Positions 1-63,694 of a DNA stretch of 63,694 nt are shown here, piece by piece (the stretch's first letter is position 1; every line of letters starts with the position of its first letter). The stretch lies in the NCBI GenBank assembly GCA_017444065.1, contig JAFSXJ010000102.1, positions 1 to 63,694 of the forward strand, read 5' to 3'. Below the pieces are notes generated by a model. The model was not told where the DNA came from. It saw only the letters and a list, made by a program, of their open reading frames with translations, and did not search any database. The stretch comes from Paludibacteraceae bacterium (GTDB lineage: Bacteria > Bacteroidota > Bacteroidia > Bacteroidales > Paludibacteraceae). Both the position numbers and the translations under genes were made by a program.

Positions 1-2631
1 CAGCTCATCAACTCCAACGCCGAGGTGGATGATATCGACCACTTGTCAAACCGTCGTGTCCGTACTGTAGGCGAGCAAATCTACAACCAGTTCGGCATAG
101 GTCTGGCGCGTATGGCCCGTACAATCCGTGAGCGAATGAACGTTCGCGATACGGAGGTGTTCACGCCGACCGACCTCATCAACGCCAAGGCTATATCCAG
201 CGTCATCAACTCATACTTCGGTACGAACGCGCTGAGCCAGTTCATGGATCAGCAGAACCCGTTGGCGGAGATCACGCACAAGCGCCGTATGTCGGCCCTT
301 GGCCCCGGTGGTCTGAGCCGTGAGCGCGCAGGCTTCGAGGTGCGTGACGTGCACTATACCCACTATGGTCGTCTCTGTCCTATCGAGACACCGGAAGGTC
401 CGAACATCGGTCTTATCTCGTCGCTCTGTATCTATGCGAAAATCAACGACCTCGGATTCATCGAAACCCCGTATCGTAAAGCAAAAGACGGTGTAGTTGA
501 CCTCAACAACGACAATGTCGTTTACCTCAGTGCTGAAGATGAAGAGCACAACTATGTAGCTCAGGGTAACGCACCGTTGGACGAGACCGGTCACTTCATC
601 CGCAAGAAGGTTAAGGCTCGTCACCTCGACGACTTCCCTGTAGTTGCGCCCGAGCAGATCAACCTCATGGACGTTGCTCCGTGTCAGATTGCATCTATCG
701 CAGCCGCACTCATTCCGTTCCTGGAGCACGATGATGCCCACCGTGCATTGATGGGATCGAACATGATGCGCCAGGCAGTACCTCTGCTGCGCAACGAAGC
801 ACCTATCGTCGGTACAGGTATCGAGGAGCAACTGGCTAACGACAGCCGTACGCAGATTGTTGCCGAAGGCGACGGCGTGGTAACGTATGTTGACGCCAGT
901 GTTATCAAGGTACATTACGACCGCTCGGAGGAAGAGGAGTTCATCAGCTTCGTTTCTTCGGAGAAGGAGTACAAACTGCCGAAGTTCGAGAAGACCAACC
1001 AGAATACCACTATCGACCTCCGTCCGGTTGTCCGCAAGGGTGACCATGTGACTAAAGGTCAGCTGCTGACCGAAGGTTACGCCATCGAAGGTGGCGAGTT
1101 GGCTCTCGGTAAGAACCTGATGGTGGCTTATATTCCTTGGAAAGGTTACAACTACGAGGATGCCATCGTGCTTAGCGAGCGTATGGTTCGCGAGGATATG
1201 TTCACCTCGGTTCACGTAGTTGAGCAACTGCTTGACGTTCGTGAGACGAAACGTGGTCTGGAAGAGTTCACGGCGGACATCCCGAACGTGAGCGACGACA
1301 CCACAAAGGACCTTGACGAGAACGGTATCGTTCGTATCGGCGCATCTATCAAGCCGGGTGATATTATCATCGGTAAGATTACACCGAAGGGCGAGAGCGA
1401 TCCTTCACCTGAGGAGAAGTTGCTGAAGGCTATCTTCGGTGACAAGGCAGGTGACGTTAAGGACGCTTCACTCAAGGCTTCGCCGTCACTCGATGGTGTA
1501 GTGATTGAGAAGAAACTCTACATGCGTGCGCAAAAGGACCGCAAGGCTAAGATGGCGGATAAGGAATTGCTGCTCAAGATGGATACGAAGTTCGAAGCAC
1601 AGGCTGACGAACTGAAGACTATCCTGATTGACAAGCTGTCCTTGCTCTTGAAGAACCAGACCAGCAACGGTGTCAAGGATATCGTTGATACTGATCTCGT
1701 GCCCAAGGGACAACAGTTCACGCGCGAACTGCTTGAGGCTATCGACTATGCTACCGTTCTGCTTGAGAACTGGACGAATGATGAGTATAAGAACGACCTC
1801 GTACGCCGTTGCATCCTCAACTACCTGACCAAGTACAAGGAGATGGAGGCTGAACTTAAGCGTGAGCGCTTCAACCTCACTATCGGTGACGAACTGCCGA
1901 CTGGTATCCAGCAGCAGGCCAAGGTCTATATCGCCAAGCGTCGTAAGATCCGCGTAGGTGACAAGATGGCGGGCCGCCACGGTAACAAGGGTATCGTCAG
2001 CAAGATCGTTCGCGTTGAGGATATGCCGTTCCTGGCTGACGGTACGCCGGTGGATATCGTGCTGAACCCGATGGGTGTGCCTTCACGTATGAATATCGGT
2101 CAGATCTTCGAGGCTGTCCTCGGCTGGGCAGGCCGCGAGTTGGGCGTTAAGTTTGCTACGCCTATCTTCGACGGCTGCTCGCTCCAGGAGCTTGACGAGT
2201 GGACCGACAAGGCCGGTCTGCCGCGTGCCGGTAAGACACAACTTTATGACGGTGAGACCGGTGAGCCGTTCGACCAGATGGCTACCGTCGGCGTGACCTA
2301 CTTCATGAAGCTCGGTCACATGGTTGACGACAAGATGCACGCCCGTTCGATTGGCCCGTACAGCTTGATTACCCAGCAGCCGTTGGGTGGTAAGGCTCAG
2401 TTCGGTGGTCAGCGTTTCGGTGAGATGGAGGTTTGGGCGCTCGAAGCACACGGCGCCGCACATACGCTCCAGGAGATTCTGACTGTCAAGTCCGACGATG
2501 TGATGGGCCGTGCACGCACATACGAGGCTATTGTGAAGGGTGAGACATTCCCGACACCGGGTATCCCCGAGTCTCTGAACGTGCTGCTGCATGAGTTGCA
2601 AGGTTTGGCTTTATCAATTACACTTGAATAA
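1..2631 (+). CDS. rpoB: DNA-directed RNA polymerase beta subunit (5' end missing)
   Basis: This is the C-terminal part of the RNA polymerase beta subunit, the catalytic core partner of RpoC in transcription. The reading frame is open from base 1, so the true start lies upstream of the window; roughly the first third is missing (about 876 codons are present against about 1270 in Bacteroidota). Visible landmarks are the central RHGNKG motif (about 1975-1992), the [19 protein letters not shown] stretch near 2385-2440 and the C-terminal KSDDVMGR segment, all highly conserved in RpoB. It ends with TAA 12 bases before rpoC, so the two are clearly co-transcribed. The promoter must lie outside the window, probably upstream of ribosomal protein genes. 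Confidence 0.98.
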
Positions 2632-2643
2632 ATTTGACGAATT

Positions 2644-5600
2644 ATGGCTTTAAGACAAGATAACAAGAAATCCGGCTTCACCAAGATCACCATTGGTCTG
2701 GCTTCGCCGGAAGAGATCATGAACATCTCCAGTGGCGAGGTGCTCAAGCCCGAGACTATCAACTACCGCACCTACAAACCGGAGCGTGATGGTCTGTTCT
2801 GCGAGCGTATTTTCGGTCCTACGAAAGATTACGAGTGTAACTGTGGTAAGTACAAACGCATTCGCTACAAAGGTATCGTCTGCGAGCGATGCGGCGTAGA
2901 GGTAACGGAGAAGAAGGTGCGCCGTGAGCGTATGGGACACATCAAACTGTGTGTGCCTGTTGCGCATATTTGGTACCTGCGTTCCCTGCCCTCGAAGATT
3001 GCGGCATTGCTCGGCGTACCGACGAAGAAACTTGAGGCAGTCATCTATTATGAGAAATATATCGTTGTTCAGGCTGGTGCTATGAACGGTGAGGAGTTCA
3101 ACTCCGATCATGATATTATCGAGGATAAGATTCTGCTTGATGAGGATGAACTCGCAACCGTTATGAGCCGTCTGCCGGAAGGCAACCGCGAGCTTGAGGA
3201 TACCAACCCTGACAAGTTCATCGCCAAGATGGGTGCTGACGCCATCTACGACCTGTTGGCTAAGTTGGATCTGGATGTTCTGGCTGACGAACTTCGTCAC
3301 CGTGCTGATACCGACAGCTCCAACCAGCGCAAGCAGGAGGCGCTCAAGCGTCTGCAAGTGGTTGAGGCTTTCCGTGCCGCTCAGGGCAGGAACCGTCCGG
3401 AGTGGATGATCCTGAAGGTCATTCCCGTTACTCCGCCGGAGCTCCGTCCGTTGGTACCGCTGGATGGCGGACGTTTCGCCACATCCGACCTCAACGACCT
3501 CTATCGTCGCGTGATTATACGTAACAACCGTCTGCGTCGTCTCATCGAGATCAAAGCTCCCGAAGTTATTCTCCGCAACGAGAAGCGTATGCTTCAGGAG
3601 GCTGTGGACAGCCTGTTCGACAACAGCCGTAAGACTACGGCTATCAAGAGCGAGGCCAACCGTCCGCTGAAGTCGCTCTCTGACTCGCTGAAAGGCAAGC
3701 AGGGACGTTTCCGTCAGAACTTGCTCGGTAAGCGTGTGGACTTCTCTGCCCGTTCGGTTATCGTGGTTGGTCCGGAGCTGAAGATGCACGAGTGCGGTCT
3801 GCCTAAGGAGATGGCTGCCGAGCTGTACAAACCGTTCATCATCCGCAAACTCATTGAGCGCGGTATAGTGAAGACGGTTAAGTCGGCGAAGAAGATCATC
3901 GACCGCCGCGACCCCGTTATCTTCGAGATTCTGGAGCACGTGATGGAAGGTCACCCCGTATTGCTCAACCGTGCACCGACCCTGCACCGTCATGGTATTC
4001 TGGCCTTCCAGCCGAAGATGATTGAGGGTAAGGCTATTCAGCTGCACCCGCTGTCCTGCGCCGGCTTCAACGCTGACTTCGACGGTGACCAGATGGCCGT
4101 ACACCTTCCGCTTTCCAACGAGGCTATCCTCGAGGCACAGTTGCTCATGCTCGGCTCGCACAACATCCTCGACCCCGCTAACGGCAATCCTATCACCGTT
4201 CCTTCGCAGGACATGATTCTTGGTCTGTATTACATCACCAAGGAGCGTGCCGGCGTCAAGGGTGAAGGGCTGACCTTCTATAGCGAGGAGGAGTGCACTA
4301 TTGCCTTGAATGAGGGTAGGGTTGACATACACGCCAAAGTGCGCGTGCGCATCAAGGAGATGATTGACGGCCAGCTCACACAGCATATCATCGATACCAC
4401 TCCCGGTCGTGTGATGGTTAACCAGTACATGCCGAAGGAGATTGGCTTCCAGAACATGGTGCTCAAGAAGAGTGCGGTCAAGAATATCATCTCCATGGTT
4501 ATCAAGACCTGCGGTGTGGCTCGTACGGCTAAGTTCCTTGACGACATCAAGGACCTCGGTTACTACATGGCCTTCAAGGGTGGCTTGAGCTTCAACCTCA
4601 ACGATATTCTTATCCCAGAGGAGCGCGCTGACCTTATCGCTAAGGGTAATGCAGAAGTTGAGGCTATCACCGAGAGCTATAACTTCGGTGAGATGTCTGA
4701 CGACGAGCGTTACAACAAGGTCGTTGACACCTGGGGACGTATAGACAACGAGGTGACCGACATCCTGATGAAGCACATGCAGGAGGCGGACCAGGGCTTC
4801 AACTCCGTATATATGATGATGGACTCCGGAGCCCGTGGTAACAAGCAGCAGATCAAGCAGCTGGCGGGTATCCGTGGCTTGATGGGTAAACCTCAGAAAG
4901 CCGGTTCGACTGACACGCGTACCTCTATCGAGAACCCTGTGCTCGCGAACTTCAAGGAGGGTATGTCCGTGCAGGAGTACTTCATTTCTACCCACGGTGC
5001 CCGTAAGGGTCTGGCGGATACCGCACTGAAGACAGCCGACGCCGGTTATCTGACACGTCGTCTAGTCGATGTATCGCATGATATGATCATCACCGAGGAG
5101 GACTGCGGCACACTCCGTGGCTTGGTGGCTCGCGCTATCAAGCAGAACGATACCGTTGTGGCTACCCTCTCGCAGCGTATCCTGGGTCGCGTAAGCGTTC
5201 ACGATATCGTTGACGAAGACGGTACGCTTATCGTTGCTGCAGGCGAAGAGATCCGCGAGGCTGCTTGTGATGCTATCGAGCGCGCAGGTATCGAGGAGGT
5301 GGAGATTCGTTCCGTCCTCACTTGCGAGGCCAAGCATGGTCTCTGCGCCAAATGCTACGGTCGCAACCTGGCTACACGTCTCATGGTGCAGAAGGGCGAG
5401 GCGGTCGGCGTGATTGCCGCTCAGGCTATCGGTGAGCCGGGTACACAGCTGACCCTGCGAACATTCCACTCCGGAGGTTTGGCAGGTGGCGCTACGGCTG
5501 AGAATACCTACTCGCTGCCTCACACCGGTATCGTGGATATTGAGGATATTCGTACTATCAAGACCGAAGCCGGTGACACCATCGTTGTCAGCCGTCTGAA

Positions 5601-6942
5601 CGAGCTCCAGCTCAAGGACGAGAAGACCGGTGTGGTAATCAACACCTTCAATATCCCGTACGCTTCCAAGCTCTTCATCGAGCCCGGACAGAAGTACGAC
5701 AAGGGTACGCTCGTATGCGAGTGGGATCCCTACAAGGCATCCCTCGTTATCGAGCAGGCGGGTACGTTGCGCTATCAGGATGTTATCGAAGGTATCACTT
5801 GCAAGAGTGAGACCGACGAGCAGACCGGTAAGCGTGAGGTCAGCATCACCGACACCAAGGACAAGACCAAGATGCCTACCGCGAATATCATTGACAAGGA
5901 AGGCAACATCATTCGTTCCTACAACCTGCCTGTCAAGGCTGTGCTCGTGCACAACGACGGCGAAGAGGTTAAGGTCGGTGACCTGTTGTTCACCAACACA
6001 CGTTCGTTCGGTACCGCAGGTGATATTACCGGTGGTCTGCCGCGTGTAACGGAGCTCTTCGAGGCACGTAATCCGTCCAACCCCGCTATCGTGGCTGAGA
6101 TTGACGGCGAGATCAGCTTCGGCAAGATCAAACGTGGCCAGCGCGAACTGACCATCACATCCAAGCTCGGCGAGACCAAGTCGTACCTCATCCCGCTCTC
6201 GAAGCAGATTCTTGTGCAGGAAGGCGACTATGTACGCGCCGGTGTACCTTTGTCCGACGGTGCTATCACGCCCGAGGATATCCTTTCCATCAAGGGACCG
6301 ACTGCTGTACAGGACTACATCGTCAACGAGGCGCAGAACGTCTATCGTATGCAGGGTGTGGAGATCAACGACAAGCACTTTGAGATTATCGTTCGCCAGA
6401 TGATGCGCAAGGTCGAGATTCTCGACGCTGGTGATACACACTTCTTGGACAACCAGGTGGTTGACAAGCGTGACTTCATCGAGGAGAACGACCGTATCTG
6501 GGGCAAGAAGGTCGTTGAGAACGCCGGTGACAGTGAGGTGCTCCGCGAAGGACAGATCATCACTGCCCGCCGTCTGCACGACGAGAACTCGACGCTTCGC
6601 CGCAAGGACAAGAAGCTTGTTCAGGTGCGCGACGCCAAGAGTGCTACGGCTAAGCAGATCCTGTTAGGTATCACGCGTGCCGCTCTGGGTACGAAGTCGT
6701 TCATCTCGGCTGCTTCGTTCCAGGAGACCACGAAGGTGCTCAACGAGTCCGCTATCCAGGGCAAGATTGATAACCTTGAGGGCATGAAGGAGAACGTTAT
6801 CTGCGGTAACCTCATCCCGGCAGGTACAGGTCTGCGTGAGTTCGGCAGACTCGTGGTGCACAACTCCGCCGAGTATGCCGCCATGCAGGCTGCCCGTATG
6901 GCGCAGGAATACGATCCCAGCACGCCGATGCGTGACTTCTAA
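2644..6942 (+). CDS. rpoC: DNA-directed RNA polymerase beta' subunit
   Basis: Complete beta' subunit, 1432 residues, the normal size for Bacteroidota. It carries the catalytic magnesium-binding motif [12 protein letters not shown] (about residue 474 onward). The N-terminal zinc-binding cysteines are in the [20 protein letters not shown] region. A second zinc site shows as [13 protein letters not shown] near residue 900. The start ATG at 2644 follows rpoB by 12 bases and matches the family N-terminus (MALRQDNKK). The gene ends immediately before a strong hairpin terminator. Identification rests on long stretches of near-invariant sequence. Confidence 0.99.
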
Positions 6943-6947
6943 TCATC

Positions 6948-7002
6948 AAAAGGATAACTCCTTTTACAGAGAAATGCAGGCCCACAGCCTGCATTTCTTT
7001 TT
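6948..7002 (+). terminator. rpoBC transcription terminator (two hairpins)
   Basis: Two inverted repeats follow the rpoC stop. The first pairs 6948-6954 with 6959-6965 (7 bp, loop TAAC). The second is a perfect 11-bp stem, 6971-6981 with 6987-6997, loop CCACA, followed by TTTTT. The second is a textbook intrinsic terminator. Its T-run overlaps the stop codon of the convergent glycosyltransferase gene (stop at 7001-7003). Confidence 0.9.
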
Positions 7003-7969
7003 ATCCGAGACTCTCTCGTAAATTAATGTAGATCTGGTATATCCGTAAACTACACCATCGGTGCTTGTGCACAAGGCGGCAAACGATGTATGCGCTACGT
7101 TTGAGGCGGTGCATCTGACGTGCCTCTTCCTGCCGGAACAGGTCTGCGTATTTCTTGCGGAGCGCAAAGTCGCGGGTGTGAAGCATCAGGTGCGTCTTGT
7201 CTGCCACTTTGTCGTACTCAGTGAGTTCGTTGTACGTGTCGTGCATGCCTAATTGCTTGAGGTATGCGTCAGCGCATTGCCAGAAGGTTATCAGGTTCTC
7301 GAATTGCCGTTCTGAACGTGTGGCGGAACATGAGTCCGGGCGTATCATGTACCGATACACGACATCTTTCACAGTTTCAATCTTTTGGGCATTCCCGCAG
7401 ACGTACATACTGAGCAAACGGTCTGAACCGTAGATTATTCCTTCGGGAGTATGCCCGAGCGAAGCCAATAGTACCGAACGTTTGTATATCTTCGCTACGG
7501 CACTTCGGGGGAAACGGTCAGTCAGAAAGTCTTCTATCGGCGTATTGCCGGAGGGAATATATGCTTCGTCTGTCGTTTGACGGTTCTGCTCAATGCGAAT
7601 CATTGCTCCGCATACGACATCCGCATCGGTAGAGGTGGCTTTGTTTGCAAGTATTTCTACCGCGTTGTCCGGAATGCAGTCGTCGGGATCAACGAATATG
7701 ATATAGTCGCCTGTCGCTTGTAAGATACATTGCCGGCGCGTATATGCCGTACCGCGATTTGAGTCGTTGCTATGGATGAGCACTTGCGTGAGGTTGGGGT
7801 AATCCTTGAGTGTGCGTTGCAGAACGGCAATACTTTCATCAGTTGAGCAGTCGTCCACGAAGATATATTCGAGACGCTCATACGTCTGCTCCGTCAGCGA
7901 GCGAACGCATCGCTCAATGTACGGCGCTACATTGTAGACGGGAACACATATGGATACCAGTGGAGTCAT
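7001..7969 (-). CDS. glycosyltransferase family 2
   Basis: A 322-residue GT-A fold glycosyltransferase that would transfer a sugar from a nucleotide-sugar donor to a glycan acceptor at the cytoplasmic face. The N-terminus reads VSICVPVYNVAPYIERCVRS, the classic GT2 opening. It is followed by the EYIFVDDCSTDES motif and the metal-binding DPDD (IIFVDPDDCIPD). No transmembrane segments are evident. The ATG at 7969 is chosen because it overlaps the stop of the upstream glycosyltransferase by four bases (ATGA) and begins the conserved domain directly; a longer frame upstream would only shadow that gene. It is the last gene of a minus-strand operon. The acceptor and sugar cannot be told from the sequence. 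Confidence 0.9.
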   Translation of the reverse strand: MTPLVSICVPVYNVAPYIERCVRSLTEQTYERLEYIFVDDCSTDESIAVLQRTLKDYPNLTQVLIHSNDSNRGTAYTRRQCILQATGDYIIFVDPDDCIPDNAVEILANKATSTDADVVCGAMIRIEQNRQTTDEAYIPSGNTPIEDFLTDRFPRSAVAKIYKRSVLLASLGHTPEGIIYGSDRLLSMYVCGNAQKIETVKDVVYRYMIRPDSCSATRSERQFENLITFWQCADAYLKQLGMHDTYNELTEYDKVADKTHLMLHTRDFALRKKYADLFRQEEARQMHRLKRSAYIVCRLVHKHRWCSLRIYQIYINLRESLG

Positions 7970-9033
7970 CTTACTGTTTCGTAAATCTGTTTCAGTTCTG
8001 CGCCGACTGACGCAAACGAGTACTGCAAGCCTTGCCGGCGGATGGTCTCTCGGTCGTAATCTTGACAATGGTCAAGCATCTTGTCTATCGCTTGCGTCAG
8101 CTCCTCGTCATTGCCGGGCGTCACCAGCATGCCGTTCGATTCGTTCACCATCTCCGGTATGCCGCCCACGCGCGTCGAGATGATTGGCACACCTTTGGCG
8201 AGACTCTCGGAGATCACTACCGGCGCGTTCTCGTAGTTCGACGGCAGAATGAACACATCCGCCTTGTCAAACTCGTCAGCCACCTGATGCGGCGTCAGTT
8301 CGCCCGTCCACTCTAATAATCCTTCAGGCAGCCCCAAAGCCTCCGCATATGCGCGCACCTCCTGGTAGTCCACGCCTGTGCCTACCAATGTCATGCGCCA
8401 GTCCTGACGTTTCTCCGCCAGCATCTTCGCCGCCCGTAGCAGGCCTTTCACATTCTTCGCCCGCTCATCGAAGCAACTCACATGCAGGAGTGTCTTTACT
8501 TTTGGAGTTTTTGATATTTCGGTATCTCGATATTTCGAGTTGTCGGGATGTCGAGGTTTCGAATAGAAGAACTCATCCACCACATTGTTTATCTTTCGTG
8601 TGTTCTTGTTCTCCAGCCCGCACGCCTTCATCGCCTCTGCCAGCCGGTCGCTCACGCACAGCAGCATGCTTGCTTCGCGAACGATCTTCGCGTACAGCCT
8701 CCGTTTCCATGCCGGCACCTGCATGTACATCCCGTTCTCCGGCAGGTAGCCGCTCCAGTGCTCGACGATGATATACGGTATCCCGTACCGCCGTTTCAGC
8801 CATCGCGCCAGCACGCCTTGCTTCTGCACCACATTCAGTTGTACTACGTCCGGCAGTCCCCATTCGCGCTTCAATCGCCGCCACTGACGCCACATGTCGC
8901 GCCAGCCTTGCGAATGAATGACGCGCACATCCACACCTTGCGCGCGCACAGCATCCGCATGCTTCTGCACGAACAGTCCCGCCATCGCATCGCGCGCGTC
9001 AGGATACCAAGGTGTGAGATAGAGTACCTTCAT
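7966..9033 (-). CDS. glycosyltransferase family 4
   Basis: A 355-residue GT-B glycosyltransferase beginning MKVLYLTPWYPDARDAMAGL, typical of family 4 enzymes of cell-surface glycan synthesis. The C-terminal donor-binding half contains DVFILPSNYENAPVVISESL and GVPIISTRVGGIPEMV, the usual E-x7-E region. Between the two halves, around residues 156-178, lies a low-complexity stretch (FYSKPRHPDNSKYRDTEISK) that interrupts otherwise conserved sequence just before TLLHVSCFDERAKNVKG. It is encoded by a short tandem repeat (8500-8566) and looks like an in-frame insertion. The gene overlaps the downstream GT2 gene by four bases and follows the FemAB-like gene by 52 bases. Confidence 0.9.
   Translation of the reverse strand: MKVLYLTPWYPDARDAMAGLFVQKHADAVRAQGVDVRVIHSQGWRDMWRQWRRLKREWGLPDVVQLNVVQKQGVLARWLKRRYGIPYIIVEHWSGYLPENGMYMQVPAWKRRLYAKIVREASMLLCVSDRLAEAMKACGLENKNTRKINNVVDEFFYSKPRHPDNSKYRDTEISKTPKVKTLLHVSCFDERAKNVKGLLRAAKMLAEKRQDWRMTLVGTGVDYQEVRAYAEALGLPEGLLEWTGELTPHQVADEFDKADVFILPSNYENAPVVISESLAKGVPIISTRVGGIPEMVNESNGMLVTPGNDEELTQAIDKMLDHCQDYDRETIRRQGLQYSFASVGAELKQIYETVR
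8500..8566 (-). repeat. in-frame short tandem repeat inside GT4 gene
   Basis: The plus strand reads variations of a 9-12 base unit (TATCTCGATATTTCGAG, then TCGGGATGTCGAGG). It is unlike the surrounding codons and sits where family 4 enzymes normally have a tight linker. The frame is kept. Confidence 0.6.
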
Positions 9034-9056
9034 GAGTGCAACGAATTTTGTTTAAA

Positions 9057-9084
9057 AATTTTTGATAATTTTGGTAATTGTTGA
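9057..9084. repeat. copy 1 of dispersed GATAATTTTGRTAATTGTTGAC repeat
   Basis: Core TTTGATAATTTTGGTAATTG followed by TTGAC, lying between the FemAB-like stop and the GT4 start. Here its orientation is opposite to transcription of the flanking genes. The same core recurs near 10.6, 10.8, 15.7, 16.3, 17.2, 18.1 and 52.1 kb. Confidence 0.8.
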
Positions 9085-9085
9085 C

Positions 9086-10102
9086 CTAATACCTCCTCTT
9101 CTCCCACCACTTGTTCACCCACAGCATCAACGCGAACGACGGCCGGTATAACCTGCTCACGCTGTAGTAGTTGACCGCCTTCGATCCGAACTGCCTGTAG
9201 TGGTTCGCAACGCCCTCGTTGTCGTTACCGCCTTCGAAGTCAAACTGCAGCCCTTTCTCTTTTGCCAGACGGATAGCCTCGGCTGCCAGACGTGCCGATG
9301 CGCCGGTCTCGGCTGCCGAAGGCAGATAGGCGGGTATCAGGTAGTACATGTACCGTTTGTCCCACACCACGAACGCTGCGGCTACCGTACGCATATCGTT
9401 GTCCGCCTGCCGTTCGCTGATGCGGATGATGGCTGACTGTCCTGCCCGACGCGTCTTGCGCTCCAGCACCAGCAGGAACTCGCGCGAGTACGTCAGTTTG
9501 TGGTTGCGTTCGCCCATGCACTCCGTGTGAAAGCGGTAGAACTCTTCGGGCGACATACCATAATCTATTGACAACTCCCTGGCGCGTTCTATCTGCCGCT
9601 TCTTGTTCTTCGAGAACGACTCCTCCACTGCGGCTATATCTGTCAGGTTGTCAATGCGGTACGTCACGCGCTCCTCGATCTTCATCCCGCGTTTGGAGAG
9701 CCAGTGAGGCATAGGGTTGCCGACAGCATATTTCTGGTAGTAGTAGGCTATATGCATCGTGCGCAACCGCTTGGCTATCAGTTTCGCCAGACGCTCCTGC
9801 ATGTCAGGCGACGCCTGCACCTCGCTGTTTAGCCATATGCCGCCGAACTGCGTCATCTGCGGCATCAGTATGAACCTGTACCACAGCCGTTTGCGCAGCA
9901 GGTACGGCATCGCAGCCACCACCTCATTCTCTGCCTCCGGATTACTAACCTCTGACTTCTTGCTTCTGACCTCTGATCTCATTATCAGCATCACATCCCA
10001 CTCCTTGCCGGCGCACACGGCTTCCAGCCACCACGGCTGCATCATCACCGGCATCTCCGGATGCTGCTTGCAGAACGCTGCATATTGCTCTTTGTTTGAC
10101 AT
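9086..10102 (-). CDS. FemAB-like / GNAT-fold acyl or aminoacyl transferase
   Basis: A 338-residue protein with the layout of the peptidoglycan-bridge or lipid II aminoacyltransferase-like family (FemAB/GNAT fold) found beside glycan genes in Bacteroidales. Recognisable parts are the opening QPWWLEAVCAGKEWDV, a central SFSKNKKRQIERAREL helix and the C-terminal GLQFDFEGGNDNEGVANHYR signature followed by FGSKAVNYYSV. Residues about 40-54 (MRSEVRSKKSEVSN) are low complexity and appear inserted between DVMLI and EVVAAMPYLLRKR. The start at 10102 is directly downstream of a good Bacteroidota promoter. It is the first gene of the operon with the two glycosyltransferases. The true substrate is unknown; a role in modifying a surface polymer is inferred from context. 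Confidence 0.8.
   Translation of the reverse strand: MSNKEQYAAFCKQHPEMPVMMQPWWLEAVCAGKEWDVMLIMRSEVRSKKSEVSNPEAENEVVAAMPYLLRKRLWYRFILMPQMTQFGGIWLNSEVQASPDMQERLAKLIAKRLRTMHIAYYYQKYAVGNPMPHWLSKRGMKIEERVTYRIDNLTDIAAVEESFSKNKKRQIERARELSIDYGMSPEEFYRFHTECMGERNHKLTYSREFLLVLERKTRRAGQSAIIRISERQADNDMRTVAAAFVVWDKRYMYYLIPAYLPSAAETGASARLAAEAIRLAKEKGLQFDFEGGNDNEGVANHYRQFGSKAVNYYSVSRLYRPSFALMLWVNKWWEKRRY
9941..9982 (-). repeat. in-frame short repeat inside FemAB-like gene
   Basis: The plus strand reads CTAACCTCTGACTTCTTGCT then TCTGACCTCTGATCTC, a degenerate TCTGACTTC tandem. It encodes RSEVRSKKSEVSN in a position expected to be a short loop. Confidence 0.6.
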
Positions 10103-10130
10103 GTCTCTTTGTGCTTTGCGGTTTGCGCCG

Positions 10131-10162
10131 CAAAGTTACAAAAAAAAACTGACATATGCAAA
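10131..10162 (-). promoter_or_regulatory. promoter for FemAB-GT4-GT2 operon
   Basis: On the minus strand TTTG (10162-10159) is followed after 20 bases by TAACTTTG (10138-10131). The spacer holds the CATATGTCA and T-run seen in other promoters of this window. The start codon lies about 30 bases downstream. Confidence 0.85.
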
Positions 10163-10572
10163 TAATTTGCACAAAAAACGCATGTGCCATGCGTGTCTCG
10201 TTTCCTACGCTCATACGTCTGAGTCCTTATGTGCGATATATCGGCAATATAGTCAAGTCCGTCGTTACGTATGATTTCAGGCGGACAAAAATGCGATATG
10301 CGTGGTACACGAGTGCGGGATAAAAAGTTTGGCACGGTTTTTGTGGTTATGAAAGATGAAAAGATTAGCTCAATGTGGCTGATGTGTATTCAGTTACGAG
10401 TCTGTAACGTATAAGAAATTTCCCAGTAATCACACTCTAATAACGGTGAAACAACCCTGTAATCACCCCGTTCAATATCGGCGAGGTGTCTAGTCATTGT
10501 GTACTCAGTTCGTGCATGAGACGCTCTATGCTTGAGTACGGAATTGACGGAAAGAACGGAATATGCTTTTAG

Positions 10573-10600
10573 GTCAACAATTGCCAAAATTTGCCAAAAG
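10573..10600. repeat. copy 2 of dispersed repeat (reverse orientation)
   Basis: GTCAACAATTGCCAAAATTT then GCCAAAAG is the reverse complement of a variant of the GATAATTTTGGTAATTGTTGAC core. Confidence 0.65.
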
Positions 10601-10703
10601 GCGATGGATATTCATTAGTGTCCCGGAAAATTTAACCAAAACCTATAAAACCCCGAAACGTCTGTTAGTCCGGAATGTCCAAAAATGATTCAAAAATTCT
10701 TTT

Positions 10704-10778
10704 GTCAAATATACCCGATATTACCAAATATTGTAATTGATCATTGTCGAAATATTGGATATGTTGGTAATATTTGAC
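10704..10778. repeat. imperfect AT-rich palindrome
   Basis: GTCAAATAT near 10704 is mirrored by ATATTTGAC ending at 10778. Inner ATATTACCAAATATT pairs imperfectly with AATATTGG and TTGGTAATAT. It could form a long hairpin; function unknown. Confidence 0.5.
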
Positions 10779-10830
10779 TTGTTGTGTCCGTTGTGTTTTG
10801 GGAACATTTTGGGTCTTTTTTTGACAAATA

Positions 10831-10854
10831 TTGATAATTTTGGTAATTGTTGAC
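10831..10854. repeat. copy 3 of dispersed repeat
   Basis: TTGATAATTTTGGTAATTGT then TGAC, forward orientation, in the non-coding stretch before the large secreted protein gene. Confidence 0.75.
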
Positions 10855-11067
10855 TTATCAAATCCTTCCCCTTCCGCATTTCTCCCTCAACCACCTCCCT
10901 GACTACGAGCCACTTCGAGGTTTTGTCGGGGTCTATTCGGAGGCGAACCCAAGGCAAACCGAAGTTTAACAGGAGTCTGACAGGGTGCGAGGTGGTGTGT
11001 CAAAATGTTCGTATTTTAAGGTGAAAAGCAAAAAAATGAACATTTTTTATAAAAATTTGCGTAAATA

Positions 11068-11099
11068 TTTGCATATATCAAATCTTTTTTGTAACTTTG
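11068..11099 (+). promoter_or_regulatory. promoter for large secreted repeat protein
   Basis: TTTG (11068-11071), a 20-base spacer containing CATATATCA and a T-run, then TAACTTTG (11092-11099). This is the same extended form as upstream of gapA and the FemAB-like gene. Confidence 0.85.
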
Positions 11100-11206
11100 C
11101 GGTCGGAATAATGCCTAAAAACGCCTGTGACGTAGTTATGTGATGTAATTATTGCATAATTAGGGGCATTTTGCAAATGATGCTAACAACAACACAAACC
11201 GACTAT

Positions 11207-14200
11207 ATGCGAACCAACCAGATTAAACGAACACTTCTTGTGACCGTATTGTTTGCGGCGGCACTTTTTGTGGCCGTTCCGCTGCCTGTTTCAGCGCAAG
11301 AAGTTGATGATATTGACGATGCTGAGGCTGTCGAGGCTGTTGCTGACACCTTGCTTGCCGAGGCGGATACCCTTGTTGCCGACCCCGACCCCGAGTGGTA
11401 TGTGGCTCCTGTGGAGCCTGTGTTCGGTAATGCGCCGCGTCGTTCCACGGCTGCCGCCGCCTGCCCTACGGACTCTGTTGTTACGTATGATGTGGACGGC
11501 AACTTCGCCGAGGTGACCTGCTACTATTACGACGAGGCAGGCAATACCGTCCGCACCGAAGCCTGGACATACAGCGACGGCAAGCGCATCGGTACGACCA
11601 AGCAGGAGTTCGAGTTCAACGCCAAAGGTGTGCAGGTCATGACCGCTGCCTATACGTGGGACAATACGACCGGCAACTGGAAGGGTGCGGAAAAGACTGA
11701 GGATGTGTACAATGCCTCCAACAAGATGGAGTCCCGCACTATCTCCGACTGGGTGAATGGCGCATGGCTGCCCAAGACGCGTTACACCTATGCGTACGAT
11801 GCCTCCAACCGTGAGATTGAGTATATCACCTATGCCCGCAATGCAAGCAACGAACTGGTGAAATCCAAGGGCCGCATCCGTGAGTACAATGCCAAGGGCA
11901 AAACAACCCTCGACATCCAATATACAGCCTATGCCAACGGCGCATGGACGGCAGGAACGAAGAAGGTGTATGACTTTGACGCCAGCGGCAATCAGGTTCT
12001 TTACGAGTACTATTCGTCCCTCTCCAACGGCAACTGGGTAGGTTCAAGCCGAGAGGTATGGGAATACACATCCGGAAAGAAGATGTATTACGCAAAGCAG
12101 ACTTGGTCCAACGGCTGGGTGAACTCGTCGAAAGAGACATGGGAGTACAACGGCCCGTCTGCCAAGCAGACTTATTATGAGAAGGATGTATGGTCTAACG
12201 GCGCGTGGATTGGCTCGGCGAAAGAGTTGTGGGAGTTCAACGCCAAAGGCAGCCAGACGCTTCACGAGAAGTATGGTTGGGCGAATAGCGATTGGGCTGT
12301 TTCGCTGCAGGAGAATTGGGGCTATGATGCTGCAGGCAATAACACTTTGGTTGAGAACTACTCGTACACGAATGGTGTAAAGAAAGGCTCAAAGAAAGAG
12401 GAGTACGCCTTCAATGCAGCCAAGAAGAAAACCCTGACGCTCAAGTATATCTGGTCTAACAACGATTGGGCGTATAATGCCAAGGCTGTGACCGACTATG
12501 ACGCGGCAGGCAACACTATCGAGACGGCAAGCTACAACTGGGTGAACGAAGCATGGCAGGGTGCCGGAACACGTACGTTGCAAACGTTCAACAGCAGCAA
12601 GAAGGTTACAGAGAAGATAACGCAGACATGGTCCACGACAACCAATGACTGGGTTAATAAGACGCGCGCCACTACCGAGTATTCTGGTGCAAAGACTATT
12701 CAAGAAGCCTCATATACCTGGCAGAACGATGCTTGGGTGGGCACCAGCCGTAGCGATTGGAGCTACAATGCCGCCGGACTGAACGACACCATCAAGACCT
12801 ATACGGACGATGGTACAGGGTGGATTTATTCCAAACGTACGGTCAACACCTATAATGCGGCCGGAGAGAATATAATGACCCATAATTCCCAATGGAACGG
12901 TTCTGCTTGGGTGCTCGTTTCGATGACGCGCCTCGACAAGGTCACCGATGCAGCAGGCAATATCCTACTTAATGCTTCTTGGAAATGCGGCAGCGACTCC
13001 GTTTGGATTGGTGTATCTAAGGATGTGACAGAATATTCATCAACAGGAAAAGTGCTGTTTATCGGACATTACGAGTCTTGGGCTAACAATGATTGGGTGC
13101 CTAATTATACGGTGGAGTATAAATATGATGAAGCAGACCGTGTCACGCTTAATCAGCGTATGGATTGGAAGAATAATACTTGGCAGGGACTTTATCGTTA
13201 CGAGTATGTTTATGATGCTGAAGGAAGAAAAGTGTCATCTGCCACATATAATGGTTGGAATACATCGACAAATAGTTGGGTCGGAACTGTTAAAACAGAA
13301 ACGGTATATAACGCTTCCGGGCAGACATCGTCCCTGTTGAATTATACGTGGTCAAATAATGCTTGGGCTATTCTGAACAAAACACTGTTCGAATATGATG
13401 CGGCAAACAACGTAACGGAACAAGTTGTTCAGAACTATTCGAATGGCGAATGGGTGAATGTTACACGTTACGAGAAGGAATATAGTGGCAGCCAGTTGGT
13501 TAAGTCCAATGACTATACCTGGTCAAATGACGCTTGGCAATATACGCGTCGCAGCGAAAAGACGTATGACAACGACGCCCAAGCCAAGCTCCGCCGCGAG
13601 ATTAGCGGCTCTTGGACGAACGGTGAGCTGAACTCCTTCACCGACAACTATTACTACTACAACTGCGACCCGCATGCGTACGCAATAACCTTTAACAATG
13701 AGGACGGCACGTTGCTCGCCTCAGCCGAAGTGCTGGAGGGAGAAATCCCGACATACACAGGCGCAACGCCGACCAAACCTGCTGATGCACAATATACCTA
13801 CACGTTTGCAGGCTGGGACAAAGAGATTGTTGCCGTCACTGGTGCTACAACCTATACCGCAACGTTCAACGCAACGCTTCGTAAATATACCGTCACCTTT
13901 GCCAACGAAGACGGAACGACCATCGAGGCCAAGGACTGGGAATACGGCGCAACGCCGGTAGCACCAGCCGATCCGACGAAGGATGCCACGGCACAGTACA
14001 CCTACACCTTTGCCGGCTGGGACAAGGAGATAGTAGCCGTGACCGGTGAGGCGACGTACAAAGCCACGTTCACCGCTACGGTCAACAAATATACCGTCAC
14101 GTTCCAGAACGAGGATGGCACAACCATCGAGGCCAAGGAGTGGGAATACGGCGCAACGCCTATAGCACCAGCCGATCCGACGAAAGAGGCTACAGCGCAA

Positions 14201-15652
14201 TATACGTACACCTTTGCAGGTTGGGACAAAGAGATTGCAACTGTAACCGGTGAGGCAACCTACAAGGCCACCTTTACTACTACGGTCAACAAGTACACCA
14301 TTACTTTTGCCAATGAAGACGGCACGACCATTGAGGCCAAGGAGTGGGAATACGGCGCAACGCCTGTAGCGCCTGCCGATCCGACGAAGGATGCTACAGC
14401 ACAATACACTTATACCTTTGCAGGTTGGGACAAAGAGATTGCAACTGTAACCGGTGAGGCAACGTACAAAGCCACGTTCACCGCTACGGTCAACAAATAT
14501 ACCGTCACGTTCCAGAACGAGGATGGCACAACCATCGAAGCGAAGGAATATGAGTATGGCGCAACGCCTGTAGCACCTGCCGACCCGACGAAGGATGCCA
14601 CGGCACAGTACACCTACACCTTTGCAGGTTGGGACAACGAGATTGTAGCCGTGACCGGCGAGGCGACGTACAAAGCCACGTTCACCGCTACGGTCAACAA
14701 GTACACCATTACCTTCCAGAACGAAGATGGTACTACCATCGAGGCCAAGGAATGGGAGTATGGTGCAACGCCTGTCGCTCCGTCTGACCCGACGAAGGAT
14801 GCCACGGCGCAATATACCTACACCTTTGCAGGTTGGGACAACGAGATTGTAGCCGTCACCGGTGAGGCAACCTACAAAGCCACGTTCACCGCTACGACTT
14901 GCACCTACACTATCACATGGGTGGATGGCGACGGCAAGACTATCCTGACCGAGCAGGTCGCTTACGGCGAGACGCCGGCATACGCAGGCGCAACGCCTAC
15001 CAAGACCGCAACGGACGAATATACGTACGAGTTCAGCAACGCATGGTCACCGGCCATCGAGCCTGTGACGGGTGATGCGACCTATACGGCGTTGTTCACC
15101 GAGACCGCCGTCACGCCAAGCACGTACACCATCACCTACGTCGATGACGAGGGCAACGTGCTCTTCTACGAGGTCTATACCCACGGGCAGACGCCTGACC
15201 CCGCTACGCCGGGCAAGGAATCGACGGCGCAGTACGACTACACGTTCAGCGGCTGGTCGCCCGCTATCGTTCCTGCCACAAGCGATGCCACCTATCAGGC
15301 AACGTTCACGGCAACGGTACGCTCCTACACGATCACCTTCGTGAACGAGGACGGCACGGTGCTCTACAGCGAGGTGCTGGAGTACGGTCAGACGCCGGAG
15401 TATGTAGGTGAGACGCCGGTGAAGGCTGAGGACCAGAACTACACATACACCTTCAGTGGCTGGACGCCGGAGATTGGTATGGTGGAAGGTGCTGCAACAT
15501 ACACCGCAACCTATACTGCTGTCGAGAAGCACGGCACGGGCATGACGGACGTTGACGGCGAAGCTCCTGCCACGAAGGTCATGGAGAACGGCGTTTTGTA
15601 CATCATCCGTGCCGGCCAGAAGTACACCTCCACGGGCGCACCCGTACAATAA
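11207..15652 (+). CDS. large secreted repeat protein (YD-like repeats plus InlB B-type repeats)
   Basis: A 1481-residue exported protein. The start at 11207 gives a clean signal peptide (MRTNQIKRTLLVTVLF then AAALFVAVPLPVSAQ); in-frame ATGs at 11177 and 11180 would only lengthen its N-terminus. Residues about 85-820 are many irregular units of about 40 residues with W-x-N-x-x-W and YDAAGN-like motifs, resembling YD/Rhs-type repeats. Residues about 825-1440 are about nine Listeria-Bacteroides (InlB B) type repeats of the form YTFAGWDKEIVAVTGEATYK; five of these are nearly identical tandem 68-residue units. The tail NGVLYIIRAGQKYTSTGAPV resembles C-terminal tails of secreted Bacteroidales proteins. 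It is likely displayed on the surface or released; adhesion is a guess. The strong repetition predicts length variation between strains. Confidence 0.85.
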   Translation: MRTNQIKRTLLVTVLFAAALFVAVPLPVSAQEVDDIDDAEAVEAVADTLLAEADTLVADPDPEWYVAPVEPVFGNAPRRSTAAAACPTDSVVTYDVDGNFAEVTCYYYDEAGNTVRTEAWTYSDGKRIGTTKQEFEFNAKGVQVMTAAYTWDNTTGNWKGAEKTEDVYNASNKMESRTISDWVNGAWLPKTRYTYAYDASNREIEYITYARNASNELVKSKGRIREYNAKGKTTLDIQYTAYANGAWTAGTKKVYDFDASGNQVLYEYYSSLSNGNWVGSSREVWEYTSGKKMYYAKQTWSNGWVNSSKETWEYNGPSAKQTYYEKDVWSNGAWIGSAKELWEFNAKGSQTLHEKYGWANSDWAVSLQENWGYDAAGNNTLVENYSYTNGVKKGSKKEEYAFNAAKKKTLTLKYIWSNNDWAYNAKAVTDYDAAGNTIETASYNWVNEAWQGAGTRTLQTFNSSKKVTEKITQTWSTTTNDWVNKTRATTEYSGAKTIQEASYTWQNDAWVGTSRSDWSYNAAGLNDTIKTYTDDGTGWIYSKRTVNTYNAAGENIMTHNSQWNGSAWVLVSMTRLDKVTDAAGNILLNASWKCGSDSVWIGVSKDVTEYSSTGKVLFIGHYESWANNDWVPNYTVEYKYDEADRVTLNQRMDWKNNTWQGLYRYEYVYDAEGRKVSSATYNGWNTSTNSWVGTVKTETVYNASGQTSSLLNYTWSNNAWAILNKTLFEYDAANNVTEQVVQNYSNGEWVNVTRYEKEYSGSQLVKSNDYTWSNDAWQYTRRSEKTYDNDAQAKLRREISGSWTNGELNSFTDNYYYYNCDPHAYAITFNNEDGTLLASAEVLEGEIPTYTGATPTKPADAQYTYTFAGWDKEIVAVTGATTYTATFNATLRKYTVTFANEDGTTIEAKDWEYGATPVAPADPTKDATAQYTYTFAGWDKEIVAVTGEATYKATFTATVNKYTVTFQNEDGTTIEAKEWEYGATPIAPADPTKEATAQYTYTFAGWDKEIATVTGEATYKATFTTTVNKYTITFANEDGTTIEAKEWEYGATPVAPADPTKDATAQYTYTFAGWDKEIATVTGEATYKATFTATVNKYTVTFQNEDGTTIEAKEYEYGATPVAPADPTKDATAQYTYTFAGWDNEIVAVTGEATYKATFTATVNKYTITFQNEDGTTIEAKEWEYGATPVAPSDPTKDATAQYTYTFAGWDNEIVAVTGEATYKATFTATTCTYTITWVDGDGKTILTEQVAYGETPAYAGATPTKTATDEYTYEFSNAWSPAIEPVTGDATYTALFTETAVTPSTYTITYVDDEGNVLFYEVYTHGQTPDPATPGKESTAQYDYTFSGWSPAIVPATSDATYQATFTATVRSYTITFVNEDGTVLYSEVLEYGQTPEYVGETPVKAEDQNYTYTFSGWTPEIGMVEGAATYTATYTAVEKHGTGMTDVDGEAPATKVMENGVLYIIRAGQKYTSTGAPVQ
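13883..14902 (+). repeat. five tandem 204-bp coding repeats
   Basis: Units start at 13883, 14087, 14291, 14495 and 14699. Each encodes a 68-residue InlB-type module (KYTVTFANEDGTTIEAK...). DNA identity between units is very high, including synonymous positions, which suggests recent duplication or gene conversion. More diverged units flank the block on both sides. Confidence 0.9.
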
Positions 15653-15667
15653 TATATATAATATAAC

Positions 15668-15760
15668 CCATCGACCACATTTGGGCGATTAGAACAAACA
15701 AACACAACGCTAATTTTTGATAATTTTGATAATTGTTGACAAACTATAGACAACAACAAA
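15668..15760 (+). repeat. cassette leader repeat A (includes dispersed core copy 4)
   Basis: Begins CCATCGACCACATTTGGGCG, continues through ACAAACACAACGC, and ends with the core TAATTTTTGATAATTTTGAT plus AATTGTTGAC and TATAGACAACAAC. Two further near-identical full copies lie at 17138 and 18052, and a short one at 16327. Each copy precedes a toxin-antitoxin cassette or a secreted-protein gene. Confidence 0.85.
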
Positions 15761-15780
15761 ACAACAAAACTTATATAAAT

Positions 15781-15903
15781 ATGAGTGCAAAGGTTAAAAA
15801 CGAGCAGACGCAACAGCAACCGAAAAGGTATTCACAGTTGTATCTTACTGCACAAAAGTATCAAGGGTCAATAACTTTTAACGACCACACCTTTGATTTG
15901 TAG
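15781..15903 (+). CDS. short VapB-like antitoxin candidate
   Basis: A 40-codon gene (MSAKVKNEQTQQQPKRYSQL...) ending three bases before the PIN toxin gene. The position and spacing are those of an antitoxin. Its C-terminal part, YQGSITFNDHTFDL, clearly resembles the tail of the small protein at 17244 (YHGTIIVNDLSILD), so a second copy exists in the same array. It has no recognisable DNA-binding domain and is rich in Q and K at the N-terminus. The call as antitoxin rests on position and on that paralogue. Confidence 0.65.
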   Translation: MSAKVKNEQTQQQPKRYSQLYLTAQKYQGSITFNDHTFDL

Positions 15904-15906
15904 TAT

Positions 15907-16326
15907 ATGCGATTCCTGCTGGATACAAATGTGTTTATTCACTATCTGACCGATACCGACTCGTTGTCTGGCGACGTGATGGCAATCCTTACGGACTATG
16001 ACAATCAGTTTTACTTGAGTGCCGAGTCTGTAAAAGAGATGGTTGTAGCATTTCGAAAGAAAGGGTTCAACTCCAAGCGATGGAAGACAGCCCGCCAGAT
16101 GGTAGAATCGTTAGAGGACTTTGGCGTTAGTATCCTGCCGATAAGACGTGAGCATCTACTTACACTATCGTCATTGATTATCAATGAGGCGCAAGAGCAT
16201 AATGATCCGTCTGATCATATTATTATCAGTCAGGCGATAACGGAGCATTTGGCACTTATTTCGGCAGACCGGAAATTTCCCTTTTATCGGGCGCAGGGAT
16301 TGGAACTAATAGAAAGCAAAAGATAA
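15907..16326 (+). CDS. vapC: PIN-domain ribonuclease toxin (VapC family)
   Basis: A 139-residue PIN-domain protein, the usual length for a VapC toxin that cleaves RNA and blocks translation. The acidic residues expected in the active site are visible: D6 in FLLDTNVF, E40 in YLSAESVKE, D100/D103 in HNDPSDHIIISQA and D121 in LISADRKF. All are intact, so it should be catalytically able. It is preceded immediately by a 40-residue antitoxin candidate and, upstream, by leader repeat A. The next cassette begins directly after its stop. Confidence 0.88.
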   Translation: MRFLLDTNVFIHYLTDTDSLSGDVMAILTDYDNQFYLSAESVKEMVVAFRKKGFNSKRWKTARQMVESLEDFGVSILPIRREHLLTLSSLIINEAQEHNDPSDHIIISQAITEHLALISADRKFPFYRAQGLELIESKR

Positions 16327-16380
16327 CACAACGCTAATTTTTGATAATTTTGATAATTGTTGACAAATTATAGACAACAA
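16327..16380 (+). repeat. cassette leader repeat B (short form, core copy 5)
   Basis: Contains ACACAACGCTAATTTTTGAT, the core and TATAGACAACAAC, but lacks the CATCGACTACATTTGGGCG half present in the other three leaders. It begins right after the PIN gene stop. Confidence 0.85.
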
Positions 16381-16434
16381 CAAACAACCGCATCACCAAA
16401 CATAGGGTGATAATAAATATGAGTTAACTATTTG

Positions 16435-16827
16435 ATGGCAACGGAAGAAACAATTAGGAAGTGGCTTGAATTGGTAGACGAAGATTTAAGTGTAGCAAAA
16501 GACCTGTTCAAGACAAGACATTGGCTTTACACCGCATTTATGTGCCATCAGGTGGTTGAGAAGATGCTTAAAGCTTATTGGGTAGCAACACGCGATGATG
16601 ATCCGCCGTACATCCACGACCACAAGCGTTTGGCTGAAGGATGTGGCTTGTATGAGAAGTTGACAACGGAACAGCGGGTGTTCCTGACAACTATCCGCGA
16701 AATGAACATCGAGGCTCGTTATAGGGAATATAAAAGCCGTATAGCCGCTTCGCTAAATGAACAGAACACGCAGCAATTATTGCAACAGACAATAGAGATG
16801 CAACAATGGATACGCAATCAGTTTTGA
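16435..16827 (+). CDS. HEPN-domain protein, toxin candidate of HEPN/MNT pair
   Basis: A 130-residue all-helical HEPN protein of the PF05168 type: CHQVVEKMLKAYW in helix 2-3, then PPYIHDHKRLAEGCGL and NIEARYREYKSRIAA. Such proteins pair with minimal nucleotidyltransferases as toxin-antitoxin modules. The catalytic R-x4-6-H motif known from HepT-type HEPN RNases is not visible, so nuclease activity is uncertain. The ATG at 16435 is preferred over the TTG just before it. Its end overlaps the MNT gene by 22 bases. It is a paralogue of the protein at 17386, with the same gene order and overlap. Confidence 0.85.
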   Translation: MATEETIRKWLELVDEDLSVAKDLFKTRHWLYTAFMCHQVVEKMLKAYWVATRDDDPPYIHDHKRLAEGCGLYEKLTTEQRVFLTTIREMNIEARYREYKSRIAASLNEQNTQQLLQQTIEMQQWIRNQF

Positions 16828-17126
16828 CACAGAAGGAAGCTCTTGGGCTTGTGCGCCGTTACAAGCAGGTCATTGCGCCTCGCTTTAACAACGATGTCGA
16901 GGTGAGGATGTTTGGCTCTTATGCAAAAGGTAATGCGCATCCGTGGAGTGATATTGATGTTGCTGTTATTGTCCCGAAGGTGGAGGATGACAAATGGTTG
17001 AACACATCGGTTAGTTTGGGGATGGATGTGGATGCAGTGAGTCTGCTTATCGAACCGGTGCTGATGGAGAAAGACGAGGATACGATGCTTTATAGAGAAG
17101 TGATGCGCACCGGTGTCGCAGTATAA
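16806..17126 (+). CDS. minimal nucleotidyltransferase (MNT), antitoxin candidate
   Basis: A 106-residue MNT-domain protein of the DNA polymerase beta superfamily. The GSYAKGNAHPWSDIDVAV stretch gives the GS-x10-DxD active-site signature. In studied HEPN/MNT systems the MNT partner adds AMP to the HEPN protein and thereby silences it; whether that applies here is inference. The gene overlaps the HEPN gene by 22 bases. The C-terminus SLLIEPVLMEKDEDTMLY and MRTGVAV closely matches that of the second MNT at 17748. Confidence 0.87.
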   Translation: MDTQSVLTQKEALGLVRRYKQVIAPRFNNDVEVRMFGSYAKGNAHPWSDIDVAVIVPKVEDDKWLNTSVSLGMDVDAVSLLIEPVLMEKDEDTMLYREVMRTGVAV

Positions 17127-17137
17127 CAAAAGATCCC

Positions 17138-17232
17138 CCATCGACTACATTTGGGCGATTATAATAACAAACACAACGCTAATTTTTGGATAATTTTGAT
17201 AATTGTTGACAAATTATAGATAACAACAATAA
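17138..17232 (+). repeat. cassette leader repeat C (full form, core copy 6)
   Basis: CCATCGACTACATTTGGGCG, ATTATAATAACAAACACAAC, then the core with one extra G (TTTTTGGATAATTTTGAT). It is nearly identical to the copies at 15668 and 18052. Confidence 0.88.
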
Positions 17233-17243
17233 TCAACAAACAA

Positions 17244-17342
17244 ATGAACGAAAACGATCAACTAAGAGAGTCTCAGGCATGGAGAGCATCGAGAGATTAT
17301 CATGGGACGATTATTGTAAATGACCTTTCGATTTTAGATTGA
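17244..17342 (+). CDS. orphan short antitoxin-like protein
   Basis: A 32-codon gene (MNENDQLRESQAWRASRDYH...) whose tail YHGTIIVNDLSILD matches the end of the 40-residue antitoxin candidate at 15781. It sits in the same place relative to a leader repeat. No PIN gene follows; only a few bases after the stop (CCTGTTGATGGCGACGATG, about 17351-17369) resemble the start of the PIN reading frame, out of frame. It may be a leftover antitoxin or an anti-addiction remnant. Translation is plausible but unproven. Confidence 0.5.
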   Translation: MNENDQLRESQAWRASRDYHGTIIVNDLSILD

Positions 17343-17385
17343 TAGTATGTCCTGTTGATGGCGACGATGCTGATATAGTTACTAT

Positions 17386-17769
17386 ATGGATAAGGTTAAA
17401 TATTGGATAGATATTGCTGATTATGACTTTGCAACTGCACAGGATTTGATGAAATCCAAACGTTGGCTGTACGTAGGTTTTATGTGCCATCAGACAATTG
17501 AAAAGACGCTGAAAGCATATTGGGCGGCTAAACGAGATGATGAACCTCCGTATATACATAATCTTATACGTTTATCCGAGTTGTCAGGCTTGCAAGAACA
17601 AATGGCACCGGAGCAAATAGCGTATTTGGATGTGCTGACACCAATGAACATAGAGGCTCGTTATCCGTCGTATAAATCGAGGCTGGCGGCTGGACTGAAT
17701 GAAAGTGTATGTGCAGATCTTATGCAAAGAACGGAACAACTGCAATTATGGATAAAAAGCAAGCTATAA
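17386..17769 (+). CDS. HEPN-domain protein, toxin candidate (second pair)
   Basis: A 127-residue HEPN protein, clearly paralogous to the one at 16435: shared WLY.FMCHQ..EK.LKAYW.A.RDD.PPYIH core and MNIEARYPSYKSRLAAGLNE near the end. Like its paralogue it lacks an obvious R-x4-6-H motif. The gene overlaps the following MNT gene by 22 bases, the same overlap as in the first pair, so the pair moved or duplicated as a unit. Confidence 0.86.
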   Translation: MDKVKYWIDIADYDFATAQDLMKSKRWLYVGFMCHQTIEKTLKAYWAAKRDDEPPYIHNLIRLSELSGLQEQMAPEQIAYLDVLTPMNIEARYPSYKSRLAAGLNESVCADLMQRTEQLQLWIKSKL

Positions 17770-18044
17770 ATATTGTGCGTCAATACAAGCAGCTTATCCT
17801 GCCGCAGTATGAGGGAGCAAAGGTATATTTGTATGGTTCGTATAGTAGGGATGCCGCGCGAAAGGATAGTGACATTGATGTGGCGGTTATTGTGCCCCAC
17901 ATATTGGGAGACTGGTTCTCGACTATACCGCCGTTATGGGCTTATGCCCGGCAGGTCAACTCACTAATTGAGCCGGTCCTGATGGAAGAGAATGAGCATT
18001 CGCCGTTGTATGACGATGTCCTGCGCACTGGTGTCGCAGTTTAA
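17748..18044 (+). CDS. minimal nucleotidyltransferase (MNT), antitoxin candidate (second pair)
   Basis: A 98-residue nucleotidyltransferase with GSYSRDAARKDSDIDVAV (GS-x10-DxD). The start at 17748 (MDKKQAINIVRQYKQL) is chosen because it aligns with the MNT at 16806 and keeps the 22-base overlap with HEPN; an upstream in-frame ATG at 17709 would read HEPN sequence. The shared C-terminus SLIEPVLMEENEHSPLY and LRTGVAV confirms paralogy. It is followed directly by leader repeat D. Confidence 0.86.
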   Translation: MDKKQAINIVRQYKQLILPQYEGAKVYLYGSYSRDAARKDSDIDVAVIVPHILGDWFSTIPPLWAYARQVNSLIEPVLMEENEHSPLYDDVLRTGVAV

Positions 18045-18051
18045 CCGCAAA

Positions 18052-18145
18052 TCCATCGACTACATTTGGGCGATTATAATAACAAACACAACGCTAATTT
18101 TTGATAATTTTGATAATTGTTGACAAATTATAGACAACAAAAACA
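18052..18145 (+). repeat. cassette leader repeat D (full form, core copy 7)
   Basis: CATCGACTACATTTGGGCGA, ATAATAACAAACACAACGC, then the core and TATAGACAACAA. It lies before a secreted-protein gene rather than a toxin-antitoxin pair, so the leader is not specific to one gene type. Confidence 0.88.
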
Positions 18146-18184
18146 AACAACAATAATTAACAACTTTTTTTAATTAACAAACAA

Positions 18185-21100
18185 ATGAAAAAGATTTATT
18201 CTTACGTGCTAATGGCAGCGATGATGCTGCTGGGCACAAGCGCGTGGGCGGACAATTTCAGCGGTACGACTCGTGCAGAACTGCAAGCCGCAATTGACGG
18301 CGCAGCAACCGGTACAACGCTGGTCTTCCAGAACAATGTGACCCTGGACGGTCCTGTCTGGTTGGGAACAGAAAACCTTGAGGATGCCTCCAAGTCTATC
18401 ACGTTGGATTTGAACGGACATAACGTATCGATGACAGGTACGAGTAGTTCAAACTATTACTATATGTTTGTTCTGACTCATGGTGAACTTTTGGTTCGCA
18501 ATTCCAATGCAACCACATCGCAGATTCTGTTGACTGGATCAAGTCATGCGAACTCGCAGATATTCTCGGTATATGGCTCGTATAAATCTTCACGTTGGAA
18601 CGCAGACGGCACAGCCGCAACCGGAGATGCTGTTAATACGCGCACAAACGGCTACTTCTCTCATCTGGAGATAGGTAAGGGCGTCAATATCGTCGCAAGT
18701 GAGGGCTGCTTGGGAAGCGGTATCGTTGTGGATCAACTTAGCTACAGCACATCACCTGCGCACTTAGCCGCTAAAACTGCTACGAAGGCAGCAACTATTA
18801 ATAGTAATTTTGCAAGTTCTCCTATCAAGTACTTTACTTCTATTCATGGTAGCTCCGGCTATGCTTATGGCGCGCGTGTAGATGTATATGGCAATATCAC
18901 TATTGGAGGTATCGACGACGGAGGAGAACGGAAAGCTTATGGTATCAAGACAAATGGTAACCTGAGTTCTCCGCTTGCCGGTAAAGCTCTTTCTCTGAGT
19001 ACGACTACAACTGGTGCAACAGGAATGAATAAAACAGATAATAACTATCTGAAGAATTATGACGCTAATAAGGAAGAGCATAAAACCGACACTCTTGATG
19101 CAGCTTATGTATATGTTCATGATGGTGCTAAGATTACCACAAACGCCAATTCAACCCGTTCTGCTGCGTTGTATTGCTCCGGCTATGCCAAATGGATGAT
19201 TGAAGGCGAATGCAAAGGTGGTTATGGCGTATATGTTGCTTCCGGTGAAATAGGAATTAACGATGCAACCATAGCTTCTACTTCAGAAACATATAACCAA
19301 CCGTCCGGAGGTAATGGCGCAACCGGTTCGGGTACTGCTATCGTCATAAATTCGAAAAGTTCCTATCCTGGTGATATAAGTGTGACCATCAGTGGTAATA
19401 CTGAAGTTTCGGCTACAAATGGTTATGCTATTGAAGAGACGGTTACGTCCGCATCGGATACCAAGGTTGATAATCTCAATATTACCGGTGGGTCATTCGA
19501 AGGTGGCGAAGTGCCTGTTGATCCGGCTGATCCGAGTAAAGGAACAATGCAAGGTACAATTACAATATCTGTAGAAACTGCTGAGAGTGTAGATGAGGGC
19601 AGTACGTCAATTGTGGTAGCCGGTGGTGTTACTATTGAAGGTGGAGAAACGTCAGTGACTTACGGTAATGAAGGTAATCTGGGTGATATTATTGACGGCT
19701 CAAGCACTTATATGACAACTGTAACAGATCCTGAAACAGGTAAGCAAACTGTAGTAGTAAGTTCAGGCTCAGAGCCGGTTATCGTGCCGAATGAATTTGA
19801 TATCAATCTCTTTGCCGGCGGTAGTGATGTGAACCTGAGTGACGAGGGCCTTGTAGAAAAGAATCAGGTATTCAACAGCTCGCTCAGTAAGATGTATATC
19901 AATACATTACAAATTAATCCTCCGACAAGCACGGTAACCCTTACAATAACAGCAGGAAAAACTATTCAGGCGAAAAATATTCTGTTGGGTGGCAAAGGTA
20001 AGATTATCGTAGAGCCGGGTGCTCAATTGATAGTTTCCGGCGGTGAAGGCGTTGTAAGTTTGAATCCTGAGAATCTTGTTTTGCAGACAAGTGCAACCCA
20101 ACAAGCGAAGTTCCTCATTGATCCCGAGGTTGATGTTAATGCTCACCCGAAAGCTACAGTAGAGTTTGTATCTACGCGTGCATTTGCAGAAAGTGCAGAA
20201 AATTATCAGTCGGAGCGTTTTGCTATTCCTACTCATAATGCAATCACCTCTATTGAGTGTACAACTGCTGATTTGGTTACGAACATTCAGTTGTTTGATA
20301 CGAAAGGATGGAAGAACCTTGGTAACCTCGTCAATAGCACATTTGCTAACATCAGTCAGTTGAATAAGCCGTTTGCCGCATACACTCTTCTGCCTAATAA
20401 TGGTAGTGCCTCGCCGACAAACGCTACATATCGTTTCACTGGTGAATTGACCGGTAACATGGATGCAACGCTGACACTTGACCACGAGTTTACACCGTTT
20501 GCCAACAGTTACTCGGCTGATTTGGATGTTTACGAATTGATGTCAGCTATTGATGCAGAGGCTCCCATTACGGCAGCTGTATATGTACAAGTATCACAAG
20601 GTGCTGGCCATTTCAGATGGGATGCAGTAGATGAGGAATGGTTCGATGGCGAGAAACTGACGCCGTTACAGCCCTTTGTTCTTCATAACGAATCGATGAC
20701 AGTCCAGGAAAGTGCAGTTGACTATGCTGATATGGTTTGGGCCCCTGCAACCGGAGCGTCGCCCGCTCCTGCACGCCGCGCTGCAATCAAGAAGAACAAC
20801 AATACAGCAAAACTGCGTATTGTAGTCTCTGACAACCAGGGTGAGTGCGATAACGTGAAGATGACAGAGAGCGCAACTCAATTAACCAACGCGCCCAAGT
20901 ATATGAACGACGATGTGAACTTCTATGCTCATGCTGGCGAAAGCAAGTTGGCTATCATGGCAGCAGAGGATTTGGAAGACACATATCTTGGCTTCTCTAC
21001 CGTCAAAGGCGGAGAGTTTACCATCAGCTTCGCAAATGCTGACGGCCGCGAGTTCGACCTCATCGACCTTGAGACCGGCGCACGTGTTGAGGCTAACGAG

Positions 21101-21322
21101 GGTCAAATCTATACGTTCAGCGCAGCTAAGAATACCAATGCTGACTATCGCTTCAAACTTGTTGAGCGCAAGAAAGTCATCACTGATGTTGACAAGATTG
21201 GCACCGACAAGAAAGCCCAAGGTATCTACACCATCATGGGTCAGTATGTAGGCGAGATGAATCTCTGGAACACGCTGCCTGCAGGCGTATATGTGGTTGA
21301 CGGTACAAAGCGTGTAAAATAA
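18185..21322 (+). CDS. large secreted protein with beta-helix-like body and T9SS-like tail
   Basis: A 1045-residue exported protein. The N-terminus MKKIYSYVLMAAMMLLGTSA then WA is a signal peptide. The opening TTRAELQAAIDGAATGTTLV and the following ITLDLNGHNVSMTG resemble starts of parallel beta-helix surface proteins. The body is rich in G, S, T and N with no catalytic motif that I recognise. The C-terminus GIYTIMGQYVG...LPAGVYVVDGTKRVK matches the short sorting-type tails of Bacteroidales secreted proteins, suggesting type IX secretion or a related route. The start ATG lies about 40 bases after leader repeat D. Function unknown. Confidence 0.82.
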   Translation: MKKIYSYVLMAAMMLLGTSAWADNFSGTTRAELQAAIDGAATGTTLVFQNNVTLDGPVWLGTENLEDASKSITLDLNGHNVSMTGTSSSNYYYMFVLTHGELLVRNSNATTSQILLTGSSHANSQIFSVYGSYKSSRWNADGTAATGDAVNTRTNGYFSHLEIGKGVNIVASEGCLGSGIVVDQLSYSTSPAHLAAKTATKAATINSNFASSPIKYFTSIHGSSGYAYGARVDVYGNITIGGIDDGGERKAYGIKTNGNLSSPLAGKALSLSTTTTGATGMNKTDNNYLKNYDANKEEHKTDTLDAAYVYVHDGAKITTNANSTRSAALYCSGYAKWMIEGECKGGYGVYVASGEIGINDATIASTSETYNQPSGGNGATGSGTAIVINSKSSYPGDISVTISGNTEVSATNGYAIEETVTSASDTKVDNLNITGGSFEGGEVPVDPADPSKGTMQGTITISVETAESVDEGSTSIVVAGGVTIEGGETSVTYGNEGNLGDIIDGSSTYMTTVTDPETGKQTVVVSSGSEPVIVPNEFDINLFAGGSDVNLSDEGLVEKNQVFNSSLSKMYINTLQINPPTSTVTLTITAGKTIQAKNILLGGKGKIIVEPGAQLIVSGGEGVVSLNPENLVLQTSATQQAKFLIDPEVDVNAHPKATVEFVSTRAFAESAENYQSERFAIPTHNAITSIECTTADLVTNIQLFDTKGWKNLGNLVNSTFANISQLNKPFAAYTLLPNNGSASPTNATYRFTGELTGNMDATLTLDHEFTPFANSYSADLDVYELMSAIDAEAPITAAVYVQVSQGAGHFRWDAVDEEWFDGEKLTPLQPFVLHNESMTVQESAVDYADMVWAPATGASPAPARRAAIKKNNNTAKLRIVVSDNQGECDNVKMTESATQLTNAPKYMNDDVNFYAHAGESKLAIMAAEDLEDTYLGFSTVKGGEFTISFANADGREFDLIDLETGARVEANEGQIYTFSAAKNTNADYRFKLVERKKVITDVDKIGTDKKAQGIYTIMGQYVGEMNLWNTLPAGVYVVDGTKRVK

Positions 21323-21338
21323 TCACATACAATCAGTA

Positions 21339-21464
21339 ATGAAAGATATGAAAAAATATTATGTTCAACCTGAAGTTGAAGTCGTAATGGCGATGGGTGA
21401 ACGACTCTGCGATACGATTTCAATTACAGGTGATGGCACTGGAGAAATTGATTATCCATTCTGA
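21339..21464 (+). CDS. 41-residue peptide of the KYxxPxxEVV type
   Basis: A short gene, MKDMKKYYVQPEVEVVMAMG then ERLCDTISITGDGTGEIDYP, 16 bases after the large secreted protein gene and 39 bases before the next one. Peptides with a basic start, a K-Y-x-x-P-x-x-E-V-V core, a single Cys and a Gly/Asp-rich tail are common as unannotated small genes in Bacteroidales, but their role is not known to me. It has no signal peptide. Translation is inferred from codon structure and placement. Confidence 0.5.
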   Translation: MKDMKKYYVQPEVEVVMAMGERLCDTISITGDGTGEIDYPF

Positions 21465-21503
21465 AGTTAAAAATAGATAAATTAACGACTTAATAATAAA
21501 AGT

Positions 21504-22175
21504 ATGAAGAAAATTATGGTAGTGCTGCTCTGTGTAGCAGCTGCAATGAACGCCATGGCGATTGATTATACAGCCAAGGCAAAAGTAACTCTTACGGCAG
21601 TAGAGTCAACATTTACGTGTGATTTGAAGCTTTCCGAGTATGCAGATGCCGGAGCATTGAACGGTAGCGCGATGAACATGGAAGATCGCAAGGTTGCCTT
21701 GTACGCCCTGAACGGTGGTACAAAACTGGAAATTGCCAAGGCTGCTGACCTTCGCAATGTACCTCTCGGCCTGCTGACGGATGCTTCGACGAACTACACG
21801 CTGACCGTGTCGTCAGTAGCAGGTACCGAGACGTTGTACATCCATGACAATGTGGCTAATGCCGATTATGCTCTCACCGAAGGTGCATCGTACAACTTCA
21901 CGGCTACCGCAAGTACAACCGACGAGACCCGCTTCTACCTGAAGAAGGGAGCTGATGCGCTGGATGTATGCTTTATCGACAACAAGCTGCAGATTAACGG
22001 CAACCCCTACAGCGAGACTATCGTTATCAAGGATGCCAACGGTGATGAGATAACCGGTTCGCCGTTTGCTGCCAACACGCTGTTGGTTGACTTCAGTACG
22101 ATCGGTGCTGCCGGCGACCGCTTCACGGTTGAGTTTGCAGGTGGTGCCCGCAAGTTCATTGTTGTAAAGCAATAA
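21504..22175 (+). CDS. secreted protein of unknown function
   Basis: A 223-residue protein with a clear signal peptide (MKKIMVVLLCVAAAMNAMA). The mature part is beta-rich, with alternating polar and hydrophobic residues and no Cys pair or catalytic motif that I recognise. The end, DRFTVEFAGGARKFIVVKQ, has the hydrophobic-basic finish often seen in exported Bacteroidales proteins but is too short to call a sorting domain. It lies 39 bases after the 41-residue peptide gene, so the three genes from 18185 may form one transcript. Confidence 0.75.
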   Translation: MKKIMVVLLCVAAAMNAMAIDYTAKAKVTLTAVESTFTCDLKLSEYADAGALNGSAMNMEDRKVALYALNGGTKLEIAKAADLRNVPLGLLTDASTNYTLTVSSVAGTETLYIHDNVANADYALTEGASYNFTATASTTDETRFYLKKGADALDVCFIDNKLQINGNPYSETIVIKDANGDEITGSPFAANTLLVDFSTIGAAGDRFTVEFAGGARKFIVVKQ

Positions 22176-22200
22176 CAATCACGCATTTGATGCATGCGAC

Positions 22201-22226
22201 ATGTCGGCCTTTACTTAGGTCGGCAT
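22201..22226 (+). terminator. hairpin, possible terminator
   Basis: ATGTCGGCC (22201-22209) pairs with GGTCGGCAT (22218-22226) through seven Watson-Crick and two G-U pairs, loop of eight. Only a weak T-run follows (22242-22246), so termination is uncertain. Confidence 0.35.
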
Positions 22227-22362
22227 GCCGTTGCAAACAACAATTTTTCCCAAGGACTGCCGAGGTAGTTCCGCAGGAGTGTTGTTATAATGTTCTGCAG
22301 TACAAATAATGCCAACAACACAAAATGCACACAACAACTGAATAGAAAGGATAGTCTATCTA

Positions 22363-22680
22363 ATGCCAAATTCATCTACCATACAAAGCATCCGTACCGT
22401 TGGTAAGCAGATACTGCCGCCGGGAAGTCACTTGTGGCTGTACGGTTCAAGGGCCAGAGGTGACAACCGAAAGGATTCTGATTGGGACTTGATGGTCTTG
22501 GTGGATAAGGACAGGCAACTCTTGCAGGATTTTGACCGATATGTCTATCCATTTATTGAGATGGGATGGCAACGAGGAGAACAGATAAATCCAATGTTTT
22601 ATACTGTGGATGAGTGGCAAAAACGTAGTTTTACACCATTCTACCATAATGTAGAACATGATAAAGTCGTGTTGGTATGA
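22363..22680 (+). CDS. minimal nucleotidyltransferase (MNT), third HEPN/MNT pair
   Basis: A 105-residue nucleotidyltransferase-fold protein with GSRARGDNRKDSDWDLMV, the GS-x10-DxD signature. In this pair the MNT gene comes first and the HEPN gene second, the reverse of the two pairs near 17 kb, and the sequence is of a different subfamily. The stop overlaps the HEPN start by four bases (ATGA). AMP transfer to the partner is the expected role by analogy. Confidence 0.85.
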   Translation: MPNSSTIQSIRTVGKQILPPGSHLWLYGSRARGDNRKDSDWDLMVLVDKDRQLLQDFDRYVYPFIEMGWQRGEQINPMFYTVDEWQKRSFTPFYHNVEHDKVVLV

Positions 22681-23072
22681 GTTTGGAGCCTGAGAATAAA
22701 GCTGAGATGATTCGGCTACACTTTGAGAAAGCGCATCAATACCTTGCTGATGCTGAACTTCTAATAGCATCGAATTCTATATCATCGGCTACAGGACGAT
22801 TGTATTATGCTGTATTTCATGCAGTACATGCTTTGTTTGTAGCAAATGGTATAAGTTCGAAAACACACCACGGCATGAATGCCTTATTCAATGAGCATTT
22901 CGTTAGAACAGGCTTGATTGACATAAAGTATGGTCGATTAGTTGCTTTGTTAGAAAATATGCGCGAAAAGGCTGATTACGATGTGGTCTTCGATGTCAAA
23001 CGCAATGAATTAGAAACACTGAAGCCTGCAGCGTATGAATTTGTGCAACGAATTGAGCAACTTTTAGCATAG
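22677..23072 (+). CDS. HEPN-domain protein, third HEPN/MNT pair
   Basis: A 131-residue HEPN protein: RLYYAVFHAVHALFVANG, SSKTHHGMNALFNEHFVRTG and MREKADYDVVFDVKRNE are typical of the family. No R-x4-6-H motif is evident. It is translationally coupled to the MNT gene (ATGA overlap). Its stop is six bases upstream of the start codon of a large secreted-protein gene, so that gene may be read from the toxin-antitoxin transcript. Confidence 0.85.
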   Translation: MSLEPENKAEMIRLHFEKAHQYLADAELLIASNSISSATGRLYYAVFHAVHALFVANGISSKTHHGMNALFNEHFVRTGLIDIKYGRLVALLENMREKADYDVVFDVKRNELETLKPAAYEFVQRIEQLLA

Positions 23073-23077
23073 TGCCT

Positions 23078-25435
23078 ATGATTCGTTTTTTACGTAATCT
23101 ATTTATACTTGTCTTAGTGTTTGTCGCGCTACTGCCGGCGCGGGCAGCGGATAAGGTGACCATCGTTACCGACGACTATTCGTCGATGGATACGTTACTG
23201 TACGGCTGTCAGCGTTTCGGTAAGTCCGGCACGTATGCCGATATAGCGTACGGCGACGAGACGCGCACGCTGGTCTATACCATCTACCAGCGCAGCAGCA
23301 GCGACGAGCTGGAGGCAACCATCAGCCTGGGAGACACACTCCTGTTCGGCTGCCGACAGTTAGCGCCCGACGTGGCTGGTGACGCTGTGTATTACGACAC
23401 AGTGCCGGAGACCGGCTACGAGCGAATCTATAAACTTACGCTTCATACGCTTGCTCTTGAGTGTGACACGGCACGTTTCGCCTACGAGGAGAGCATCACC
23501 GAGGGCGACACGCTCCTGTTCGGCTGTCAGTTGCTGTATGAGGAAGGCACGTACTACAACCGCCTCACCGGCGGCGCCGCCAACGGTTGTGACAGTATCG
23601 TCACGCTGACGTTGTCGTTCACCCAGCCTGTGCCTGTAGAGTGCGACACGGCGCGTTTCGCCTACGAGGAGAGTATCGCCGAGGGTGACACGCTGCTGTT
23701 CGGCTGCCAGCTGCTGTATGAGGAAGGCACGTACTACAACCGCCTCTCCGGCGGCGCCGCCAACGGTTGTGACAGTATCGTCACGCTGACGTTGTCGTTC
23801 ACCGAGCCTGTGCCTGTAGAGTGCGACACGGCGCGTTTCGCCTACGAGGAGAGCATCGTCGAGGGTGACACGCTGCTGTTCGGCTGCCAGCTGCTGTATG
23901 AAGAAGGTGTCTATACGGATACGTTGCGCAAGGCAGACTACAGTTGCGACAGTATAGTCACGCTCACGCTGAAGTTCAATCAGGTGTATGACTCCGTGCG
24001 CGCGTACATCTATGATACGGTGTATGATGCAGTCTGCGCGGGCAGCACCTATACCATCAGCGGCATCGACCTTATCGTGAATGCCGACACAACGGTCAAC
24101 GATACGATCATTGATTACCTGCCGATGCAGGTGGATGAGGTGGAGCACCGGCATATCTATACCGACTCCGTCGCCACATACATCATCTCCGTATTGCTGC
24201 CGAGCGATACCACGCTGCAGGACAGCATCGAACTGGGGCAGACGTACACCTTCAAGGGCGAAGAACTCACTCCGGACGAAGCCGGCGTGCTGGAGCTCCT
24301 GGATACTATACCGAACATGTTCGGGTGCGACAGCATTATCACTACGGAACTGAAAGTCATTGCTGTGACAGAACTGCATGACTACGTACAAGGTGCCGTG
24401 CAAGATACGCTCTGCCTGAATGCAGAATATACCGCCGGCAGCAAGACGCTGGTTGTCACTCAGGATACCGTTGTAACGGATACTGTCTATGCTGTGCGTC
24501 AGGCGAAGGACGATGTGCTACACACGCTGACGCTCACCGACTCCGTCACCACCTATACCGTGCTGACCTGGCACGATGACCTCAGCTTGGCAGAAGAGCC
24601 GGATTGGGGGCATGCGTTCTGCGGCACGGCATATAACGGTGCAGAACAGGTGCTCGGCGTCCTCAGGGAAGCAATTGACGAGGATGACTTGTTCCGTAAG
24701 GATACGACCCTTGCGCTCCTGTATAAGAACGCTTCGGGCGACTATGTTCCTTATGACGGCATCGAGATGTCACCCGGCCAGACCGAACTGTCGCTGCGTG
24801 CCGAGGTAAGCAACTCGTGTACCACGCTTACCTACGACAAGGTGCTGACTATCGAGAAGCCGGACTACGAGCTGTCTGACGAGTTCGCCGACCTGCCTGC
24901 CGTATCGAAGTACAACGACTGGTTGTTGCTGGTCGATGTCGATTCGCTCAACAAGGTCTATGGTCTGTATCCCGAAGCCGACAGCGTGCGCTGGTACAAG
25001 ATCAGCGGCACGACGCCGGACATCGACAACGACGAACTGGTCGGTACGGGTTATTACTACACCGACGACCGTCATCTGGTAGGCTCCTACTACGCTATCG
25101 TCACGCTGCCTGTGCAGACGGACGAGTGCGGCGGCGAGTGGCGCACACGCATCGTCGTGCGTACCAACGGCGGCGCACCCCTCGCTATCGCACCGAACGT
25201 GGTGCGCATCGGTACGCCGGTTTATCTGTACCACCTGCTGACAGACGAGGCAAGCACCCTGTATATTTACGCCGCTGACGGACGGTGCGTACAGACTGTC
25301 ACGCACCAGCCCTCTGCCGCGAACAGAGACGGCGTCGCAGCCATAGCGACACAGAACCTCATGCCGGGCGTATATACGGTGCGGGTAACGAACAGCAGCC
25401 AGAAGGCGGCACTCAGATTCATCATAACACAATAG
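23078..25435 (+). CDS. secreted protein with tandem repeats and T9SS sorting domain
   Basis: A 785-residue exported protein. The ATG at 23078 begins a signal peptide (MIRFLRNLFILVLVFVALLP then ARA); a GTG two codons earlier overlaps the HEPN stop. Residues about 128-300 hold two complete 60-residue repeats and a third diverging one, each with GDTLLFGCQLLYEEG and CDSIVTLTL. The C-terminal 75 residues (YLYHLLTDEASTLYIYAADG ... LMPGVYTVRV ... LRFIITQ) form a convincing type IX secretion sorting domain. The protein is therefore likely anchored to or released from the outer membrane. Its ligand or activity is unknown. It is followed 12 bases later by an outer-membrane protein gene. Confidence 0.85.
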   Translation: MIRFLRNLFILVLVFVALLPARAADKVTIVTDDYSSMDTLLYGCQRFGKSGTYADIAYGDETRTLVYTIYQRSSSDELEATISLGDTLLFGCRQLAPDVAGDAVYYDTVPETGYERIYKLTLHTLALECDTARFAYEESITEGDTLLFGCQLLYEEGTYYNRLTGGAANGCDSIVTLTLSFTQPVPVECDTARFAYEESIAEGDTLLFGCQLLYEEGTYYNRLSGGAANGCDSIVTLTLSFTEPVPVECDTARFAYEESIVEGDTLLFGCQLLYEEGVYTDTLRKADYSCDSIVTLTLKFNQVYDSVRAYIYDTVYDAVCAGSTYTISGIDLIVNADTTVNDTIIDYLPMQVDEVEHRHIYTDSVATYIISVLLPSDTTLQDSIELGQTYTFKGEELTPDEAGVLELLDTIPNMFGCDSIITTELKVIAVTELHDYVQGAVQDTLCLNAEYTAGSKTLVVTQDTVVTDTVYAVRQAKDDVLHTLTLTDSVTTYTVLTWHDDLSLAEEPDWGHAFCGTAYNGAEQVLGVLREAIDEDDLFRKDTTLALLYKNASGDYVPYDGIEMSPGQTELSLRAEVSNSCTTLTYDKVLTIEKPDYELSDEFADLPAVSKYNDWLLLVDVDSLNKVYGLYPEADSVRWYKISGTTPDIDNDELVGTGYYYTDDRHLVGSYYAIVTLPVQTDECGGEWRTRIVVRTNGGAPLAIAPNVVRIGTPVYLYHLLTDEASTLYIYAADGRCVQTVTHQPSAANRDGVAAIATQNLMPGVYTVRVTNSSQKAALRFIITQ
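23459..23978 (+). repeat. 180-bp coding tandem repeats
   Basis: Units begin at 23459, 23639 and 23819 (GAGTGYGACACGGC). The first two are almost identical over 180 bp, and the third diverges after about 90 bp. They encode the ECDTARFAYEESI...GDTLLFGC modules of the secreted protein. Confidence 0.85.
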
Positions 25436-25447
25436 GAGGGCAGAACG

Positions 25448-27013
25448 ATGAGAAATACTACATATTTAGCAATACTCCTGTTGGCAGGACTTCTGTCCTT
25501 CGGTGCGATGCCGTCGCGCGTGTCGGCACAATCCACCGATAATGATGAGATAGGCTACAAGGCAGCCCCTGACGAGACTCTGCAGACGTTGGCTCATATA
25601 GCTGCTGAGGACTATGTCTTCCAGCCGGGCGATACGGTGGTCATCAACAAGTCGCAGACCAAGTACCTGACGGGAGAGAACATCTCGCACTGGGTGTATT
25701 ATGTCCGTCACCGTATAGCGCAGGTCGGCGGCAAGCGTTTCCCGAACGGCGTACGTCTGGAGGGTATCAACTCGTGGGTTGACGTGCGTACAGGACTGCT
25801 GCTGATGGGTGCTGTGGACAAGAACGACACCGCCCGTGTGAAAGAGTCGATTGACCGTCCGCTTATTCTGGAGCGTCTGCTTGAGTTGGACGAGATGGAC
25901 GAGAACGCCAAGCGTCAGATTGAGAAGATGGCGCAGCAGTACCACATGACCGCGATGGTTGAGGCAGCACGTGAGCAGGCTATCCGTGACAGTCTTGCCA
26001 ACGAGCAGCGCAAGCGCGAACAGGCACTGCTGGACAGCATAGCCGCCGTGCAAGCGCGACTGGACTCCATCCGTGCAGCACAGGCTGCGCGCGAGAAGTT
26101 CGTGCTGGACAGCATTGCACGTGAGCAGGCACTCAAGGACAGCCTTGACGCCGCCGAAGCCGCCCGCCAGCAGGCAATCAAGGACAGCCTGGCTGCACTG
26201 CGCAGACAGTTCAACCGCGTTGGTGCAGGCCTGCGCGTAGGTGTGGCGTCAATGATGCAGAACATGAAGGATTATCCGGCAGCCAACGGCAAGTGGCAGG
26301 CAGGCTTCGACATCCTCGCCGATGCGCAGTACGCGCATTACTGGCAGAGTCAGGACAAACCCGCCTACGGCGTGCTGACCGGCCTGAGTATAGGCTACAC
26401 GCGCAACGGCGTGACGGCACAAGGCAACCGCGAGTTTGATATCATTGACGAAGACGGCGAGCAGATTCACTATACCGTCACCAATGCTGATGCCAAGGAG
26501 AAAGACGGCTCGGTAGTGATAGAGATACCCGCCATGTTCTCGATGATCATTCAAGACCATTACTTCGTCAATGCCGGTCCGCGATTCTCGATACCCGTCT
26601 ATAGCCATTACAACCAGGACGTCAGTCAGGCGCATATTGACGCGTACAACGTGACGCGCAACGTGCATGTGACCGACGAACTTATCACCGGCAAGGTGAC
26701 GGAAGAGATGCTCAAGCAAGGCGGCGGAACGCAACTGTCCAGACTGAACATCCAACTGTCGGTTGAGGGCGGCTACGAACTCACCCTGCCTATCGGACAC
26801 ATCATCGGCATAGGTGCTTACGCCAACTACAGCGTGTTCTCGCTCTACCCGAATGACCCGACCGGCAAGGAGCTGATCAGTATAGGCGAACCGACCAGTG
26901 CTGCGCCTGCACCCGTCAGCGTCACTTCCTCAACCGAGGCGTACGTCAAGAAGAACGGTTTGGGATTCTTCGACTGCGGCATAAAGGTGGTGTACCACTT
27001 CATGACGTGGTAG
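25448..27013 (+). CDS. outer-membrane beta-barrel protein with coiled-coil stalk
   Basis: A 521-residue exported protein. The signal peptide (MRNTTYLAILLLAGLLSFGA...SA) is followed by a region of about 130 residues (DYVFQPGDTVVINKSQTKYL). A charged helical segment then spans about residues 165-255, with repeated REQA..DSLA and DSIA units that should form a coiled coil. The rest looks like a C-terminal beta barrel: alternating hydrophobic strands, GLSIGYTRNG, FVNAGPRFSIPVYSHY, and a final YHFMTW with a terminal aromatic residue. The start is 12 bases after the T9SS cargo gene, suggesting a joint function at the cell surface. No enzymatic motif seen. Confidence 0.75.
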   Translation: MRNTTYLAILLLAGLLSFGAMPSRVSAQSTDNDEIGYKAAPDETLQTLAHIAAEDYVFQPGDTVVINKSQTKYLTGENISHWVYYVRHRIAQVGGKRFPNGVRLEGINSWVDVRTGLLLMGAVDKNDTARVKESIDRPLILERLLELDEMDENAKRQIEKMAQQYHMTAMVEAAREQAIRDSLANEQRKREQALLDSIAAVQARLDSIRAAQAAREKFVLDSIAREQALKDSLDAAEAARQQAIKDSLAALRRQFNRVGAGLRVGVASMMQNMKDYPAANGKWQAGFDILADAQYAHYWQSQDKPAYGVLTGLSIGYTRNGVTAQGNREFDIIDEDGEQIHYTVTNADAKEKDGSVVIEIPAMFSMIIQDHYFVNAGPRFSIPVYSHYNQDVSQAHIDAYNVTRNVHVTDELITGKVTEEMLKQGGGTQLSRLNIQLSVEGGYELTLPIGHIIGIGAYANYSVFSLYPNDPTGKELISIGEPTSAAPAPVSVTSSTEAYVKKNGLGFFDCGIKVVYHFMTW

Positions 27014-27066
27014 TCTGTAGGCAGTGATAAGCCCTCAGCATCCCGCTGTCAGCAGTCAGATACAGT

Positions 27067-27091
27067 AAGAGCCGCCTTGTGGGCGGCTCTT
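27067..27091. terminator. bidirectional terminator-like hairpin
   Basis: AAGAGCCGCC (27067-27076) pairs perfectly with GGCGGCTCTT (27082-27091), loop TTGTG. It lies between the convergent outer-membrane protein gene and gapA. T-runs are short on both sides. Confidence 0.65.
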
Positions 27092-27134
27092 ATCATGCAT
27101 CAGCCAAACTTGGCTGATAAACAATCGCACCGGA

Positions 27135-28202
27135 TTACTTCAGCTCTGCGAGGTACTTGATTGTACGAACCATCTGGCTGGTGTAGCTGTTCTCGTTGTC
27201 GTACCAGCTTACAACCTGTACCTGATAGGTGTCGTCGTCAATCTTGGCAACCATCGTCTGCGTTGCGTCGAACAGCGAGCCGAACTTCATGCCGATAACG
27301 TCGCTCGAAACGATCTCGTCCTCGGTGTAACCGAAGCTCTCGGTCTGCGCAGCCTTCATGGCAGCGTTGATAGCCTCTTTGGTAACGTCCTTAGCCTTGA
27401 TAACAGCCACGAGGATGGTGGTCGAGCCGGTCATCGTCGGAACGCGCTGTGCGCTACCGATGAGCTTGCCGTTCAGTTCAGGAATAACCAGACCGATAGC
27501 CTTGGCAGCACCGGTGCTGTTAGGAACGATGTTCTGCGCACCTGCGCGGCTGCGGCGGAGGTCTCCCTTGCGCTGCGGGCCGTCGAGAATCATCTGGTCG
27601 CCGGTGTAGGCGTGGATGGTTGACATGATACCGCTCTGGATAGGAGCGTAAGCATTCAGGGCTGCAGCCATCGGAGCCAAGCAGTTGGTGGTGCAGGAAG
27701 CAGCAGAGATAATCTTGTCAGCCGGAGTCAGCGTCTTGTGGTTGACGTTATAAACGATGGTCGGCAGATCGTTGCCTGCAGGAGCGGAGATAACAACCTT
27801 CTTTGCGCCTGCCTGGATGTGAGCCTCAGCCTTTGCCTTGCTGGTGTAGAAACCTGTGCACTCGAGCACAACGTCGATGCCCAGTTCGCCCCACGGCAGC
27901 TCGGCTGCGTTCGGCTTGGCGTAGATAGTGATCTCCTTGCCGTCCACGATGATCGAGCCCGGAGTAACAACAGTCTTGCCGTCCTCGGCGAGGATAGCGT
28001 CCTTGTAAGCTACAGTGTGCTTGCCCTCACCGAACTTGCCGGCGAAACCACCCTGTGCGGTGTCATACTTCAAGAGGTGAGCCAACATCTTCGGGCTGGT
28101 CAGGTCGTTGATTGCAACAACCTCATAACCCTCAGCCTCAAACATCTGACGGAAAGCCAGACGACCAATACGGCCAAAGCCGTTAATAGCTACTTTTGTC
28201 AT
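27135..28202 (-). CDS. gapA: glyceraldehyde-3-phosphate dehydrogenase
   Basis: A 355-residue enzyme that oxidises and phosphorylates glyceraldehyde 3-phosphate with NAD in glycolysis. The Rossmann opening is [16 protein letters not shown], with N32-D33 placing it among NAD-using forms. The catalytic cysteine is C170 in [12 protein letters not shown], and the general base is H196 in [10 protein letters not shown]. The tail [18 protein letters not shown] is classic. It is about 20 residues longer than many homologues. It is a single gene with its own promoter on the minus strand and a shared terminator downstream. Confidence 0.98.
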
Positions 28203-28259
28203 AATTGTGTGTTGATTTGTTTTTGATTATTTTGGTTAAACATGTTTCTGTTTTCGGCA

Positions 28260-28290
28260 CAAAGTTACGAAAAAAAAATGACATATGCAA
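28260..28290 (-). promoter_or_regulatory. gapA promoter
   Basis: The minus strand reads TTGCATATGTCA, a T-run, then TAACTTTG (28267-28260), with the -33-like element 20 bases upstream. It is almost identical over 30 bases to the promoter of the FemAB-like operon. Confidence 0.85.
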
Positions 28291-28336
28291 GAGCAGAGGC
28301 AAAAAATGTTACATTTTTTTTACTTATATGCCAAAA

Positions 28337-29584
28337 TTAGTCTTTTTGCAGGTATCGTGACATCGTTTCGATGAATTTTGCTGCGGCTTCGTCCACCGAG
28401 CCGAAGAACTCTCCTCCGGAAGCGTTCATATGTCCTCCGCCTCGGAAGACCTCGCGGGCAAGGATATTAACCGGCCGGTTGCCCTGGCTGCGGAAGGAAA
28501 TCTTTGCCTTGACCTTTGCCCCCTTGGCTTCCTCCTGCTGGTGAGGAGGAATCTTGTCCTCGCGCATAAAGACGGAGTAGTACACGTCCTTGATCTGTAG
28601 GGGCATGTTCACTATGCCCTCCATATCGCCGGACTTGGCATTGAAGCGGTACATTTCCTTGCGGTTGAGCGTTATGAGTGCGGCGTGGTACTCGGGGAAG
28701 AGCTTCATCTTGTGGTAGAGGCAGTAGCCGATAAGCCGCATGCGGTCAGCGGAGTAGGCGTTGAACACGCGGTCGTAGATGGCATCTTTGTCGATGCCTG
28801 TGGTGAGGAGCGTAGCGACGATGTTGTACATCTCCGGCTCACAAGAGTTGTAGGAGAAGTTGCCGGTGTCGGTCATCATACCGGTGTAGATACAGGTGGC
28901 GAACTCGGGCGTCAGAATGTCAGAAAAATCGGGTCTACTCCCTACTATGGCCCTACTATGGCTCGACAACGGCTCGACAACGGCTCGACTTGATCGGGCA
29001 AACTGCCAGGCAAGGCGGAAGACCAGTTCGCTGGCAGAGGCAGAGTCGGGAAAGGCTATCTGTTCGGGATGCCCGGAGCAAACGGATGAAAGGTGATGGT
29101 CGATGATTAACAGGGAGGATTTTGGGGAGCACTCAGAGTTCTCGGAGTTCTCGGAGCACTCGGAGTTCTCAGAGCCCTCGGAAGAGTCGGAGCCCTCGGA
29201 CGATTGCGCATAAGCGCTGAACCGTTCGGCGAGGATAGGGCTGAGTGCCGCTACACGGCCGGCTTCGGCGAGGTCGGTACAGATGACCAGATCAGCCTCG
29301 CGGAGAGCCTGAACGGCAGCTTCGGGTTGCTGCTCGTATTGGATGGCTTCGTTCACGCCGGGCAGCCATGCGAGGAAGTCGGGAAACGATGTTGGCACGA
29401 TGTTTGTGACGTTAGTCTTACCGAGAGCCTGCAGGAAGAACCGCATGCCCAGACTGCTGCCCATCGCATCGCCGTCAGGATTCTGGTGGGTAATGATTGC
29501 AATGGATTGTGCATCGCAGATGCAACGTGCTGCATGCTTAAGTTGGAGAGGCGTAATCTTGTCGGAAATGACCGTGTAATTCAT
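28337..29584 (-). CDS. DHH/DHHA1 phosphoesterase (NrnA-like oligoribonuclease/pAp phosphatase)
   Basis: A 415-residue DHH-family phosphoesterase, likely degrading nano-RNA or 3'-phosphoadenosine 5'-phosphate. Metal-binding motifs are visible: HQNPDGDAMGSS, CTDLAEAGRV, IIDHH, and the DHHA1 glycine motif GGGHMNASGG near the end. Two low-complexity stretches interrupt the core. Residues about 126-156 are Ser/Glu-rich (SSEGSDSSEGSENSECSENS...) just before the DHH motif, and residues about 198-218 (ARSSRAVVEPLSSHSRAIVG) lie between FRLAWQF and LTPEFATCIYTG. Both are encoded by short tandem repeats and keep the frame. The start at 29584 (MNYTVISDKIT) is preferred over an upstream ATG inside the promoter region. 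Confidence 0.9.
   Translation of the reverse strand: MNYTVISDKITPLQLKHAARCICDAQSIAIITHQNPDGDAMGSSLGMRFFLQALGKTNVTNIVPTSFPDFLAWLPGVNEAIQYEQQPEAAVQALREADLVICTDLAEAGRVAALSPILAERFSAYAQSSEGSDSSEGSENSECSENSENSECSPKSSLLIIDHHLSSVCSGHPEQIAFPDSASASELVFRLAWQFARSSRAVVEPLSSHSRAIVGSRPDFSDILTPEFATCIYTGMMTDTGNFSYNSCEPEMYNIVATLLTTGIDKDAIYDRVFNAYSADRMRLIGYCLYHKMKLFPEYHAALITLNRKEMYRFNAKSGDMEGIVNMPLQIKDVYYSVFMREDKIPPHQQEEAKGAKVKAKISFRSQGNRPVNILAREVFRGGGHMNASGGEFFGSVDEAAAKFIETMSRYLQKD
28932..28992 (-). repeat. in-frame tandem repeat in NrnA-like gene (second tract)
   Basis: The plus strand shows CCTACTATGG twice and GGCTCGACAAC twice, followed by GGCTCGACT. The repeat lies inside an otherwise conserved enzyme and keeps the frame. 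Confidence 0.7.
29118..29208 (-). repeat. in-frame tandem repeat in NrnA-like gene (first tract)
   Basis: About nine degenerate units of GAGTTCTCG/GAGCCCTCG type on the plus strand, giving a Ser-Glu-rich loop before the DHH motif. A related SSE-rich tract is found in the SGNH hydrolase gene at 55124 on the opposite strand. Confidence 0.75.
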
Positions 29585-29615
29585 AAAAAAGTATCGTATT
29601 GTTAAAAAGTTGCTA

Positions 29616-29646
29616 CAAAGATACAATTTTTTTTGCAAATATCAAA
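29616..29646 (-). promoter_or_regulatory. promoter for NrnA-like gene
   Basis: The minus strand reads TTTG (29646-29643), 19 bases, then TATCTTTG (29623-29616). It overlaps the divergent promoter on the plus strand. Confidence 0.7.
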
Positions 29647-29663
29647 ATTTTTTTGTAACTTTG
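29632..29663 (+). promoter_or_regulatory. promoter for peptidylprolyl isomerase gene
   Basis: TTTG (29632-29635), a 20-base spacer with a T-run, then TAACTTTG (29656-29663). Confidence 0.85.
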
Positions 29664-29686
29664 TGGCGGTTTATATGCGCTTGGTT

Positions 29687-29718
29687 AAAATTGAAAATTG
29701 AAAGTTGAAAATTGAAAG
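29687..29718. repeat. intergenic GAAAATT/GAAAGTT tandem repeat
   Basis: AAATTGAAAATTGAAAGTTG then AAAATTGAAAG, in the 5' untranslated region of the isomerase gene. It belongs to the same kind of short tandem tracts seen inside genes elsewhere in the window. Confidence 0.7.
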
Positions 29719-29743
29719 ATAATTAAGTATTAAAAATCAAGAT

Positions 29744-31516
29744 ATGAAAAGAGTAATTTTGACGCTTGTAACGGCGTTAAGTGTTTTGTGCGTACGCGCA
29801 CAGGAAGACAAGGTTCTGATGACCATCGACGGTAAGCCTGTGATGCTGTCAGAGTTCCAGTACATCTATGAAAAGAACAGTCAGGAGGCCGCCGGCAGCC
29901 AGAAGTCGCTGGACGAGTATCTTGACCTGTTCGTTCACTTCAAGCTGAAAGTGACGGAGGCCGAGCATCGCGGTATAGACACGACTCAGGCGTTCCTGAA
30001 AGAGTTGAAGGGCTATCGTGCCCAGGCTACGCCTAAGTACCTGACGGACAATGATGCCCTGGAAGCGCTGATGCGCCGCACGTACGAGTGGCAGAAAGTT
30101 GACCGCCGCGTGGCACATATCGCTATCGAGTGCCCGATGAGTGCGGATTCGGCAACGGTTGAGCAGGCTCTGGCACGCATCAACGATGCACGTGAGCGCG
30201 TAACGACGGGAAAGAAAGTGGTGAAAGGCAAAGGCAAAAAAGCCAAGACGACCTATGCTCCGAAAGAGGACTTCAAGGCCGTGGCAGCCGAGGTTTCGAC
30301 CGACCCGAGCGTGAAGGATTCGCAAGGCGAGCTGGGCTGGATCAGTCCGTTCCGCTTCGTCTATCCGTTCGAGAAAGCCGTCTATACGACGCCTGTGGGC
30401 GAGGTGACAGAAGTGTTCCGCAGCCCGTACGGTTTCCATATCGCCTTGGTGGAAGAGGAGCGTGAGCACGAAGAGGTTCAGGCTTCGCACATCATGAAGA
30501 CTGTTCCTCGTGGCGACAGCGTGGCAGCAGCACGTGCAAAGGTGGTGATAGACTCCATCTACCAACTGGTCATCCAGCCGAATGCCAAGTTCGACGAACT
30601 GGCACGCGAACTGTCGGATGACAAAGGTTCGGCCATGCGTGGCGGCAGTCTGGGCTGGTTCGGTCACGGCGCAATGGTCAAGCCGTTTGAGGACGCCGTG
30701 TTCGGTATTCAGAACGTAGGCGACATAACGAAGCCGTTTGAGTCGCGCTTCGGCTGGCACATAGCCAAGCTGGACGGCAAGCGCGGAACGCTGCCTTATG
30801 ACGAGGTGAAGGAGGACATAAAGAAACGTGTGCAGCGTGACGAGCGCTCGAAAGAGGTAAAGGAGAGCTTCCTTCAGAAGACGCGCGCCGAGTACAACCT
30901 GCCCGCCGATATGAGCGACGCCGATGTGATGGCATATGCTGACGAGCATCTGGAGGCGAAGTACCCCGAGCTGGCACGCCTGGTGAAGGAGTATCATGAC
31001 GGCATATTGCTGTTCGATGTGTCGCTGGAAGAGGTCTGGGACAAGGCAGCGAAGGATACCGCCGGCCTGGAAGCGTTCTTTGCCGAGAACAAGGCTAAGT
31101 ATGTTTGGGAGCAGCCGCGATTCAAAGGCATCGTCGTTTATTGCAAGGACAAGAACACCCTGAAATCCGCGCAACGAATCATCAAACAGGCGCAACCGGA
31201 CTCGGTGACAAGTTACCTGAAGCGCCTGAACACGGACAGCGTGAAGTATATCCGTATGGAGCAGGGACTGTGGCTGCAGGAGAAGAACGCCGCGATTGAC
31301 AAGTACGGCTTCAAGAACAAGAAGACGGAGTTTGTGCCGGATTCGAAACTGCCGTACGTGTATGTGAGCGGCAAGGTGCTGAAGGGCGCAGAGGTCTATA
31401 CCGATGACCGGAACAAAGTGACGAGTGACTATCAGGAGTATCTCGACCAGAAGTGGATTGAGCAACTGAAACAAAAGTATCCTGTGGTTATCTATAAGGA
31501 AGTATTGAAGCAATAG
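29744..31516 (+). CDS. periplasmic parvulin-type peptidylprolyl isomerase
   Basis: A 590-residue exported foldase. The signal peptide is MKRVILTLVTALSVLCVRAQ. Two PPIC (parvulin) domains are recognisable: residues about 120-245 (VAHIAIECPMSADS ... GELGWISPFRFVYPFEKAVY ... SPYGFHIALVEE) and about 250-350 (EVQASHIMKTV ... GGSLGWFGHGAMVKPFEDAV ... SRFGWHIAKLDG). The first contains a Lys-rich insert (KKVVKGKGKKAKT). The remaining C-terminal part is unique to Bacteroidota homologues. It probably assists folding of outer-membrane proteins, as SurA does. It has its own promoter. Confidence 0.9.
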   Translation: MKRVILTLVTALSVLCVRAQEDKVLMTIDGKPVMLSEFQYIYEKNSQEAAGSQKSLDEYLDLFVHFKLKVTEAEHRGIDTTQAFLKELKGYRAQATPKYLTDNDALEALMRRTYEWQKVDRRVAHIAIECPMSADSATVEQALARINDARERVTTGKKVVKGKGKKAKTTYAPKEDFKAVAAEVSTDPSVKDSQGELGWISPFRFVYPFEKAVYTTPVGEVTEVFRSPYGFHIALVEEEREHEEVQASHIMKTVPRGDSVAAARAKVVIDSIYQLVIQPNAKFDELARELSDDKGSAMRGGSLGWFGHGAMVKPFEDAVFGIQNVGDITKPFESRFGWHIAKLDGKRGTLPYDEVKEDIKKRVQRDERSKEVKESFLQKTRAEYNLPADMSDADVMAYADEHLEAKYPELARLVKEYHDGILLFDVSLEEVWDKAAKDTAGLEAFFAENKAKYVWEQPRFKGIVVYCKDKNTLKSAQRIIKQAQPDSVTSYLKRLNTDSVKYIRMEQGLWLQEKNAAIDKYGFKNKKTEFVPDSKLPYVYVSGKVLKGAEVYTDDRNKVTSDYQEYLDQKWIEQLKQKYPVVIYKEVLKQ

Positions 31517-31633
31517 GGGTCGGATTTCTTTTGGTGCCTTTGTGTTTTTTGCTCGGTCATTATGCCCCACATAACTCCCTCACGAAAAAACGCAAATTCA
31601 CTCAAAACAAACTCCGACCTCGGGGATGGCGTT

Positions 31634-33244
31634 ATGCCAAGACGCATCGGATACATAGTAGGTTTATGCTGTATGTTGCTACTGGGTGTAGCAGCATACG
31701 TGTGTCCGTTGCAATGGGACTTGACGGAAGACAAGCGGTACAGTCTTGGCGAGGCGACCAAAACCTTGTTGCGTGGCTTGGATGAGCCGGTAGAGGTCGA
31801 GTTGCTGTTGGAAGGCGACCTGAACAGCGGTTTCCGGCGCCTGAGGCGTGCAACGGAAGAGCTTGTTGATGAGATGAGCCGTTACGGCAAGGTGCGGATG
31901 ACTGATGTGCAGGACGGCAGTACGGAAGGTCTGCAGCCGACCGTTATCCATGAGCGCGAACAGAACGGCAAGACTGTGCAGACAACGGTCTTCCCGTACG
32001 CGCGCGTCCGCTACCGCGGGAGACAGACCGTCGTGACGCTGCTCAAGAACAACCGCGCGCTGACCGGTGAGCAGAACCTGAACAAGAGCATCGAGAATCT
32101 GGAGTATGTGTTTGCAGAAGCGATACACAGCATCAGCCGTGATACGATAGCCCGGATAGCGTTTCTTGAAGGTCATGGTGAGTTCGACGAAGCGGATGTC
32201 TATGACGTCAGTCGGCAGTTGAGCCGGTACTTTGATGTGGACCGCGGCGCGCTGACGGACGATGTGCAGGCGTTGAGTCCGTATAAGGTGGTTATTGTGG
32301 CTGCACCGCAAGAGCCGCTGAGCGAAAAGGACAAGTATATCCTTGACCAATATGTGATGCATGGCGGTCGGGTGCTATGGGCATTGGACGGCGTACGGCT
32401 GTCGGAAGATATGTTGTCAGAGTCGGGGATGACACCCGTCATTCCGTTGGAGTTGAACCTGACGGATATGTTGTTCCGTTACGGTGTACGCGTCAATCCG
32501 GTGCTTGTGCAGGATTTGCAATGTATGACAATCCCTGTGGATGTATCCGGCGAGGCTGGGCAGGCGCAGTATCAGCCTATGCCCTGGACATACGCGCCAC
32601 TGCTGCTGACTGCAATCGGTTCGCCGGTGACAAAGGATGTAATGCAGGTGAGCAGTGTATTTGCCTCGACGATAGATACGGTAGGCGGTTCGGCCGAGAT
32701 ACAGAAAGAAGTGTTGCTGGCAACGTCGACAGCATCGCGCCAGACGCACGCTCCGGCAGAGATAGACCTGAACAGGATTCAGGTTGACCCGCAGATGTTC
32801 GGTTCGGCATATCTGCCTGTGGCTGTGCGATTGGAGGGAGAGTTCCCGTCGGTTTTTGCACATAGGATGATTCCTGAAGGCCTGACAGACAACGTACGAC
32901 TGGACAAATCCGTACGCACACGGCAGCTGGTGGTGGCTTCGGGCAGCGTGCTACAGAACCATTGGCAGCAAGGTCAGCCGTTACCTGTCGGGTATGACCG
33001 ATATACGGGTATCCAGTTCGGCAACAGGGACTTTGTGGTGAACGCTGTGCTGGATCTGGCGGATGACAACGGACTGATTGCCCTACGTGAGAAAACCATA
33101 GCCTTGCGGCTGTTGAATGATAGCAGGGCGCATCAGAGCAGGGCTGTGATACAAGTCATTAGCGTAGCGACACCATTGCTGCTGATAGGACTGTTGGCTA
33201 TGAGTGTTTGGATAATACGGAGAAAAAGATATATTCTGCTATGA
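31634..33244 (+). CDS. gldG: gliding-motility ABC transporter auxiliary protein GldG
   Basis: A 536-residue membrane protein of the GldG family. The N-terminal transmembrane segment (YIVGLCCMLLLGVAAYV) is followed by the hallmark LTEDKRYSLGEATKTLLRGL. A long extracytoplasmic ABC_transp_aux domain contains IAFLEGHGEFDEADVYDVSR and GGRVLWALDGV. A final transmembrane helix (ISVATPLLLIGLLAMSVWII) precedes a short basic tail. The start at 31634 is chosen as closest to the membrane segment; an in-frame ATG at 31562 is also possible. The permease gldF that usually sits directly upstream is not here; a peptidylprolyl isomerase occupies that place. The gene overlaps the next by four bases. Confidence 0.88.
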   Translation: MPRRIGYIVGLCCMLLLGVAAYVCPLQWDLTEDKRYSLGEATKTLLRGLDEPVEVELLLEGDLNSGFRRLRRATEELVDEMSRYGKVRMTDVQDGSTEGLQPTVIHEREQNGKTVQTTVFPYARVRYRGRQTVVTLLKNNRALTGEQNLNKSIENLEYVFAEAIHSISRDTIARIAFLEGHGEFDEADVYDVSRQLSRYFDVDRGALTDDVQALSPYKVVIVAAPQEPLSEKDKYILDQYVMHGGRVLWALDGVRLSEDMLSESGMTPVIPLELNLTDMLFRYGVRVNPVLVQDLQCMTIPVDVSGEAGQAQYQPMPWTYAPLLLTAIGSPVTKDVMQVSSVFASTIDTVGGSAEIQKEVLLATSTASRQTHAPAEIDLNRIQVDPQMFGSAYLPVAVRLEGEFPSVFAHRMIPEGLTDNVRLDKSVRTRQLVVASGSVLQNHWQQGQPLPVGYDRYTGIQFGNRDFVVNAVLDLADDNGLIALREKTIALRLLNDSRAHQSRAVIQVISVATPLLLIGLLAMSVWIIRRKRYILL

Positions 33245-34761
33245 AACGGATATTGCTATATGGTTTGCTGCTTGTAGCGCTGAGTGTACAAGCGCAGGAA
33301 TTGTTGCCTTGGCCGACGGATACGATAGACGGCAAAGTGTACTACAAGTACACCGTGGAGAAGAGTATAGGTCTATACCGGATAAGCAAGAACTTCGGCG
33401 TATCGCAGGAAGCCATCTTGCAGGCTAATCCAGAGTTGCGTACCCGCGGGTTGCGTTATGAAGAGGTGATACTCATTCCGACAAATCTGCCGGATGCAGC
33501 GAAGCAAGCCGAGAGGAAACAACCGAAAGTTGTGCCTGTGAAAGAAGAGGTAAAGGCCGAACCGGTAAAAGAGGTTAAGGAACTAACTGCAGTAAAGGAA
33601 CAGAAAGAGGCTCAGCCAGCGGAGGAGCAACCGGATACGTTGCACCTCGCGAGAAGGAATGCAGTATTGGCTTTGACGGAAAAACTGATCGCCTCAGTGA
33701 CCGATTCGTTACAAGCCGAAGCGGAGGAAGAAGTGTTGATAGACACCGTACGTCTGGCTATTCTGTTGCCGTTGCAAGCCAATACAGCGCAACGTAACCC
33801 GACGATAGACCGATTCTTCGATTTCTATGCCGGTGCGTTGCTGGCACTCAAGCATCATAATCCGGATTATGTGGACAGCATAGGGGAAAAACATACGACC
33901 TATTACGATGTGCATACTTATGATGTCGGCAAGAACGACGATGCTGTATATCAATTGACGGACTCCGGTGCATTGGCAGACCTGGACGCAATCATCGGTC
34001 CGGCGTATCAGAAACCGGTGGAAGTGATGTCCGTGTATGCATTGGAGAACAAGATACCTGTTGTTATCCCGTTTCTGTCAATGGTTCCAGAGGTTCAGTC
34101 TAACCCATATCTGCTGAAGTTCAATCCGTCGTATGAGGTTCAGACCCATGCGCTGATGGAGCATCTGGATTCGTTGCGCGAGACGACAAACATCGTACTG
34201 GTAGATGCCTATGCCAACAAACAGGACTATTCGCAAGGCATACGTGTCCTGCGTGACAGCATACGGTCACGTCAGTTGCCCGTGACACATACTACAATCC
34301 GGCAGATACTGGCTGACTCGGTCAGTCTGGCGCTGAAGGACAGTGTGGAAAACATCCTGCTTTTCCACTCGGAGCGTTACTCGAATGTGCAATTGCTGAT
34401 GCCTTACCTTCTGTCGGGCAGACACGGCAAGCCGCTTACTATACTCAGTCAGTATGCTTGGCAGAATGAGCATATATTGCTTCCGCAAATTTTCACCGGC
34501 GTGTTTCGCTCGCCGGATAGCGAAGCCGCTGCACGCTATGAGAAAGATTTTGAGCAGTACTTCGGGCACAAACTCTCGTCCACGCTGCCGCGATATGACC
34601 TGTTGGGTTACGACCTGACGAGTTATGTGTTAGAGGCCTTGCGGACAGGTACGTTTGAAGCGAAAGAGTCTGCATTCGAAGGACTGCAATCGACTATACA
34701 GTTCGATAAGATTGATAATGGAGGATACGAGAATACACATATTGTCATCCAAAGGCGTTAG
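33241..34761 (+). CDS. LysM-containing periplasmic receptor-like protein
   Basis: A 506-residue exported protein. The signal peptide is MKRILLYGLLLVALSVQAQ. A LysM peptidoglycan-binding domain spans about residues 33-80 (YKYTVEKSIGLYRISKNFGV ... ILIPTNL). A Lys/Glu/Pro-rich linker follows, then a type 1 periplasmic-binding-protein-like fold (VRLAILLPLQANTAQ, DAIIGPAYQKPVEVMS, NKIPVVIPFLSMV). The start overlaps the gldG stop (ATGA), and the end overlaps the next gene by 44 bases, so the three form one translation-coupled set. This combination is common in Bacteroidales, but its ligand is not known to me. Confidence 0.83.
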   Translation: MKRILLYGLLLVALSVQAQELLPWPTDTIDGKVYYKYTVEKSIGLYRISKNFGVSQEAILQANPELRTRGLRYEEVILIPTNLPDAAKQAERKQPKVVPVKEEVKAEPVKEVKELTAVKEQKEAQPAEEQPDTLHLARRNAVLALTEKLIASVTDSLQAEAEEEVLIDTVRLAILLPLQANTAQRNPTIDRFFDFYAGALLALKHHNPDYVDSIGEKHTTYYDVHTYDVGKNDDAVYQLTDSGALADLDAIIGPAYQKPVEVMSVYALENKIPVVIPFLSMVPEVQSNPYLLKFNPSYEVQTHALMEHLDSLRETTNIVLVDAYANKQDYSQGIRVLRDSIRSRQLPVTHTTIRQILADSVSLALKDSVENILLFHSERYSNVQLLMPYLLSGRHGKPLTILSQYAWQNEHILLPQIFTGVFRSPDSEAAARYEKDFEQYFGHKLSSTLPRYDLLGYDLTSYVLEALRTGTFEAKESAFEGLQSTIQFDKIDNGGYENTHIVIQRR

Positions 34762-35404
34762 GCTGTTGGCTTTATTGCTGTTGGCGGCTATGCACATGGT
34801 GGCGCAACCCCGATTGAACGAACCGGAGATGTTCTTCGGCGCGTACGGCGGCGTGACGGCATCCACTGTGTTCTTTCAGCCATCCGTATCCGGAATGGAT
34901 GACCTGCTGAAGGCGCCGTTGGGCTGGAATGCCGGTCTGGTATTCCGCTATGGCGGGCATAAGGTTTGTGCCGTACAGGTCGAGGCTGGGTATGTGCAAC
35001 GCGGCTGGAGGGAGTATTCGAAGAGCGGAGGATATGATTATACGCGGACATTGCACTATGTGCAAGTACCAATATTGGCACATATCCATTTCGGCGGAGA
35101 GCATGCACAGGGATTCTTCAATTTGGGACCGGAGATAGCCTATTGCATCCTATCCCAGGAGTCCGGAGAGAAGCAGACAGGTTCGACCTATCAGTATCGG
35201 GCCATCGACCATCCGTTTGACTGGGGAGCCGCAGGCGGTGTAGGCTTCTACGGAATGCACCGCAAAGCCGGAGTGTTCCAGTTGGAACTAAGGGTGCACT
35301 ATAGTTTCGGCAGCTTGTACAATAATTCCCGAGCGGAACATTTCGCTGCATCGAACACATTGACCGCGAGCTTGAATTTTGCCTATATGTGGCAGATCAA
35401 ATAG
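34718..35404 (+). CDS. outer-membrane beta-barrel protein (PorT-like)
   Basis: A 228-residue predicted outer-membrane beta barrel. The hydrophobic segment VRLLALLLLAAMHMVAQ is the signal peptide. Barrel features are FGAYGGVTASTVFF, VEAGYVQRGWREYS, YVQVPILAHIHFG, FNLGPEIAYCI and WGAAGGVGFYG; the strand pattern matches the PF13568 type that includes PorT of the type IX secretion system. I am not certain it is PorT itself. The ATG at 34718 is favoured because it gives a compact signal peptide; it overlaps the upstream gene by 44 bases. Confidence 0.78.
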   Translation: MEDTRIHILSSKGVRLLALLLLAAMHMVAQPRLNEPEMFFGAYGGVTASTVFFQPSVSGMDDLLKAPLGWNAGLVFRYGGHKVCAVQVEAGYVQRGWREYSKSGGYDYTRTLHYVQVPILAHIHFGGEHAQGFFNLGPEIAYCILSQESGEKQTGSTYQYRAIDHPFDWGAAGGVGFYGMHRKAGVFQLELRVHYSFGSLYNNSRAEHFAASNTLTASLNFAYMWQIK

Positions 35405-35441
35405 TTGATAGTCTATAGTTGAGAATTAAGAGATACAGAAT

Positions 35442-36488
35442 ATGGAAACAACGAAGAACACATACGTTATCTTGAGGTTATCGTCATTGGGAAATGTGGC
35501 AATGTTAGTGCCTGTCGTGACGCAACTGAGCCGGACTTATCCTAATGATGAGTTTGTGGTGATGGCATTAAAACCTTTGGCAGACCTGTTTTTCGGGCTG
35601 ACAAATGTCCGTTATGTGGAGGTTGCTCAGGAGGTTGAGCGTTCTCACGGATTGTATCGCCTGTTCAAGCAGGTGAAGGCTTTGAAGCCGACAAAGGTGT
35701 TTGACCTGCAAGACGATTGCCGAACGCGAACGATACGCTATCTCCTGCATTGGTGCAATGTACCTACGAACACCATCAATTTGGGCAGCCGCGAACGTCG
35801 TGCATTGAGTCGTGCGGGATATGAGCAGTTTATGCCCCTCAAGCCGGAGGTCGAACGCTATGCCGATGCGTTCCGTGATGGCGGACTGCAACCGGCAGGT
35901 GATGTGCCGTTGATGCCTGTTAATGCGGAGGCAGAGGAAAAGGTACAGACCTTGTTCGGCCAGAAGACCGAACGATGGATAGGAATAGCACCGTTTGCCA
36001 AGCATCTGTCGAATGTACTGCCGTACAAGACGATGAAGGATGTGATAGCATGCTATGCGCAACAGCCGGATACACGAATCTTCCTGTTCGGCGCAGGGCA
36101 TGTTGAGACAGAGATGCTTCGTCAGTGGGCATCGTTGTGGGATAATGTCGAGAGCGTGACGAACCAGTTGCCGTTGGACGGCGAACTGGAACTGATGCGC
36201 AAGATTGACGGCCTGCTCTGTATGGATTCTGCCAATCAGCATCTGGCAGCATTGGTCGGCTGCCCGACTATGAGCATATGGTGCGGAACTCACCCGTATA
36301 TGGGCTTTGCCGCATGGGGTCGGGCAAACACACAGATACTGTCTCTGCCGGTAAGTTGCCGTCCGTGTTCAATACACGGCACAGAAAGGTGCAAGTATCG
36401 CAATTTTGCGTGCAAAGCGTTCTCACCGGAACTGATAGTCGAACGATTCAACAGGTTACTAAACTCTGAAAACAAACAAACAGTATGA
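35442..36488 (+). CDS. glycosyltransferase family 9 (heptosyltransferase-like)
   Basis: A 348-residue GT-B enzyme of family 9, which adds heptose or related sugars to the LPS core at the inner membrane. The opening YVILRLSSLGNVAMLVPVV is characteristic. The C-terminal half has ERWIGIAPFAKHLSN, FGAGHVETEML, and LCMDSANQHLAALVGCPTMS, the donor-site signature. A Cys-rich tail (CRPCSIHGTERCKYRNFACK) is usual for the Bacteroidales members. Its last bases overlap the parA start by four (ATGA). Confidence 0.9.
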   Translation: METTKNTYVILRLSSLGNVAMLVPVVTQLSRTYPNDEFVVMALKPLADLFFGLTNVRYVEVAQEVERSHGLYRLFKQVKALKPTKVFDLQDDCRTRTIRYLLHWCNVPTNTINLGSRERRALSRAGYEQFMPLKPEVERYADAFRDGGLQPAGDVPLMPVNAEAEEKVQTLFGQKTERWIGIAPFAKHLSNVLPYKTMKDVIACYAQQPDTRIFLFGAGHVETEMLRQWASLWDNVESVTNQLPLDGELELMRKIDGLLCMDSANQHLAALVGCPTMSIWCGTHPYMGFAAWGRANTQILSLPVSCRPCSIHGTERCKYRNFACKAFSPELIVERFNRLLNSENKQTV

Positions 36489-37243
36489 CAAGGATAATTG
36501 CATTAGCCAACCAGAAAGGCGGTGTGGGCAAAACCACGACAGCCATCAACCTGTCAGCCGCTCTGGCTGCTGACGGACAGCGCGTCTTGCTTGTGGATGC
36601 TGATCCGCAAGCGAATGCTTCGTCGGGTTTAGGTGTGGACATACGCGAGTTGCAGGCATCCATATACGAATGTCTGGTAAACGGCATTGATCCGAAAGAA
36701 GCCGTGATGGAGACGGATGTACAGAACCTGCATCTTATTCCTTCACATATCGATTTGGTGGGTGCTGAGATAGAGATGCTCAATCTGCCTGACAGGGAGC
36801 AACTGCTCAAGCGTGTGCTACAGCAGGTGAAGAGCGATTACGACTATATCCTGATTGACTGCTCCCCGTCATTAGGCCTGATAACGGTGAATGCGCTGAC
36901 GGCGGCTGACAGTGTTATTATACCCGTGCAATGCGAGTTCTTCGCGTTGGAGGGCATCGCCAAGTTGCTGAACACAATAAAGATTATCAAGTCGCAGTTG
37001 AATCCCGGGTTGAATATCATGGGCTTTGTGCTGACGATGTACGACAACCGCCTCCGCTTGAGCAATCAGGTATTGGAAGAGGTGAGACGTCATTTCGGTG
37101 ACCTGGTGTTCCACACTGTGATAGCAAGAAATGTGCGTCTTTCGGAAGCACCGAGTCATGGGCAGACCATCCTCGATTATGAGCCTAAGTCGAAAGGTGC
37201 CGTGGCATATAAGGCGTTAGCCAAAGAAGTGATGGCAAGGTAA
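36485..37243 (+). CDS. parA: chromosome-partitioning ATPase ParA (Soj)
   Basis: A 252-residue ParA-family ATPase that moves or positions the ParB-parS complex. The deviant Walker A motif KGGVGKTT occupies residues 11-18 and is followed by LVDADPQANASSGLG. Walker B is DYILIDCSPSLGL. The C-terminal RNVRLSEAPSHGQTILDY is the classic chromosomal Soj signature. It is followed 33 bases later by parB and preceded by the GT9 gene with a four-base overlap, an arrangement typical of Bacteroidales. No obvious parS site was found in the window. Confidence 0.97.
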   Translation: MTRIIALANQKGGVGKTTTAINLSAALAADGQRVLLVDADPQANASSGLGVDIRELQASIYECLVNGIDPKEAVMETDVQNLHLIPSHIDLVGAEIEMLNLPDREQLLKRVLQQVKSDYDYILIDCSPSLGLITVNALTAADSVIIPVQCEFFALEGIAKLLNTIKIIKSQLNPGLNIMGFVLTMYDNRLRLSNQVLEEVRRHFGDLVFHTVIARNVRLSEAPSHGQTILDYEPKSKGAVAYKALAKEVMAR

Positions 37244-37276
37244 GATTTTTGAGTATTTGATAATTTCGAAGTTGCT

Positions 37277-38122
37277 ATGAAGAAGACTACAGGTTTAGGC
37301 AGGGGCTTGGACGCCTTGATTGACACTTCGCACGTGATGACGGGCAAGGCAAGTCGCATATCAGAGATACCGCTGAGTGAAATCGTCGCTAATCCCAACC
37401 AGCCGCGTCGTACGTTTGACGAAGAGGCGTTACAGGAGTTGGCGGATTCGATACGCGAACACGGTGTCATCTCGCCTATCACTCTCAAGCAGAATGATGA
37501 CGGAACGTACATGATCATCGCCGGTGAACGACGTTTCCGCGCGGCGAAGATAGCAGGATTGTACGATATACCTGCCTATGTCCGTACAGCCAAGGATGAG
37601 CAGGTGATGGAATGGGCGCTGGTAGAGAATATCCAACGCGAGAACCTTGATGCGATTGAGATTGCACTGGCCTATCAGCGTCTGATGGACGACTATGACC
37701 TTACTCAAGAACAACTGGCAGAACGCGTTGGCAAGAAACGCGCCACGGTAGCCAACTACTTACGTCTGCTGAAGTTGCCTGCTGAGGTGCAGATGGGTAT
37801 CAAGGAGCGCAAACTCGATATGGGGCATGCTCGTGCCATCCTCGGCAGTTCATCGCCTGAGCAACAATTATCACTCTACCGCAGAATCCTGACTGAAGGA
37901 TTGAGCGTCCGCAGGGTTGAAGAACTGGTGAGTGTAGGTCAGCAAACGGCAGCGTCTGCTCCCCGCCAACCGCGTAAGAACGCCCGTTCGGCATTTCCGG
38001 CGCAGCAGATGTGGCTGGAGGAACGTCTGCATCACACGGTGAAAGTTAGTGAGGGAAAGATAATCATTTCCTTCAAGGACGAGCAGGAACTGAATACAAT
38101 AATAGACCAGTTACGTCAATAA
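37277..38122 (+). CDS. parB: chromosome-partitioning protein ParB (Spo0J)
   Basis: A 281-residue ParB. The N-terminal nuclease-like domain (ISEIPLSEIVANPNQPRRTF) includes the CTP-binding box GERRFRAAKIAG. It is followed by ALVENIQRENLDAIEIALAY and the helix-turn-helix around YDLTQEQLAERVGKKRATVA, which binds parS. A short C-terminal dimerisation segment ends the protein. The start MKKTTGLGRGLDALID is the family start. With parA it forms the chromosomal ParABS system. Confidence 0.97.
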   Translation: MKKTTGLGRGLDALIDTSHVMTGKASRISEIPLSEIVANPNQPRRTFDEEALQELADSIREHGVISPITLKQNDDGTYMIIAGERRFRAAKIAGLYDIPAYVRTAKDEQVMEWALVENIQRENLDAIEIALAYQRLMDDYDLTQEQLAERVGKKRATVANYLRLLKLPAEVQMGIKERKLDMGHARAILGSSSPEQQLSLYRRILTEGLSVRRVEELVSVGQQTAASAPRQPRKNARSAFPAQQMWLEERLHHTVKVSEGKIIISFKDEQELNTIIDQLRQ

Positions 38123-38128
38123 ACCGTT

Positions 38129-38800
38129 TTGCGAGCTGTAAGGCACATATTGCTGTTGCTGGTGCTTAGTCTGCCATTAGCGGCGTGGGGACAAGATGAT
38201 AATTTTGCCTTCAAGCCGGATTCGGTTCGACTGATTGATGCATCGGAGTTGGAGGCGGACACCCTGCCAATGGTGGCTTGGCGTCCAGACCCGCTGCGAG
38301 CAGTCTGGCTCGGAGCCATCTGTCCGGGTTTGGGGCAGATGTACAACCGCTCATGGTGGAAGGTGCCGATTGTGTATGGCGCACTAATGGGGTGCGGGTA
38401 TGCTATCATGACTAATCAAGGGTCATATTCTGAATACAAGACAGCATATATTGACTTGTATAACGATATGAACAGCGAGGTAGAGGTTGACCTGGACGAC
38501 CCGCTCAAATCGTACAATGCCATTATGCCGGATGGCTACAATATGTCGCGTTACGGTGGTGCATCTTCGTATCTGAGCAAGCTGGAGAAGCAGGAAAACT
38601 CTTACCGACGTTATCGTGACCTGTCGATTGTGGTGACGGTCGTGGTGTATGCGTTGTCGCTGGTGGATGCGTATGTGGATGCGCAACTGTTCGACTTCGA
38701 TATCAGTCCTGACCTTTCGATGCAGGTGGAGCCGACGTTACATTACGATCCGATGATTCATCGTACGAACGGTGAGGTGCATCTGGCAATAAAATTTTGA
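38129..38800 (+). CDS. DUF5683 membrane protein
   Basis: A 223-residue exported or membrane protein. The TTG start at 38129 gives a signal peptide (RHILLLLVLSLPLAAWGQ). The conserved core PDPLRAVWLGAICPGLGQMY, followed by NRSWWKVPIVYGALMGCGYA, is the DUF5683 signature, with a second hydrophobic segment at VTVVVYALSLVDAYVDAQLF. In Bacteroidales this gene regularly lies between parB and mltD, as here. The function is not established. No ATG is available upstream of the conserved domain, hence the TTG choice. Confidence 0.8.
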   Translation: MRAVRHILLLLVLSLPLAAWGQDDNFAFKPDSVRLIDASELEADTLPMVAWRPDPLRAVWLGAICPGLGQMYNRSWWKVPIVYGALMGCGYAIMTNQGSYSEYKTAYIDLYNDMNSEVEVDLDDPLKSYNAIMPDGYNMSRYGGASSYLSKLEKQENSYRRYRDLSIVVTVVVYALSLVDAYVDAQLFDFDISPDLSMQVEPTLHYDPMIHRTNGEVHLAIKF

Positions 38801-38813
38801 TAACACGTCTTTC

Positions 38814-40070
38814 GTGAAAAGATTATTATACATATTAACATGTCTGCTTTTCCTGCCGAATGTTCAGGCTGAGGACACTATACCTGTCACGACGGATAGT
38901 ACTGTTGTTCTTCCTGCAACGGCCGATGACTTGTTGGACTCAATTGACCTGCGGTTGTTTGAGTGGATGATGGCAGGGCTGGATACTACGTCCTGCTTCG
39001 GCAAGCCAGACACGGCTATGCTGCCAGACAGCACGTACAAACGCCGTTTGCAGGCTCTGCCGTGCATCGTGGAATTGCCGTATAATCCTGTGGCAAAGCG
39101 CTATATACAGCGCTATATCAAGTACGGTCCGCGCCATACTGCGCGTATCATGCGTGAGGCAGAATATTACTTCCCAATCTTCGAGGAAGCATTGGGAAGG
39201 CATAACCTGCCCTATGAATTGAAGTTCGTGCCGGTGATTGAGTCAGCTCTTCGTCCGATGGCCCGCTCCAGAGCCGGAGCGGCAGGATTATGGCAGTTCA
39301 TGCCCGTAACCGCCAAACGTTATGGTCTGGAGGTCAATTCGTTGGTGGATGAACGACTGGATGTATATAAGTCCACTGAGGCTGCATGTGCGTTTCTGCA
39401 AGCATTGTATAACATCTTCGGTGATTGGAATCTCGCCATCGCAGCATATAACTGCGGTCCCGGAAATGTGAGAAAGGCTATCCATTATGCCGGAGGGAAG
39501 CGTGACTTCTGGAGCATCTACCCATACCTGCCTCACGAGACGCGAATGTACGTGCCGCTGTTCATCGCTTCGAATTATGTGTTCAATTACGCCGGCGAAC
39601 ATGGCATATGTCCTGATACGATTCGTGCAAACAGGATGCTGACAGATACGATAGTTATCAACCAGCGCATGCATCTCAAGCAGGTAGCCGAGGTGCTGGA
39701 TATACCTATCGATGAGTTGAGATTCCTTAACCCTCAATATACGCGGGACATTCTGCCTGGCAACAAGGAGTACAGGTTGTGCCTGCCGGTTGACCAAACG
39801 ACTATCTTCATCACGCAACAGGACAGTATTCTTGCATACAATGCCAAGCAGCTGATACATGACCGTCGTTCGGAGATAGATATGGCTCAGAAGATGAGTG
39901 TAGCGGGAGGATTTACAGTCAATGGCAAGATGTACTATAAGATCAAGCAGGGTGACACCCTGGGCGGTATAGCCAAGAAGTTCCATGTTACGGTCAGTCG
40001 GTTGCAGAAATGGAACGGTCTGACGAGTACGAATATTTACACGGGCAAGAACCTCCGGGTGAGTCCGTAA
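38814..40070 (+). CDS. mltD: membrane-bound lytic murein transglycosylase D
   Basis: A 418-residue peptidoglycan-cleaving transglycosylase. A signal peptide after the GTG start (KRLLYILTCLLFLPNVQAE) is followed by the SLT domain (about residues 130-260) with FVPVIESALRPMARSRAGAA, where E is the catalytic acid, GLWQFMPVTAKRYGL and IAAYNCGPGNVRKAI. LysM sequence is clear near 370-417 (YKIKQGDTLGGIAKKFHVTV); a second, weaker LysM-like region precedes it. It cuts glycan strands to make 1,6-anhydro ends. It follows the DUF5683 gene by 13 bases. Confidence 0.92.
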   Translation: MKRLLYILTCLLFLPNVQAEDTIPVTTDSTVVLPATADDLLDSIDLRLFEWMMAGLDTTSCFGKPDTAMLPDSTYKRRLQALPCIVELPYNPVAKRYIQRYIKYGPRHTARIMREAEYYFPIFEEALGRHNLPYELKFVPVIESALRPMARSRAGAAGLWQFMPVTAKRYGLEVNSLVDERLDVYKSTEAACAFLQALYNIFGDWNLAIAAYNCGPGNVRKAIHYAGGKRDFWSIYPYLPHETRMYVPLFIASNYVFNYAGEHGICPDTIRANRMLTDTIVINQRMHLKQVAEVLDIPIDELRFLNPQYTRDILPGNKEYRLCLPVDQTTIFITQQDSILAYNAKQLIHDRRSEIDMAQKMSVAGGFTVNGKMYYKIKQGDTLGGIAKKFHVTVSRLQKWNGLTSTNIYTGKNLRVSP

Positions 40071-40103
40071 TATGGTTTGGAGTTGTTTAGCGTTCAGTAA
40101 GTT

Positions 40104-40892
40104 ATGGTGGATAAGATTTATTTTTCCATGCGTGAGACCATCGATGCCACAGGTGTCGAGGCACCTACATTGCGCTATTGGGAGAAGCAGTTTGAACAAC
40201 TCAATCCGCGTAAGGACGGTCATGGCAACCGCTATTATACTGCTGAAGATATAGCCCTAATCAAACGTATAAGATTCATCCGTGACGAGATGCTGATTAC
40301 GCGTATTGAAGCTATCCGTAATGAGTTGAAAGCCGGTGAGAGGCAAACGGATGTGCGTAGTGAGGCAGTAGAAAGGCTGACGCGAATCCGGCGCAAGCTG
40401 GAAGATTTGGAACGGCTGTTGTGCATTGTGCTGGTTTGTGTCCCTATGCTTATGTCATGTCGCGGTGAAGGTGTGCTGTCCAAACGAAAGATGGTGGCTG
40501 TCCTGACCGATTTGCATAAGATGGACGGAATGTTACAGGTGAAAGGTATTGTGCGTGATAAGGAGGCTGATGAAGTTGCGTATTACGATGCAGTGTTGGA
40601 TTCGCATGGTGTGACACGTGCAGAGTTTGATTCTTCTCTGGTTTGGTACACCCATAATCCGCAGCGGTTCAATAAGTTATATCCTCGCGTGCTGAAAAAT
40701 CTTGAGGCGGAGCATGAACTATATGTTGACGAATCGGCACAGTTGCGTGTCATTCGTGAACAACGCAAACAGCACTTCGACTGGTTCACATACGAGTTTG
40801 TGATGAAGAGTGTCCAGCAGGGTTATCCCCTTGAGGACTATAGTCTTCAGCCGCCTGATACCTTGCATGTTCGGATACCACTGAATAAATGA
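40104..40892 (+). CDS. MerR-type regulator fused to DUF4296-like lipoprotein domain
   Basis: A 262-residue open frame with two unlike halves. Residues 1-75 form a MerR helix-turn-helix domain (YFSMRETIDATGVEAPTLRY, then GNRYYTAEDIALIKRIRFI), with a helical tail to about 105. Directly after it comes LLCIVLVCVPMLMSCRG, which has the form of a lipoprotein signal peptide with lipobox LMSC. A region like DUF4296 follows (MVAVLTDLHKMDGMLQVKG ... YDAVLDSHGVTRAEFDSSLV). These are normally separate neighbouring genes. Either the MerR stop was lost, giving a fusion, or a second start (TTG at about 40408) makes the lipoprotein independently. The ATG overlap with the next gene is retained. Confidence 0.75.
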   Translation: MVDKIYFSMRETIDATGVEAPTLRYWEKQFEQLNPRKDGHGNRYYTAEDIALIKRIRFIRDEMLITRIEAIRNELKAGERQTDVRSEAVERLTRIRRKLEDLERLLCIVLVCVPMLMSCRGEGVLSKRKMVAVLTDLHKMDGMLQVKGIVRDKEADEVAYYDAVLDSHGVTRAEFDSSLVWYTHNPQRFNKLYPRVLKNLEAEHELYVDESAQLRVIREQRKQHFDWFTYEFVMKSVQQGYPLEDYSLQPPDTLHVRIPLNK

Positions 40893-41950
40893 TGAAGAGC
40901 CGGAAGATCCTGATAGTCGGTCCTTGTGCGGCAGAAAGTGCCATGCAGATGCAGACGTTAGCCCGTTCGTTAGCGGACGTGCTGCAATCGGAATCTGCCG
41001 CCTCGTTCCAGCCGGTTTTTCGAGCCGGTCTGTGGAAGCCGAGAAGCCAGCCGTCGTCGTTTCAAGGCGTTGGTGCCGAAGGCCTCTCATGGCTCGCTGA
41101 GGCTGCCGCGCTTATAGGTTGCCCAGCTGCTACGGAAGTGGCACAACCCGAACATCTGTCTGCAGCCTACGATGCTGGCATACGGCATTTCTGGATAGGT
41201 GCACGTACAACGTCCAATCCGTTTATGGTCGAGGCGTTGGCTGCTGCACCGGTTGCCGACAAACAGGATGTAACGTGGTATGTCAAGAATCCGACATCAC
41301 CGGACATATCCCTATGGTGCGGAGCCATCGAGCGACTGAAAGACAATGGGTACCAGCACATTTGTGCGATTCATCGGGGCTTTGCATTGGGTGAGCACAC
41401 TACGAGCAAGTATCGCAATACTCCGATATGGTCGGTTGCTATCGAGTTCAGACGCCGCTATCCGGATGTCCCGTTGCTGACGGACGCGAGTCATATAGCT
41501 GGCCATTCCGAACGTGTGGCTGAAGTGGCAGAGCAGGCTATACGTATGGGGATGGACGGGCTGATGATTGAAGTGCATCCTGCGCCGTCAGAGGCTCTGA
41601 GTGACGCAGAACAGCAACTTACACCAGAGTCGCTAAACCTTTTGCTGCAACGTATTGCTCTTGTCACAGCTGATGCTCAGACAGGCGAGAGTGCCGAATT
41701 AGCGACCTTGCGGCAGCAGATGGATGAGACGGATGATGAATTGTGGGCATTGCTGAACAAGCGGATGGATATATCCCGCCAGATAGGCGAATACAAGCGC
41801 CGTCACGGCATGACGATACTGCAGCAAGCACGTTACGACGAGTTACTCAACCGGCGTATGCAATGGGCTGCTGAGCATGGGATAGCACCCGAAGCGGCAA
41901 AGCAGATTATGGACATAATCCATGAGCAGAGTGTACTCAAACAGATTTGA
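40889..41950 (+). CDS. bifunctional DAHP synthase / chorismate mutase
   Basis: A 353-residue enzyme of aromatic amino-acid synthesis. Residues 1-260 are a class I-beta DAHP synthase (ILIVGPCAAESAMQM, VFRAGLWKPRSQPSSFQGVG, GARTTSNPFMVEALA, AIHRGFALGEHTTSKYRN, TDASHIAGHSERV). It joins phosphoenolpyruvate and erythrose 4-phosphate. Residues about 268-353 are an AroQ-type chorismate mutase (LRQQMDETDDELWALLNKRM, ISRQIGEYKRRHGM), converting chorismate to prephenate. The fusion is standard in Bacteroidales and lets the mutase domain confer feedback control. The start overlaps the preceding stop (ATGA). Confidence 0.93.
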   Translation: MMKSRKILIVGPCAAESAMQMQTLARSLADVLQSESAASFQPVFRAGLWKPRSQPSSFQGVGAEGLSWLAEAAALIGCPAATEVAQPEHLSAAYDAGIRHFWIGARTTSNPFMVEALAAAPVADKQDVTWYVKNPTSPDISLWCGAIERLKDNGYQHICAIHRGFALGEHTTSKYRNTPIWSVAIEFRRRYPDVPLLTDASHIAGHSERVAEVAEQAIRMGMDGLMIEVHPAPSEALSDAEQQLTPESLNLLLQRIALVTADAQTGESAELATLRQQMDETDDELWALLNKRMDISRQIGEYKRRHGMTILQQARYDELLNRRMQWAAEHGIAPEAAKQIMDIIHEQSVLKQI

Positions 41951-41972
41951 AGATTAAACGATTAAACGATAT

Positions 41973-44456
41973 ATGAATATTTCTTACAATTGGCTTAAGC
42001 GCTACATCTCGCTGAAAGATGATGCTGAGAAAGTAGCAACCATTCTTACCTCCATAGGTCTGGAGGTTGGATCAGTCGAACAGGTTCAATCTATCCGTGG
42101 CGGACTGAAAGGTTTGGTAGTAGGTCATGTTTTGACCTGTGTGCCTCACCCGAACTCCGACCACCTGCATATCACCACTGTTGATCTGGGTACGCCTGAC
42201 AGTCCGGTTCAGATAGTCTGCGGTGCGCCTAACGTGGCTGCCGGACAGAAAGTTATTGTTGCCACAATCGGTACGGTGCTCTATAGCGGTGAGGAGTCGT
42301 TCACAATCAAGAAAGGCAAGATTCGTGGCGAGGAGTCGTTAGGTATGATATGTGCTGAGGATGAGATAGGCGTAGGCACGAATCATGCCGGAATCATAGT
42401 GCTGCCTGAGGATACACCGGTCGGCATGCCTGCATGCGACTACTTCCATTTGCAGAACGACACACTCATTGAGGTGGATATAACGCCTAACCGCTCGGAC
42501 GCCATCTCTCATTACGGCGTAGCACGTGACCTGTATGCGTATTATCAGGCTCACGGGCAGAACGATATTATCCTGACCCGTCCTGACGAAAGCGGATTCA
42601 GTATTGATGAACATGTGTCGCCTATTCGTGTCGAGGTGGAGAATCCTGAGGCTTGTCCGCGCTATAGCGGCGTGATGATTCAAGGCGTGAAAGTGCAGGA
42701 GAGCCCTGACTGGCTGAAGAAAGCATTGACCACTATCGGCCTGCGTCCGATTAATAACATTGTCGACGTGACTAACTTCGTGCTGCATGAGTACGGACAG
42801 GCTTTGCATGCCTTTGACGCCGACAAAATCGCCGGTAACCGAATCATAGTCAAGAATTGTCCGGAAGGCACTCCGTTTGTCACGTTGGACGGGGTAGAGC
42901 GCAAGTTGTCTGCCGCCGACCTGATGATATGCAATGAGCAGGCGCCCATGTGTATCGCCGGAGTGTTTGGCGGACTGGATTCGGGTGTGACTGAGCACAC
43001 AATCAACATCTTTATCGAGAGTGCGTACTTCCACCCCGTAGGCATACGCAAGACCGCACGCAGGCATCAGCTGCAGACAGACGCGTCGTTCCGCTATGAG
43101 CGTGGCTGTGACCCTAATAACACGCTGCATGTGCTCCGCCGTTGCGCTGCATTGGTTCGTGAGATTGCCGGCGGTACTATCTGCCAGCCTATAGATATGC
43201 GCGAGGGCATGGATACGCCGATTGCTGACGACATGTTCATGCAACCATTTGTCGTAGACTTCAGCATCGAACGCTGCGACCAACTTATCGGCAAGAAACT
43301 GGGCGACGATACGATAGAGACTATTTTGCGTGCCTTGGAGATACAGATAATCCGTAAGCAGGGAGACATGTGGCAACTTGGTGTGCCGCGTTACCGCGTG
43401 GATGTTCAGCGCGAGTGCGATGTAGTGGAAGACATTTTGCGTATATATGGCTACAACAACATCGAGTTCCCAGACAAACTGAACACGAATCTCAGTTACG
43501 GCATCAAACCCGACCCACAACGCCTGCAGACGCGCATCAGCGAGCAGTTGTCGGCGCAAGGATTCTATGAGATACTCAATAACTCGCTGACTAAGGTGGC
43601 GTACTACGAATATGCGGGAAATCTCGGCTCATGTGTGAAGATACTCAATCCGTTGTCGCAAGACCTTGGTGTGCTGCGTCAGTCCTTGCTGTTCGGCGGA
43701 TTGGAAAGCATACAGCGTAACGCTAACCGTAAGAACGCCGACCTCAAACTCTACGAGTTCGGAAACAGCTATCACTTCAAGGCTGTTCCGGAGAATGTTG
43801 AACCATTGCGTGCATACAGCGAAGAGATGCATCTTGGCGTTTGGATTACCGGCAACAAGACCTTGCAGTCGTGGGTGATGAAAGAACAGGAGTCCACGTT
43901 TTACGAGTTACGCGCGTATGTCGAGAATATCCTCCGCCGCTTGGGCGTGAACGTGAACGCACTGGTCTATACGCCGATAGAGCAGTCGCCGTTGTATGCC
44001 GACGGGCTGGTCGTCAGCGCACAGAACGGCAAGCGCCTGGGTGAACTGACTATCGTCAGCCGCGAACTGAGGAAGATGTTCGACATTGATAATCCTGTTT
44101 ACTTCGCCGACCTTGATTGGAAGGCACTGCTCAAGCAGAACAAGCAGTACAAGCCCGTCATCAGCGACCTGCCCAAGTTCCCGGCAGTGAAGCGCGACTT
44201 CGCGCTACTGGTGGACAAGGCGGTTCAGTTCGCCGATCTGGCTCGTACAGCCTACCAAACAGAGAAGAAGTACCTGAAGAACGTCTATCTGTTCGATGTA
44301 TATGAGGGTAAGAACCTTGAGGCGGGCAAGAAGTCGTACGCCTTGTCGTTCATCCTGCAGGATGAGGAGAATACCCTCAAGGATAAGCAGATAGAGAGCA
44401 TCATGGCACGTCTGCAAAAGGCATTCGAGGATGCATTCGGCGCAACGTTGCGATAA
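41973..44456 (+). CDS. pheT: phenylalanine-tRNA ligase beta subunit
   Basis: An 827-residue beta subunit of the alpha2-beta2 PheRS. Domains in order: the EMAP-like tRNA-binding domain (about 40-150, LKGLVVGHVLTCVPHPNSDH), the B3/B4 editing region (about 210-390, GLRPINNIVDVTNFVLHEYG), B5 (about 410-480, CDQLIGKKLGDDTIETILRA), the catalytic-like core (GFYEILNNSL, LNPLSQDLGVLRQSL), and the C-terminal anticodon-binding FDX-ACB fold (KFPAVKRDFALLVDKAV). Length is normal for the family. pheS is not adjacent. Confidence 0.98.
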   Translation: MNISYNWLKRYISLKDDAEKVATILTSIGLEVGSVEQVQSIRGGLKGLVVGHVLTCVPHPNSDHLHITTVDLGTPDSPVQIVCGAPNVAAGQKVIVATIGTVLYSGEESFTIKKGKIRGEESLGMICAEDEIGVGTNHAGIIVLPEDTPVGMPACDYFHLQNDTLIEVDITPNRSDAISHYGVARDLYAYYQAHGQNDIILTRPDESGFSIDEHVSPIRVEVENPEACPRYSGVMIQGVKVQESPDWLKKALTTIGLRPINNIVDVTNFVLHEYGQALHAFDADKIAGNRIIVKNCPEGTPFVTLDGVERKLSAADLMICNEQAPMCIAGVFGGLDSGVTEHTINIFIESAYFHPVGIRKTARRHQLQTDASFRYERGCDPNNTLHVLRRCAALVREIAGGTICQPIDMREGMDTPIADDMFMQPFVVDFSIERCDQLIGKKLGDDTIETILRALEIQIIRKQGDMWQLGVPRYRVDVQRECDVVEDILRIYGYNNIEFPDKLNTNLSYGIKPDPQRLQTRISEQLSAQGFYEILNNSLTKVAYYEYAGNLGSCVKILNPLSQDLGVLRQSLLFGGLESIQRNANRKNADLKLYEFGNSYHFKAVPENVEPLRAYSEEMHLGVWITGNKTLQSWVMKEQESTFYELRAYVENILRRLGVNVNALVYTPIEQSPLYADGLVVSAQNGKRLGELTIVSRELRKMFDIDNPVYFADLDWKALLKQNKQYKPVISDLPKFPAVKRDFALLVDKAVQFADLARTAYQTEKKYLKNVYLFDVYEGKNLEAGKKSYALSFILQDEENTLKDKQIESIMARLQKAFEDAFGATLR

Positions 44457-44475
44457 CAACTAATCAACTATAACT

Positions 44476-45129
44476 ATGAGACGACGATTGTACATCTTAC
44501 TGGCGCTTTGCTGTGCATTGCCGTTGTTTGCGGAGGATGAGTCGCATCGTGAGATGAATCCGCATATGCTGCGTCTGGCATGGGGTGACCAACAATTCGA
44601 ACATTTGGCATGGCATGCTTCGCCACAACCGATGAATGCTTTGCCGGAAACGTACCGCGCGACATATAATGAGCATTTCCGCTATACGCAACATTGGTCG
44701 ATGGAGTATCAGTACCGTCACAATCGCTGGTTCAGTTATGGCGGTCTGGTGGACGGTAGCGGCGTGATGTGGGATGTGGTAACTCGCAACGGTCTCGGCG
44801 TCGAGCGCAGCCGTGATGTCAACCACTGCTTATATAATATCGTGGTGATGCCGACAATCTATTTCACATATCTGCATCATGAGTATGTGTCCTTGCATTC
44901 GGGGTTGGGTGTGGGCTTTGATGTCAATGGCGGAACGGAACTAGATGGCCAAGGCCGGTCAACAGTGTGTGCTCCGGCTGTCAATCTGACCTTGATAGGG
45001 GTGTCGGCTTGCTATCACAATTGGTTCGCATCGGCGGAGTTAGGATTGATGGCTGCACTTAATGATGGACAGAACATCTACATGCTCGGCAGCCGTATAT
45101 TTTCCGTAGCGATTGGTGTAACTTTCTAA
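44476..45129 (+). CDS. secreted, probable outer-membrane protein of unknown function
   Basis: A 217-residue protein with an N-terminal signal peptide (MRRRLYILLALCCALPLFAE). The mature part shows amphipathic beta strands (HWSMEYQYRHNRWFSYGGLV, YNIVVMPTIYFTYLHHEYVS, SLHSGLGVGFDVNGGTEL, IYMLGSRIFSVAIGVTF), consistent with a small outer-membrane beta barrel with a C-terminal aromatic residue. No specific family recognised. It starts 19 bases after pheT and begins a run of five exported-protein genes. Confidence 0.7.
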   Translation: MRRRLYILLALCCALPLFAEDESHREMNPHMLRLAWGDQQFEHLAWHASPQPMNALPETYRATYNEHFRYTQHWSMEYQYRHNRWFSYGGLVDGSGVMWDVVTRNGLGVERSRDVNHCLYNIVVMPTIYFTYLHHEYVSLHSGLGVGFDVNGGTELDGQGRSTVCAPAVNLTLIGVSACYHNWFASAELGLMAALNDGQNIYMLGSRIFSVAIGVTF

Positions 45130-45142
45130 ACATGGTGACATT

Positions 45143-46483
45143 ATGACAATTCAACGATTCAATAACTGGTTATTGGGTATCGCTATGGCAGGCATGCTCT
45201 CCGCTTGTTCGTGGGGAAACTTCTATGTGCTGAACTTTGATGATATCAACCCCGTGATTGACAGCACGATGTTCCGTGTGACAAGTCGTCACCATACCGA
45301 CCTTGGCAACGGTGTGCCGGATGACTGCTATCTGCCGGACGGGACACCGCTCATAGAATGGGAAGATGCAGAGAGTGTTTCAGAGCGTCGGCGTACATCC
45401 GGAGTGTCCGGCGCAGGTGTTGTGCAAGCGCTGCTTGACAAGATAAACAACCGTTCGGTGGTAGAGCTGTGCGGCATATATACATCCATTGACAAGAATG
45501 GGAACCCTATAACATTGTCCGGCAAGGTCCTGCTGCCAGCGGATGGCAAGTTTGAGCGATACATCTTAGTGTCACATTATACCATCGGGTCCGACAAAGA
45601 AGCACCGAGCAACGCCTTTCCGCTTGAAGGACTATTGTGCAGCATGGGATATGCTATTATTTGTCCGGATTATATCGGCTACGGCATTACAAAAGACAGG
45701 ATTCATCCGTACCTTGTCATGGACCTCACTGCCATGAACGTTGTAGATATGTATCTTGCTGTCAAGAACTATTTCGATATGGCAGGATTGTATCCGAAAT
45801 ATGATGACATCTATCTTATGGGCTACTCACAAGGTGGAGCAACAACAATGGCCGTTGAATATATGATTGAGGCAATGTATAACCCGTACCTCTTGTTCGA
45901 CAACAAGATTCAAATACGCCGTGTGTTTGCAGGTGGCGGTCCGTATGACGTGAAAGCCACGTATGACCGATTTGTACAAACGGATTGCGCCGACTACCCC
46001 GTAGCCGTACCACTCGTGCTGCAAGGTATGATTGACGGCAACAACCTCGACCTCAAGATGAGTACCATCATGCGTCAGTTCCTGTGCGATAATTTGGATG
46101 AGTGGGTCAATAGCAAGAAATACACAACCGCGCAAATCAATAAGATGATAGGCACAAAGGTTACGCATGAGATGCTCACCGAGATAGGCATGAATGTGCA
46201 AAGCAAAGAAGTAAGCGAACTATACAAGGCTATGGTGCAAAACTCCATCATCTCCTATGCATGGATACCGCAGGCACCCGTGTATATACTGCACTCCATG
46301 GATGACGAAACCGTCACATACCTCAACGCTACTAATGCTAAGCAGCGCTGGGAAAGTGCGAACATACAGTACAATTTCGGGCATTATGGCGGCCACGTCA
46401 AGACCTGCTTGCGGTTTATTCTCACCGTCAAGACCTTGCTGGAGCAAGATCAAAAAGATGAGCATGTCAACTATCTTAACTGA
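45143..46483 (+). CDS. lipoprotein alpha/beta hydrolase
   Basis: A 446-residue lipoprotein. The lipobox is LSAC (Cys 22). The fold is an alpha/beta hydrolase: the oxyanion region LVSHYTIGSDKEAPSNAF, the strand AIICPDYIGYGITKDRIHPY, the nucleophile elbow GYSQGGATTMAVEY with the serine, an aspartate in VYILHSMDDETVTY and a histidine in FGHYGGHV near the end. These suggest an esterase or lipase-like activity, or an acyl-peptide hydrolase, at the outer surface or periplasm. The substrate is unknown. It lies 13 bases after the preceding gene and 19 bases before the next lipoprotein gene. Confidence 0.82.
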   Translation: MTIQRFNNWLLGIAMAGMLSACSWGNFYVLNFDDINPVIDSTMFRVTSRHHTDLGNGVPDDCYLPDGTPLIEWEDAESVSERRRTSGVSGAGVVQALLDKINNRSVVELCGIYTSIDKNGNPITLSGKVLLPADGKFERYILVSHYTIGSDKEAPSNAFPLEGLLCSMGYAIICPDYIGYGITKDRIHPYLVMDLTAMNVVDMYLAVKNYFDMAGLYPKYDDIYLMGYSQGGATTMAVEYMIEAMYNPYLLFDNKIQIRRVFAGGGPYDVKATYDRFVQTDCADYPVAVPLVLQGMIDGNNLDLKMSTIMRQFLCDNLDEWVNSKKYTTAQINKMIGTKVTHEMLTEIGMNVQSKEVSELYKAMVQNSIISYAWIPQAPVYILHSMDDETVTYLNATNAKQRWESANIQYNFGHYGGHVKTCLRFILTVKTLLEQDQKDEHVNYLN

Positions 46484-46502
46484 CTTTTTAGATTGAACGA
46501 TT

Positions 46503-47435
46503 ATGGTAAAGCCTAGAATACTCTCGAGTTTGGTCCTCCTTATTTCGCTCTTTATCCTTGCCCTGACATCATTGAGTTCGTGCAATCCTGAAGCGAAGGC
46601 CGTAAGCGGTTTGGACGTTGAGATCAAGATGTCTCCCGTGATTGTTTCGTCAGGATTCATGCAGGTTACGTTCGAGCCGAACAAGGAGGCATATTACCAC
46701 ATTGGGATTATTCCTGCAGAGCAGGCGCCTGATACAAGCAACTCATACAATGTGCGGACATTTATGGCTCTCATGCTTGACAAAGCGTATGCCGACTATC
46801 TGTACTGGCGTTCGGACTTGCTTGAGCAGGGCACGCCATATGTGGCGGAGTTCCCAACCCACTCGCTGCAATACGGAAAGGTTGAGCATTGCTTCACACT
46901 GCTTGAACCCGACAAAGACTACATGATTTTTGCCTTTGTGGTGGATGCCAAGACCAACAAACCAGATGGACGGTTGTTCACCTATTATCTTTCTACGGAG
47001 GCAGAGTCGGTGTTTGAGGATGCTATGCAGTTTGAATACCGCGTGCGTGGGTATTGGGACTATGTCTATCCCGTCAGCATTTACGGTGATATTATGTCTT
47101 GGGTGCCGTGGGTTGGTGCTACTATTGACTCGCTAATGCTTGTCGAGACAGATTACCTCAATCCGCTGGACTTTTTTGTTCAGACGTTTCATGAATATAT
47201 GCAGTATCAGGAAAATGACCGTATCCATTTTGGCATCTATGCACATAACAACGATGGCATAGGTGACGGCTCGTCCATGACATTTTTCGATGAGGGACAT
47301 ACCTATTACACAGGGGTTGCCATGATGGACGGATACCTGTCAAGTAGTGCATCCGCCATCTACAAGTTCCGCTGGGAAGGCGAGAAAACACAACTCTTCT
47401 TTACCAGTCAAGATATACTTGACACGGAGTGGTAA
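46503..47435 (+). CDS. lipoprotein of unknown function
   Basis: A 310-residue protein with a long hydrophobic signal (RILSSLVLLISLFILALTSL) and lipobox LSSC, so it should be lipid-anchored. The N-terminal third (VEIKMSPVIVSSGFMQVTFE, followed by YYHIGIIPAEQAPDTSNSY) reads like a fibronectin or Ig-like beta sandwich. The rest is rich in aromatic residues and has no catalytic motif that I recognise. By position it may work with the alpha/beta hydrolase upstream. Confidence 0.72.
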   Translation: MVKPRILSSLVLLISLFILALTSLSSCNPEAKAVSGLDVEIKMSPVIVSSGFMQVTFEPNKEAYYHIGIIPAEQAPDTSNSYNVRTFMALMLDKAYADYLYWRSDLLEQGTPYVAEFPTHSLQYGKVEHCFTLLEPDKDYMIFAFVVDAKTNKPDGRLFTYYLSTEAESVFEDAMQFEYRVRGYWDYVYPVSIYGDIMSWVPWVGATIDSLMLVETDYLNPLDFFVQTFHEYMQYQENDRIHFGIYAHNNDGIGDGSSMTFFDEGHTYYTGVAMMDGYLSSSASAIYKFRWEGEKTQLFFTSQDILDTEW

Positions 47436-47471
47436 GTGGAGATTTTATCAACTAAATTCTGATAGAGTATT

Positions 47472-47867
47472 ATGAAAAGATTTATCTTACTGATTGCTCT
47501 TGCCATTGCTGCCATAATGGTCTCTGCGCAAGAGAAGATGATATTCGTCATCGAAGGTCCGGAAGATACGTACAACCAGATTCGCGTGATTAACGAGACG
47601 TCTGCTGACTTGCTTCGTTGCCGCGTGGTTGTGTTGGATGAGAATGACCAGATCAAATCGGAGTATGGTCAGTACAATATTGTCGGTCAGGGGCGTTGGG
47701 ACTCCAACACCGACCGCATTCAGCGTGGCACAAGACTCGGTATCCAGATGCCGCAGGACTTTACGACCGAGTTGTCGTTTACCGTTGAATACAAAGATTA
47801 TCCATTTTTTGACGCTATCCTCATCCATCTCACGGATAAGGCAAGCGGTTATTCCAATGAATTATGA
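47472..47867 (+). CDS. small exported protein of unknown function
   Basis: A 131-residue protein with a signal peptide (MKRFILLIALAIAAIMVSAQ). The mature domain of about 110 residues is beta-rich (MIFVIEGPEDTYNQIRVINE, then LRCRVVVLDENDQIKSEYGQ) and resembles a small Ig-like or C2-like sandwich. No family identified. It is located seven bases before the dipeptidase gene. Confidence 0.7.
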   Translation: MKRFILLIALAIAAIMVSAQEKMIFVIEGPEDTYNQIRVINETSADLLRCRVVVLDENDQIKSEYGQYNIVGQGRWDSNTDRIQRGTRLGIQMPQDFTTELSFTVEYKDYPFFDAILIHLTDKASGYSNEL

Positions 47868-47873
47868 TGCATT

Positions 47874-48569
47874 ATGAAACGAGTATTGTTTTTTCTGTTG
47901 CCTCTGTTGGTCGTTAGTGCTTGTTCGCGTAAACCGCAACAGGTATGTGAGGCAATCTACGACCGTTCGGATTTTGTTGAGATAACGGATGTGGTGCCGG
48001 ATGTCATTCTTGAGGTGCGGTATTACAGCACGTACAACTTTGTCGGAGCACGTATTGACGGTTATGAGCGCCCGATTGTACTGATGACTCGTCAGTCGGC
48101 GGACTCACTCAAGGTTGTGAGCAATGAGTTGCGCAAGCAAGGCTTCCGGATGAAGATATGGGATGCATATCGTCCGCAACGTGCCGTCAATCATTTTATC
48201 CGTTGGGCGGAAAATCTGCAAGATACAGCAATGAAAGCAATCTTTTATCCGATGGTGGACAAATCTTTGCTTTTCGAGAAAGAGTATATCATGGCTCGTT
48301 CCGGGCACTCGCGCGGTTCGACAGTCGATCTGACATTGCTGAATGAGGCTACGGGTAAAGAGTTGGATATGGGTTCACCGTTCGACTGGTTTGGCGACGA
48401 AAGTCACCCCGACTATACCAATCTGTCAGCTCAGCAGTTGGCTAACCGTCTGATACTTCGCGAAGCAATGCTCCGTCATGGATTCAAGCCGCTTGACAGC
48501 GAATGGTGGCATTTCACCCTTGCCGACGAACCTTATCCCGATACGTATTTTGATTTCCCAATCAAGTAA
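47874..48569 (+). CDS. D-alanyl-D-alanine dipeptidase (VanX/DdpX family), lipoprotein
   Basis: A 231-residue zinc peptidase of family M15D that cleaves D-Ala-D-Ala. The signal ends in lipobox VSAC, so the enzyme is probably anchored in the envelope. The zinc and catalytic motifs are present: SGHSRGSTVDLTL (matching SxHxxGxxxD) and EWWHF. MKIWDAYRPQRAVNHF carries the conserved Arg. In Gram-negative bacteria such enzymes recycle D-Ala-D-Ala from the wall rather than cause vancomycin resistance; no vanHA partners are present here. It is the last gene of the exported-protein run. Confidence 0.92.
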   Translation: MKRVLFFLLPLLVVSACSRKPQQVCEAIYDRSDFVEITDVVPDVILEVRYYSTYNFVGARIDGYERPIVLMTRQSADSLKVVSNELRKQGFRMKIWDAYRPQRAVNHFIRWAENLQDTAMKAIFYPMVDKSLLFEKEYIMARSGHSRGSTVDLTLLNEATGKELDMGSPFDWFGDESHPDYTNLSAQQLANRLILREAMLRHGFKPLDSEWWHFTLADEPYPDTYFDFPIK

Positions 48570-48581
48570 ATGAGTGATAGA

Positions 48582-48617
48582 AAACAGTTTAGGCGTCAGA
48601 TGATGCCTAAACTGTTT
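48582..48617. terminator. bidirectional hairpin between convergent genes
   Basis: AAACAGTTTAGGC (48582-48594) pairs perfectly over 13 bp with GCCTAAACTGTTT (48605-48617), loop of ten bases. No T-run follows on either strand. The right arm lies inside the last codons of the symporter gene, whose stop is in the loop. Confidence 0.6.
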
Positions 48618-49993
48618 AAGAATATTATCATAATTGCCACCGGCACCACCCATCTGAGTACGGCCAGGTAAATTTTACCGAACCATCGTTTCGTGCGTCG
48701 CGTGCCGCGTGCCGGTCCTTTCAGAGTCTCATTCGGCAGACACCACCCCACGAACACCGACATTCCCAATGCTCCCAGCGGCATCATGACACACGACGTT
48801 ATTTCGTCGAAGCAGTCGAACAAATTGTGCCCCATGATAGTCAGCCATTCGGTTTTGCCGGTCATCGACAATACGCACAGCACAATCAACACAATCGTCA
48901 TTGCAGATGTGAGCAGTACGCTCTGGTGGCGGTTGAGCGGACGTCCGGGGTGTCCGGATTTAGGCTTGCGGACAGCAGCACTTGCCTCGCAGATGAACGC
49001 CACCATTACTTCCATAAGGGAGATGGTGGAGGTCAGAGCTGCTATGCAGAGCAGTGTGAAGAACAGCACACTGCTGAACCATGAGAAGGACATCTGCTCC
49101 AAGATTGCCGGCAGAACGACGAACACCAATTGCGGACCTTCAGCAGGGTCGAACCCAAAGGCAAAAACTGCTGGGAAGATGATTACGCCAGCCAGTACTG
49201 CAACTAAGGTGTCGAGCGTAATCACCTGAATGGATGTGGCGGTTATGTTCTGATTCTTAGGCATGTATGAGCCGTATGTGATTAGTGCGCCCATGCCGAT
49301 TGACAGGCTGAAGAAGCATTGCCCCATAGCCTCCATAATGACTCTTGGCGTGATTTTCGAGAAGTCCGTCTGAAAGAAGAACCGCATACCCACATTACTG
49401 CCGTCAAGCATCAGTACGCGTCCTGCCATCAGAAGCATCATCAGCAGGAGCAAAGGCATAAGTATTTTGCTCAGACGCTCAATCCCGGCATTCACATCGA
49501 ACCAAAGCACAGCCGCAGTCAGCACGACCGGCAATACGCTGAAACCTATCATCCTCGGGGTATTGGATGCCACCGCAGCGAAATGCTCCGCCAGAGCCTC
49601 TGTGCCTAAGCCGTCGAACGTGTTCCGGAACGCTTCAAACAGGTAGTTGAAGCACCATCCAGTCACAATGAAATAGAAGCCCATAATGAGCATGGCGGTT
49701 AGCATACACAGCCAACTCAGCCACTGCCAACGCCCGTTGCCGCTCAACTCACGGAACGCACCAAAAGCGCTTTTGCCTGAACGCTTGCCGATGAAAAACT
49801 CTGTCATCAGTAGGGGCAGACCGAATAGAGCTACGCATATAAGATATACAATCAGAAACGCACCACCACCATTCTCACCTGCAATGTACGGGAACTTCCA
49901 GATGTTACCCAAGCCGACTGCACTTCCTGCAGCAGCCATGATGAGTCCGATCTTCGAAGTGAATGATGTATTTCTTTTTGATTCGTTAGCCAT
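48596..49993 (-). CDS. neurotransmitter:sodium symporter family transporter
   Basis: A 465-residue integral membrane protein of the NSS/SNF family, importing an amino acid or amine with sodium. The first helix contains IGLIMAAAGSAVGLGNIWKF and PYIAGENGGGAFLIVYLIC, the strongest family signature (Na1/Na2 and substrate site). About eleven to twelve hydrophobic segments follow, including SLSIGMGALITYGSYMPKNQ in the TM6 region. The start at 49993 (MANESKRNTSFTSK) places the N-terminus correctly; a longer frame would run through the promoter. It is a single gene with its own promoter. Confidence 0.93.
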   Translation of the reverse strand: MANESKRNTSFTSKIGLIMAAAGSAVGLGNIWKFPYIAGENGGGAFLIVYLICVALFGLPLLMTEFFIGKRSGKSAFGAFRELSGNGRWQWLSWLCMLTAMLIMGFYFIVTGWCFNYLFEAFRNTFDGLGTEALAEHFAAVASNTPRMIGFSVLPVVLTAAVLWFDVNAGIERLSKILMPLLLLMMLLMAGRVLMLDGSNVGMRFFFQTDFSKITPRVIMEAMGQCFFSLSIGMGALITYGSYMPKNQNITATSIQVITLDTLVAVLAGVIIFPAVFAFGFDPAEGPQLVFVVLPAILEQMSFSWFSSVLFFTLLCIAALTSTISLMEVMVAFICEASAAVRKPKSGHPGRPLNRHQSVLLTSAMTIVLIVLCVLSMTGKTEWLTIMGHNLFDCFDEITSCVMMPLGALGMSVFVGWCLPNETLKGPARGTRRTKRWFGKIYLAVLRWVVPVAIMIIFLNSLGII

Positions 49994-50035
49994 ATCTTTG
50001 ATATGTATCCGATTTGTGCGCACAAAATATACATG

Positions 50036-50066
50036 CAAAGGTACGTTTTTTTTTCGAGTTATGCAA
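50036..50066 (-). promoter_or_regulatory. promoter for sodium symporter gene
   Basis: The minus strand has GTTG/TTGC at about 50066-50063, 20 bases with a run of A, then TACCTTTG (50043-50036). The -33 match is weaker than in the others. Confidence 0.6.
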
Positions 50067-50112
50067 CTTTTTCATAAAAAAACGATAAGGATAGTCATTT
50101 TTTCAATATTTA

Positions 50113-50144
50113 TTTGCAAATGTGGGATTTTTTTCGTACTTTTG
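50113..50144 (+). promoter_or_regulatory. dxs promoter
   Basis: TTTG (50113-50116), a 20-base spacer with a T-run, then TACTTTTG (50137-50144). Start codon about 55 bases further on. Confidence 0.8.
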
Positions 50145-50199
50145 TAGGCTAATTGTGAATTGTCGTGAAAGGCGGCATGGATGATTGCCGCTGGATTAG

Positions 50200-52098
50200 A
50201 TGATGGACTATAAATATTTGAACAACATAAACTCTCCGAAGGACCTCAAGGCGTTGCCTCGCGAGGCGTTGCCGGAAGTATGTGCCGAGTTGCGCGACTT
50301 CATAGTGCGCCAACTCAGCCATAACCCCGGTCATCTCGGTTCGTCGCTGGGCGTGATTGAGCTGACAGTGGCTTTGCATTACGTGTTCGACACTCCATAC
50401 GACCGGCTGGTGTGGGATGTGGGGCATCAGGCATACGCCCACAAGATTCTTACCGGTAGGCGTGATGCTTTTCATACCAACCGTCAGTTCGGCGGTCTGG
50501 CACCGTTCCCCACACCTGCGGAGAGCGAATATGACACGTGTGTGTCGGGGCATGCCAGCAACAGTATCTCTGTCGCTTTGGGGCTGGATGTGGCGAACGG
50601 GCGTATGGCGAATGGCAGAAAGGTTGTTGCCGTCATCGGTGACGGAGCGATGACAGGCGGTCTGGCGTTCGAGGGGCTGAACAACGCCTCGATGGACAAG
50701 AACAACCTGCTCATTGTGCTCAATGACAACAACATGGCCATCGACCCTATCAAAGGCGGATTTACGCAGTACCTGGTTGACCTGACCACTTCGCCGCGTT
50801 ACAACAAACTGCGCTGGTGGGGCTACCAGGCACTGGTGAAGATGCACCTGATGTCCGACCATAAGCGCGCGAAGATGCTGCGTTTCCACAACAACCTGAA
50901 GACCACGCTCACCAAGCAGCCTAACAATATCTTTCAAGGCCTGAATATCCGTTATTTCGGTCCGGCTGACGGACATGACGTCATCGGATTGGTGCGTATC
51001 CTGAGTGAAATCAAGAATTACAAAGGTCCGAAGGTATTGCATATTGTTACGCAGAAAGGCAAAGGTTACGCGCCTGCGGAAGCCGATCAGACCGTTTGGC
51101 ATGCGCCGGGAGAGTTCGATGTGGAGACCGGAGTTCGCCTGAACGAATCTTCAAATCTTCAAATTTTGAAGTCTTCAAATGCGCAGCCCTTGTGGCAGGA
51201 GGTCTTCGGGCAGACGCTGCTTGACCTCGCCAAGCAGGACAAACGCATCGTGGGTATCACGCCTGCCATGCCGTCAGGCTGCTCGATGACGATTATGCAG
51301 AAGCAGTTGCCCGAACGCGTGTTTGATGTGGGCATAGCCGAAGGGCATGCCGTGACATTCAGTGCCGGTCTGGCTAAGGAAGGGATGGTGCCGTTCTGCA
51401 ATATCTATTCCTCGTTTCTGCAGCGGGCGTACGACAATATCATTCACGATGTGGCTATAGGTAAGCTGCACGTTGTGTTCTGCATCGACCGTGCCGGCAT
51501 CGTCGGCAACGACGGTGCCACGCATCATGGCTTGCTCGATCTGGCGTTCCTGCGCCCTGTGCCGAACATGCAGATTGCAGCACCGATGACGGCAAGCGAC
51601 TTGAGACAGATGATGAAGATGGCGGTGGATATGCAGGGACCGGTGGCTATACGTTACCCGAGAGGAAGGAGCAAGGACCGCGAGCTGCCGCCTGTTGAAT
51701 ATGGCAAAGCGGTCAAGCTGCGTGAAGGCGAATCTGTCTGCGTCCTGTCGCTGGGAGCGATAGGAAATACGGTGGAAGATGCACTTGGGCAGCTGAAGGG
51801 AGTAGGGCACTATAATATGCGCTGGCTCAAGCCGCTGGATACGGATGTTGTCCGGGATGTGGCTGAACGCTATGATGCGATAGTCACCGTTGAGGACGGC
51901 ATGATTAGCGGCGGTCTGGGCAGTGCGGTGCTGGAGACGGTTGATACGCGGAAGGTGCGTGTGGTGCGTCTGGGTGTGGATGACCGGTTCGTCACGCACG
52001 GCAGCACCGCCGAACTGATGCATATGCTTGGCTTGGACGCCGAAGGAATAGCCGGCACTCTCCATGAGTTGCTGAAGGAACAAGCGCAAGCAGAATAA
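50200..52098 (+). CDS. dxs: 1-deoxy-D-xylulose-5-phosphate synthase
   Basis: A 632-residue thiamine-diphosphate enzyme, the first step of the MEP isoprenoid pathway (pyruvate plus glyceraldehyde 3-phosphate). Landmarks are NPGHLGSSLGVIELTVALHY, VWDVGHQAYAHKILTGR, the cofactor-binding GDGAMTGGLAFEGLNNA, and the C-terminal transketolase part with FDVGIAEGHAVTFSAGLA, CIDRAGIVGNDGATHHG and ITVEDG-like VTVEDGMISGGLGS. Residues about 316-327 (ESSNLQILKSSN), between the two halves, come from a short TTCAAAT repeat and look inserted. ATG at 50200 or the next codon both fit. Followed by the trk potassium genes. Confidence 0.97.
   Translation: MMDYKYLNNINSPKDLKALPREALPEVCAELRDFIVRQLSHNPGHLGSSLGVIELTVALHYVFDTPYDRLVWDVGHQAYAHKILTGRRDAFHTNRQFGGLAPFPTPAESEYDTCVSGHASNSISVALGLDVANGRMANGRKVVAVIGDGAMTGGLAFEGLNNASMDKNNLLIVLNDNNMAIDPIKGGFTQYLVDLTTSPRYNKLRWWGYQALVKMHLMSDHKRAKMLRFHNNLKTTLTKQPNNIFQGLNIRYFGPADGHDVIGLVRILSEIKNYKGPKVLHIVTQKGKGYAPAEADQTVWHAPGEFDVETGVRLNESSNLQILKSSNAQPLWQEVFGQTLLDLAKQDKRIVGITPAMPSGCSMTIMQKQLPERVFDVGIAEGHAVTFSAGLAKEGMVPFCNIYSSFLQRAYDNIIHDVAIGKLHVVFCIDRAGIVGNDGATHHGLLDLAFLRPVPNMQIAAPMTASDLRQMMKMAVDMQGPVAIRYPRGRSKDRELPPVEYGKAVKLREGESVCVLSLGAIGNTVEDALGQLKGVGHYNMRWLKPLDTDVVRDVAERYDAIVTVEDGMISGGLGSAVLETVDTRKVRVVRLGVDDRFVTHGSTAELMHMLGLDAEGIAGTLHELLKEQAQAE
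51147..51180 (+). repeat. in-frame CTTCAAAT repeat inside dxs
   Basis: ATCTTCAAATCTTCAAATTT then TGAAGTCTTCAAAT: a short tandem with a reversed unit (ATTTTGAAG), in the linker between the two domains of Dxs. Confidence 0.7.
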
Positions 52099-52124
52099 TT
52101 TTGGATAATTTTGGTAATTGTTGA
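52096..52124. repeat. copy 8 of dispersed repeat
   Basis: TAATTTTGGATAATTTTGGT then AATTGTTGAC, overlapping the dxs stop and extending towards trkA. The downstream TAATAGAC resembles TTATAGAC after the cassette leaders. Confidence 0.78.
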
Positions 52125-52139
52125 CTAAATAATAGACCT

Positions 52140-53474
52140 ATGCGAGTTATCATTGTTGGAGCAGGCGAAGTAGGAACGCACTTGGCGAAACTGCTGTCGC
52201 GTGAGAACATCGACATCAGTCTGATGGACGAGCGTGCTGAGCGTATCGAAGGTCTGGATGCCGACTACGACATGCTGACCAAGGTAGGCGTGCCGACATC
52301 GATCCATGACCTGGAGGAGATTGGTGTGCGCGATGTGGATTTGTTTGTCGCCGTTACGCCCTCGGAGTCTGAGAACATGACCGCCTGCCTGATTGCCAAC
52401 CAGTTGGGCGCGAAGAAGACGCTCGCGCGTATCGACAACTACGAGTACCTATTGCCCGAGAACAAGCGGTTCTTCGAGCAGATGGGTCTGAACCACCTCA
52501 TCTATCCCGAGGTGCTGGCGGCGCAGGAGATTTGCGAGTCGCTCAAGAAGAACTGGATGCGCTATCACCTGACGCTCTGCAACGGACAACTCGATCTCTG
52601 CGTGGTCAAGATTCGCGAGGGTGCTCCGATGATTGGCAAGCAGTTCATGTCGGGATTCTTTGCCCATGGCAACTACCGTATTGTAGCTATCAAGCGCGAA
52701 CAGGAGACGATTATCCCCAGCGGAACCGATGCCGTGGAGGCGGGAGACATGATTTATGCCGTCTGCACGCGTGAGAACATGTCCGTGCTGCGTAAGGAGG
52801 CCGGCAAGAGCGAACGCGAGATCAACAATATCATCTTCTTCGGCGGCAGCAAGATTGCCCAGAAAGCCATCATGTCCCTGCCGGAAGGCAAGAATGTAAA
52901 GGTGCTGGAGGCAGACCGCGAGCTCTGCGAGAAACTCTCCGAGAAGCTTGGCGACGCGATGATTATCCATGCCGATGGCAGCGATATGTCCGTCTTGAAG
53001 GAGGAAGGTATAGAGGACGCCGACGCTTTTGTAGCCGTTACTGACCGTAGCGAGGCGAACATCTTCGCCTGTCTGGCTGCAAGGCGGTTTGGCGTGCGCA
53101 AGACCATCGCCGAGATAGAGAACATGGACTACATCAGCATGGCGGAGCAGCTGGAGGTCGGTGCTATGCTCAACAAGAAAACCATCGCCGCCAGTTACAT
53201 CTACCGTCTGCTGATGAAAGCCAGCGTGCAGAACGTGCAGAACCTCACTTCTGCTGATGCGGAGATAGTGGAGTTCCTCGTGACCGAGGACAGCCGTATA
53301 ACCCGCGATGTGATTAAGAACATGCGTCTGCCAGCGGACTGCAACATAGGCGCGCTTGTGCGTGCCGGCGAAGGAATCCTCGTCAATGGCGACACTCAGC
53401 TCATGCCCGGTGACCAGGTGGTGGTGTTCTGCAAGAGTAACGAACTGCAACGTATTGAGAAATACTTCAAATGA
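52140..53474 (+). CDS. trkA: Trk potassium uptake system, NAD-binding peripheral protein
   Basis: A 444-residue cytoplasmic regulatory subunit with two RCK (TrkA-N/TrkA-C) modules. The first Rossmann domain opens MRVIIVGAGEVGTHLAKLLS; the second begins about residue 225 (NNIIFFGGSKIAQKAIMSL) and includes VLEADRELCEKLSEKL. The second nucleotide site has GGSKIA rather than the usual GxGxxG. It gates the TrkH channel in response to nucleotides. Its stop overlaps the trkH start by four bases. Confidence 0.95.
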   Translation: MRVIIVGAGEVGTHLAKLLSRENIDISLMDERAERIEGLDADYDMLTKVGVPTSIHDLEEIGVRDVDLFVAVTPSESENMTACLIANQLGAKKTLARIDNYEYLLPENKRFFEQMGLNHLIYPEVLAAQEICESLKKNWMRYHLTLCNGQLDLCVVKIREGAPMIGKQFMSGFFAHGNYRIVAIKREQETIIPSGTDAVEAGDMIYAVCTRENMSVLRKEAGKSEREINNIIFFGGSKIAQKAIMSLPEGKNVKVLEADRELCEKLSEKLGDAMIIHADGSDMSVLKEEGIEDADAFVAVTDRSEANIFACLAARRFGVRKTIAEIENMDYISMAEQLEVGAMLNKKTIAASYIYRLLMKASVQNVQNLTSADAEIVEFLVTEDSRITRDVIKNMRLPADCNIGALVRAGEGILVNGDTQLMPGDQVVVFCKSNELQRIEKYFK

Positions 53475-54988
53475 CCAAGACATTCAACTGGAAAATAGTA
53501 TCGCGAACCTATGGTGCTCTGCTGCTGATAGAGGCGCTGTTCATGGCTGTGCCGACCATTGTGGCGTACTTGTATGGCGATCCTGACGGCGGTGCGTTTG
53601 CCGTGAGTACGCTGGTTACGCTTATCGTAGGCGCCATAGCCATGCGTGTGGGACGCAACGCCCAGCGACGCGTCAGCGAGCGCGAGGGATACCTGATTGT
53701 GGCACTGGTCTGGATCGTGTTCTCGCTGTTCGGCATGCTGCCGTTCTACCTTAGCGGTGCACTGACGACCATCACCGACAGCTGGTTTGAAACGATGTCG
53801 GGCTTCTCCACGATGGGCGCAACGGTGATTGAGAATGTCGAAGTCATGTCGCACGCCATCCTGCTTTGGCGGGCACTATGCCAGTGGCTGGGCGGTATGG
53901 GAATCATCGTGCTCAGTGTGGCGGTGCTGCCGTTGTTCGGCTTGGGCGGCATGCAGCTCTATGCCGCTGAGGTGACGGGCGTCAGTTACGAGAAGCTCTC
54001 GCCGCGTATAGCCAGCACAGCACGCCTGCTGTGGGGCACATACGTACTGCTGACTGCCTTGGAAACGCTCTTGCTCAAGTTCTTTGGTATGGATCTGTTC
54101 GATGCGGTCTGCCACTCGATGGCGACTATCGCTACCGGTGGTTTCTCTACCAAGAACGCCTCGCTTATGAACTACGGTCCGGCTATCCAATATACAGTCG
54201 CGGTGTTCATGCTGCTGTCGGGTATCAACTTCGCCCAGCTCATCTACTTCATGCGCGGCCAGCCTGCCAAGCTCTATCACGACGAGGAGACACGCTGGTA
54301 CGTGAGCGGCATACTGGTCGGTACGCTGGTGCTGACGGTCGGGTTGTTTGTCTATTATACATGGATTTCTCCTGCCGGATGGCTCAATCATCTGCTGAGC
54401 GGCAATATGGTGCGCGGCTATGCGGCACACGCCGAGTGGGCGTTCCGAAACGCGCTGTTCACTACCTGTGCGGCTATCACCAGTACGGGCTTTGCTTCGG
54501 CGGATTATATGCTGTGGCCCAAACTGCTGTGGGTGTTCGTGTTCCTGATGATGTTCACGGGCGGTGCCTCTGGCAGTACAGCCGGTGGTATCAAGTGGGT
54601 ACGTATAGCGATCTTCGCCAAGAACGCATATGCCGAGATGTACCGCCGTATTCATCCCAACGCCGTGCTGCCTATCCGCTTCAACGGACGACCGCTCTCG
54701 CAGACCGTGACGAACAATGTGATGGCGTTCATGTTCTTCTACATGGCTATCATTATCGTGGCGGTGTTTATCTTCATCGCCTGCGGTATAGGTCCCGGAG
54801 AAGCATTTGCCACCGCCGTAAGCGGAATAGGTAATGTGGGTATCAGCCTCGGGCAGTACGGCCCGGCTGGCAACTACGCCAACTTCCCAATTGTCGCCAA
54901 GTGGGTGATGACACTCGTCATGCTCATCGGCCGTTTGGAGATATTCACGGTTCTGTTGCTCTTCTCACCTGTCCTTTGGAGGAAATAA
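53471..54988 (+). CDS. trkH: Trk potassium uptake system, membrane subunit
   Basis: A 505-residue potassium transporter of the TrkH/KtrB superfamily. Four pore-loop repeats are visible: TMSGFSTMGATVIENVEV, ATGGFSTKNASL, ITSTGFASADYML and VSGIGNVGISLGQYGPAG. Between them lie paired hydrophobic helices such as WLGGMGIIVLSVAVLPLFGL and LWVFVFLMMFTGGASGSTAG. It begins inside the trkA stop (ATGA), so the two subunits are made together. It ends three bases before the SGNH hydrolase gene. Confidence 0.95.
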   Translation: MTKTFNWKIVSRTYGALLLIEALFMAVPTIVAYLYGDPDGGAFAVSTLVTLIVGAIAMRVGRNAQRRVSEREGYLIVALVWIVFSLFGMLPFYLSGALTTITDSWFETMSGFSTMGATVIENVEVMSHAILLWRALCQWLGGMGIIVLSVAVLPLFGLGGMQLYAAEVTGVSYEKLSPRIASTARLLWGTYVLLTALETLLLKFFGMDLFDAVCHSMATIATGGFSTKNASLMNYGPAIQYTVAVFMLLSGINFAQLIYFMRGQPAKLYHDEETRWYVSGILVGTLVLTVGLFVYYTWISPAGWLNHLLSGNMVRGYAAHAEWAFRNALFTTCAAITSTGFASADYMLWPKLLWVFVFLMMFTGGASGSTAGGIKWVRIAIFAKNAYAEMYRRIHPNAVLPIRFNGRPLSQTVTNNVMAFMFFYMAIIIVAVFIFIACGIGPGEAFATAVSGIGNVGISLGQYGPAGNYANFPIVAKWVMTLVMLIGRLEIFTVLLLFSPVLWRK

Positions 54989-54991
54989 GTA

Positions 54992-56419
54992 ATGAAGCCG
55001 TCCCGAATCCTTCTGTGCATCCTCTCCACGTTCATCGTCCTTGCGGCGGTGTGCGCATTGGGTGCGGGCAAGTCCGAGACGGTACGTGTGCCATCGCTGG
55101 CATCGGTGCTGGGGCTTCCGTTAGAGTCCTCTGAGTTTTCTGAATCCTCTGAGTCCTCCGAGGTCTTCGTCCCCTCTGATACCTCCGAGCTCTCAGAACT
55201 TTCCGAGCCTTCTGTACCTGCTCAACCTGTCCACGCCGATACTACACCTGCCAAACCGGTGCCGGTCGTACTGCCAAAAGCTCTGCCGCAGACCAAATTG
55301 TCGTTGCCTTTATTCTATGCTGCGCTCGATAAGGCAGGCAAGCAATCCGTACGCATCGTGCATTTCGGCGATTCGCAGATTGAGGAGGACCGTATATCCA
55401 TGATTCTCCGTCGCCGCCTGCAGGACCGATTCGGTGGCGGAGGAATAGGGTTGGTGCCGATGGTGCAGACCATACCCACTTATACTGCCAAGCAGACCCT
55501 CGAACAGAATGGTCACGAAATCCCCTATACAGCTATCCGGCGTTATCTGGCGTACGGTCCTTCTGCCATGCGCATGAAGGATGACAACCGCTACGGACCG
55601 ATGGCGCAACTGGCATACATTGACCAGCCTGTGGATGTACGTGTCGAACTGTTGCGTGACCGTGTACCCACATATGATTACGACCACGTGCGTGTGCTCT
55701 GCACGGACAGCGTGACGGTTATCGTTGACCCGGACTCCGTGCCTGTGCAGCAACCGCTGATTGCGCTCGCTGAGCCACGGCGGAATATCCTGCTGCATTT
55801 CGGGGGCAAAGGCTATGTCTATGGCATATCGCTGGAGACCGCCACCGGCGTACAGGTTGACAATATCCCCATGCGCGGTGCGGCAGGTACGAACTTCACC
55901 GCCATGGCTCGCCAGCCTTTTGCTGATTATTTCCGTCAGACGAACACCGCTCTCATCATCATGCAGTTCGGCGGCAACGCCATGCCGGCTATACGCACAC
56001 ACGCGGCAGTGGAGAAGTATATCCAGTCCATGCGCCAGCAGATACAGTTCATCATGTCTGCCGCACCTGATGCCTCGCTGCTGTTCATTGGACCGTCGGA
56101 TATGATCACCACCGTCGAGGGCGAATTGCAGACCTATCCCATGCTCCCGCATCTTGACCGCGCCTTGGCGGCGATGGTTGAGGAAGAGGGTGGAGCATAC
56201 TACTCGCTCTTCCGGCTTATGGGCGGCGCAGGCAGTATGATTAGTTGGCGCGACAAAGGTCTGGCGGGCGAGGACATGATTCACTTCACCCGTGCCGGAG
56301 CGAAGAAGGTAGGCGAGATGCTCGCCAAGCAACTGCTGGAGGACTACGATTCGTTAGTCGAAAGTCAAAAGTCGAAAGAAGAAAGCCCTGATACAATAAC
56401 TGACCAAATGCCTCAATGA
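54992..56419 (+). CDS. SGNH/GDSL-type hydrolase, partner of MBOAT acyltransferase
   Basis: A 475-residue exported protein with one N-terminal membrane or signal segment (ILLCILSTFIVLAAVCALGA). Residues about 45-74 are a Ser/Glu-rich low-complexity tract. The SGNH fold begins around residue 125: block I is VRIVHFGDSQIEED with the catalytic Ser, a GGN block appears as QFGGNAMPAIR, and the catalytic Asp-His pair is DMIHFTRAGAKK. The order with the MBOAT gene 22 bases downstream is the common pair that transfers acetyl groups to an exported glycan, comparable to AlgJ/AlgX with AlgI. A second short repeat lies near the C-terminus (residues about 455-465). Confidence 0.85.
   Translation: MKPSRILLCILSTFIVLAAVCALGAGKSETVRVPSLASVLGLPLESSEFSESSESSEVFVPSDTSELSELSEPSVPAQPVHADTTPAKPVPVVLPKALPQTKLSLPLFYAALDKAGKQSVRIVHFGDSQIEEDRISMILRRRLQDRFGGGGIGLVPMVQTIPTYTAKQTLEQNGHEIPYTAIRRYLAYGPSAMRMKDDNRYGPMAQLAYIDQPVDVRVELLRDRVPTYDYDHVRVLCTDSVTVIVDPDSVPVQQPLIALAEPRRNILLHFGGKGYVYGISLETATGVQVDNIPMRGAAGTNFTAMARQPFADYFRQTNTALIIMQFGGNAMPAIRTHAAVEKYIQSMRQQIQFIMSAAPDASLLFIGPSDMITTVEGELQTYPMLPHLDRALAAMVEEEGGAYYSLFRLMGGAGSMISWRDKGLAGEDMIHFTRAGAKKVGEMLAKQLLEDYDSLVESQKSKEESPDTITDQMPQ
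55124..55213 (+). repeat. in-frame TCTGAGTCC-type tandem repeat in SGNH gene
   Basis: Degenerate units such as GAGTCCTCTGAGTTTTCTGA and TCCTCTGAGTCCTCCGAGG encode Ser/Glu runs. They resemble the tract at 29118-29208 in the NrnA-like gene, although the genes lie on opposite strands. Confidence 0.72.
56353..56386 (+). repeat. in-frame GTCGAAA repeat near SGNH C-terminus
   Basis: TTAGTCGAAAGTCAAAAGTC then GAAAGAAGAAAG, encoding LVESQKSKEES beyond the catalytic domain. Confidence 0.55.
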
Positions 56420-56441
56420 CAAAATAAACGGTAAATGGTAA

Positions 56442-58187
56442 ATGTCATTTGACTTGTTCAAATATGACCCCGCGCATCCGCTGCTGTTCACCCAGTTTTA
56501 CTTCTGGGCGTTCTTCGCTATCGTCTATGCAGGCTTCACGCTTATCATGCAGCGTGCCGGCAGCAAGCGCGGACGGCTGCATGCCCGCAACATCTACCTC
56601 ATGGCGGCGTCGTGGTTCTTCTACTACAAGACGTCAGGCATCTTCCTGCTCATCCTCGCGTTTATCACGGTCAGCGACTTCCTCATCGGCAGGCAGATGC
56701 CGCGTTCCAAGCGACCGAAGTTGTGGCTCATCCTCAGCGTCTGCATCGACCTCTCGCTGCTGTTCTACTTCAAGTACGCCTATTTCTTCACGAACATCTT
56801 CAACGACCTGTTCGGCACGTCGGTAGAGGTGTTCGACATCTTCGCCTATATCGGCAACGGCTTCAGCCATGACGGCCGGTTCCTCGTGGACCGTATCATC
56901 CTGCCCGTAGGCATATCGTTCTACATCTTCCAGGTCATCTCCTATGCGGCGGACATCTACCGCGGCAAGATCAAGCCTGTGACGAACCTGCTGGACTTTG
57001 GCTTCTACGTGTCGTTCTTCCCGCAGTTGGTTGCCGGTCCTATCGTCCGCGCGTCGGAGTTCGTGCCGCAGCTGTATAAGCCGTTCTTCCTTACCCGCCG
57101 TCAGTTCGGCATCGCGGTGTTCTGGATCTGCAACGGCCTGCTGAAGAAGATCATCCTCTCCGACTACCTCGCCGTCAACTTCATCGACCGCGTGTTCCAG
57201 AGCCCGATGCTCTTTTCCGGCTTTGAGAACTTCTTCGCCCTGCTCACGTACTCGATGCAGGTCTATGCGGATTTCTCCGGCTACACGGACATCGCTATCG
57301 GCGTCGCGCTGCTGATGGGCTTCTACCTGCCTAAGAACTTCGACTCGCCCTACAAGTCCCGCAACCCGCAGGAGTTCTGGCGTCGTTGGCACCAGTCTCT
57401 CTCGCGCTGGCTGAAGGGTTACGTCTATATCCCGCTCGGCGGCAACCGCACCTTGTTCGGCCGTCCGGCAAGCAAGCTTCTGGCATCCAACTGCAACTCC
57501 TTCCTCACGATGCTCATCGGCGGACTGTGGCATGGCGCAAGTTGGAACTTCGTCATCTGGGGTGCACTGAACGGCGTGGGAATGATTGTCAACAAATGCT
57601 GGCGTGCCATCAGCGAACATCTGCGCTACGTGCTCATGCTGCTTCTGGCTGTCGGCATGGTCGTTGCGCGTCAGCTGACGCATGGCGCCTATCCGCTCAT
57701 CAACATGATTGAGGTGTGGGTGCTTATCCTCTGGGCAGGCACATCCGTCTGGTATGTCGGCTGGCTGTGGGGATTCCGCACGGACACCAACCGCTTCATC
57801 GGCTGGGTGGATAACGCTTGGGATGTGCTGCAGACCTTCGTGTACATCTCCTTCACGCGTCTGTTCTTCCGTTCGGCAAGCAACCTCGACCCGGCTACCG
57901 CCAACCACGAGGCGTGGGCTACCGCCAGGCAGATGGTGCATCAGATCGGCTGTGCGTGGGATAACAGCATCATCTGGCCGTTTATGCAGGAGTATCGGTA
58001 TGTTGTGCTGCTGTTCGTCACAGGCATGATTATCCACTGGCTGCCTGACCGCTTCAAGCGTCGTTACCGACTCTGGTTTGCGGCTCTGCCCTTGCCGCTG
58101 ATTATCCTCGCCGTGGTTGCGGCTGTGCTTCTCGCCTACCAGTTCATCACCGCCGACATGCAACCCTTCATCTATTTCCAGTTCTAA
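56442..58187 (+). CDS. MBOAT-family O-acyltransferase (AlgI-like)
   Basis: A 581-residue polytopic membrane protein of the MBOAT family, which passes acyl groups across the inner membrane to an exported acceptor. About ten to twelve hydrophobic segments are visible. Family motifs are FPQLVAGPIVRASEFVPQLY, YADFSGYTDIAIGVALLMGF, RRWHQSLSRWLKGYVYIPLG and the presumed active-site histidine in GGLWHGASWNFVIWGALNG. It works with the SGNH protein encoded just upstream. The acceptor polymer is unknown. Confidence 0.93.
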   Translation: MSFDLFKYDPAHPLLFTQFYFWAFFAIVYAGFTLIMQRAGSKRGRLHARNIYLMAASWFFYYKTSGIFLLILAFITVSDFLIGRQMPRSKRPKLWLILSVCIDLSLLFYFKYAYFFTNIFNDLFGTSVEVFDIFAYIGNGFSHDGRFLVDRIILPVGISFYIFQVISYAADIYRGKIKPVTNLLDFGFYVSFFPQLVAGPIVRASEFVPQLYKPFFLTRRQFGIAVFWICNGLLKKIILSDYLAVNFIDRVFQSPMLFSGFENFFALLTYSMQVYADFSGYTDIAIGVALLMGFYLPKNFDSPYKSRNPQEFWRRWHQSLSRWLKGYVYIPLGGNRTLFGRPASKLLASNCNSFLTMLIGGLWHGASWNFVIWGALNGVGMIVNKCWRAISEHLRYVLMLLLAVGMVVARQLTHGAYPLINMIEVWVLILWAGTSVWYVGWLWGFRTDTNRFIGWVDNAWDVLQTFVYISFTRLFFRSASNLDPATANHEAWATARQMVHQIGCAWDNSIIWPFMQEYRYVVLLFVTGMIIHWLPDRFKRRYRLWFAALPLPLIILAVVAAVLLAYQFITADMQPFIYFQF

Positions 58188-58196
58188 TTATAGACC

Positions 58197-58214
58197 GCAG
58201 CCATGTTTGGCTGC
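58197..58214 (+). other. small hairpin between MBOAT and coaE genes
   Basis: GCAGCCA (58197-58203) pairs with TGGCTGC (58208-58214), loop TGTT. No T-run. The hairpin includes the upstream in-frame ATG of coaE, which argues for the later start at 58257. Confidence 0.4.
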
Positions 58215-58256
58215 TCAAAGATAAAAGACCATTTCACTCAAAGAAAAAAGACAACA

Positions 58257-58880
58257 ATGATCATCGGCGTCACAGGTGGCATAGGATCAGGCAAATCCAC
58301 CGTCCTTCGGGCGGTGGCACGACTCGGCTATCCGGTCTATGACTGCGATGCCGAAGCGAAGCGCATCATTGTCACTGACCCTGACGTCCGCAGTCAGATC
58401 ATCGCCACGTTTGGCGACGAGGCCTACCATGGCGGCACCTACAACACGCGTTATATCTCTCAGCAGGTCTTTGCCAACCACGACAAGCTCGCTAAGCTCA
58501 ATGCCATCGTCCATCCTGCCGTGAAAGAGGATATATTACTACAGATTGGTCTAACAGAGAAACGGTCTAACAGTGAAACGGTCCAACAGGCGAAGCCGGT
58601 CTTATTCATCGAGTCAGCAATACTTTTTCAGGCAGGCATGGCGGATATGTGTGACGGCGTGGCGGTGGTCACCGTGCCCGAGGAGGAGCGTATAGCACGC
58701 GCCTTGCACCGTGACCGGCATGCCAACCGCGAGGACATAATCCGCCGCATACGCGCCCAGCGTCCGCCGGAGGATTATCTCGCCGCGTACCCCAAACCGT
58801 CCATCATCCTCGTCAATGACGACGACACACCGCATCGCTATCTTGCGGAACAACTCATACAATTTGCACAAAGCCTATGA
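58257..58880 (+). CDS. coaE: dephospho-CoA kinase
   Basis: A 207-residue kinase for the last step of coenzyme A synthesis. The P-loop GVTGGIGSGKST is at residues 4-15, followed by PVYDCDAEAKRIIVTDPDVR. The core HPAVKEDILLQI, VLFIESAILFQAGMADMCDG and later VTVPEEERIARALHRD are typical. Between DILLQI and VLFIES lies GLTEKRSNSETVQQAKP, encoded by a GGTCTAACAG repeat, which is longer than the family loop. The ATG at 58257 is chosen as it starts the P-loop domain directly. Its end overlaps the following gene by four bases (ATGA). Confidence 0.93.
   Translation: MIIGVTGGIGSGKSTVLRAVARLGYPVYDCDAEAKRIIVTDPDVRSQIIATFGDEAYHGGTYNTRYISQQVFANHDKLAKLNAIVHPAVKEDILLQIGLTEKRSNSETVQQAKPVLFIESAILFQAGMADMCDGVAVVTVPEEERIARALHRDRHANREDIIRRIRAQRPPEDYLAAYPKPSIILVNDDDTPHRYLAEQLIQFAQSL
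58547..58590 (+). repeat. in-frame GGTCTAACAG repeat inside coaE
   Basis: GGTCTAACAGAGAAAC, GGTCTAACAGTGAAAC and GGTCCAACAGGCGAAG in tandem (about 16-base units). The same unit recurs outside genes at 62488-62564. Confidence 0.8.
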
Positions 58881-59941
58881 ACCCTTACACCCGACAACTT
58901 CGTTTCATTCGTGAACAAATACGGTTCGTCCTGTTCTGCCTGATTTGTGTTCTCCCCTCGTGCATCGTTGTGGTAAAGGAACGTGGGCAGCGCAGCGAAC
59001 AACCCGTTCGGTGCGATGTCATGACCGTTCAGCCTGTGGCGTCACTCAGCACTTACACCTACATGGCTACCATTCAGGCGGAGGCACAGATACCGCTCAG
59101 TATGCCTTACGGTGGCACAATCACCGAGGTCTGTGTTCAACCCAACAGCAAGGTGCGCCAAGGCGATGTGCTGCTCCGTGTCGATGACACCAGTGCCCGT
59201 CAGGCGCTCACCTCGGCACGTGCTGCGCTCACTCAGGCGCAGGACGCTATGCGGCGCACACAGCCCTTGCATGAGAAGGGACTGATTACCGACATCCAGA
59301 TGGTTGACTTGCAAACCAAGCTCGACCAGGCGCAGGCGGCTTGTGTGGCTGCTGAACGACAGGTCAGACAGTCCGTACTCACCGCACCGCAAAACGGGCT
59401 CGTCACCTTCGACGCATTGCATGTAGGTCAGCACCTGACACCCGAAGTGCCCGTCATGACCCTGCTCAATCTGTCCGGATTCACGGCTGTTGTCCATGTC
59501 CCCGAGACGGAGATTGCCGCCTTGCACCTCGGCGACAGTGCCACGCTTGCTATACCTGCCATGCAGACCGACGGACTGCACGCGCAGCTCTCCCGCATCG
59601 GCGTGCAGGCGAACAGCCTCACCCATACCTATCCCGTTGAGGCATATATCTGCAATCCGCCCGCAGGCGTGCTGCCGGGCATGGTCGGCGCGCTCACTGT
59701 CCTGCGTCCTGAACGTTCGGCAATCATCATTCCGCAGCGCTGTGTGACCATGCTCCCCGACGGTCCTGCCGTCTGGGGCTTGACTGCCGACAACCTCGCC
59801 GAACGCCGTCCCGTCACCCTGGGCGCCTATCAAGCAGACGGCGTGCAGGTCCTCTCCGGCCTCAACTCCGGCGACCGCCTCGTCACCGCCGGCTACCAGA
59901 ATCTCTACCACCACGCGCCGGTCGAACCAACTGACAGATAA
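58877..59941 (+). CDS. RND-efflux periplasmic adaptor (membrane fusion) lipoprotein
   Basis: A 354-residue HlyD/AcrA-type adaptor. The N-terminal hydrophobic segment ends with LPSC, a lipobox (Cys 29). A barrel-sandwich (lipoyl-like) half-motif ITEVCVQPNSKVRQGDVLLR is followed by a helical hairpin (ARAALTQAQDAMRRTQPLHE ... QTKLDQAQAACVAAERQV), then the second half SVLTAPQNGLVTFDALHVGQ and a beta-barrel/proximal domain. Such proteins link an inner-membrane RND pump to an outer-membrane channel. Neither partner is next to it, so it may serve a pump encoded elsewhere or be a leftover of a lost operon. Confidence 0.88.
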   Translation: MNPYTRQLRFIREQIRFVLFCLICVLPSCIVVVKERGQRSEQPVRCDVMTVQPVASLSTYTYMATIQAEAQIPLSMPYGGTITEVCVQPNSKVRQGDVLLRVDDTSARQALTSARAALTQAQDAMRRTQPLHEKGLITDIQMVDLQTKLDQAQAACVAAERQVRQSVLTAPQNGLVTFDALHVGQHLTPEVPVMTLLNLSGFTAVVHVPETEIAALHLGDSATLAIPAMQTDGLHAQLSRIGVQANSLTHTYPVEAYICNPPAGVLPGMVGALTVLRPERSAIIIPQRCVTMLPDGPAVWGLTADNLAERRPVTLGAYQADGVQVLSGLNSGDRLVTAGYQNLYHHAPVEPTDR

Positions 59942-60091
59942 CGCCCTGACGCCCGACCCCGAATCGGATACCCTTGCTATACCCTTGCCCTTGGTGTGCC
60001 TTTATGGTCTCCCGACTGAAGGATGTTGTCAGCAAGTTATTTGGGCAAAAATGAAAAATATTGCTGTTTTGTGCAAAAAGTTGTTAAATAA

Positions 60092-60125
60092 TTTGCATAA
60101 TTCAAATGTTTTTTGTAATTTTTGC
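60092..60125 (+). promoter_or_regulatory. promoter upstream of broken ATPase gene
   Basis: TTTGCATAATTCAAATG, a T-run, then TAATTTTTG (60116-60124). The -7 element has one extra base compared with TAnnTTTG. Confidence 0.5.
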
Positions 60126-60221
60126 ACTTTGTAACGGACAAAAATGACAAATATCCGTCCTTTGCAAAGGACGGAATGTTGGTTAATATGTCTCCTGTAA
60201 TGGTCAAAATGGAACAAGATC

Positions 60222-61155
60222 ATGGATAATTTATTTATAAAACACGATCGTATCATTGAGATTACGCCGATGGCTATCATACGCCAGTGGGCGCAGTCAA
60301 TCAATTGGAATGCACGTTTGTTGGCTATTCGTGGTCCAAAAGGGGTGGGTAAGTCAACTATGATGCGTCAATACATAAGGCAGCACTACGGGTTGTTGGA
60401 CCGTCAGGTGCTGTATGTGTCATGCGATGATAGCTATTGAGATGCCGGTTTATCCCTTGGAAGAGGTGCTTGCTAATCCCGCTCCGCTTATTGCACGGAT
60501 GAATGGCTTCGGTCGGCCGGTGGCGCTATTCCACGAGTATCTCAAGTATGGCTATTATCCGTATTATATGGAGAATGAGATTGACTATTACCAAGCCATC
60601 CAGCAAGTGGTAAACAACACGATAGATAATGAATTGACGCGTGTCTGCAAGGTTGATGTGGATAACACTCGTAAGATTAAGGCTTTGATGACAATGCTTT
60701 GTGCAAGTGAGCCGTTCGAAGTGGATATAACGCGAATGTCTGTCCAGAGCGGATTAAAACGTGAGACAATATTGAACTATCTCACTTATATGGCAAATGC
60801 CAAACTGCTTCAGTTGCTTTATTGCGACAAGGTGAATGTCAAGCGATTGCAGAAACCCGATAAGATATATATCGACAATCCTAACATGTTGCATGCCTGG
60901 GCAACAACACCTGTACAGATTGGTACAGTACGTGAGACGTTTGTTGTCAATCAATTGACAACAAAGCATAATGTGGAGTTCGGCAAGAAACGTGGTGATT
61001 TCCTTGTGGATAGGAAGTTCACTATTGAAGTCGGAGGGGAGGATAAGGGTTTCAGGCAGATTAAGGATATACCTGATTCCTATGTTCTGGCTGATAATTT
61101 GGAAACAGCTGTAGGACGCAAGCTCCCTATTTGGGCTGTCGGTTTTCTTTACTGA
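60222..61155 (+). pseudogene. broken ATP-binding protein (AAA plus DUF4143 type)
   Basis: Two frames together give the ends of an AAA-ATPase of the DUF4143 class, common in Bacteroidales. The first frame (60222-60440) has the Walker A region LLAIRGPKGVGKSTMMRQYI and stops after VLYVSCDDSY. The second (coding from about 60436 to 61155, in another frame) carries the C-terminal part: PVALFHEYLKYGYYPYYMEN, VQSGLKRETILNYLTYMANA, KIYIDNPNMLHAW and GDFLVDRKFTIEVGGEDKGF. The middle, with Walker B and the sensor residues (probably over 100 residues), is missing. This is an internal deletion that also shifts the frame. It is not expected to act as an ATPase. Confidence 0.8.
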
Positions 61156-61352
61156 TTTTATACAACTGCACAAGCAAATAATCGCAACAGGAGAGAAATG
61201 TCCCCCAAGCAACAGACTAAACAGGCAAGTTTGGTCTGTTTTTGTTTCCCATGGCAAAATCTCCAAAAACCGCTCTCTTCCGCATGCAAAATGTAAATAT
61301 ATTTCTTACCTCGCTACGCTCAACGATTATTTTTGTAAAAGTTTACAAAAAT

Positions 61353-61383
61353 CTTGCATATCTCAGATTTTTTCGTAACTTTG
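61353..61383 (+). promoter_or_regulatory. promoter upstream of AlbA_2-like remnant
   Basis: CTTG (61353-61356) with CATATCTCA and a T-run, then TAACTTTG (61376-61383), spacing 19. It is intact although the gene behind it is broken. Confidence 0.75.
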
Positions 61384-61408
61384 CACGCCGAATGCGTGCA
61401 GAACAGCA

Positions 61409-61643
61409 ATGAAAGAGAACCGACACATAGAGTTCAAGCAGTCTTGGCGGTTTCTTGGCTACCATCCCGCGTGAGAAGTTCGTTGCTATCCAAACCGGCA
61501 AACACCTCGGCTCGGAAGCATCAACAACAGATACATTAGATGTCGCAGGTAAATTAACTGAAAGACAGAGAGTTATATTAGATATATTGCGAAATGTCGC
61601 ATTAAACACAAAATGTCCCTATAAATCTCCCACCGACCAATGA
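61409..61643 (+). pseudogene. remnant of AlbA_2 (Schlafen-like) DNA-binding/ATPase protein
   Basis: The start MKENRHIEFKQSW matches the usual beginning of AlbA_2-domain proteins (divergent AAA-4/RecG-like), but the frame stops after 21 codons. A different frame then gives IPREKFVAIQTGKHLG and the winged-helix-like LTERQRVILDILRNVALN. Most of the middle of the gene is gone. The upstream promoter is still good. Family assignment rests on two short segments, so it is moderate. Confidence 0.55.
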
Positions 61644-61817
61644 CCGGGAGATGACCGAGAAACAAGCGGAATAAAAAAGGGAGAACGAAGCGCCAAATAA
61701 ACATAATCGGCAAAGCACATAAAACAGGGTAAACCATAAGATAAGCCCGACGAGTGCAGGGAAAGAGTAAGGCGAGGATGGGCAAATAGACTACTTAGGG
61801 AAGGATGGGAGATAACC

Positions 61818-61846
61818 AAAGGAAGCGCATTCATGCGCTTCCTTTT
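61818..61846. terminator. strong terminator hairpin
   Basis: AAAGGAAGCGCA (61818-61829) pairs perfectly with TGCGCTTCCTTT (61834-61845), loop TTCA. It ends in a T-run on the plus strand and TTT on the minus strand, so it may stop transcription from both sides, including the small-gene operon on the minus strand. Confidence 0.8.
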
Positions 61847-61872
61847 CAATGTCTGCGACGTAGCCGTGGTGG

Positions 61873-62055
61873 TCAGAGCTTCTTCGATGCGTCGTAGGAC
61901 TCGATAGTCTTGCTCTGGATGATGATGGTCGTATCACCGCGTTTCACGCTGCTACTTGTCGTTGTGATGGATCGCGTCACATTGCAGCCCGTCAGGGCTA
62001 CCAGCCCACCGCAGGCAAGTGCGCCTGCGATGGTGAGAAAGATTATTTTCTTCAT
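61873..62055 (-). CDS. 60-residue lipoprotein
   Basis: A small exported protein, MKKIIFLTIAGALACGGLVA with lipobox LTGC, then a short Thr/Ser-rich mature part (NVTRSITTTSSSVKRGDTTI) ending SYDASKKL. An unusually clear Shine-Dalgarno (GGAGGAACTACC before ATG) decides the start at 62055. It is the last gene of a four-gene set on the minus strand, 15 bases after the preceding gene. No family name known to me; the size and motif suggest a small mobile-element or phage-remnant accessory protein, which is a guess. Confidence 0.7.
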   Translation of the reverse strand: MKKIIFLTIAGALACGGLVALTGCNVTRSITTTSSSVKRGDTTIIIQSKTIESYDASKKL

Positions 62056-62069
62056 GGTAGTTCCTCCGA

Positions 62070-62453
62070 TTAGCCGTTTTGTGCATCGTATTCGTTCGCA
62101 CATAGGTGCCACAGATACTGGTAGAGCGTCTTGTAGCCGGTCTCCTTCTGCGCCTTGAAATTGGCGACATCGGTTGCCACATACGACAGGTTTCTCCTAC
62201 GCTGCTGCACGGCACGACTGATAGCCGCAAATCGGTTACGGAGCAGTTGCTCATCGCTGGTGACCGGCGTGCTTCGTGTCACGGATTTCAGTCCGCGCAG
62301 GAACAGACGGTTGCAATCCTTGCTTGTGGTGGCTGCCGTGCGGTGTGTTGCCAGAAGCATCTGCTCGTCACCTGCGTGCTGCGATTTCTTGTTGATTTTC
62401 GTTAATGCACCGCTCACTGTCGAGATACCCGGTGCCCATGTTACTTTTGCCAT
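62070..62453 (-). CDS. small protein of three-member paralogous set
   Basis: A 127-residue basic protein (MAKVTWAPGISTVSGALTKI...). It has no signal peptide or known domain. A central DEQLLRNRFAAISRAV segment resembles AQVANKARFAKVVAAV of the protein at 62572 and AEQANQERFIEKY of the one at 62979, and the end YQYLWHLCANEYDAQNG resembles the end of the 62572 protein. I infer that the three share an ancestor. Function unknown. Confidence 0.65.
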   Translation of the reverse strand: MAKVTWAPGISTVSGALTKINKKSQHAGDEQMLLATHRTAATTSKDCNRLFLRGLKSVTRSTPVTSDEQLLRNRFAAISRAVQQRRRNLSYVATDVANFKAQKETGYKTLYQYLWHLCANEYDAQNG

Positions 62454-62487
62454 AATAGTTTAAGTTTTAGGTGTTAATAATTAATTT

Positions 62488-62564
62488 GTCTAACAGCGAT
62501 AGCGGTCTAACAGTGTTAACAATCTGTTAGTGTAACGGTCTGTCAGGCCGCAGGCCGGTCTGCA
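62488..62564. repeat. intergenic GTCTAACAG repeat tract
   Basis: GTCTAACAGCGATAGC, GGTCTAACAGTGTTAAC, then CTGTTAGTGTAACGGTCTG and GGCCGCAGGCCGGTCTG. It shares the GGTCTAACAGTG unit with the in-frame tract inside coaE (58547-58590). Confidence 0.75.
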
Positions 62565-62571
62565 AATGGTG

Positions 62572-62910
62572 TTAATCACCGATTAAGTCACCATTAGCAT
62601 CATAGTTCCCGTTCAGCTTCGCCATAGCATACCCGAACAGCGAACCATACTTGTGCTGCTTCTGGTACTCTGCCTGCAACTGCGCTTTCTCGGTTGCATC
62701 ACTTAGGATAGTCCGCACAGCCGCAACGACCTTTGCGAATCGCGCCTTGTTCGCGACCTGCGCAGCACTGGGTGCTTTGGTGCTCGGGTTACACAACTTG
62801 CCGGTCGTCACCTTTCCGGTCTGCTTGTTCGTGCGGAAGTAAACATCGCTGTGCTCGCACACTTTCTTCTTCATGCTCTCAATCAGAGCCATCGGCTTAA
62901 TCTCTGCCAT
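62572..62910 (-). CDS. small protein of three-member paralogous set
   Basis: A 112-residue protein starting MAEIKPMALIESMKKKVCEH. Segments DVYFRTNKQTGKVTTGKLCN, then AQVANKARFAKVVAAVRTIL and QKQHKYGSLFGYAMAKLNGN, recall a family of small Bacteroidales proteins of unknown role that occur in clusters with a small lipoprotein. It shares its RF-core with both neighbours. Charged and without membrane segments, it could be a nucleic-acid-binding or structural protein; this is not proven. Confidence 0.68.
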   Translation of the reverse strand: MAEIKPMALIESMKKKVCEHSDVYFRTNKQTGKVTTGKLCNPSTKAPSAAQVANKARFAKVVAAVRTILSDATEKAQLQAEYQKQHKYGSLFGYAMAKLNGNYDANGDLIGD

Positions 62911-62978
62911 AGTTAATTTAGGTTTTAGTTGTTTAATAAATAGGGTTAAAGTTTAGGTTTTAATGGCGGATGCTTTCT

Positions 62979-63185
62979 TTATAGCCGTGCATCCGTCGGC
63001 TTTCTTTTTCGGTATTTCTCTATGAACCGCTCTTGATTCGCCTGTTCTGCCTCGGTCTTCACATGCCCTTTTCTGCTCGGGCACCGCTGCACGATCTGTT
63101 TCCCCTTGTACATCCGGAAGTAGTATCCGTCTTTCCGCAACTGTCCTCTCAGCGTCTCTATCGGTATTATCAGTTCTGCTATCAT
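62979..63185 (-). CDS. small protein, first gene after structured leader
   Basis: A 68-residue basic protein, MIAELIIPIETLRGQLRKDG, then YYFRMYKGKQIVQRCP and EQANQERFIEKYRKRKP. A Shine-Dalgarno-like AGAGGAAAC six to eight bases before ATG decides the start at 63185 rather than an in-frame ATG at 63206. YFRMYKGKQIVQRCP parallels YFRTNKQTGKVTTGKLC of the 62572 protein. It follows a leader of about 330 bases that contains the structured repeat units. Confidence 0.68.
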   Translation of the reverse strand: MIAELIIPIETLRGQLRKDGYYFRMYKGKQIVQRCPSRKGHVKTEAEQANQERFIEKYRKRKPTDARL

Positions 63186-63215
63186 ATTGTTTCCTCTCGT
63201 TTGCATTTCTTAATT

Positions 63216-63255
63216 GGGGTCCCCAACAGACGCTAACGTAGTGCACCTGGTGGGG
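63216..63255 (-). repeat. partial third copy of leader hairpin II
   Basis: GGGGTCCCC (63216-63224), with CCCCA (63221-63225) able to pair with TGGGG (63251-63255). It resembles hairpin II of the two full leader units but lacks hairpin I. It ends about 30 bases before the start codon of the first small gene. Confidence 0.55.
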
Positions 63256-63269
63256 AGAGCGGAGACAGC

Positions 63270-63363
63270 GGGGACCCCACAAGTATGCGCTGTGGGGTGC
63301 CAGACAGGGTGCGCCTTTATGCTGTCTGACAGCATCCGATGCGCGCCCCTTGTCGAACGCGAC
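63270..63363 (-). ncRNA. structured leader unit A (candidate RNA motif)
   Basis: Hairpin I: 63319-63325 pairs with 63329-63335 (ATGCTGT/ACAGCAT, 3-base loop), enclosed by GGGTGCGC (63307-63314) against GCGCGCCCC (63341-63349) with a one-base bulge. Hairpin II: CCCCAC (63275-63280) pairs with GTGGGG (63292-63297). The unit ends CTTGTCGAACGCGAC. It is homologous to unit B with changed but still pairing stem bases. Confidence 0.6.
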
Positions 63364-63425
63364 ACGCGACCATCTCGCGACCATCCCGCACGTGCCCGTA
63401 GCGTTCGCGAGCCTTCCGCTTTTTT

Positions 63426-63524
63426 GGGGCCCCACAAGCATCGTGCAGTGGGGTGGCAGCGAAGGCAGGGGTCGCCTTTATGGAGCATGGCTCCATCTGA
63501 TGCGAGCCCCTTGCCGAACGCGAC
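63426..63524 (-). ncRNA. structured leader unit B (candidate RNA motif)
   Basis: Hairpin I: 63480-63486 pairs with 63490-63496 (ATGGAGC/GCTCCAT, 3-base loop), enclosed by GGGGTCGC (63468-63475) against GCGAGCCCC (63502-63510), with the same bulge as unit A. Hairpin II: CCCCAC (63430-63435) with GTGGGG (63448-63453). It begins almost at the predicted transcription start and lies 156 bp from unit A. Confidence 0.6.
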
Positions 63525-63526
63525 GG

Positions 63527-63559
63527 CAAAGATACTATGAAGAACTTGTGCTTTCCAAA
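63527..63559 (-). promoter_or_regulatory. promoter of small-gene operon
   Basis: The minus strand reads TTTG (63559-63556), 21 bases, then TATCTTTG (63534-63527). Transcription should start near 63519, just at the beginning of leader unit B. Confidence 0.7.
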
Positions 63560-63625
63560 TTTTTTTCGCAAAAAAATGCAAAAAAAATTAGCCCCTGCTA
63601 TAGAGGCTAAAATTTTCCCGGATAA

Positions 63626-63646
63626 TTACAAAATTACAAAATTACA
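63626..63646. repeat. AAAATTAC short tandem repeat
   Basis: ATTACAAAATTACAAAATTA: an 8-base unit repeated two to three times near the window end, similar in style to other short tandem tracts here. Confidence 0.6.
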
Positions 63647-63694
63647 CATCCGTGCAGCTTGGATTTTTCTCCATTATATTATTATATTATAATA

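Follow-up and report, generated by a model that had tools for sequence, protein, structure and literature searches.

The closest described relatives of the DNA considered here are the REP repeats, palindromes which, in the passages of PMC3733652 that deal with them, carry tags at the foot of the hairpin, lie near the 3′ ends of open reading frames, have tips that supply stop codons, and in some cases stand in frame (PMC3733652). The same passages place CGTC repeats without a dedicated transposase in Bacteroidetes, and those of a second source assign TnpA-Y1 subclasses 2.4 and 2.6 to Bacteroidetes and describe 'double foot' and 'atypical' structures (PMC6006769). We suggest, with a probability of roughly 0.85, that a feature near one end of the window (the whole 63,694-nucleotide stretch analysed here) is a pair of neighbouring copies of a palindromic mobile element, dispersed and non-autonomous, of REP/RPE-like kind. 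As a category such a REP-like miniature palindrome is ordinary, and as a family it is apparently new. The openly licensed literature that we searched held no description of this element family, and none of such an element in contact with tRNA ends and promoters in bacteria.

At the right end of the window, on the minus strand, a Bacteroidetes-type promoter is separated from a small gene by two bulged-hairpin units in tandem. In the following list, bit scores refer to the covariance model R1, built from 21 copies, and the remaining element boundaries were read from the letters themselves.

63527–63559, minus strand: promoter of Bacteroidetes type, from the sequence and the own-genome census (distance 3)
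63458–63523, minus strand: copy 1, part I, with left end TCGCGTTCGGCAA, bulged helix, hairpin and right foot (R1 match 63458–63521, 83.6 bits; the TC at 63523–63522 read by eye)
63426–63457, minus strand: copy 1, part II, an optional palindrome CACCCCAC...GTGGGGCCCC
63399–63420, minus strand: possible decayed inverted remnant of the part I feet, AGCGGAAGGC..TCGCGAACGC
63298–63362, minus strand: copy 2, part I (R1 match 63298–63360, 61.2 bits)
63270–63300, minus strand: copy 2, part II
63216–63269, minus strand: copy 2, repeated right foot and part III (CTCTCCCCACC...TTGGGGACCCC), the right end of the element
62979–63185, minus strand: first downstream small open reading frame (start 63185, frame open from 63206), without family match
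62572–62910, minus strand: 112-aa small protein without confident family match

Most of what the earlier note had read from these letters was borne out. The promoter stands where it was placed, its −7 box TATCTTTG ending at 63527 with the left end of the element beginning 3 bases further on, and both homologous units follow it before the first small gene. The arms of hairpin I (ATGGAGC/GCTCCAT against ATGCTGT/ACAGCAT, with 3-base loops), the change of the enclosing helix from TCGC/GCGA to GCGC/GCGC around a one-base bulge, the CCCCAC/GTGGGG of hairpin II in both units, and a third hairpin, at about 63259–63216, are all present. The enclosing helix reaches further out than had been described, GGC/GCC being replaced there by GAC/GTC, a two-sided change, and the spacing of the units needs correction: their left ends, at 63523 and 63362 on the minus strand, are offset by 161 bp, not 156 bp. 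Unit 1 has the layout I-II and unit 2 the layout I-II-III (147 nt). Repeats of TGCCT or TGTCT flank part II in three copies; TGTCT borders it on each side in copy 2 of the window, TGCCT in L002 and L003. The stretch 63186–63527 folds with z = −3.77, none of 100 shuffles being equally stable. Rfam gave no match at the gathering score in the window and none at E ≤ 1 within 63190–63560. The window copies would extend the 5′ leader of the small-gene transcript, and any part they play in regulation would be secondary.

A search of viral contigs with the 112-aa window protein found no relative. Two other small proteins are encoded on the same strand. That at 62070–62453 is a 127-aa protein of MAKV... 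type without confident family match; of its 7 places in the own genome, 3 (C47, C88, C2) lie about 1 kb or less from an element copy, and in G007 a relative adjoins such a copy (L086). That at 61873–62112 is a 79-aa lipoprotein-like protein (GCNVTRSITTTSSS...) with weak family matches only.

The own genome, an assembly of 145 contigs that totals 2.42 Mb and is 80.6% complete, holds 64 copies at E ≤ 1e-3 with R1, far more than chance would give, a 65th following at E = 0.49; BLAST with the window leader retrieved 38 matches at E ≤ 1. In part I, a palindrome of 64 nt with a bulge, the feet (TCGCGTTCGGCAA ... TGCCTCCGCTCTCC) are conserved, and the stems vary and covary; its order is TCGCGTTCGGCA-A-stem-bulge-stem-internal loop-hairpin, returning to TGCCTCCGCTCTCC. 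Part III forms another palindrome, with the terminus GGGGACCCC, and part II is an optional extra one, CACCCCAC...GTGGGGACCCC; in L010 a piece like it occupies the hairpin I loop, and in L006, L008 and L013 one follows part I. The whole element measures about 100–150 bp. For the flanks we analysed 163 of 165 copies found by regular expression, leaving out those without 150 nt upstream and 300 nt downstream; at least three that resemble chance matches (L087 near 631, L139 and L169), and L058, which is counted twice, were all kept, and sister species may share an orthologous site in this set, which makes the 64-copy census of the own genome the cleaner one. A right end is recognisable in 135 of the 163, the distance from left to right end having a median of 103 nt and a 10–90% range of 98–117 (copies with part II may be cut short here), and 108 of these 135 right ends fold below all 20 of their own shuffles. 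On the left-flank side a T is conserved in 124 of 154 copies and a C in 148 of 154, beyond which no further sequence motif and no fixed target tetranucleotide are visible. In G007, three copies with an identical part I occupy different sites. The left flank GAAGATGGTCCCGTGATGCTC, seen at L010 (copy at 1513–1574), L183 and L241, is shared with changes by several species; in L010 it is matched past the right end by an imperfect inverted copy, and the whole looks like a palindrome which the element has split.

At E ≤ 1e-3, R1 matched 28 of 61 genomes, the own included; all 28 fall among the 37 of the own genus, with no match in the 24 genomes of other families, and within the genus the copy number goes from 64 down to 0. 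An order-wide search at E ≤ 1e-6 matched 2 of 295 genomes (183 genera), both of the own genus, and gave no match in two other genera of the own family; it scored few candidates per genome (17 of the 64 own copies), at which depth low-copy genomes could be missed. The pattern of the two feet occurs in at least 114 stretches of the genome collection (100 of these 114 loci entered one locus set, 60 loci another); among the 80 stretches listed, the titles name Paludibacteraceae or Bacteroidales, plus one Prevotellaceae and one Bacteroidia, and many records come from ruminant or gut samples. No viral contig carried the exact foot pattern and blastn with the window leader found no match in phages and plasmids, on which grounds a phage or plasmid origin was rejected. 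The earlier note had proposed a covariance-model search in which many hits upstream of similar small genes would support a structured RNA; the copies stand beside tRNAs, after stop codons and promoters, and inside genes.

Among 39 copies tested, in-frame copies were found in L007, within a transporter gene read as RND-type; in L016, within a 667-aa frame without Pfam match; and twice in L039, within a kinase with APH and RapZ C-terminal domains and within the neighbouring nucleotidyl transferase. Further open frames were flagged, for example in L041, L052, L053 and L013. The insert in the L039 kinase (net about 99 nt) is missing in all 11 relatives compared, in which the flanking aligned pieces lie 0–15 nt apart, against 34–40 codons in the own genome. 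In G001 and G007, the nearest two of these relatives, where the junction was read, about 10 nt of the site are different and no target-site duplication was seen. The L016 copy stands in a linker from which the element is absent in the 14 relatives read; the linker itself varies among them, and the absence is less clean than at the kinase site. A 15th relative, G013, yielded no alignment, and five further genomes with a match lie outside this comparison. From such presence and absence between species we infer that the element is mobile. Of the options listed in the earlier note, a mobile element or recombination site is the one that holds.

The stems covary strongly. In alignments fitted to the R1 model, which lean towards its structure, 93.5% of cells are paired among 71 distinct rows, with two-sided changes in 20 of 22 pairs (270 cells), and 94.0% among the 102 distinct rows of a second set, with two-sided changes in 16 of 22 pairs (360 cells). 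None of 500 shuffles reached the paired fraction, the two-sided counts or the covariation score in either set; the value for further pair types was reached by 5 of 500 in the 71-row set and by 473 of 500 in the 102-row set. Sliding the stem partners abolished the covariation signal, and a MAFFT alignment of 21 copies gave the same result, with two-sided changes in 19 of 23 pairs (62 cells). A stem under selection as RNA is expected to pass through G-U pairs and to keep them. In 164 distinct copies, counted on model-fitted alignments, we found 3055 Watson-Crick pairs, 24 G-T, 56 A-C and 155 other mismatches, as against 388 Watson-Crick, 29 G-T, 1 A-C and 2 others in the acceptor stems of 60 tRNAs from the same loci (stems with fewer than 5 Watson-Crick pairs omitted). 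On the transcribed strand the element stems thus lack the G-U tolerance expected of a structured RNA. That A-C outnumbers G-T in them (p = 0.0005) is a mild effect beside the tRNA ratio and may reflect tolerance in RNA of the antisense strand or an effect of alignment. Because the stems covary almost wholly by Watson-Crick changes, and G-T is rare compared with tRNA, the data point to pairing preserved at the level of DNA, not RNA. The earlier conclusion of selection on RNA structure accordingly stands in one half, in that pairing is kept through the stem changes, and is not supported in the other, in that G-U is avoided. A DNA enzyme would recognise the element as a single-stranded or cruciform hairpin, which would keep the pairing as DNA; correction of quasi-palindromes at replication is an alternative cause. 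Covarying stems are easily read as RNA, a trap that this element illustrates, and counting G-T against A-C with a tRNA control is a simple test that separates covariation at the two levels.

The left end of the element lies at tRNA and tmRNA ends, −7 boxes and stop codons far above chance. In the own genome, 27 of 64 left ends touch such an edge where 0.96 would be expected, the contact windows having been set after the data were seen and the random positions drawn from 58 loci around copies. Twelve are in contact with the end of a tRNA or tmRNA (−2 to 6 nt; 11 tRNA 5′ ends and one tmRNA 3′ end), six, including unit 1 of the window, begin exactly 3 nt after a −7 box, and nine touch a stop codon (−2 to 2 nt); by the same rules 37 copies are without edge contact. 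Within the 163-copy set, 32 left ends stand at a distance of −1 to 4 from the end of a tRNA or tmRNA (intervening bases plus one), 24 at 5′ ends and 8 at 3′ ends of 12 gene types, with a further 5′ case at 7, whereas on the other side, measured from the end of part I and not from the right end, the nearest tRNA is at least 55 nt away. A −7 box TANNTTTG ends no more than 10 nt from the left end in 19 of 163 copies, in 13 of them at exactly 3 nt; the same is true of 0.7% of random positions and of none of the 135 right ends. Stop codons of open reading frames of at least 80 aa lie within 5 nt of 13 of 163 left ends, 0 of 135 right ends and 1.0% of random positions. Contact with start codons, seen for 5 of the 163 left ends, 7 of the 135 right ends and 2.4% of random positions, was not significant, and we do not claim it. 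Two neighbouring sequences may be mentioned here: the left end in L226 abuts what we take to resemble a parS site, and that in L009 (G000:C11:48259) abuts the sequence GGGTGGGATACGGACATATAAAAGG, which may be another stable RNA gene.

Two readings of this contact are live: insertion may be targeted, or the flank may have been eroded to the edge. It is tempting, if speculative, to see in the first a new class of miniature single-strand-DNA element that is guided, when it inserts, to the edges of functional units and so spreads with little harm; we regard this as a tentative proposal, with the odds somewhat against it. Guided insertion would put the left end at a tRNA 5′ or 3′ end, at the transcription start 3 bases past a −7 box, or at a stop codon, and the guide would be something common to such edges rather than a target sequence. 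A measurable preference for functional edges makes it testable how miniature palindromes reach harmless sites, and the genus offers up to dozens of copies per genome together with many sister species.

The other live reading, that insertion was random and untargeted and neutral DNA at the left end was then eroded from one side as far as a functional edge, is likewise possible but doubtful. It would account for contact with edges that differ in kind (promoter, tRNA, stop codon) and are alike to selection, and for the loss of the left-terminal TC at several stop codons; it sits less easily with the sharpness of the promoter contact at 3 nt and with right ends that make no contact with promoters or stops. 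Nor does it fit well the tRNA-Glu genes, where the leader kept beside the element looks about as long as many element-free leaders. Here the element stands in the leaders of L012, L335, L336 and L341 (that of L342 looks decayed), and the distance from promoter to element approximates the length of many whole leaders in element-free genes (L326–L333, L337, L338, L340 and L343–L345, which cover a wide range of lengths), a comparison made by eye on diverged sequence which mildly favours insertion at the edge without loss. Upstream of tRNA-Glu in L334 and L339 stand other hairpins, with left end CCGACGA and ending right at the tRNA 5′ end, which may be a second, related family. That the element has been domesticated for RNA processing or insulation, marking transcript edges and retained for that function, is improbable. 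The edge contact in 27 of 64 copies would suit such a role, and GC-rich palindromes beside tRNA genes in fungal mitochondria provide an analogue, but genomes of the genus hold anything from 64 copies to none, copies lie inside genes, and the element stands in one orientation upstream of tRNAs and in the other after promoters.

Explanations that invoke RNA fare worse. According to one, the copies are a reverse-transcribed small RNA family in which those abutting a promoter are source genes, the left end therefore being an RNA 5′ end, and the others are cDNA insertions at RNA ends. Six own-genome copies do start exactly 3 nt past a −7 box, left ends do contact both 5′ and 3′ ends of tRNAs, and genomes matching RVT_1 are somewhat richer in copies (8 vs 29 genomes, p = 0.10). 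Yet the stems lack RNA-type G-U pairs, and although RVT_1 (PF00078) matched 10 of 41 genomes, among them G012 with its 11 copies, seven of the eight genomes with at least 10 copies have no match (G000, G001, G007, G009, G014, G034 and G035, four of them at least 95% complete). A reverse transcriptase is thus disfavoured as mobiliser, and we consider this explanation very improbable. Least probable of all is the structured cis-regulatory leader RNA or attenuator of small genes that the earlier note had put forward. The leader position is real, the window copies folding strongly just downstream of a promoter and 19 of the 163 copies lying within 10 nt after a −7 box, but copies are dispersed, lie beside tRNAs and stop codons and inside genes, avoid G-U in their stems relative to tRNA and find no match in Rfam, and as a general explanation for 64 copies a structured regulatory RNA already fails. 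An integron attC site, considered for the bulges, was dropped after comparison by eye with attC boxes.

If the dispersed element is mobile, as we prefer, the enzyme that recognises it may be a HUH (Y1/RAYT-like) nuclease acting in trans, a candidate to which we give somewhat less than an even chance. At E ≤ 0.001, Y1_Tnp (PF01797) found no match in the own genome; it matched 16 of 41 genomes. With a 386-aa RAYT-like protein of G003 as query, 29 of 41 genomes gave one or more hits; in the own genome there were three, at C61, at C108 and, as a fragment, at C67. Both long own proteins have DHFH (HuH) and YVQDNP (Y) motifs, that of C61 scoring 20.4 bits against Y1_Tnp, under the cut-off of 23, and the proteins of two relatives match NCBIfam REP_Tyr_transpos, under its cut-off. 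The RAYT-like proteins of the genus join a Y1 HUH N-terminal part to a long C-terminal part without Pfam match, and many genomes of the genus have several paralogues. Among 45 RAYT loci, some of them overlapping, which as a rule reach about 1 to 1.5 kb beyond the gene, 4 contain any element copy, one each, and at none is the gene flanked by the element on both sides; as no locus is so flanked, RAYT was rejected as a cognate transposase recognised by flanking. Flanking the RAYT-like gene of L134 (G000:C108) are two near-identical sequences of about 70 bp that resemble the end of a gene, stop codon included. G012, 92% complete, has 11 copies and no RAYT match, G024 has RAYT matches at 8 places and no copies, and RAYT is common in some copy-free genomes. 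Presence of RAYT is weakly associated with copy number (26 vs 11 genomes, p = 0.01), with a rank correlation of 0.31 (p = 0.06); both tests ignore relatedness and completeness, and use R1 counts that favour genomes whose copies resemble those of the own genome.

Among known systems, likeness extends, by description, to mitochondrial GC clusters, double-hairpin elements and Neurospora PstI palindromes, which are dispersed GC-rich hairpins, some of them flanking tRNA genes; these are organellar, and we claim no membership among them. With the PATEs, non-autonomous elements of IS200/IS605 type, the present element shares a subterminal hairpin near each end, which would suit single-strand processing by an HUH enzyme, but no element was seen that joins these ends to a transposase gene, and the left flanks show no visible fixed target tetranucleotide. 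MITEs differ in that the element lacks terminal inverted repeats, its ends being TCGCG... and ...GGGGACCCC; at the one junction read no target-site duplication was seen, and TGCCT or TGTCT repeats border part II in three copies. BrickBuilt, a MITE of Porphyromonas gingivalis, is likewise a small non-coding repeat family in Bacteroidales, but is described, in the passages on it, as strictly intergenic (PMC10969869). The Rickettsia palindromic elements (RPE) are closer: the passages on them give about 150 bp and in-frame insertion into unrelated genes (PMC10969869), and here too an in-frame insertion is missing from orthologues, in one L039 copy and less cleanly in L016. RPE belong to another phylum, and the likeness is one of description, not sequence; contact with tRNA ends and promoters is not among the RPE features in those passages (PMC10969869).

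The nearest comparison is with the REP, REPIN and BIME repeats and their RAYT proteins. Instead of a 20–40 bp palindrome tagged GTAG/CGTC, the element has a left end TCGCGTTCGG, a right end GGGGACCCC and a part I of 64 nt, and the cognate RAYT gene flanked by repeats that marks the GTAG type was not found. G-T pairs are rare in its stems, whereas the passages on GTAG repeats report frequent GT pairing (PMC3733652). Like REPs as those passages describe them, it is intergenic, sometimes in frame within genes, and often near the 3′ ends of open reading frames (PMC3733652). It shares with these systems the presence of RAYT-like proteins in the genus and, above all, the many short, dispersed palindromic copies with compensatory, pairing-preserving stem variants, and is set apart from them by its length of about 100–150 bp, its two palindromes, its bulges, and a left end that lies also at tRNA ends and promoters.
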